Shown: positions 1 through 32,627 of the stretch, one piece after another
Position numbering within the stretch: the first letter of the stretch is position 1
Layout: each line of letters begins with the position of its first letter
Assembly: GCA_030037215.1 (NCBI GenBank)
Contig: JASHRS010000133.1
Location: forward strand, 1 to 32,627
Direction of reading: 5' to 3'
Length of the DNA: 32,627 bases
Source of the DNA: Silvibacterium sp.
GTDB taxonomy: Bacteria; Acidobacteriota; Terriglobia; Terriglobales; Acidobacteriaceae
The notes under the pieces: model-generated
What the model saw: only the letters and a program-made list of their open reading frames with translations
What the model was told of the DNA's origin: nothing
Database searches by the model: none
Position numbers and translations under genes: made by a program

Positions 1-1079
1 GGAAAGAGCAGAGGAACCAGCGCAAAGGTTCCACCGGTTCCGCAGGAAATGAAGATTCCGAGGACGACAAGAACGGACACGGAGAAATGCAGCGAGCCAG
101 ACAGCCCGGCGATGCTCAATGCAGCCATTGCGAGCGTAATCAGGATCAGGGACGATCCTAGCCAATGGAGACGGGGTGCGTAAGGCAGAGTTTTCGCAAT
201 GAAGGGCAACGGCGTCCAGCCTTTACGCTGGAAAAGGTCGGACATGAATCCAGAGAAAGGCCGGAAGAGCGATGCTGTGAAGGACTGGACGGCAGCGAAT
301 GTTCCGGCAGCGATCTGCGAGCCCGCAACGCCAGTGAAGCCCAGCGCGAGGATGGCACTATGGAAGCCGCGCGTAAAGTATCCGGGCAGCCAGGCGTTCA
401 TAGCGATTTCTAGGCCAAAGGACATGGCATAGGCCAACATGAGCGCGATGGCGATATAGCGGCTCCACACGAAGATGGTGCCCCGCAGGTCGCTGCGCCC
501 GCGTACAAAGTCCTGCTGCTGTGAAGTTTTGGCAGCATGGCCGCGCACGAGATACCAAGTCGCGATGCCTATTGCAATGACTCCAAGCCACAGAAAAGCG
601 CTGTGATAATTTGTGCCGAAGATTCTCGGCAGCAGCAGGGCGCCAGTTCCCGCACCTACATTGCCTGTACCGGCGTAAAGCCCTTCAGCAGTGCCGATCT
701 CGTATGCCTCAAACCATTGCGCAACATGCTGAATGCCGATGACGAAGGAAACTCCGGCAATGGACACAATGACGCGCTCAATAAAAAGTAGGCGATAGTT
801 GACGGTGTACGCGGAGGCTATTGATATCAGTCCGCAGACAGCAAGAATGAAGGCGAAGGTGCGGGGAGCACCGAAACGGTCCGACGCCCAGCCTGCGACA
901 ACACGGCCGACCGGAGCCATCCAGATTGCGGAACTCGCCAGCAGTCCGAGGGCCTTGATGCTGAGGTGGTAGTTGGCAGCAATGCTTGGGCTGAATGCCG
1001 CGGTAGAGAACCACATGAGAAAGCACCAGAAAAAACCTACAGTCGCAATAATGAGTTGTTCGACCTTGTGCGTAGTCAT
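1..1079 (-). CDS. narK: NarK/NNP-family MFS nitrate/nitrite transporter (3' end truncated by window start)
   Basis: Reverse-strand reading from ATG at 1079..1077 gives an open frame to position 1: MTTHKVEQLIIATVGFFWCFLMWFSTAAFSPSIAANYHLSIKALGLLASSAIWMAPVGRVVAGWASDRFGAPRTFAF...SCGTGGTFALVPLLF. The GTGGTFALVP segment resembles the NNP nitrate signature. Upstream AGAAAGGG acts as RBS. Not in the ORF track because it has no stop inside the window. Confidence 0.9.
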   Translation of the reverse strand, partial: MTTHKVEQLIIATVGFFWCFLMWFSTAAFSPSIAANYHLSIKALGLLASSAIWMAPVGRVVAGWASDRFGAPRTFAFILAVCGLISIASAYTVNYRLLFIERVIVSIAGVSFVIGIQHVAQWFEAYEIGTAEGLYAGTGNVGAGTGALLLPRIFGTNYHSAFLWLGVIAIGIATWYLVRGHAAKTSQQQDFVRGRSDLRGTIFVWSRYIAIALMLAYAMSFGLEIAMNAWLPGYFTRGFHSAILALGFTGVAGSQIAAGTFAAVQSFTASLFRPFSGFMSDLFQRKGWTPLPFIAKTLPYAPRLHWLGSSLILITLAMAALSIAGLSGSLHFSVSVLVVLGIFISCGTGGTFALVPLLF

Positions 1080-1187
1080 ATATGGCCCTTTCTCTTGAAT
1101 GTTGAACAAGAGATGGATGGTGCTGGTTACGGCTTCGCGGCTTCTCTGCCACGCGTGACTGCGCCTGGAAGCAAGTTTTCGCGAACC

Positions 1188-1225
1188 AAAAAGATGCGCA
1201 CCGTGTCCAGTGCTGAACGGGCGCA
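1188..1225 (-). terminator. Intrinsic terminator-like hairpin inside the narK 5' leader (candidate attenuator)
   Basis: Minus strand TGCGCCCGT-TCAGCACTGGAC-ACGG(T)GCGCA followed by TCTTTTT: 9 bp GC-rich stem with one bulged U, then a U tract, about 110 nt upstream of the narK ATG. No minus-strand gene ends just upstream of it. Confidence 0.6.
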
Positions 1226-1405
1226 CGCATAGTTAATAGGGGTATATTGCTCGCGCAACCAAGGGGCGAACTATAAGGGGGTGCTTTCGCGTCTTCGCGG
1301 GAACCCGCATTCACGAAATCCTGCGGGCACGTCAAGGTGCGCATCGCAGAAGAATTATTTCCGGACTATAGCGCAAAGACTCCGACAGAGCAAGACAAAA
1401 TCTGT

Positions 1406-1431
1406 ACTTGCACTCTTAAAACTTGCACTCT
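1406..1431 (+). repeat. Direct repeat ACTTGCACTCT x2 (15-bp period) overlapping the putative -35
   Basis: ACTTGCACTCT at 1406-1416 and again at 1421-1431. Confidence 0.6.
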
Positions 1432-1451
1432 GCAATTGACGCGGCTATGAT
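1423..1451 (+). promoter_or_regulatory. Putative sigma70-type promoter for the dmsBC-nasA operon
   Basis: TTGCAC (1423-1428), 17 bp spacer, TATGAT (1446-1451). The -35 lies in the second copy of an 11-bp direct repeat. Confidence 0.4.
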
Positions 1452-1517
1452 GAAGACACTTTCCTGCGACGCCACCCCGCCTGTGACGTCTTGACCACTC
1501 CATGATGAGCTTGTGTC

Positions 1518-1537
1518 CCGGAAGACGGCACTTCCGG
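1518..1537 (+). promoter_or_regulatory. ANTAR-target-like hexaloop hairpin in the dmsBC-nasA leader
   Basis: CCGGAAG-ACGGCA-CTTCCGG: perfect 7-bp stem and 6-nt loop with A at loop position 1 and G at position 4, the conserved loop identities of ANTAR-target hairpins. Confidence 0.5.
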
Positions 1538-1612
1538 TCGATCGGCTTTTGCATATTTGTCCTCAACATATTTTCTCGTTACCCGGCTTCGGGGAGTGGA
1601 GTTTATAGATAG

Positions 1613-3166
1613 ATGAATCTACCTTTGCTGCAGCAAGCAACAGAGGATGGCGAACAATATCGTTTGACGCCAGCTGGCATAGTGCCACGCAGGGACCGCT
1701 GCGCGATCGCAGCAGAGGGTTCGAACCTCACTCCGTCGCGGCTGCCGCTTGCCGGCGAGCAGTACCGCTTTCATCTTGACATGGAAAGCTGTATCGGCTG
1801 CAAGTGCTGTGTAGTTGCGTGCAATGAGCAGAACGGCAACCCGGCAGACATTCAGTGGCGGCGTGTTGGCGAGATAGAAGGCGGGACTTACCCGGACACG
1901 GTGCGCCACTACCTCTCGATGGGCTGCAACCATTGCCTTGAGCCAACCTGCATGACGGGATGTCCGGTCAACGCTTACACCAAGGACGCTCTGACGGGCA
2001 TTGTGCTGCACAGTGCCGAGCGCTGCATCGGCTGCCAGTATTGCACATGGAACTGCTCCTATGGCGTGCCGCAATACAACCCGGAACGCGGCGTAGTAGG
2101 GAAATGCGACATGTGCTACGGCCGGCTCACGGATGGCCGTGAGCCGGCCTGCGTCTCAGCGTGTCCCGAAGAAGCGATTCGGATTGAGATTGTAAATACG
2201 TCCGAGTGGCGGCGTGGGTACGCAGCACAAGCTAATGCGCCCGGCCTGCCCAGCGCGGATGACAGCATTTCGACCACTAGGGTCTCACTTGACACGGCAA
2301 TGCTGCAGAACATCTCCCGTGTAGACACCTCACAAGTTGAACCTGAACATCCACACTGGACGCTCATTTTCATGACCGTATTCACCCAACTCGCTGTGGG
2401 AGCGATTGCCGCCATGTGGGCCTCGCAGGCATTTGCGCGAGTTGCTATCGCCCGCGTTCCTGCAGCGATCATCGTGCTCATCGCGATTCTGGCATTATGC
2501 GCATCAACGCTGCATCTGGGACGGCCAATCTATGCGTTTAGAGCCCTCAGTATGTGGCGACGCTCGTGGTTGAGCCGTGAGGTTCTCTTTTTTTCTCTTT
2601 TTGCAGCAGCAGCAATTGTTTATGCGGGCCTGCTCTGGGTTCATTCCGGATCCAGCCTTTACGCAGGAGCATGCGCAACCGTTCTTGGATTCGCGGCTGT
2701 ATATGCCAGCGCCCGCCTATATACCGTTGCAGCACGTCCCATGTGGAACAGCAGCCATACGTTTGCAGAGTTTTATTTAAGTGCGGCTTTCACCGGCACG
2801 ATGGTTTCCGCGTTGTTTACGTCGGCAACTAGCAATGCGCTATTGCAAATGACGGCATGGGCTGCACTGGCCATTGCTGCTCAGCAAGCTGTGAAGTTTG
2901 CATGGTTGTGGCATTCGCGCGTGTTTGAGCTGCGCGCAGCGGGCGAGCTATTGCGTTATCGTTTCCTGGGGATATTCCTGACGAGGCTTTATACGCTTCC
3001 GGCCCTCGCAGCTGTTCTATTGCTGCTCGATAGACAGCTATGGGTGCGGATCGCCTGTATAGCGGTTGCGATTGCATTAGAGCTGGCCGGACGCTATCTG
3101 TTTTTTGTGAGTGTTGTGCCAAAGAACATGGCTGCGCCGTATCTTCGGCAGAGACGAGCTGCATGA
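1613..3166 (+). CDS. DmsB-like four-cluster ferredoxin subunit fused to a DmsC-like membrane anchor
   Basis: N-terminal Cys motifs CIGCKCCVVAC, CNHCLEPTCMTGC, CIGCQYCTWNC, CDMC...CVSAC (DmsB pattern), then a polytopic hydrophobic half. SD-like GGAG/TGGAG at 1593-1601. Confidence 0.9.
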   Translation: MNLPLLQQATEDGEQYRLTPAGIVPRRDRCAIAAEGSNLTPSRLPLAGEQYRFHLDMESCIGCKCCVVACNEQNGNPADIQWRRVGEIEGGTYPDTVRHYLSMGCNHCLEPTCMTGCPVNAYTKDALTGIVLHSAERCIGCQYCTWNCSYGVPQYNPERGVVGKCDMCYGRLTDGREPACVSACPEEAIRIEIVNTSEWRRGYAAQANAPGLPSADDSISTTRVSLDTAMLQNISRVDTSQVEPEHPHWTLIFMTVFTQLAVGAIAAMWASQAFARVAIARVPAAIIVLIAILALCASTLHLGRPIYAFRALSMWRRSWLSREVLFFSLFAAAAIVYAGLLWVHSGSSLYAGACATVLGFAAVYASARLYTVAARPMWNSSHTFAEFYLSAAFTGTMVSALFTSATSNALLQMTAWAALAIAAQQAVKFAWLWHSRVFELRAAGELLRYRFLGIFLTRLYTLPALAAVLLLLDRQLWVRIACIAVAIALELAGRYLFFVSVVPKNMAAPYLRQRRAA

Positions 3167-5355
3167 ACTTTCGCCGTTTTCTGGGGCTGGATATTGCCCG
3201 TGAAAAATATGCGTTCGTCAAGGATGCTCTTGTGGGCCACGTCTCCGCGCAAAAAGCGGCGGATCGTTGGGTGAAAACAACCTGCGGGTACTGTTCGGTG
3301 GGATGCGGCATGATGCTTGGTTTGCGTGATGACAAAGTCGTTACGTCGCGCGGCAATCCAGACCACCCGGTGAATCGTGGAAAGCTGTGCCCAAAGGGAT
3401 TGGCCGAGCACTATGTTCTTGAAGCAGAGAATCGCGCAGTTTCTCCGCTGCTTCGACACGAGGGCCTGCTTACGCCCGTCTCATGGAACGATGCAATGAA
3501 AATCATGGCAGCTAAGTTTCGCAATGTTGCTGAGAAACATGGCTCGCAGGCAATCGGCGTTATCAGCACCGGACAAATGGTCACCGAGGAGTTTTATACG
3601 CTCGGGAAGTTGGTTCAGCTCGGGATAGGCACATCGAACTTTGACGGCAACACAACCCTTTGCATGTCGACGGCAGTTTCCGGTTACAAGCGGTCATTCG
3701 GCAGCGATGGTCCTCCAGGCGCATATGAGGACATGACGAAGGCTGACGTTGTGCTGCTGATAGGAGCTAACATAGCCGAAAACCACCCTATCCTTTGCCA
3801 GCACTTGGATGCGAACCCTGCGAAGACATTGATTGTGGCGGACCCGCGCGTGACGAAGACGGCCATGATGGCGGATATTTATCTGCCGGTCAAGCCACGC
3901 TCGGATCTTGCACTGATCAACGGAATCGCACACATTCTGATCCGCGACGGGCTAATTGATCGCGAATATATTCGAGACCATACGAGAGGGTTCGATGAGC
4001 TTTGTGAGTTTCTTGAAACATATGATTCTGAATATGTGAGCGGCATCACCGGTCTGAGCACCGAGTCAATCCACAAAGTTGCTCACCTGTATGGCAAGGC
4101 AAACGCTGCGTTCATAGGCTGGACGATGGGCGTGAACCATAGCTCGAAAGGCACCGAGACAGTCAATGCAATCAACAATCTTGCCCTGTTGACTGGAAAT
4201 GTGGGACGCGTAGGTGGAACACCGTTTTCAATTACGGGACAGTGCAATGCCATGGGCACGCGGGAGACAGGCTTCACATCCAGCCTGCCGGGTTATCGCA
4301 AATTTGAGAGCGCAGCCGACCGCGAAGAATTGGCAGCACTATGGGGCATCTCTGCGGACCGCATTCCCGCGGAGCGTGGCCTTGCTTATCCGGATATCAT
4401 CAGCGCGGTGCTCAAGAAAAAGATTCGCGCACTGTGGATTATTGCGACCAACCCTCTGGTTTCGTTTCCAAATATTGATGTATTGAAACAAGCGCTTGAT
4501 GAGCTGGAGTTTCTCGTTGTTCAGGATTGTTTTCATCCGACGCCCACAACGCAACTGGCAGATCTTGTGCTGCCGGCGGCCTCATGGGGAGAAAAAGAAG
4601 GCACGTACACTAACTCCGAGCGGCGCGTGAGCAAGGTGAATGCTGCTGTGCCGCCTCCGGGTGATGCGAAGAGCGACTTTGCAATCTTTCTCCAGCTGGC
4701 GGGTGAACTGGGCTGCTATGACGAGCTGTTCCCCGGATGGGAGACACCATGTGATGCCTTTGAGGAATGGAAGCGGGTTTCGGAGGGCAGGCTTTGCGAC
4801 TATTCAGGCATAACCTACGAAGCGCTGGAAGAAGTTGGTGGTATCCAGTGGCCATTTCCAAAAAACGCGAACAGCTCGCCTGAAGCGACAAGGCGACTAT
4901 ATGCTGACGGGGAGTTTGAAACAGACGACGGTAGGGCACGGTTCTTTTGTGCGGACTGGGAGCCGTTTCCTGAGCAGCCGAATGCGGATTTTCCATTTGT
5001 CCTGAATACGGGCCGGACCGTGGAGCACTGGCATACACGTACCAAGACCGGGGCGGTGGCTATTCTGCAACAATTGTCGCCGCGCGCATGGCTTGAGATG
5101 AATCCCATGGATGCCAGGCGTCTCTCGTTGCGGCCTCATGATCTTGTGGACGTGGTTTCTGCGCGGGGGCGTGTACGCCGCGTGGAGCTTCGTGTGACTG
5201 AGGTGATTGCGCCGGGCCAGGTTTTTGCGCCTTTTCACTTTGCCGAGTGGAATATCAATGAAGTGACACAAGACATCTTCGACCCTATTTCACGGGAGCC
5301 GAATTACAAACAATGCGCCGTGCGCGTGGAACTGTCATCTGCCGCGCAGGAGTGA
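3163..5355 (+). CDS. nasA: Assimilatory-type molybdopterin nitrate reductase catalytic subunit (NasA/NarB-like)
   Basis: CGYCSVGCGMMLG...GKLCPKG [4Fe-4S] motif; GNTTLCMSTAVSGYKRSFGSDGPPG Mo-ligand region typical of NasA/NarB; C-terminal molydop-binding domain. Start at 3163 (MNFRRFLGL) overlaps the upstream stop as ATGA; the 3040 start in the track is over-extended. Confidence 0.9.
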   Translation: MNFRRFLGLDIAREKYAFVKDALVGHVSAQKAADRWVKTTCGYCSVGCGMMLGLRDDKVVTSRGNPDHPVNRGKLCPKGLAEHYVLEAENRAVSPLLRHEGLLTPVSWNDAMKIMAAKFRNVAEKHGSQAIGVISTGQMVTEEFYTLGKLVQLGIGTSNFDGNTTLCMSTAVSGYKRSFGSDGPPGAYEDMTKADVVLLIGANIAENHPILCQHLDANPAKTLIVADPRVTKTAMMADIYLPVKPRSDLALINGIAHILIRDGLIDREYIRDHTRGFDELCEFLETYDSEYVSGITGLSTESIHKVAHLYGKANAAFIGWTMGVNHSSKGTETVNAINNLALLTGNVGRVGGTPFSITGQCNAMGTRETGFTSSLPGYRKFESAADREELAALWGISADRIPAERGLAYPDIISAVLKKKIRALWIIATNPLVSFPNIDVLKQALDELEFLVVQDCFHPTPTTQLADLVLPAASWGEKEGTYTNSERRVSKVNAAVPPPGDAKSDFAIFLQLAGELGCYDELFPGWETPCDAFEEWKRVSEGRLCDYSGITYEALEEVGGIQWPFPKNANSSPEATRRLYADGEFETDDGRARFFCADWEPFPEQPNADFPFVLNTGRTVEHWHTRTKTGAVAILQQLSPRAWLEMNPMDARRLSLRPHDLVDVVSARGRVRRVELRVTEVIAPGQVFAPFHFAEWNINEVTQDIFDPISREPNYKQCAVRVELSSAAQE

Positions 5356-5368
5356 ATTTCCTGAAGCG

Positions 5369-6991
5369 TCACAGCTGCTTTGCCGCAGCGGCGCGTCGGA
5401 GCTCTTCGCCAAGCAGAACCGCCTCGGCAATCTCACGCATGCTTTTGCGGCGTTGACGGCTCTCCTTTTGCATCATGCGATAGGCGTCGTCTTCTTTGAT
5501 ATTGTGATCACGCTGCAGAAGCCCTTTTGCGCGCTCAATCAATTTGCGTGACTCAAGCTGCCCGGTGAGGGCGTCGCGCTCGCTTTCCAGCCGCGCCATC
5601 TCAATCTCTGCGCCTACAAGAAAGCCTACTGTGGAGATAGTCTGCATCTCCCACGGCGTATAGTTGTGAGGCTGGCGGTGCTGCACATTGATTACTCCAA
5701 CCAATCCTCCGCGCGCGAGGATCGGCACAGATAGAAACGCCTCAAAGGTGTCCTCCGGTAAATCCTTGAACATCTGGAAGCGTGGATCGCGCAGCGCACC
5801 TGAACTGATGGAGACCGGTTCCCGGTGCTCCGCAACCCAGCCGGTGATGCCTTGCCCGATCTCCAGCTCAAGGCGATCGATGACATCGGGGTGTGGGTTC
5901 TTCGAGGCACGAAGTACCAGCTGGTTTTCCTCGAGCACATAGATAAAGCAGGAGTCACAGCTCAGCAGCGTCTCAATGAAGCCGACAATCTGGTTGAGAA
6001 CGGCGTGCAGTGGATCAGAAGTAGCCATTCTGCGACCGATATCATGTACGATCCGAATTGCATTCAGGTGACGTGCATCGGGATGCCCGATGGCATCTAT
6101 TACAGTGACCTTTGCCGGAAGCGACGTTAGCGCTTTCTGCGACGCTGCTTTGCGTTTTTCCTGAAGCAGACGCGGTGCGCAGTCTGCAGCCTCATTAATC
6201 AAAAAGCCCATTTTCGGATGCGACGGCTCAAAGTCCGGTTCAACACCATGACGCGAAAGCTCCTCTGAAGTGCTCGGTCCGATCGAAAGGATCACGGTTT
6301 TCCGCAAGCCGTCAAGCAATGCCTGCGTGGAATTCATCATCTCTGCGACGCGGAACAGATGTACGACTTGAATCGCGGTCAGAAAGATTACAACGTCAAT
6401 TTTCCCTTCAGCAATCGATCGGACCGAGTTACGCAATGGCTCTAAATCATCCGGTAAGGCCCATTGGTAAACCGGAACACGCGTCCACTCCACCAGATGG
6501 CGGCTTAGCGCAGCTAGGAGATCTGGGTTGGTTGTGCCGTATTCCTGCACCGCGGCGCGCAGGCCTTCCAGCGAAGGGCCAAATGCCGCGTCGAGTGCAC
6601 TGATCACCTCGCGCCATGTGCATGGTTCGGGAGCAGTGACTGCAACCGGCAGTCCAAGCTCGCGCAATGCCGCACTGGACTTAGGCCCGCGCGCGGCCAG
6701 CTTGACGCGGCGCAATGATTCCAGTATCTGCGAGCGTTCGAATCGCGATCCGAGAATGTCCATGAGTCTGCGGATGCCGACGCCGGTGGTAAAGATAATA
6801 AGATCGAATTCTCCGTCTAGCAGGCGACGCCCGAATTCAAATGCCTCGTGGTTTGACTCGAGAGGGATTTCGCGCATGGCAGGTGCGACTGTGGGATTGC
6901 CGCCGTAAGTTCGAATGAGCTTGGATATCTCATCGGCACGACGGTTTTCAAGCGCAAGGACTTTCATTCCATTCAAGCTGCCAATCGCCAT
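5369..6991 (-). CDS. HemD (uroporphyrinogen-III synthase-like)-GAF-ANTAR fusion; probable nitrate-assimilation regulator
   Basis: N-terminal HemD-like region (MKVLALENRRADEISKLIRTYGG...FTTGVGIRRLMDIL...ARGPKSSAALRELG...), central GAF domain (LLSCDSCFIYVLEENQLVLRAS...IGQGITGWVAEHREPV...SVPILARGGLVGVINVQ), C-terminal ANTAR (LIERAKGLLQRDHNIKEDDAYRMMQKESRQRRKSMREIAEAVL). Start uncertain: 6991 or 6967 are more plausible than the 7066 start in the track. Confidence 0.88.
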   Translation of the reverse strand: MAIGSLNGMKVLALENRRADEISKLIRTYGGNPTVAPAMREIPLESNHEAFEFGRRLLDGEFDLIIFTTGVGIRRLMDILGSRFERSQILESLRRVKLAARGPKSSAALRELGLPVAVTAPEPCTWREVISALDAAFGPSLEGLRAAVQEYGTTNPDLLAALSRHLVEWTRVPVYQWALPDDLEPLRNSVRSIAEGKIDVVIFLTAIQVVHLFRVAEMMNSTQALLDGLRKTVILSIGPSTSEELSRHGVEPDFEPSHPKMGFLINEAADCAPRLLQEKRKAASQKALTSLPAKVTVIDAIGHPDARHLNAIRIVHDIGRRMATSDPLHAVLNQIVGFIETLLSCDSCFIYVLEENQLVLRASKNPHPDVIDRLELEIGQGITGWVAEHREPVSISSGALRDPRFQMFKDLPEDTFEAFLSVPILARGGLVGVINVQHRQPHNYTPWEMQTISTVGFLVGAEIEMARLESERDALTGQLESRKLIERAKGLLQRDHNIKEDDAYRMMQKESRQRRKSMREIAEAVLLGEELRRAAAAKQL

Positions 6992-7081
6992 GTCTTTATT
7001 CTTTACCGAAATTATGTAATATGCGTCATAATTCTGACCTGTATCGCTTGCAACTATTACGCACATAAATATTTCTAATGG

Positions 7082-7103
7082 CCAGCCCTTAATACAGGGC
7101 TGG
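7082..7103. promoter_or_regulatory. Perfect inverted repeat in the divergent ANTAR-regulator/nirA intergenic region
   Basis: CCAGCCCT-TAATAC-AGGGCTGG: 8-bp stem, 6-nt loop. Confidence 0.6.
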
Positions 7104-7286
7104 GCTGAAGATCATGAGGCCGATCACGACAAATTTTTTGGTTTGGCTTAGCTTTCTCTTGTGCCAAAGGCTGTAGCACAGTATTCTTGCATACATAGCA
7201 GCGAAGACCTGCACGGGTTCCGACGTTCGATCACAAGGTACGGTTTCCCTTTCCTTTGCTGCTTTGGCACCCCGCCTGTGCCATTA

Positions 7287-7313
7287 AAGCCTGACGCTGC
7301 TGCGTGCAGGCTT
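7287..7313 (+). promoter_or_regulatory. Long stem-loop in the nirA leader
   Basis: AAGCCTGACGC-TGCT-GCGT(G)CAGGCTT: 11 bp with one bulged G. Flanked by other hairpins (7265-7283, 7328-7360, 7364-7377, 7396-7415). Confidence 0.5.
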
Positions 7314-7440
7314 CCAACGCTCCCTGGTGAGCAATCGCGAACAGTTCAGTTTCTTGCTCAATGCGGGCCCTTGCCCGTTACAGCTACGCAGAGAACTGGC
7401 AGGCATTCCTGCTGGATTTCTTGGCGCAGGGAGATTCGAC

Positions 7441-9234
7441 ATGGCAGTACCGGAAACGCTTGCGTTGAAGGAGATGCAGGACACCCTCACAGTCGAGCAA
7501 AAAGAATATCTGGCCGGGTTTCTCCTCGCTGTAGCAAAGCGCGGGCCTACATTTTTCGCAGGACATACGGCGGACGGGCGTATTACGGCAGACCCCGGAT
7601 CGGTCGTACCAAACGCGGCTGCTGCTGCCGGGCAGGATTTGTGGTTCGGTACGCCAACGGATGAACTTTGCAAGGAAGAGTGCTGGAAGCTGCAAGAGAA
7701 TCCACTCGATATGTGGGACAAGCTTCTTGCGCACTCAGCGGAAAACCGCTTTCCAGAAGGCGCCGACATCTTTCGCTTCAAATATCACGGCCTTTTTTAT
7801 GTCGCGCCTGCGCAAGACTCCTTCATGCTGCGTCTACGTGTGCCAGGATGCATTCTTACTAGCCGTCAATTGCGAGGCCTTGCCGACATGGCCGAAGACT
7901 GGGGTGCTGGCGAGGCGCACGTCACCACGCGAGGCAACATTCAGATTCGTCAGTTTCAGCCGAAAGACATCATCAACGTACTGATGAAGGTTCAAAGTCT
8001 GGGCATGAGCTCGCGCGGTTCGGGCGCAGATAATATCCGCAACATCACTGCCACACCAACCAGCGGCATTGACCCAACCGAGCTGTTTGATGTTGCTCCG
8101 ATGGCCCAGGCGCTGAATTTTTACATCCAGAATTCGCGCGACTTGTATGAGCTCCCGCGAAAGTTCAACGTTGCCTTTGACAGTGGTGGCGCCATTAGCG
8201 TTGTGGCGGATACGAACGATATTGCCTTCATTGCGGTGCGTGTTCCTGAAGACCGGAGCATACCTGCGGGAATATATTTCCGCGTACAACTCTGTGGAAT
8301 CACGGGGCACAAACAGTTCGCGAGTGACAGCGGACTTTTGCTTACGCCAAGCCAGACGGTAGCGGTTGCTGCGGCCATGATTCGTATCTACATACAGAAC
8401 GGCGATCGCACGGACCGCAGGAAAGCACGGCTGAAATACCTGATTGATCGCTGGGGAACGGAGAAGTTTCTCGAAGAGACAGAGAAACTTCTTACCTTTC
8501 CTCTTATGCGTGTCTCTGTTGACGAATGCGAGCCTCGCTTGGCAGTCGACCGGCAAGGACATCTGGGCATTCACCCGCAGCGCCAGCCGGGCTTGTTCTA
8601 CATGGGGGCCGCGTTGCCAGTTGGGCGGATGAGTACAGCACAAATGCGTGCGATTGCCGACATTGCCGACACCCATGGCTCCGGTGAAATACGGCTGACA
8701 GTATGGCAGAACCTAATTTTGACAAATATCCCGGCTGGGAAACTCCAGGCGGCTCGACAGGCTTTAGCCGACGCTGGTCTTAGCGATTCGGCGAGTACCT
8801 TCGCAGCGGGAACCATTGCATGCACCGGCAATCGGGGTTGCAGGTACTCGGCAACCGACACCAAAGCGCACGCGCTTGAACTGGCTGGCTTTCTTGATGA
8901 ACGGTTCAAGATTCAACAACCGGTCAATCTACATGTGACGGGATGCCCACACTCGTGTGCACAACATTACATCGGAGATATTGGCCTGCTGGGCACAAAG
9001 ATCGGGGGTGAAGAAGGCTATCAGGTATTGATCGGCGGCGGGTCGGATGAGCGACGGGGACTGGGCCGCGAGTTCATACCTGCAATCCGCTTCGAAGATC
9101 TTCCACCAGTGCTGGAAGAATTCTTCAGGCTGTTTGAAGAGAAACGCGACGAAGGCGAATCGTTCCTCGACTTTACGCGGAGACATGAAATTAGGCATCT
9201 CAGAGAGATGCTCTCAATAAAGGAGCAAGCGTAG
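7441..9234 (+). CDS. nirA: NirA-type ferredoxin/siroheme-dependent nitrite (sulfite) reductase hemoprotein
   Basis: Repeated NiR/SiR domains, VTTRGNIQIRQF, CTGNRGC...TGCPHSCAQ siroheme/4Fe-4S motifs. Start at 7441 (MAVPETLALK) is preceded by AGGGAG. The 7327 GTG start in the track overlaps hairpin-rich sequence. Confidence 0.88.
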   Translation: MAVPETLALKEMQDTLTVEQKEYLAGFLLAVAKRGPTFFAGHTADGRITADPGSVVPNAAAAAGQDLWFGTPTDELCKEECWKLQENPLDMWDKLLAHSAENRFPEGADIFRFKYHGLFYVAPAQDSFMLRLRVPGCILTSRQLRGLADMAEDWGAGEAHVTTRGNIQIRQFQPKDIINVLMKVQSLGMSSRGSGADNIRNITATPTSGIDPTELFDVAPMAQALNFYIQNSRDLYELPRKFNVAFDSGGAISVVADTNDIAFIAVRVPEDRSIPAGIYFRVQLCGITGHKQFASDSGLLLTPSQTVAVAAAMIRIYIQNGDRTDRRKARLKYLIDRWGTEKFLEETEKLLTFPLMRVSVDECEPRLAVDRQGHLGIHPQRQPGLFYMGAALPVGRMSTAQMRAIADIADTHGSGEIRLTVWQNLILTNIPAGKLQAARQALADAGLSDSASTFAAGTIACTGNRGCRYSATDTKAHALELAGFLDERFKIQQPVNLHVTGCPHSCAQHYIGDIGLLGTKIGGEEGYQVLIGGGSDERRGLGREFIPAIRFEDLPPVLEEFFRLFEEKRDEGESFLDFTRRHEIRHLREMLSIKEQA

Positions 9235-9237
9235 CGT

Positions 9238-11037
9238 ATGACGGCAGATCTCGTTCCATATATTCCTGAAGACGCGCCGTTCTCTCCTGCTCAGCGATCC
9301 TGGCTCAATGGCTATCTTGCCGGTCTTTATTCCTATGCTCCAGCGAAAATGGCCGAGGCCCAGCCATCGCTGCAGTTGGCGGTGCTTTATGGCTCGCAGA
9401 CCGGTACTGCGGAAGGGTTAGCGCGGAAATTTTCAAAAGAGCTGAAAGCTGCCGGACATACTGTGACGCTGACATCACTCGAAGGTTATGTCCCGGCCAC
9501 ACTCGCTGCGGAAAAATACGCTCTGTTTATTGTCTCGACTTATGGAGAGGGAGAAGCACCTGACGTAGTGCAGCCGTTTTACCAGCAGCTATGCGTAGAG
9601 CATTTTCCATTACTCCAAAATCTTTCTTATGCCGTGCTTGCGCTCGGCGATTCGCACTATGAACATTTTTGCCAGTTCGGGAAGGACCTCGATAAGAAGC
9701 TTAATGCATTGGGCGCAACCCCCATTATCGATCGCGTGGAGTGCGATATAGATATTGATGCTCCGTATGCCATGTGGAAGCAGGTCATAACGGGAAAGCT
9801 TGTTGAGCTCGCGTCAGGGCAATCACCGTCAATAGAAAAACCCGATACACATGGAGCAGAGACCCCAGCAGCATCGGATCATTACGGTTCATCCCCCCAA
9901 AAGGGGGCACTCGTACATACGCGTGACAATCCATTTTTTTCACCACTCGCCGAAAAGCGTGCGCTCACTCATCCAGCGTCGAGCAAACTAACCATTCATC
10001 TCGATTTCGAGATTGAGGGTTCAGCCATCCAATACGAAGCGGGAGATGCCTGTGGCGTGATTCCGCAGAATAGCCCTGATCTTGTCGATGCACTCCTCGG
10101 CCTGCTCCCTTTCAGCGGAGGCGAGGCAGTTGAGGTTCCAAAAGTCGGTAGTGTTGCCTTGCGTGATGCTTTACTCCATCACTTTTCCGTTACCCGGCTC
10201 ACTCGCAAAATCATTGCGGATTACGCAGCCCTGGCACAGTGTTCTCGCCTCGGTGCAATGCTTGCACCTGATAATCATCCCGAATTGGAGAAGTATCTGC
10301 ATGGACGTGATCTTGTCGATCTTTTGCGGCAGTGTCCGGGCGTTCTGAAAAAACCTGAGGATTTGATAAAGATGCTGCCCCGTCTAGTGCCGCGGCTCTA
10401 TTCGATATCATCCAGTCCTGCGGCCCATCCTGGCCGGATTCATACTACTGTTTCCGTTGTAAAGTACGTTTCGCACGAGCGTGAACGTGGGGGTGTGTGT
10501 TCCACACTACTAGCTGACCGCGTGGCTGTTGGCGACCGGCTGCCTATCTATATCCAGCCGAACAAGAAGTTCCGTCTACCGAAAGATGCGTCAGCTCCCG
10601 TAATTATGGTGGGGCCCGGCACAGGGATTGCTCCGTTCCGTGGATTTTTGCATGAACGGCGCGCCACAGCTGCTTCAGGACGCAACTGGCTTTTCTTTGG
10701 AGAGCGCAGTGCCGCAACAGATTTTCTCTATCAAGACGAGTTGCAGGTTATGGCGCGCGATGGACTCCTGACCCGGCTTGATACTGCTTTCTCGCGTGAC
10801 CAGGGCCACAAAATTTATGTGCAGGACCTGATGAGGCAAAACGCTCGACAGCTTTGGGCATGGTTGCAGGAGGGAGCGTTCCTTTATGTCTGTGGTGACG
10901 CCTCGCGTATGGCAAAGGACGTGGATCGTGCGTTGCATCAAGTGATAGAAGTGGAAGGAAATATGTCCCAGGCAGATGCCGGCAATTATGTGGGAGCACT
11001 CAAGGATGGTCACCGTTATCAGCGCGATATTTACTAG
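9238..11037 (+). CDS. CysJ-like diflavin (flavodoxin + FAD/NADPH) reductase, probable electron donor to NirA
   Basis: LYGSQTGTAEGLA flavodoxin motif, STYGEGEAPD, PRLYSISSSP FAD motif, GPGTGIAPFRGFL, YVCGDASRMAKDV, C-terminal YQRDIY. Starts 3 nt after the nirA stop. Confidence 0.92.
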   Translation: MTADLVPYIPEDAPFSPAQRSWLNGYLAGLYSYAPAKMAEAQPSLQLAVLYGSQTGTAEGLARKFSKELKAAGHTVTLTSLEGYVPATLAAEKYALFIVSTYGEGEAPDVVQPFYQQLCVEHFPLLQNLSYAVLALGDSHYEHFCQFGKDLDKKLNALGATPIIDRVECDIDIDAPYAMWKQVITGKLVELASGQSPSIEKPDTHGAETPAASDHYGSSPQKGALVHTRDNPFFSPLAEKRALTHPASSKLTIHLDFEIEGSAIQYEAGDACGVIPQNSPDLVDALLGLLPFSGGEAVEVPKVGSVALRDALLHHFSVTRLTRKIIADYAALAQCSRLGAMLAPDNHPELEKYLHGRDLVDLLRQCPGVLKKPEDLIKMLPRLVPRLYSISSSPAAHPGRIHTTVSVVKYVSHERERGGVCSTLLADRVAVGDRLPIYIQPNKKFRLPKDASAPVIMVGPGTGIAPFRGFLHERRATAASGRNWLFFGERSAATDFLYQDELQVMARDGLLTRLDTAFSRDQGHKIYVQDLMRQNARQLWAWLQEGAFLYVCGDASRMAKDVDRALHQVIEVEGNMSQADAGNYVGALKDGHRYQRDIY

Positions 11038-11063
11038 AGTAAAAATGGAAAGAGGTCGTTCTT

Positions 11064-11097
11064 GGAGTTGCGGGTTCGAGTCTATCTGAGGGAACCA
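11064..11097 (+). other. Degenerate tRNA 3'-end-like fragment (possible integration scar)
   Basis: GGAGTTGCGGGTTCGAGTCTATCTGAGGGAACCA: TTCGAGT T-loop, decayed T-stem, then exactly 7 nt + discriminator + CCA. No matching 5' half. Confidence 0.35.
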
Positions 11098-11160
11098 AAT
11101 TCCTTTCACCCACCCATAGCTGCTCAGTTATGCCGTCTTTGGTGAATCACTTCGAAGTGT

Positions 11161-12945
11161 CTATGGATGCTCCTGTCGCGTTGTGCTGGCTGTTGCGCTC
11201 AAACGACGGCCTTTTCCTTCGGTAAGACTCATGATTTGATCGACAGTTGCCGGGGGATCGAAGATCTCCGTTTCCCCATTTGGCCATCGCACTTGAATGC
11301 TCTGTAGATGAGTATCTTCGCCCAGTCCGAAGTGCAAGCGGAGATCGCTTGACGAGTTGTAGCTCGAGCCGCTGTGTACCTCGTCAACCCATAGGCGATT
11401 TGTTCCCTGAATGGCTACTCGGGCGCCGATGGCGTCGCGGTTTGATATTGTGCCGATCAGATGAAGCTCCAGCCAGTGGTTATTGTTTTTTGCAATATTG
11501 ACAAGGAGCATTGGGTAGTCGCTGAGATTATTGATCACAGCCTCAAGGCGACCGTCGTTAAAGAGGTCCGCAACGGCTAGACCGCGACTGGAGCGAGGGT
11601 CGTTGAGGCCAGGACCGGAGGTCTTGCTGACATCGCGAAACTTTCCATTGCCGAGGTTGTAATACAGAAAGCGCGGTTCGCGGTAATTTGAGCCAAGTTT
11701 AGCGGAGTCCACTTCCGGATAGACATGACCGTTGACGACGAGAAGATCCGGCCATCCGTCGTTGTCGACGTCGGCGAATATTGCGCCCCAGCCGAGGGCA
11801 TCCGAGTTGATGCCGAGCCCGGAGGGGAAGGTCACGTCAGTGAAAGTGCCGTCTCCATTGTTGTGATACAGGGTTGAAGTGTCGTCAGAGAAGTTGGTCT
11901 TGAAAAGGTCGAGCCTGCCGTCTCCATCGTAATCGGCTGAGGTTGAACCCATACTCGCTTGTTCGCGCCCGTCTTCATTAAAGGCTACTCCCGCATCTGC
12001 GGCGACGTCGGTAAAGGTGCCGTCGTGGTTGTTGTGATAGAGGATCGAAGGCGTCGAATCGCAGGCAACATAGAGATCAGGCCAGCCATCGTCGTCGTAA
12101 TCGAGAGTTGTGATGGAGAAGCAGTAATGACCATAGGTTTTCTGAAAGCCACTGGACTTGCTTACATCCTGAAACTTTCCATTGCCGATGTTGTGGTAAA
12201 GAATGTTAGGCGCGCTTTCGAGGCCACGAGGACCGCACATGACAGGCACGCCCTTCCAGATGCAGGTTGAGTTGCCGCCCGGAGGAGGGGTTTTTGCAAG
12301 GTCGAAGTGAACGTAATTTGCAACGGCGAGATCCAGCTTGCCGTCGCGGTCGTAATCGATAAAGGCGCAACCCGTGCCCCATTCATTCCCAGTACCAGCG
12401 ACTCCGGCCTGTTCGGCTACTTCTTTGAACGTGCCATTTCCTTCATTGTGATAGAGGCGGTTCTTGCCATAGCCCGTTACATAAATGTCTTCGTAGCCGT
12501 CGTTGTCGTAATCGCCGACACAGACACCCTGCCCCCAGCCCGTAAATGCAAGGCCCGCTTTCCGGGTAACGTCAGTGAAAGTTCCATCGTGGTTGTTATG
12601 AAAAAGGTGGCTTGTTGGCGGTGGTCCCTGATCGCTTATTTTTTCACCTGGCAGGGTAGTCCCATTCACGATAAAGATGTCAGGCCAGCCGTCATTGTCA
12701 TAATCCAGGATAGCTACCCCCGAGCCAGTAGCTTCGATGATGTAGTGCTTGGATTCGACGTTGCCATTAACGTCGCGCACCATGATTCCGGCCTTCGACG
12801 CCACATCGATAAACCATGCGGGGGGAGGGTGATCGGTTGTCGGAGGATAGGGCTGCTGGGAGCCTGCTGAGAGCGTAAATATCATCGACACAATGCTGAA
12901 GATCAAAGCATTTCGCGCTGGCGCGGATTGTCGCAGATGAAACAT
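11161..12945 (-). CDS. CRTAC1 family protein (VCBS/FG-GAP repeats, ASPIC/UnbV C-terminal domain), Sec signal peptide
   Basis: Repeated LYHNNGDGTFTDVT / DYDNDGWPDIFIVNG units; C-terminal GARVAIQGTNRLWVDEVHSGSSYNSSSDLRLHFGLGEDTHLQSIQVRWPNGETEIF (ASPIC/UnbV). Confidence 0.93.
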   Translation of the reverse strand: MFHLRQSAPARNALIFSIVSMIFTLSAGSQQPYPPTTDHPPPAWFIDVASKAGIMVRDVNGNVESKHYIIEATGSGVAILDYDNDGWPDIFIVNGTTLPGEKISDQGPPPTSHLFHNNHDGTFTDVTRKAGLAFTGWGQGVCVGDYDNDGYEDIYVTGYGKNRLYHNEGNGTFKEVAEQAGVAGTGNEWGTGCAFIDYDRDGKLDLAVANYVHFDLAKTPPPGGNSTCIWKGVPVMCGPRGLESAPNILYHNIGNGKFQDVSKSSGFQKTYGHYCFSITTLDYDDDGWPDLYVACDSTPSILYHNNHDGTFTDVAADAGVAFNEDGREQASMGSTSADYDGDGRLDLFKTNFSDDTSTLYHNNGDGTFTDVTFPSGLGINSDALGWGAIFADVDNDGWPDLLVVNGHVYPEVDSAKLGSNYREPRFLYYNLGNGKFRDVSKTSGPGLNDPRSSRGLAVADLFNDGRLEAVINNLSDYPMLLVNIAKNNNHWLELHLIGTISNRDAIGARVAIQGTNRLWVDEVHSGSSYNSSSDLRLHFGLGEDTHLQSIQVRWPNGETEIFDPPATVDQIMSLTEGKGRRLSATASTTRQEHP

Positions 12946-12947
12946 TA

Positions 12948-14816
12948 TTACACCTTACCCAATTGGGGGTGTGCATTCATGACCATCGTTTTAAGGACCT
13001 TTCCACCCTCTTGGATTACGTACAGGTGATTTGCAGGCAGATCATGCAGATGGTCTATGGCGCCGGAAGGCCATGTGATCTCTACCGTGTCTGCTTTGGT
13101 TGCACGGTTGAGCCCGAAATGAATGCGAAAGTCGTTCTGCGAATAATAGCCACCGCCGCTGCGCACCTCGTCCATCTGTACAAATGGTTTTTCGGTCGGC
13201 GACACCTGTGTTGTAACTGCAATGCGTGCGCCGATGCCAGAGCGGTTTGATTTCGTTCCAACTATGCGAATCTTGATCCAGTTGCGTCCGGTCTTTGAGT
13301 CGCAGCGGAGTAACTGGGGAAGGGCATTGACGCAGTTGACGACTGCGTCGATGTCGCCATCGTTGTCGTAATCGCCGAAAGCGCAGCCACGAGCAGGCAC
13401 GGCTTCGTTAACACCGGGACCTCCTTCCGCTGTTACATCTTCAAATTGTCCGTTTTGCAGATTGCGGTAAAGGTACTTGTGCTCCGCATATGGCGCGTCG
13501 ATGCCAGCGCCGTCCACTTCCGGGTAAACATGACCATTGCAGATGAGGATGTCAGGCCAACCATCGTTGTCCATATCAAGGAAGCCCACTCCCCAGCCGA
13601 GAAGCCTGGTGTTAACTCCCAGACCGGCAACGTAGGTATCATCATCAAAAGTTCCATCCCCAAGGTTCACATAGAGAGAATCCGTATCGCCTGCAAAGTT
13701 TGTTTTGACAATGTCGAAATAGCCGTCGCGATTAAAGTCTGCAATGGCCACTCCCATCCCAGCCTGCGGCTTGCCGTCTGGTGAATAAGCTACACCGGCT
13801 TCGATCGCCACATCCTTAAATGTGCCGTTCTTCTGGTTCTGATAGAGCGTCGCCGCCGTCGAATCGTCGGCGACATAAATGTCCGGCCACCCGTCGTTGT
13901 CAAAGTCACAGATGCCGACCGACAGGCCATAGGTTCCGATAGCGGTCCACATGCCACTTTTTTCCGATATGTCGGTGAAAGTGCCGTCGCCGTTGTTGTG
14001 GTAGAGAATGTTTTTCCCGCCTTCAAGACCGGGAGGGCCGCATGCTACCTGGGTTCCCTTGTACTCACAACCCGCTGCGTCAGGTAGAGGAGCAGTCTTA
14101 ATGTCGAAATCGATATAGTTGGCTACGAAAAGATCAAGATGCCCATCGCGGTCGTAGTCAAGAAAGGCACAGCCCGAGTTCCATCGGGTTTTTGGCTGAA
14201 GAAGTCCGGCCTCAGCGGTTACATCCGTGAAGGTTCCATTGCCGTCGTTGCGATACAGCGCATTCTGGCCGTAATAGGAGACAAAGAGGTCGTTCCACCC
14301 ATCATTGTTGTAATCGCCGACGCAACATCCCTGACCCCACCCTGTTTTGTGCTCGAGGCCAGAGCCAATGGTTACATCTGTAAAGGTGCCATCGCGGTTG
14401 TTTTTGAAAAGGTGACAGTGCGGCTCCTGCCCTCTAGGAAACCCATCGAGACGCCAGCCGTTAACAAGGAAGATATCGAGCCAGTCGTCATGATCGTAAT
14501 CGTAGAAAGCCACTCCACAGCCCGTCGTTTCGAGCAGATATTTGTTTTTGTGCTCTCCGCCGTAGATAGTTTTTGCATTCAGGCCGGACTTACGCGCCAC
14601 ATCGATGAAGCTGACACCAAGAGGCGTTCCGGCTATCGGAGACGGCAGCCGCTTCGGAGCAGGACGAGGGGTTGCGTTATAGGTGGGCCGGGCACTGACC
14701 TGCGAACCAGCCTGCATCGTATTTTGGGGTGCTGCGAGCGCCAGCACATCGTCAAAAGTAAGAACCAAAGCGGTGTTGCAAAGGGAAGTAATGAAGTTGC
14801 GGCGCGACCAGCTCAA
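12948..14816 (-). CDS. CRTAC1 family protein (VCBS repeats + ASPIC/UnbV), Tat-like signal
   Basis: MSWSRRNFITSLCNTALVLTF (Tat-like RRNF); many NNRDGTFTDVT/DYDNDGWPDI repeats; C-terminal GARIAVTTQ...VRSGGGYYSQNDFRIHFGL...VEITWPSGAIDHL. Confidence 0.93.
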   Translation of the reverse strand: MSWSRRNFITSLCNTALVLTFDDVLALAAPQNTMQAGSQVSARPTYNATPRPAPKRLPSPIAGTPLGVSFIDVARKSGLNAKTIYGGEHKNKYLLETTGCGVAFYDYDHDDWLDIFLVNGWRLDGFPRGQEPHCHLFKNNRDGTFTDVTIGSGLEHKTGWGQGCCVGDYNNDGWNDLFVSYYGQNALYRNDGNGTFTDVTAEAGLLQPKTRWNSGCAFLDYDRDGHLDLFVANYIDFDIKTAPLPDAAGCEYKGTQVACGPPGLEGGKNILYHNNGDGTFTDISEKSGMWTAIGTYGLSVGICDFDNDGWPDIYVADDSTAATLYQNQKNGTFKDVAIEAGVAYSPDGKPQAGMGVAIADFNRDGYFDIVKTNFAGDTDSLYVNLGDGTFDDDTYVAGLGVNTRLLGWGVGFLDMDNDGWPDILICNGHVYPEVDGAGIDAPYAEHKYLYRNLQNGQFEDVTAEGGPGVNEAVPARGCAFGDYDNDGDIDAVVNCVNALPQLLRCDSKTGRNWIKIRIVGTKSNRSGIGARIAVTTQVSPTEKPFVQMDEVRSGGGYYSQNDFRIHFGLNRATKADTVEITWPSGAIDHLHDLPANHLYVIQEGGKVLKTMVMNAHPQLGKV

Positions 14817-15005
14817 AAAGACCCTCTTCCGATTACCTGTCCAGCGTCCGGGTTAGAAATGCCCTTTGGAATTCGGTCACCACTTGCCGGGCCAATTGCA
14901 GAGTGAAAGGGCCAGGGGAGCGGTCGACTGAGTATAGTGGAACATCTGTCGCACAGGGAACGGGGAAGGAACAATACAACTGTTTTCATGCCTGATTTAT
15001 TGAAC

Positions 15006-16832
15006 CTACCTTGATACCACAGGAGCTGACACCGGGGTAGCGAGTTGTAATTGCAGAGCCTTCTGACGCTCAATAGCGGCGTCCGCGTTCCGCCCTTGCT
15101 GGGCAAGTGCATTGGCTAATGCAAGATGCGCCTCTGCAAATGTTGGGTCAGCATTCACCGCAGTCTGAAACTGGACAATGGCGTCAGCTACCTGGCCTCG
15201 ACTTAGAAGTGCTTTGCCGCTGTCGAGGGCGAAGTTTGCCCGTTGATGGCTAACCGCTGTGCGTGTAAGATCCTCCGCAATTTTTCGCTCGGCGGCTGCA
15301 CCTTTGTGGTCGCCCTCTTCGCTGAGGATCGACGCAAGAGTGATATGCGGGCTGGGCTGATTGGGCATCAGCTGAATTGCGCGTTGCAGCGCATCTATCG
15401 CTTTCTGGGGTTGATCGGTTTGTTTATAGATGGTGCCGAGCAGGGCCCAGGCGTCCCCATTATCGGGACGCAGCAAAGTCGCCTTCTCCAACTCTATCTG
15501 CGATTGCTCAAACTGACCAAGCTGCATGTAAAGTACACCCAGAGTATACGGAGGATCGGGCAACTGTGGCGCCATACGCTCTGCTGTCACGAGTTCGGTA
15601 ATTGAAGCCGTGGGATCGTCCTTAAGCTTAAGTGCGAGGCCGAGATCATAGTGCAAGTAGGCATTATTGGGATCGGTGTTGAGACCGTCTCGGAACTGCT
15701 CGATTGCGTGATTGAGATCGCTTTGCTGCAGGTAGGCCACGCCGAGGTCTTCGCACAGAGTCGGGTTCCCTGGATTCAACTTGAGCGCGCGTAAGTAGAA
15801 GGGAAGCGCACTCTTTGCGTCGCCTGTCTGTACCAGTGCCAGTCCCAGATTTGTAAGTGCGGCTGGATCGCCCGGGTGCGCCTCTTCGACCTTCTCAAAG
15901 AGAGGTAACGCTTCGTGTGCGTTTCCACTCGACTGCAGAGTAAGCGCAAGCTCGTATATTGCATCCGTGGAAGTGGAGTCGAGCTCCATAGCGTGACGCA
16001 GTACTTGAATCGCAGTTTCGTCCTGACCGTTAGCACGAAGTGCCCGGCCGAGCTGGACTATGTAATCAACGTTCGTTTTCGCGAGATCGCTGGCTCGGGT
16101 AAGTTCAGTCACGGCACTGGCAGGGTCGTTTTGATTCAGATAAACCGAGCCGAGGTGATAATGGGCAGACGCAAGCTCAGCGTTCAGCTCAAGGGCTCGC
16201 TGAAATTCGGTGTTTGCTTCGTTATATCGCTGCTGTTGTGCGAAAAGTGTGCCAAGTGCATCATGCAAGGTTGCATCGTCCGGCGAGCTGACCAGGGCCT
16301 GTGTAAGTTGCTCCTGCGCGGCCTCCAGATGATTTGTTGCAGAGAGCGCTGTTGCATACGCTGCCGCTGCTTCAGGCGTGAGTGCGGGAGGTGGGTTGTT
16401 CGCGTGTTCAAGCTGCTGAAACATCTCAACACACTTTGTGTATTGGTGAAGCTGTGAGTACGTCAACGCAAGATTCAGAATGGTATTTGTATCGTGTGCG
16501 TCTAATGCGTGGGCCAGCTCAAGCTCGGGCATCGCTGCTTTGGCATCGCCCTGTGCAAGAAGCACAGCTCCGAAGGCAGCATGGCCGGCCGCAACATTAG
16601 GTGCAAGGCTGACAACTTTCGCAAACATCACATGCGCGGTTTGCAGATCACTCCGCATGTAAGCTGCCGATCCTGCGCGAAAAGCGGCATCCGCTTCTCG
16701 CAGATTATCGCTCGACAATGCTGAATGCTCAGGCGTGACAACGGTGTTTTGTGAGGTCTGCGCTCCCGACGAGTGAAGCATCGCAGCCACACACGCCATG
16801 AGGAATATCGAAGACGGGCGGATAGATCGCAT
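15006..16832 (-). CDS. Secreted tetratricopeptide-repeat protein
   Basis: N-terminal signal peptide (MRSIRPSSIFLMACVAAMLHSSGAQ); more than ten TPR-like 34-residue units (e.g. ALTNLGLALVQTGDAKSALPFYLRALKLNPGNPTL). Confidence 0.9.
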   Translation of the reverse strand: MRSIRPSSIFLMACVAAMLHSSGAQTSQNTVVTPEHSALSSDNLREADAAFRAGSAAYMRSDLQTAHVMFAKVVSLAPNVAAGHAAFGAVLLAQGDAKAAMPELELAHALDAHDTNTILNLALTYSQLHQYTKCVEMFQQLEHANNPPPALTPEAAAAYATALSATNHLEAAQEQLTQALVSSPDDATLHDALGTLFAQQQRYNEANTEFQRALELNAELASAHYHLGSVYLNQNDPASAVTELTRASDLAKTNVDYIVQLGRALRANGQDETAIQVLRHAMELDSTSTDAIYELALTLQSSGNAHEALPLFEKVEEAHPGDPAALTNLGLALVQTGDAKSALPFYLRALKLNPGNPTLCEDLGVAYLQQSDLNHAIEQFRDGLNTDPNNAYLHYDLGLALKLKDDPTASITELVTAERMAPQLPDPPYTLGVLYMQLGQFEQSQIELEKATLLRPDNGDAWALLGTIYKQTDQPQKAIDALQRAIQLMPNQPSPHITLASILSEEGDHKGAAAERKIAEDLTRTAVSHQRANFALDSGKALLSRGQVADAIVQFQTAVNADPTFAEAHLALANALAQQGRNADAAIERQKALQLQLATPVSAPVVSR

Positions 16833-16937
16833 TTCTGCGCTGATTCTACTCGTGCTGAGAAAAGCATCGATTACATCAAGGGGTCGTTGATCGAGTGAAG
16901 AGACAGCATGAAAGACAACAAACTCACCTAATCCTTG

Positions 16938-18746
16938 TCATTGAATACTCCCAATCCACGATGCAAATGGCGGCAATACGATGTTGCGTAAACTGTTCGT
17001 CTGTTCGAGGGACGGTGCGTCCGTCAGTAGTGTCTTCACCGTATTGTCCGTGATTCCCGCAATTGCCGGATCAAGCGATATAGTCTGCTCCGATGGCGTG
17101 AAATTGAGGGCAACGACAATTGCCGGATTGCCGCCTACTCCCTGGCGAACGTAGGACAGGACCGAGGAGTTGTTCTCATCGAGCGTCAGTTGCTTTCCGT
17201 CGCGCAAAGTTGGATCGTTCCGGCGCATCGCAATCAATTGCTTGTACCAATGCAGTAGAGAATCGGGTTCGCCTTGCTCAGTCTCCACATTGACCGTTGG
17301 GTAGTCTGTTGCAACTGGTAGCCAAGTCGCTGCGGCTGTACTGAATCCTGCATCCTTTGTATCGCTCCACTGCATTGGTGTCCGTTCACCGTCACGGCCC
17401 TTCTCCTTCGGCCAGCCTCTGATACCGATAGGGTCCCTCACGTCCTGCTTGCGTTTTGGCGGAGTTGTAACCATTCCGATCTCCTGGCCGTAATACATAA
17501 GTGCGGTAGCGCGCGAAGTCAGCAGTACGGAAGCAATCACTCGCGCAATTGCCGCGTTGTGAATGCCATCGCCATAACGGTCCCAGCTCCGCTGATTATC
17601 GTGGTTGTCGAAAACGAAAAGCGGCCAGTTTCCATTGATGTCATTTTCGGCTTCGTTAATGTGCTTGCGAAAGGCCGACACATCTAACTTGTTAATGAAA
17701 CCAACCTGCATATCCATCGGCAGCTGGAGCTCATTGTGTTTGACGCCGCCATACCATTTGTCGAGTTCCTCCACGTTTGGCAGATAGGTTTCTCCTATCA
17801 AAACGCGATTTCCAGGGTAACTATCAATCAGAGCGCGAAGACGCCGCATTACGCCATGTACTTCCGGAAGATTGTTCGTGTATATATCGCTTACTTTCCG
17901 GTCGCCATAAGCATCAGTTCCGCCTGTATACGGCTCGTCCCGAAGCTCAGGATCTTCGAAGAGAGCGGGCACGGCATCAAGGCGGAAGCCAGCCACGCCG
18001 CGATCCAGCCAGAAACGTACAACATCGAACATGGCTTTTTCGACTTCCGGGTTACGCCAGTTCAGGTCCGGTTGTTGCTTATAAAACTCATGATAGTAAA
18101 ACTGGTTTGTTTTTGGATCATACTGCCATGCAGAGCCGCCAAAGTCACTGATCCAGTTGTTTGGCGGCAACGGTTTGCCATCGGGTCCTACACCCTTGCC
18201 GTCACGCCATATATACCAATCGCGTTTAGGATTGTTCTTTGAACTCTCAGATTCGAGGAACCACTTGTGCTTGTCGGAGGTGTGGTTCATCACCATATCC
18301 ATGATGATGCGGATGTTGTGTTTTTTGGCCTCGGCAACCAACCTGTCAAAATCGGCGAGTGTTCCGTATTGAGGGTCAATGTTCTCGTAGTCGGAGATAT
18401 CGTAGCCGAAGTCAACTTGTGGGGAAGGGTAGATAGGCGCAAGCCAGATGGCATCGATACCTAGCGATTGCAGATAATCGAGCCGCTCGGTGATTCCGTT
18501 GAGGTCGCCGACACCGTCACCGTTGGAATCCTGGAAGCTGCGTGGATAGATTTCATAAATTACAGCATGTTTCCACCAGGGTCCATCGCTATGTTGTGGT
18601 GCAGTGCCTACACGGGCGTCATTTGTAGCAGGCTGCTGAGCCGCCAATGCAACGCTGTGAAAGCTAGCGAAAACGAGGAAGGCCTGTACCAAAAGAATTA
18701 CAGCGCAGATGCTGCACGACTCACTGCGAAAAGGGGAATTTCGCAT
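16938..18746 (-). CDS. Secreted GH13 alpha-glucosidase / oligo-1,6-glucosidase-like enzyme
   Basis: WWKHAVIYEIYPRSFQDSNGDGVGDLNGITERLDYLQSLGIDAIWLAPIYPSP; GFRLDAV; IGETY; FDNHDNQRSW (GH13 conserved regions). GGAGG at 18756-18760 upstream of ATG 18746, so the 18884 start in the track is over-extended. Confidence 0.93.
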   Translation of the reverse strand: MRNSPFRSESCSICAVILLVQAFLVFASFHSVALAAQQPATNDARVGTAPQHSDGPWWKHAVIYEIYPRSFQDSNGDGVGDLNGITERLDYLQSLGIDAIWLAPIYPSPQVDFGYDISDYENIDPQYGTLADFDRLVAEAKKHNIRIIMDMVMNHTSDKHKWFLESESSKNNPKRDWYIWRDGKGVGPDGKPLPPNNWISDFGGSAWQYDPKTNQFYYHEFYKQQPDLNWRNPEVEKAMFDVVRFWLDRGVAGFRLDAVPALFEDPELRDEPYTGGTDAYGDRKVSDIYTNNLPEVHGVMRRLRALIDSYPGNRVLIGETYLPNVEELDKWYGGVKHNELQLPMDMQVGFINKLDVSAFRKHINEAENDINGNWPLFVFDNHDNQRSWDRYGDGIHNAAIARVIASVLLTSRATALMYYGQEIGMVTTPPKRKQDVRDPIGIRGWPKEKGRDGERTPMQWSDTKDAGFSTAAATWLPVATDYPTVNVETEQGEPDSLLHWYKQLIAMRRNDPTLRDGKQLTLDENNSSVLSYVRQGVGGNPAIVVALNFTPSEQTISLDPAIAGITDNTVKTLLTDAPSLEQTNSLRNIVLPPFASWIGSIQ

Positions 18747-19153
18747 CAGGGGTAACCTCCGTAACGACGTATCACTATAGCGTCCGTTGCACCATCTGTG
18801 AAGATCTGAATAAGAATCCATCTTATGCAAACCGGGCAGCATGCGTAAGTGCCACTGCATTTGACTGAGAATTGTTGATGCCATCGAAGGCAGGATGAAT
18901 TTATTTCTAATTTATTCCTACTTAAAAAAATTGCGTGGAACCCCCAGGATGGGTTGACATACCTCGCACTACGGGTCTAGAGTTCGTTCCGCCCCAGAAG
19001 TCCAGGGTTACAGGTGCTGTTTTTAGCCCCGTTTCTCTGGCGCTTAATAATGAATAAAACGATGGGCGATGTGCAAAAGACACGATAGGAGATGTGAAAG
19101 ACACGTAGAGAACATCGCTAAAGCACGGTGCGGTCATTTGTCAGGAGGCAGTT

Positions 19154-22100
19154 ATGAAACGTGTGGTGCAAGCAATTGCTCTGCTAGTTTCCGTCGCATG
19201 CCTGTTGTCATTTTCATCGGCATACGGCCAGAATGTTTACGGTAGCATCTACGGCACAGTCACAGACTCAACCGGCGCCGCCATACCAAATGCAACCATT
19301 ACAGTGACGGATGAGACCAAGGGAACCTCGGTCACCGCGCAATCCAATGGCACTGGTGATTTTACAGTAGAGCACCTCATCCCAGACGTTTATGACGTTA
19401 CGGTCTCTTCACCTGGCTTCGAAAGTTTCAAGCAAACAGCCATCCAGGTCTTTGCGGACGCTGCAGTGAAGGTCACTCCGGCTCTCAAGGCCGGAGCTGC
19501 GAGTACGACCGTTGAAGTCAACGCGAATACGGTTCCAGAGTTGAAGACCGACCGTGCTGATGTATCAGCAACGTTCGATACCAAAGATGTTCAAAACCTT
19601 CCGATCGAAGGCCGCAACTTCACGAACCTGCAACTTCTCATGCCTGGCGCGCAGCAACTTGGCTGGAACCATGCAGCGGATGAGAACCCCCAGGGGAGCC
19701 AGCAGATTCAGATTGATGGGCAGGCATTTGGCGGTGTGGGATACATCCTCGATGGCACGGACAATCAGGACCCGATCCTTGGCATTATCGTGATCAATCC
19801 CCCCCTTGATTCTATTTCCGAGACAAAGATTGCTACACAGAATTTTGACGCGGAATTCGGCAAAGCGATTTCATCGATTATCACGGCGCAGACGAAGTCG
19901 GGCACGAACAACTTCCACGGAACCGCTTACGATTACCGCGAGAGTAACGCGAACCTGGCGACGAATCCATATACACAATTTGGCCCCAATGCAATTCCGG
20001 CTGGATTGAAAAATCAGTTCGGCGGCGCTATCGGCGGTCCTATCATTAAGGACAAGTTCTTCTTCTTCGGTGATTACGAAGGTGTCCGCCAGAAGGTCGG
20101 CACGTCGGCTTCGATGACCGTTCCTTCCGCATTTCTTGTAAGCACATGCCTAGGAACAGCTACGACGACTACTGGTGTTCCAGGATGCGATTTCAGTCAA
20201 TATACAACCGCATTGGGCAGCGCGGGGATCATTTACCAGCCAAACGGAACTCCTTATCCAGGCAACGTGATTCCTGCCTCACAGCTTTCGCAGCCTGCTT
20301 TGAATCTCTTCAAGCTCCTTCAGCCGTATGCGCCGAACAAAGCCGGTAACTATAGCGGTCTGGAGAACAACTACGCCGCGAGCGGCACAGGACTTTTCAA
20401 CTCCGACACTTGGGCCGAACGTGTCGATTACCAAATCACGTCTAGTATGCATGCTTTTGAGCGTTTCAGCCGATTTACCGACACGCTGAGCGGAACTACG
20501 ATCTTCGGGCCTGCCGGAGGCGCTGGATTCGGCATTAACAATTACGGCGGCGACTCCCAGGGCGCGAATGACAGTCTGGCTGCAGGAATGGACATCGCAA
20601 TCAGTCCTACGCTGCTGACCGACTTCCGGCTTGGTTATTATCGCTATAACATCGGCGATCACAAGTACAACGAAGGTGTTGATTTTGCGACAAACCTTGG
20701 AATTCCTGGTATTAACACGGGATCCCTGGACACCAGCGGCGCGCCTGGCTTCAACATTACCGATGTAGGTTCTTCGGGCGGACCGAACAATGCTCAAAGT
20801 GGTGGTGCGGCATACGGCTCTGACCTGAACATCACTCGTTGCAATTGCCCGTTAACCGAGCGTGAAGATCAATTCCAGATCGTAAACAATTGGACGAAGT
20901 TGATCGGAAATCACGCGATTAAGGTGGGCGTGGATTTGCGCTATGCGCGTAACCTCCGTGTCCCAAGCGATACGGACCGTGCCGGCATCTTGAGCTTCGG
21001 AACCGGTCCGACTTCTAATCCGGCTCTCCCGAGCCCGGGTGGTCTTGGCTTCGCAACCTTTGTGCTTGGTCAGGACACAGCGTTCGGGCGCTATGTGAGT
21101 GTTTCCACGAATGCGAAGGAATTCCAGAAGCGCGACTTCTTCTATGGTCAGGATACCTGGCGCGTGACGCCAAACCTGACATTGAACTATGGCCTTCGCT
21201 ATGAACTATATTTCCCTGAATCCGTGAATGGCAAAGGGAACGGCTCCCTGATGCAAATGAACGATTACGCCTCGACGGATGGCTACATGCGTGTGGCGGA
21301 GTATGGCAATGTCGCGAGCAATATGGGATGGGGTGCAGCGACGAATGCCTGGAACCCGCGCGTGGGCGTTGCCTATCAGATTAAGCCGACCACAGTCATC
21401 CGTGCCGGTTATGGCCGAAGCTTCGACCTTGGCGTGTTTGGGTCTATCTTCGGGCACGTTGTTACACAAAACCTTCCTGTACTAGCAAATCAGCAGTTGA
21501 GCACAGGCGTTCCGACGGGTTATGTCTTCTGTCTTGTCCCGGATACGGGCTGTACACAGCCTGCAGGCCAACCTACGGGTGGTGGACCCGTCCCATATGT
21601 TTTCCCCACTGTGCCTTCAAGTGGACTTCTGCCGAATCCCGGCTATGCAGTCAGCGCTAAGGCGCGCCCGAACACGCTTAGGTTGCCTACCATCGATGCC
21701 TGGAACCTTTCTTTGCAGCAATCCATCACACCTACTCTTTCATTAACGATTGCTTATGTTGGAAACAAGGCCACGCACACATTGAGCGCAGGAGACGGGA
21801 ATAATACGAATCCGAACGAAGCGGCTATTTTCCTGCCCGCAGCCTATAGCATTGAAGGCAAGCCGCTGTACTACAATCCCAATCCGGTAAACCCAGACGC
21901 GAATGGAATCGGAGCCGATGGGGGTACCAATAACTCGAATTTCCTATCGCGCTATTACGGAGGTAGTCTGACTGCCTGCAAGGATCCTAACTATGCCACT
22001 CCCACAAATGAGCCGGGAATCGTACCGGGCATGTGCGGCTGGACCCAAAGCATCGGCTACTACGGCGATGATCAGAACAGTGAGTTCGATGCTTTGCAGG

Positions 22101-22840
22101 TAACTCTCGCGAAGCAATTCTCGCACGGTCTGTCGTTTACTTCGGCTTATGCGTGGCAGCGCGGATGGGATTACAACTCGAGCTACTCCACCTGGAACAG
22201 AGCTGCGGTAAGGGGCGTCAATAATGACATCCGTACACAGCAGGAAATTTTGTATGGCGTCTATAACTTTCCATTCGGCCGGGGCCAGACATTCCTGACT
22301 AATTCGCCGGGATGGTTGAACGAAATTGTTGGCGGCTGGATATTCAGCCCGGTGATGACATGGGCGAACGGCCTGCCGTTTACCCTTACGATTGGAAATT
22401 GTTCTCCCTACATTCCCGGTGATGCGCCATGTTACCCGAACGGAAGCGCAGGGAGCCTGGTTACCCATGTCGGCTCGTATAATCCTATTGCGCACAACCG
22501 GCTATATTTCAATGGCAACCTTTCAACCGGGCAGTTGCCGACAGGTTTCTCTTATCCAGCTCTGGATCAGATCGGTAATGGTGGAAGAAACGGAGGGCAC
22601 GGACCGGCTTACTTCAATACTGATATGTCGCTGATGAAGAACTTTCCGATTTGGGAGACTATGCTACTGCAGTTCCGCTTCGACGCTTTTAACGGCTTCA
22701 ACAACATCAATCTGAACTTCAACCAGGATGGGAGTGCGCCTATAGACCAGGGACCGCAGTACATCAGCAGTATGGCGCCTGGGGCGAACGGGGTTGGCAG
22801 CCCCCGGCAGTTGCAATTCTCCTTCCGCTTGGAGTTTTAG
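19154..22840 (+). CDS. Oar-like TonB-dependent receptor with carboxypeptidase-regulatory-like N-terminal domain
   Basis: Signal peptide; GTVTDSTGAAIPNATITVTDETKG; VQNLPIEGRNFTNLQLLMPG plug motif; beta-barrel ending ...QFSFRLEF (terminal Phe). AGGAGG RBS at 19143-19148. Confidence 0.94.
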   Translation: MKRVVQAIALLVSVACLLSFSSAYGQNVYGSIYGTVTDSTGAAIPNATITVTDETKGTSVTAQSNGTGDFTVEHLIPDVYDVTVSSPGFESFKQTAIQVFADAAVKVTPALKAGAASTTVEVNANTVPELKTDRADVSATFDTKDVQNLPIEGRNFTNLQLLMPGAQQLGWNHAADENPQGSQQIQIDGQAFGGVGYILDGTDNQDPILGIIVINPPLDSISETKIATQNFDAEFGKAISSIITAQTKSGTNNFHGTAYDYRESNANLATNPYTQFGPNAIPAGLKNQFGGAIGGPIIKDKFFFFGDYEGVRQKVGTSASMTVPSAFLVSTCLGTATTTTGVPGCDFSQYTTALGSAGIIYQPNGTPYPGNVIPASQLSQPALNLFKLLQPYAPNKAGNYSGLENNYAASGTGLFNSDTWAERVDYQITSSMHAFERFSRFTDTLSGTTIFGPAGGAGFGINNYGGDSQGANDSLAAGMDIAISPTLLTDFRLGYYRYNIGDHKYNEGVDFATNLGIPGINTGSLDTSGAPGFNITDVGSSGGPNNAQSGGAAYGSDLNITRCNCPLTEREDQFQIVNNWTKLIGNHAIKVGVDLRYARNLRVPSDTDRAGILSFGTGPTSNPALPSPGGLGFATFVLGQDTAFGRYVSVSTNAKEFQKRDFFYGQDTWRVTPNLTLNYGLRYELYFPESVNGKGNGSLMQMNDYASTDGYMRVAEYGNVASNMGWGAATNAWNPRVGVAYQIKPTTVIRAGYGRSFDLGVFGSIFGHVVTQNLPVLANQQLSTGVPTGYVFCLVPDTGCTQPAGQPTGGGPVPYVFPTVPSSGLLPNPGYAVSAKARPNTLRLPTIDAWNLSLQQSITPTLSLTIAYVGNKATHTLSAGDGNNTNPNEAAIFLPAAYSIEGKPLYYNPNPVNPDANGIGADGGTNNSNFLSRYYGGSLTACKDPNYATPTNEPGIVPGMCGWTQSIGYYGDDQNSEFDALQVTLAKQFSHGLSFTSAYAWQRGWDYNSSYSTWNRAAVRGVNNDIRTQQEILYGVYNFPFGRGQTFLTNSPGWLNEIVGGWIFSPVMTWANGLPFTLTIGNCSPYIPGDAPCYPNGSAGSLVTHVGSYNPIAHNRLYFNGNLSTGQLPTGFSYPALDQIGNGGRNGGHGPAYFNTDMSLMKNFPIWETMLLQFRFDAFNGFNNINLNFNQDGSAPIDQGPQYISSMAPGANGVGSPRQLQFSFRLEF

Positions 22841-22854
22841 CTCTTTGTTTACCC

Positions 22855-22881
22855 AAGAGGGGAGCCTTTGGCTCCCCTCTT
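22855..22881 (+). terminator. Strong stem-loop terminator after the TonB receptor gene
   Basis: AAGAGGGGAGCC-TTT-GGCTCCCCTCTT: perfect 12-bp stem, 15 nt after the stop; only a short T run follows. Confidence 0.75.
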
Positions 22882-22913
22882 GCATTTCGTCTACACTTAG
22901 TCCGGCTCCTCTA

Positions 22914-24005
22914 ATGCGTCGCTCGCAAAAAGCGCTGTTATCTCAACCTCTTCTCATTCTTTTGGCTTTGTCATGCTTTCTTGCAAGCGCCCAGACGCCT
23001 GATAGCGCGCCTGACCATGTGCAGGGAACTACTGCGGATGGACCTGCTCCGGCCGAAGCGTCACCAACGCTCGCGCAACTTCGCGCGATGATTGATCGTG
23101 GACAGACTGCAGAAGCTCTGAAACAACTTGATACACTGGCTGCCCAGCAGCCAGTGCCGGCAGGCATTAACCGATTGCGCGGCCTTGCATTTTACTCGTT
23201 AAACGAGTTCACCGAAGCCGATACTGCTTTTGCCAGCGCGTTGAAAGATGACCCGCAGGATCTGGAGGCGGAGCAACTGCGAGGGCTCACTCTATTCCGG
23301 CTGGGCAGATCCGCAGATGCGATTCCGCTGCTGGAAGCGGCTTCTCATTGGACGCCCCACACGAAAGTGGACCCAAGCTATGTTCTAGCCTTGTGCTATC
23401 TGGATACACGGCAATATGACAAGGCTCGAGGAGCTCTCGCGGCACAATACGGCTTCGCTCCCGAGTCGGCATCTGCATATCTTTTGGCTGCCCGGTTTTT
23501 GTTCCGCCGCGAATACCTGCCGATAGCGCAACAATATGCGGAGAAAGCGCTGGAGATCGATCCTCAGTTGCCTCTAGCTCACGAACTGCTTGGTGAGATC
23601 GCGCTTGCGGGTGAACATCTCGATATAGCAATCGCCGAGTTTGAAAAGGAACAGGGCCGCAATCCGCTTGAGGGCAGTATCTACGATAGGTTGGGCGATG
23701 CTTATACCCGCGAGGGAGACTATACAAAAGCATTGCAGTCGTTACAGCGGGCTATATTGCTGGAGCCCACCTCGACCGGTCCCTACATTCTCCTCGGAAA
23801 GGTCTATCTTCGGCAGCAGGATCCAGCGAGCGCTGTGATGTATCTCGAGAGGGCCGAAAAAATGGATCCGAACAACTATATGACCCATAGCCTGCTGGGG
23901 CAGGCGTACCGCGGGCTGGGCAGGGCGCAGGACGCCAGCCGCGAGACCCAGATATCTGAGAAAATACAGGCCGCAGGGGAACCTAGGCTTGAGCCGGTTC
24001 ACTAA
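22914..24005 (+). CDS. Secreted TPR protein
   Basis: Start at ATG 22914 (MRRSQKALLSQPLLILLALSCFLASAQ signal); TPR units (AIAEFEKEQGRNPLEGSIYDRLGDAYTREGDYTKALQSLQRAILLEP). The 22794 start in the track overlaps the upstream gene and the terminator. Confidence 0.88.
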   Translation: MRRSQKALLSQPLLILLALSCFLASAQTPDSAPDHVQGTTADGPAPAEASPTLAQLRAMIDRGQTAEALKQLDTLAAQQPVPAGINRLRGLAFYSLNEFTEADTAFASALKDDPQDLEAEQLRGLTLFRLGRSADAIPLLEAASHWTPHTKVDPSYVLALCYLDTRQYDKARGALAAQYGFAPESASAYLLAARFLFRREYLPIAQQYAEKALEIDPQLPLAHELLGEIALAGEHLDIAIAEFEKEQGRNPLEGSIYDRLGDAYTREGDYTKALQSLQRAILLEPTSTGPYILLGKVYLRQQDPASAVMYLERAEKMDPNNYMTHSLLGQAYRGLGRAQDASRETQISEKIQAAGEPRLEPVH

Positions 24006-24028
24006 GATGCAGGAATAGCTTACTGGGA

Positions 24029-25789
24029 ATGACACAAATCAGGGGCCCATCGAAGGAAACCGTTGTCTGGCCGCTCAGGACGCCAGTAAGCATCAATAAA
24101 TTTCTGCGAAACCTACTATATTCCTTCGTGCTTACATCCATCGGGGCAATCATTGCCTTTACGGTGTGTGTAGTCTCTGATGCCCAGACAGCTGCTTTCG
24201 CAGGTGCCCCTTCGCAGTCAAACCTGGTGCAAACCTTGGGCAACCCGGACATGGTTTGTGCCGGATGCCATCGGGAGATATACGACAATTACGAGCGCAC
24301 CCCAATGGCACGAGGGAGTGGGATGGCGGTAGATGGTCTGCTGCAGGGAGGTTTTCTGCATGCTCCTTCCGGAATCCGCTATAGCATATTTCTGCGAGAC
24401 GGCAAGGCATGGATGTCATTCGAACGTGATGAAACGCCTACCCTCAAGGGAGAAAGGCAGCTAGTCTACTTTATTGGCTCAGGGCATCGCGGACGGACTT
24501 ATCTATATCGGGACAACGGCCAATGGTTTGAGGCGCCGATCAATTTTTACAGCAAGAAGCATATATGGGATATGGCTCCGAACTATGGCACGACCAAAAC
24601 TCTGCCCGCGGCGCTTCCAGTGGACTCGAACTGTCTTCATTGTCACGCGACTGATGTCCAGGTTGCTCTTCCTGAAGCGCGCAACAAATATCAGGGAGCT
24701 CCCTTCCTGCAAGGCGGAATTGGCTGCTCCGCCTGCCACGGAGACCCATCAAAACACCTGGCTGAGCAAGGACATGGCCCGATTGTGAATCCGGCCAAGC
24801 TAACCACTGCTAGACGAGACAGTGTCTGTCTGCAATGCCACCTCGAAGGGGATGTTGCTATTTACCGGGCTGATAAGTCTCTCGCACAATTTCGTCCGGG
24901 AGAGAATCTCGCCGACTATGCTGTGTATTTCGTGAAAACCAGTGCTGAATCGGGTGGAGGACGTGCCAGCAGTCAATATGAGGCCCTGCTGCGCAGCAAG
25001 TGCAAAATCGTGAGCGGTGACAAGCTGACGTGCACGACATGTCATGACCCGCACAGTTCGCCGTCACCCGAGAGTCGCGTCAGCTATTTTCGTAGTAAGT
25101 GCCTGTCTTGCCACACCGGCATTCAAATGGCGACAAGACATCATGCAGAGCAACAGGATTGTACCGCTTGCCACATGCCTGTCCGTAATACGAGCGACAT
25201 ATCGCACGAACAACGAACGGATCACGACATCCGGATTTTGCCGTTACTTCAACTGAACGATATCGCCGGCTCTGACCAACTGGTTCCGGTAGGCGGAGTA
25301 GCAGCTGGGCCTCGGGAACTAGGATTGGCATACGCGCAACTGGCCGAACACGGTGACCGGCAGGCTGGCGAGAAAGCGCTCGGTCTGCTAAGCCAGGCAG
25401 AAGAGGACGGCATGACGGATGTCGAGGTACACACGCAGATAGGTTTTCTTGAGCAGATGTCTGGCGATCAAACGGCAGCTCACAAAGAATATGCAGAGGC
25501 GCTATCGGAAGATCCATATGATGCAACTGCGATGGCGAATCTCGCTGTTCTTGACGCTGCATCCGGGCGTACCACGGAGGCAATTAACTTATTGCAACGA
25601 GTAGTTGACGCTGATCCGAGCCAGACGGCCGCAGGACTTGACCTAGCTTTCATCGATTGCAGAATGGGCCAGAAAAGTGAAGCGCTGAAGATACTTAACA
25701 GTATTTCTATGTTCAATCCCGACGACCCTACTCTTCGTAAGTTTGCAGCTTCTGGAACTTATGGTGGACAAAGATGTGATCTTCGTTGA
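24029..25789 (+). CDS. Multiheme (seven CxxCH) cytochrome c with C-terminal TPRs
   Basis: CAGCH, CLHCH, CSACH, CLQCH, CTTCH, CLSCH, CTACH; N-terminal hydrophobic signal/anchor; TPR-like C-terminus. Confidence 0.9.
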   Translation: MTQIRGPSKETVVWPLRTPVSINKFLRNLLYSFVLTSIGAIIAFTVCVVSDAQTAAFAGAPSQSNLVQTLGNPDMVCAGCHREIYDNYERTPMARGSGMAVDGLLQGGFLHAPSGIRYSIFLRDGKAWMSFERDETPTLKGERQLVYFIGSGHRGRTYLYRDNGQWFEAPINFYSKKHIWDMAPNYGTTKTLPAALPVDSNCLHCHATDVQVALPEARNKYQGAPFLQGGIGCSACHGDPSKHLAEQGHGPIVNPAKLTTARRDSVCLQCHLEGDVAIYRADKSLAQFRPGENLADYAVYFVKTSAESGGGRASSQYEALLRSKCKIVSGDKLTCTTCHDPHSSPSPESRVSYFRSKCLSCHTGIQMATRHHAEQQDCTACHMPVRNTSDISHEQRTDHDIRILPLLQLNDIAGSDQLVPVGGVAAGPRELGLAYAQLAEHGDRQAGEKALGLLSQAEEDGMTDVEVHTQIGFLEQMSGDQTAAHKEYAEALSEDPYDATAMANLAVLDAASGRTTEAINLLQRVVDADPSQTAAGLDLAFIDCRMGQKSEALKILNSISMFNPDDPTLRKFAASGTYGGQRCDLR

Positions 25790-25800
25790 ACGGCTAACAG

Positions 25801-26445
25801 ATGTACTTGCCTGGATATAACCGAATATTGTCTACTCAGAACGTCATGCGGCGTTGCTGTATCGCAGTATTGTTCGTGGTCGGCTTTCTAACCGCCGCGG
25901 AGGTCTGCAAAGCATACGACTTGCAGGCATTGTTTGGTTACAGCTTGAATGGCCAGCCGGTGTCGGCTCTTGCATATCCAGATACGAAAGCTGTTGTTCT
26001 TTTTTTTGCCGCGACCGATTGCCCTATCTGCAATCGCTATATTCCCGAGATGCAGAGCCTCGAAAACAAGTATGCGGCGCAGCATGTAGTGTTTTGGTAT
26101 GTCTATCCCAACGTTGGAGAAACCATAGCCAGTGTGCGCCGGCATGAACGCGACTTTGGGATGGAACAGCATGTACTCCTCGATCCCCATCACCAGATCG
26201 TCGATTTTGTTCGCGCGAGTATTACACCGGAAGTAGCAGTTCTCGTTCCCGAGCAATCCGCTGCTGAGCAGTTCCGCGTTCTTTACCATGGCCGCATTGA
26301 TAACCGCTATATACAGATCGGACTACAGCGGCCCAGTCCTACACGGTTTGATCTTGAGCAGGCGATTGAGGATGTTCTGCAGCATCGTCCAGTACAGCAG
26401 GCTGATGGCCCCCCGGTAGGATGCGAAATCATGGGCCAGCCATGA
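25801..26445 (+). CDS. Secreted thioredoxin-fold redoxin (CPIC motif)
   Basis: VVLFFAATDCPICNRYIPEMQSLENKYAAQHVVFWYVYPN: thioredoxin/AhpC-TSA-type fold with CxxC; N-terminal signal. Confidence 0.8.
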   Translation: MYLPGYNRILSTQNVMRRCCIAVLFVVGFLTAAEVCKAYDLQALFGYSLNGQPVSALAYPDTKAVVLFFAATDCPICNRYIPEMQSLENKYAAQHVVFWYVYPNVGETIASVRRHERDFGMEQHVLLDPHHQIVDFVRASITPEVAVLVPEQSAAEQFRVLYHGRIDNRYIQIGLQRPSPTRFDLEQAIEDVLQHRPVQQADGPPVGCEIMGQP

Positions 26446-28655
26446 TGCGGCCAAGGACAGTCAATCTTCTTACAGTTATTGCTTTATCTATTGCGCTCAG
26501 TTCAGTTCTTCTGCAATCGCCGCATACAAGTGTTCATGCTGCGGCAGATCAGGTTACGTTCAACCGGCAGATTGCGCCGATCATTTACAACCACTGCAGC
26601 AGTTGCCATCACCCTGGCGGTGCGGGTCCATTCAGCCTTTTGACGTACGCGGATGCGAGGCGGTGGGGAACAGTGATCGAGAATGTAACGCAGAGCCGGT
26701 TCATGCCCCCATGGCTACCCGCGCCTGGTTATGGCAGCTTCGCCGATGATCGGCGTCTTCCCGACGAAGATGTGCAATTGATTAAGAAGTGGGTTACAGC
26801 CGGGATGCCGGAAGGAGATCCCGCAGATGCACCCAAGCCACCAGTCTACTCAACGGACTGGGTGCTTGGCCCGCCGGACTTGATCCTTAAAGTTCCACTG
26901 CCGATGCAGGTTCCACCTTCCGGCACAGACCTGTTTCAAAATTTCATCCTGCCTGTTCCAATTACTCAGACAAAATATGTTCGCGCCATGGAAATCAAGC
27001 CCGGTGCACCTAGGGTAGTTCATCATGCGAACATCATCGTTGATCGCACGGCCTCTCTGCGACACCAGCATCCGAACGACTGGCAAGAGGGTATTCCTGG
27101 AATGGAGGTAATGTTCGATTCAGGCGATACCTTCGATCCCGATAGCCATTTTTTATTCTGGAAACCAGACACGCCTGCCCTAATCGAGCCTGAGGGCATG
27201 CCGTGGCGTCTCGATCCGGGAAATGATCTTGTCCTGAATATGCATCTGAAACCTACAGGCAAGCCAGAAACGGTGCAAGCCACTGTGGGTCTTTATTTCA
27301 CGAATAAACCGCCTGTGGCTCATCCCATGCTTCTGCAGCTTGAGGATGACGCAGCTCTCGACATTCCTGCCGGAGACCCACACTTTGTTATCGAGGATCA
27401 CTTGAAGCTTCCTGTCGCTGTCGATGTGCTCGGCGTGTATCCGCATGCCCACTATCTCGGCAAAAAGCTGGAAGGTTATGCCATTCTTCCCGGCGGCGAA
27501 AAGAAATGGCTCATCCTTATTCCCAACTGGGACATTGACCGCCAGTCAGTCTATCGTTATAAATCGCCGATCTTTTTGCCGAAGGGAAGCGTAATTTATA
27601 TGCGCTACACCTATGATAATTCTGCGGCCAACATTCACAATCCCAACAGCCCGCCGATTCGGGTTCGAGCCGGAAACCGCTCGGTGGACGAAATGGGTCA
27701 TCTTTGGCTGCAGGTTCTGCCTCAACCGATTCCCAACTCTGATGAGGACCCGCGACTCCTTCTCGAGCAGGCTTGGATGGAAAATCGACTCAGCAAGGAT
27801 CCTAACGATGAGACTGCACTCTACAATCTAGCCTCGGTCAAAATGAGTGAGAGCGACTTCACTTTCGCGACCGATCTCTATCGTCGCATCCTGACTGGCA
27901 GCCCTGAAGATACTCGTACGTTAACTGCTCTCGGAACTGCGCTCGATAAAGATGGGAATTGGGAGGGTGCGGAATCAGAATACCAAAAGGCGTTGGTATC
28001 AGATTCCCAGTATGCCGATGCACATTTTGATCTTGCGCAATTGTATTTCAAACACAACAGCTATGCTGCTGCTGAACAGGAATACCGCAGTCTTCTCGTC
28101 GAAGACCCCAAGGATGCCGCTGCTCATAATGGCCTAGGCGCTGTTCTGCTCGCCACGAATCGGATCGCGGAAGCACAGAACGAGTTTCAAGCTGCCATCT
28201 CGTTTGATCCGGACAGTTTCGATGCCCTTTACAACCTGGCGAGCATTGAGGCTTCCGACAAGAACTACCCTCAAGCTATCGGTCTATTACAACAGGCACT
28301 GAAACAGAAGAACGATGCTGACGCGCATCAACTTCTGGGAAGTATCTACATTCAGTCCGGCAGGCTTGGGGACGCCCTGCAACAGTTCAAAGTTGTTCAG
28401 GAGTTGCGACCCCAAGATCCTTTGCCACACCGCCAGCTTGCGCAGTTGTACGATCAGATTGGCCAATTAAACGATGCAATCCGTGAACTCAACGCGGCTC
28501 TCGCGTTGGAACCAGGCAATGCCGATGATTGGAATAACCTGGGTGTGCTTCAGGCTAGGGCAGGAAATACTGCGGCTGCCCGCAAAGACTTTGAACACGC
28601 TTTGACCCTCGATCCACAACACGCTGCCGCGCGTGCCAATCTGGCGCGCCTGTAG
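26442..28655 (+). CDS. Cytochrome c domain - PHM-like copper type II monooxygenase domain - TPR fusion
   Basis: CSSCH heme site; copper-ligand-like motifs VVHHANIIV, LNMHLKP, YPHAHYLGKKLEGYAI, SVDEMGHLWL; C-terminal TPRs. Start overlaps the upstream stop (ATGATG at 26442); 26421 and 26445 are also possible starts. Confidence 0.88.
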   Translation: MMRPRTVNLLTVIALSIALSSVLLQSPHTSVHAAADQVTFNRQIAPIIYNHCSSCHHPGGAGPFSLLTYADARRWGTVIENVTQSRFMPPWLPAPGYGSFADDRRLPDEDVQLIKKWVTAGMPEGDPADAPKPPVYSTDWVLGPPDLILKVPLPMQVPPSGTDLFQNFILPVPITQTKYVRAMEIKPGAPRVVHHANIIVDRTASLRHQHPNDWQEGIPGMEVMFDSGDTFDPDSHFLFWKPDTPALIEPEGMPWRLDPGNDLVLNMHLKPTGKPETVQATVGLYFTNKPPVAHPMLLQLEDDAALDIPAGDPHFVIEDHLKLPVAVDVLGVYPHAHYLGKKLEGYAILPGGEKKWLILIPNWDIDRQSVYRYKSPIFLPKGSVIYMRYTYDNSAANIHNPNSPPIRVRAGNRSVDEMGHLWLQVLPQPIPNSDEDPRLLLEQAWMENRLSKDPNDETALYNLASVKMSESDFTFATDLYRRILTGSPEDTRTLTALGTALDKDGNWEGAESEYQKALVSDSQYADAHFDLAQLYFKHNSYAAAEQEYRSLLVEDPKDAAAHNGLGAVLLATNRIAEAQNEFQAAISFDPDSFDALYNLASIEASDKNYPQAIGLLQQALKQKNDADAHQLLGSIYIQSGRLGDALQQFKVVQELRPQDPLPHRQLAQLYDQIGQLNDAIRELNAALALEPGNADDWNNLGVLQARAGNTAAARKDFEHALTLDPQHAAARANLARL

Positions 28656-28668
28656 GAAACCGGCAGTA

Positions 28669-28692
28669 AGACTGAATAGTCTAACTTCTTTT
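28669..28692 (+). terminator. Weak terminator-like hairpin after the cytochrome c-PHM-TPR gene
   Basis: AGACT-GAAT-AGTCT followed by AACTTCTTTT. Confidence 0.35.
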
Positions 28693-29349
28693 CTCGAAGG
28701 TTATTCTTCCTGACAGTGCTATCGGCGTCGACAATAGGGTGGCTAGAAGGGCAGTTATACTTTCTTTGAGAACGATAGAAGTGAGAGATCGAGCCGAAGG
28801 ACAGCCCAAGGAGTTGGCGAAGTGTAGGTCCTGCTTCCGATGTCGTGCAAAGATCAATATCGCTGACTTCCTCATTCTTCCTTACTGGGCGCTCCAAAAT
28901 CGATTCTCCTCATGGCATCCCGTGTCTCAAGACGGCGCACGGATACTGATAGAAATCTCGCGACTCGCCATTTGGCGAGCTACAATTTACACTTTGACTC
29001 AACAAGGAATGCTTCTGTTGATCGACATGGAACAGTTGGGGTATAGAAATCTTTAATACAGAACCGATTTTCTGACATATTTCGTCGGAGCCGCACTCAA
29101 ATTTCTTGCAAACTTTATAACGCTGTGTCAGCGATGTAGGAGAAGCTTCACCAGTAACAAAGTGAAGTTGTCGGTATCGTGTTTCCTCGTCTGCAGGTAG
29201 CATTTACCGTCGAATCCTTCCAAGTTGAAGACCCCAAATAGATGTGGATTCAGTCGCAGTGATGCGGCGCATGTCGCTCTGTACCATACTGCTTCGCTTC
29301 GGCAGCGTTGGTTGTCGAGGTACCAACCTATTTTTTGGAGGTCGTTCCT

Positions 29350-32300
29350 ATGCTGTTCCATCGGTCGAGGTCTTGTGTCACTCTAGGCGGTGCTTACAGT
29401 ATTGCTGCATACGCAACACGCACCTTCGTCCAATTCGCCACCTGCACCTTCCTGCTGCTAGCCGTTGCAGGCGCAAACGGGCAGACGTTTCGTGGTGGCA
29501 TAAACGGCATTGTCACAGACCCCTCGGGGGCCGTCGTGCCTGGAGCAGCGGTGGAGGCTACAAATTCAGCCACAGGTGTTTCCTATAAAACAATCACGTC
29601 AAGCGGCGGCGAATTCGTCTTCCAGGATCTTCCGCTGGGCAGCTACAACATTACCGTCACCGCCACTGGCTTCAAGGTTGAGAAAGTGCAGGGTGTTCCA
29701 GTATCGGCAGGTAAGATCTACACGCTACCAGTCGCACTGGGCATTTCCTCAGCTTCTCAGGTGGTTGAAGTCTCTGCAAACTCCATCGCTCTGGATACCA
29801 CCTCAACTGTGCAAACCACCGATATTCCTGAACAGGCGGTGCAGAACATTCCCATGAATGGTCGTGACTTCACACAGATGATCGCAATTATGCCGGGATA
29901 CGCCGGATATGCGGGCGGCGGTTACGGCTCGGTGAACGGCACCCGCCCGGACATGATGAACTGGCAGATTGAAGGCACGGACAATAACGACGCGTGGTTG
30001 AACATACCCGCGGCCAACCAGGGCGGCGTCTCGGGAATCGCAGGCGTAACGCTTCCCATCGATGCCATCGTGCAATTCTCTACCGTCACGCAAGCCAGCC
30101 CGGAAACTGGTCGCAACCCGGGGGTAGCCGTCAACCTTGCCATCAAATCAGGAACCAACCAGTTGCACGGCTCAGCGTATTATTTCAACCGCAATGAGGC
30201 TCTGGCCGCTCAGTCGCAGCTTTCGGCTACTAAGCCTGAATTACGCAACCAGCAGTTCGGGTTCTCCACGGGCGGTCCTATCTGGCGCGATCACGCCTTC
30301 TTCTTTGTGACCTACGAGGAACAGAAATTTGTGATCGGAGTCAATCAGCCATCGACCGAGCCATCCGCGGCCTATCAGACCCTCGCTCTCGAGCAGTTGA
30401 GCGCTTGGGGTATTCCTGAAAACCAGGTAGCAGTCAATCTCCTCAACGGTACAGGAAACTACGTCGGTTTGTGGCCTGCGGGCTCGCTCACCGGTCCGGC
30501 TAACCCCTACAACTATTTCAGCCCGGCCAACGAAACAGGCACCAGCCATAATGGACTCATCAAGCTCGACTACACCCTGACAACTAACAACAAGCTCTCC
30601 CTCAAGTGGTATGCGGGACAAGGGTCTCAAATCGCGCCTACATTCTCGCTGCTGGCACCATACTTCGAAGTGGCGCCGATGCACGTGCAGAATTACTCGC
30701 TCACCTGGAATTCGGTGATTTCATCGCACATGACAAACCAGCTTTTTGCGGGCATCAACTACTTCAACCAGTCATTCTCCGATGCCGATATGAGCTTCAA
30801 CCCGATAACGCTGGGACTGAACACGGGTGTAACGAGTCCGAGCCTCATGGGTGCTCCTCGTATTCAGATTGCTCCGCCGGCAGCCAGCGGCGGTCTGGGC
30901 GCTTCGGCGGATGGTTTTGATTATGTCGGCGGCACAGTCGAATCCGGCCGCAACGACATCACAGGGCACCTTAATGAAGCGTTCTCCTGGACTGTCGGTA
31001 AACATGAACTTCGTTTTGGTGGCGAGTTCCGTCAGACGCAGATAGACGACTATTATCAGAGTGGCCAGCGCGGAACTTTCGTCTTCGACGGATCGCAAGG
31101 ACCATGGTCCGGTAATACCGGCACGCCGTGCGGTGCTCTCGCTACGACAACGCCAGCAACACCTCCGAGCACCTCCGACCCCGAACACGTCTATGCTCTC
31201 GCCGACTTCCTGGCTGGCTGCTACGACGCAAGTGTGACGAACATTGTGCAGGGCGACCCCAAGCGTCAGGTCTTCGTCAATACCTGGGCTGTCTTCGGTC
31301 AGGATGCATGGCAGTTGACCCCGCACCTCAACCTGAACTACGGCGTGCGCTATGAATATATCGGCCCGATGCACGATCCATCGAAGGACCTCACAACATT
31401 CCTGCCCGGGGCTCCGAATGGAATCGCCATCGCCGGAATCAATATCCCGACGCTCTATCCTCAGTGGTACGGCAGCTGGGGTCCGCGCGCAGGCTTCTCC
31501 TGGCAGCCCTTCGCTGACAGTAAGACGGTGGTTCGTGGAGGATTCGGTCTTGGATTCGACAGCCCGAATGTTGTGAATCTTCTGAATTCTCGTTTTAGCA
31601 GCAACGGTGGCCCTTTTGGCGTTCAGGATAATCCTGCAGGACGCAACCCTGTAGTAGAGACTTCGCCGATCGCACCGACGATTCCCACAGGTGCTGAGTA
31701 CGGTTCGGGCATCTTCTTAAATGAGAGTAGTTCTACCAATCTCTGCATTGTCGATCCCAATTCACCTGACTGCCCGTCAGCGAACCTGTTCGCTGTCAGC
31801 CAGAAGCTTCGGCCCGGCTACGTCGAAAACTACAGTCTCAACATCCAGCGGAGCCTTGGACCCGGTGCATTCGCTCAGTTAGGCTATGTTGGCAGCCAGG
31901 GCCATCACCTGCGCGACCTTATAGACATTAACCAAGCGGCGCTTGGAAGCGGCGGTATGAACTCTTCGCGGCCTTACGGGAGTGTGTATCCGAACTACGG
32001 AGTCATCAATGAGATTCAGTCGGAAGCGGTCTCCAACTACAACTCACTGCAGGCACTGCTGCGCTTCGCAAGCTGGCATGGTCTTACTTCACAGGCCTCG
32101 TATACATGGGGCCACGCTCTAGATCTGCAAAGCGAAATCTACCTCTACAACCCACAGAACAGTTTTTGCCTGAGGTGCGAATACGGAAACAGCGACTTCG
32201 ACGTACGCAACACCTTCAGCGCCTATTTCACCTATGACATCCCAAGCGGCTCGCGTGGGCCAACATGGCTCGTAAAAGGATGGCAACTTAACAGCCTCTG

Positions 32301-32627
32301 GAACTTCCACGGCGGTCAGCCTTTCACCATTCACTCCAGCAACTCCGGAGGCAGCGGCACTGGTGAATACGCCGAGCGGGCGAACATTGTCCCCGGAGTA
32401 AGCCCGTATCAAGGAGTTTCTCATTCCGTACAAGGAAATGCATTGAGCGGGTACTATGTTAACTGGCTCAATCCGAACGCTTTTGCACCATCAGCTAACG
32501 GCGCTTACGGTGACAGCCAGCGCAACATGCTGCACGGTCCTGGCTACTTCGATGTAGATATCTCCGTCTTCAAGAATACTCACATCACTGAGCGGGTCAT
32601 CGCGCAGTTCCGTGTGGAGATGTTTAA
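29350..32627 (+). CDS. Second Oar-like TonB-dependent receptor (3' end truncated by window end)
   Basis: GGAGG at 29337-29341 then ATG 29350; MLFHRSRSCVTLGGAYSIAAYATRTFVQFATCTFLLLAVAGANGQTFRGGINGIVTDPSGAVVPGAAVEATN...VQNIPMNGRDFTQMIAIMPGYAGY; frame stays open to the window end (...RVEMF). Missing from the ORF track because no stop lies in the window. Confidence 0.92.
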   Translation, partial: MLFHRSRSCVTLGGAYSIAAYATRTFVQFATCTFLLLAVAGANGQTFRGGINGIVTDPSGAVVPGAAVEATNSATGVSYKTITSSGGEFVFQDLPLGSYNITVTATGFKVEKVQGVPVSAGKIYTLPVALGISSASQVVEVSANSIALDTTSTVQTTDIPEQAVQNIPMNGRDFTQMIAIMPGYAGYAGGGYGSVNGTRPDMMNWQIEGTDNNDAWLNIPAANQGGVSGIAGVTLPIDAIVQFSTVTQASPETGRNPGVAVNLAIKSGTNQLHGSAYYFNRNEALAAQSQLSATKPELRNQQFGFSTGGPIWRDHAFFFVTYEEQKFVIGVNQPSTEPSAAYQTLALEQLSAWGIPENQVAVNLLNGTGNYVGLWPAGSLTGPANPYNYFSPANETGTSHNGLIKLDYTLTTNNKLSLKWYAGQGSQIAPTFSLLAPYFEVAPMHVQNYSLTWNSVISSHMTNQLFAGINYFNQSFSDADMSFNPITLGLNTGVTSPSLMGAPRIQIAPPAASGGLGASADGFDYVGGTVESGRNDITGHLNEAFSWTVGKHELRFGGEFRQTQIDDYYQSGQRGTFVFDGSQGPWSGNTGTPCGALATTTPATPPSTSDPEHVYALADFLAGCYDASVTNIVQGDPKRQVFVNTWAVFGQDAWQLTPHLNLNYGVRYEYIGPMHDPSKDLTTFLPGAPNGIAIAGINIPTLYPQWYGSWGPRAGFSWQPFADSKTVVRGGFGLGFDSPNVVNLLNSRFSSNGGPFGVQDNPAGRNPVVETSPIAPTIPTGAEYGSGIFLNESSSTNLCIVDPNSPDCPSANLFAVSQKLRPGYVENYSLNIQRSLGPGAFAQLGYVGSQGHHLRDLIDINQAALGSGGMNSSRPYGSVYPNYGVINEIQSEAVSNYNSLQALLRFASWHGLTSQASYTWGHALDLQSEIYLYNPQNSFCLRCEYGNSDFDVRNTFSAYFTYDIPSGSRGPTWLVKGWQLNSLWNFHGGQPFTIHSSNSGGSGTGEYAERANIVPGVSPYQGVSHSVQGNALSGYYVNWLNPNAFAPSANGAYGDSQRNMLHGPGYFDVDISVFKNTHITERVIAQFRVEMF

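Follow-up and report, generated by a model that had tools for sequence, protein, structure and literature searches.

A HemD–GAF–ANTAR protein that probably regulates nitrate assimilation in Acidobacteriaceae through RNA binding

The window analysed here, a 32,627-nt stretch of Silvibacterium sp. DNA, carries a nitrate-assimilation locus in which one gene encodes a protein with HemD-like, GAF, and ANTAR domains. In the Acidobacteriaceae, this protein probably controls nitrate assimilation as a one-component regulator that binds RNA, its target being a pair of hairpins (P1 and P2) in the 5' leaders of the assimilation genes. Judging from conservation at the sequence level, the leader hairpin pair is very probably gripped by the regulator. 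The regulator represents a new architecture within known kinds of proteins, namely ANTAR regulators and HemD-sensor regulators, and its target a probable new class of RNA. The regulator–RNA pair provides a testable entry to nitrate assimilation in the Acidobacteria, which are a dominant phylum in soils and not easily tractable.

Domain architecture of the regulator

The regulator gene is located at 5369..6991 on the minus strand and encodes 540 aa. The longest open reading frame extends to 7066, but this start was rejected because 31 homologues begin aligning at approximately 6991, and the gene limits proposed in an earlier note on this DNA were therefore upheld. The three-domain architecture claimed in the same note was also confirmed, since all three domains were located by profile searches and scored above the Pfam cut-offs in a single uninterrupted frame without stops. 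A HEM4/HemD-like domain (PF02602; 6197..6934, minus strand) was matched with an E-value of 1.2e-36 (about 126–128 bits, cut-off 27.5), a GAF domain (PF01590; 5603..6010, minus strand) with 5.8e-16 (60 bits, cut-off 22.4), and an ANTAR domain (PF03861; 5414..5572, minus strand) with 1.1e-17 (64 bits, cut-off 27.3) using hmmscan. The HEM4 match covered profile positions 1–230/231, which corresponds to the full-length fold, and the HemD domain was strongly conserved across homologues, which fits a ligand pocket.

The ANTAR region could be aligned by sequence with those of Rv1626, EutV, NasR, and AmiR. RNA binding by NasR has been reported to need R340, K347, and an aromatic residue at position 362 (PMC7496416). 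The equivalents in the regulator are R482, K489, and Y504 (Tyr in place of W362), and they were invariant in 32 of 32 homologues; the equivalent of NasR K341 is also present in the window protein. No other ANTAR protein was found in the 3.67-Mb assembly. An AlphaFold2 model built with 32 homologues had a mean pLDDT of 82.5 and a pTM of 0.46, so that the HemD, GAF, and ANTAR regions were modelled confidently while their mutual arrangement is uncertain, and the linker at residues 287–324 was floppy. A structure search with this model retrieved Thermus uroporphyrinogen-III synthase and GAF structures of PtsP.

Nitrate-assimilation locus and distribution of the fusion

The nitrate-assimilation context named in the earlier note was evident both in the window and in related genomes. 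The window contains genes for a narK-like MFS nitrate/nitrite transporter (3..1079, minus strand, running off the left window end), a dmsBC-like fused Fe-S and membrane-anchor subunit (1613..3166, plus strand), a nasA-like molybdopterin nitrate reductase (3040..5355, plus strand, whose true start may be further in), a ferredoxin-type siroheme nitrite reductase, nirA (7441..9234, plus strand), and a cysJ-like NADPH flavoprotein (9238..11037, plus strand). For nirA, the GTG start at 7327 was rejected because homologues and a ribosome-binding-like GGGAG favour the ATG at 7441; with this corrected start, the gap between the regulator and nirA is approximately 450 nt. This intergenic region also contains a perfect inverted repeat, CAGCCCT-TAATAC-AGGGCTG, at 7084–7103.

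The nirA and cysJ-like genes (7441–11037) are 3 nt apart and were kept together in 27 loci. This conserved pairing suggests that the flavoprotein feeds the ferredoxin-type nitrite reductase, and it is probably the electron donor for NirA. The fused DmsB/DmsC-like subunit gene overlaps the NasA-type nitrate reductase gene (1613–5355), and this arrangement, kept in approximately 27 loci, places a membrane-anchored, probably quinol-linked reductase within the assimilation locus.

Full-span matches to the regulator were confined to the window's own family among the 396 genomes of the phylum searched, and all fusions seen came from Acidobacteriaceae-type genomes. In the rest of the phylum, the HemD-like and GAF-ANTAR parts occurred as separate proteins, or HemD was fused to HemE. 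In a tree of the HemD part, all 40 fused rows fell on one side of a branch with a support of 100/100; they form one clade, and a single fusion event is the simplest reading. A fused homologue covering 80% was not found among 72,556 plasmid records, and no combination of ANTAR with HemD or HEM4 was found in the open-access literature searched.

A census of neighbours, as suggested in the earlier note, revealed an association with nitrogen genes in the Acidobacteriaceae: the regulator adjoins nirA-cysJ-dmsBC-nasA in most family loci. A nirA match was present in 45 of 301 family genomes, 44 of which also had a HemD-GAF-ANTAR match; in the sole exception (G592), nirA was cut at a contig end. In many relatives, an alginate-export-type porin gene or a gene that we refer to as c12 lies between nirA and the regulator (e.g., L004:8205-9845 and L055:7920-8780). 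The c12 gene had no Pfam match, and both genes are absent from the window.

Tandem-hairpin motif in the leaders

Alignment of nirA leaders revealed a tandem-hairpin motif that is common to the leaders of nirA, the split dmsBC-nasA operon, and the adjacent porin gene, and to those of nirB in genomes where nirB takes the place of nirA. Hairpin P1 has the form xxxAC[CnnGnn(n)]GUxxx, with closing AC/GU and a loop of 6–8 bases, and P2 has the form CUC[CnnGnn]GAG, with a loop of 6 bases by the search pattern; the two are separated by 5–52 nt. In the window, the nirA leader carries P1 at 7265..7283 (TGGCAC[CCCGCCT]GTGCCA) and P2 at 7319..7332 (GCTC[CCTGGT]GAGC), both on the plus strand, and the stretch from P1 to P2 folded as drawn with a z-score of -3.3. 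The dmsBC leader carries P1 at 1468..1490 (GACGcCAC[CCCGCCT]GTGaCGTC, with one mismatch) and P2 at 1498..1509 (CTC[CATGAT]GAG), also on the plus strand, and its P1 loop is identical to that of nirA. The first loop position was C in both hairpins of the nirA and dmsBC leaders and U or A in P2 of the porin leaders. The G at loop position 4 was constant in the aligned P1 and P2, although G4 was required by the search patterns and a few longer P1 loops were without it.

When both strands of the collected loci (1.3 Mb) were searched with a regular expression, 28 matches were returned, compared with 2–4 in block-shuffled controls; each of the 28 immediately preceded a nirA, dmsBC(-nasA), or porin gene and had its coding orientation. 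A covariance model (R1) was then run over the 3.67-Mb assembly. The nirA leader (7264–7334) ranked first with 42.5 bits and the dmsBC leader (1469–1512) second with 39.3 bits; the third-best match reached 18.5 bits, so that the only strong matches were these two, both members of the seed. Because the window leaders were in the seed, the decisive test is provided by other genomes. Matches of at least 30 bits occurred in 26 of the 301 family genomes, all 26 of which carry the regulator, and in none of the 235 family genomes lacking it. Twelve of the 26 lay outside the seed, and the hypergeometric probability for these 12 was 4e-10 with relatedness ignored.

Wherever the downstream gene was identified, R1 matches preceded nirA, dmsBC, porin, c12, or narK genes. 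The motif also preceded nirB in four species that have an NADH-type nitrite reductase in nirA's place (L157, L158, L159, and L145). Matches were weaker elsewhere: the narK leader of the window scored only 8.3 bits, with a weak P1-like hairpin at 1309–1343, one relative had a narK leader match of 21 bits, and in the genomes designated g8-type P1 was much altered (approximately 22 bits only). A terminator-like hairpin with a T run also lies in the window's narK leader at 1198–1213 (minus strand), downstream of the hairpin at 1309–1343. A motif in the regulator's own leader was rejected, as there was no match in the window; in relatives, the motif lies before the upstream neighbour of the regulator, a porin or c12 gene. 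An Rfam scan of the window returned nothing relevant.

The earlier note had placed an RNA-binding output in the leaders of the assimilation genes, and this idea gains strong sequence support from a conserved dual-hairpin motif that co-occurs with the regulator. The motif could instead be a real RNA whose reader is the ribosome, a small molecule, or a different protein, with the regulator located nearby for operon reasons. The canonical A at loop position 1 is missing, the link to the regulator comes from sequence comparison, and some regulator copies are without a motif nearby, all of which would suit such a reader. We nevertheless regard this as quite improbable, given that the regulator is the only ANTAR protein in the genome and in most of the relatives tested, that the co-occurrence is perfect at 30 bits or above, and that ANTAR targets are known to be dual hairpins with hexaloops and G4 (PMC3369931, PMC7496416).

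Transcribed leader versus DNA operator

Base pairs of P1 covaried, with changes on both sides. As the P1 seeds had been partly picked for pairing, the analysis was repeated with anchors consisting of AC[C..G..]GU and P2 only, with no further pairing demanded; 126 of 162 outward pairs formed, compared with a shuffled mean of 92, and none of 5000 shuffles was as high. The stem columns of P2 were nearly invariant, so that covariation in P2 cannot be judged. Of the 38 leaders, 28 had a promoter-like site (TTGnnn-16..18-TAnnnT) at a distance of 16–77 nt upstream of P1, compared with 2.0 expected. These sites include TTGTGC-17-TATTCT for nirA (7159..7187) and TTGCAC-17-TATGAT for dmsBC-nasA (1423..1451), both on the plus strand. 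With such a site upstream, the motif should be transcribed.

These results also bear on whether the inverted repeats serve a transcription factor as operators in the DNA rather than forming RNA hairpins. GGCAC-N6/7-GTGCC does have inverted symmetry, and an operator would show paired changes too. However, the loops are asymmetric (C1 and G4), all 28 matches share the coding orientation, the distance from the promoter-like element upstream is very variable, as is the spacing between P1 and P2, and the linked regulator has no DNA-binding domain; an operator is thus very unlikely. The asymmetric loops, coding orientation, and upstream promoter-like site fit a transcribed leader better.

Proposed mechanism of regulation

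In the mechanism that we propose, the HemD-like sensor and the GAF domain would control the C-terminal ANTAR domain, which as a dimer would grip P1 and P2 through their CnnGnn loops. Conservation, synteny, and co-occurrence suggest as putative targets the 5' leaders of dmsBC-nasA, of nirA-cysJ(-dmsBC-nasA), and of the porin gene, to which that of nirB is added in some species. The signal would most likely be nitrate, nitrite, or an intermediate of the siroheme pathway, perceived via HemD, and binding would most likely raise expression.

Our best guess for dmsBC-nasA is activation by antitermination. A terminator-like hairpin followed by TTTT is predicted at 1507..1550 (plus strand) in the dmsBC leader of the window and uses the 3' arm of P2 as its own 5' arm, which makes the two folds mutually exclusive. 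In the dmsBC leaders of the window and one relative (L004), where this overlap was seen, the P2 3' arm GAGC can pair with GGCUUUU or AGCUUUUU to form the terminator-like hairpin. Binding would keep P2 closed and thereby block the terminator sharing the GAGC arm, as in classical ANTAR antitermination. The predicted fold in the window (-16.4 kcal/mol) had a z-score of -1.3, with 20 of 200 shuffles as good, and the terminator is suggestive only. In the nirA leaders, a hairpin tended to follow P2, and classical terminators were found in 5 of 35, which did not differ significantly from shuffled sequences (about 2.4 expected, range 0–6).

The lack of a clear terminator in nirA leaders would also be expected if binding represses expression, e.g., through a block of translation of the kind reported for ANTAR RNAs of mycobacteria. 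We consider repression unlikely, since the motif in the window lies approximately 100 nt or more before the start codons of nirA and dmsBC, too far to cover a ribosome-binding site, and since P2 overlaps the putative terminator in the dmsBC leader. The leader motif offers a short RNA to assay together with a candidate regulon comprising nirA, nirB, dmsBC-nasA, and the porin gene.

Role of the HemD domain

The actinobacterial regulators to which the earlier note alluded, in which HemD-like domains are joined to DNA-binding domains near nir genes, correspond to NnaR, which controls nitrate and nitrite assimilation and whose HemD domain has been reported to be catalytically inactive, with an unknown ligand (PMC6277429, PMC11162112). 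In addition, stand-alone HemD-like genes directly follow nirD on Deinococcus plasmids (nirB-nirD in the one record shown), and an NnaR-like gene on a Tsukamurella plasmid lies between nitrate transporter and sirohydrochlorin chelatase genes. Siroheme-dependent nitrite reduction and HemD-like proteins are thus linked in several cases, so that by analogy a siroheme-pathway signal is plausible for the HemD domain of the regulator.

A second, canonical HEM4 gene is present in the same genome (contig C94). The HemD domain of the regulator as the cell's only synthase was rejected because this second HEM4 scored far better. The domain might still be a working uroporphyrinogen-III synthase, in which case the protein would both make a siroheme precursor and regulate the nir genes. 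This dual role appears unlikely: every tested genome with a fused copy has a second, better-scoring HEM4 protein, and the NnaR precedent is of a domain reported to be inactive (PMC6277429, PMC11162112). On the other hand, the HEM4 fold is full-length and strongly conserved, and among its closest relatives are HemD-like proteins that stand alone and a biosynthetic-looking HemD-HemE fusion.

As a tentative extension of the regulatory reading, which we hold to be possible rather than probable, the HemD domain would have given up its role as an enzyme, or would not be confined to it, and would gate the binding of ANTAR to the C1/G4 leaders in response to a siroheme-pathway intermediate, which would make this protein the first case of an RNA regulator gated by HemD. 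If so, the siroheme-dependent nitrite reductase, nitrate reductase, and porin would be made only when both cofactor supply and nitrogen state allow, and a HemD sensor with a DNA output in actinobacteria would have been re-used with an RNA output in Acidobacteria. For the question of what NnaR-type HemD domains sense in actinobacteria, the regulator provides a second, independent system, in which a sensor of this kind is coupled to another output within the same pathway.

Comparison with known systems

NnaR resembles the regulator in its N-terminal HemD-like domain, which falls in the same NCBIfam neighbourhood (PRK07239), in its linkage to nir and nitrate-transport genes, and in being a single-protein regulator. 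The output of NnaR is a DNA-binding winged helix of the OmpR/PhoB type, whereas that of the regulator is GAF-ANTAR (RNA), with no C-terminal DNA-binding domain; the regulator also has an extra GAF domain and belongs to another phylum. Of the positions that are invariant in the regulator family, only approximately half are kept in the NnaR-like HemD used for comparison.

NasR, the NIT-ANTAR protein acting on the Klebsiella nasF leader, is likewise a one-component sensor-ANTAR protein for nitrate assimilation with tandem hairpins in an operon leader, and its key RNA-binding residues are kept in the regulator. The sensor of NasR is NIT and its loops are A1/G4, while the regulator has a HemD-GAF sensor and C1/G4 loops, and terminator evidence is limited here to the dmsBC leader. 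NasS-NasT and the EutV-type ANTAR response regulators share an ANTAR output on the leader RNA of nitrogen genes, but the regulator has neither a receiver domain nor a partner sensor, and its GAF domain joins ANTAR directly.

Known ANTAR target RNAs are dual hairpins with hexaloops and G4 (PMC3369931, PMC7496416, PMC8164766), those studied have A at loop position 1 (PMC3369931), and a linker of 2–25 nt has been used as a criterion (PMC8164766). The motif described here similarly consists of two leader hairpins with a nearly constant G4; its loops have 6 bases in P2 by the search pattern and 6–8 in P1. It differs in having C at loop position 1, in its linker, which often exceeds 25 nt, and in the strongly conserved CUC/GAG closing stem of P2. 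A scan of the nirA leaders for canonical A1/G4 hairpins gave scattered matches and nothing consistent. The C1 loops would represent a variant ANTAR specificity; if binding is shown, this specificity would have been altered from A1 to C1.

Other contexts of the regulator and its parts

Second copies of the regulator were located away from the nas genes in four loci (L052, L053, L056, and L061), and no leader motif was found near these copies. Each is followed by a conserved gene, c15, which encodes approximately 500 aa and has no Pfam match over the cut-off. In two further loci (L077 and L079), the gene immediately following that of a gcvP-type glycine dehydrogenase encodes a stand-alone GAF-ANTAR protein. 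The HemD-HemE fusion proteins (L094, L096, L098, and L099), in which HemE was recognised by eye, belong to another acidobacterial family.
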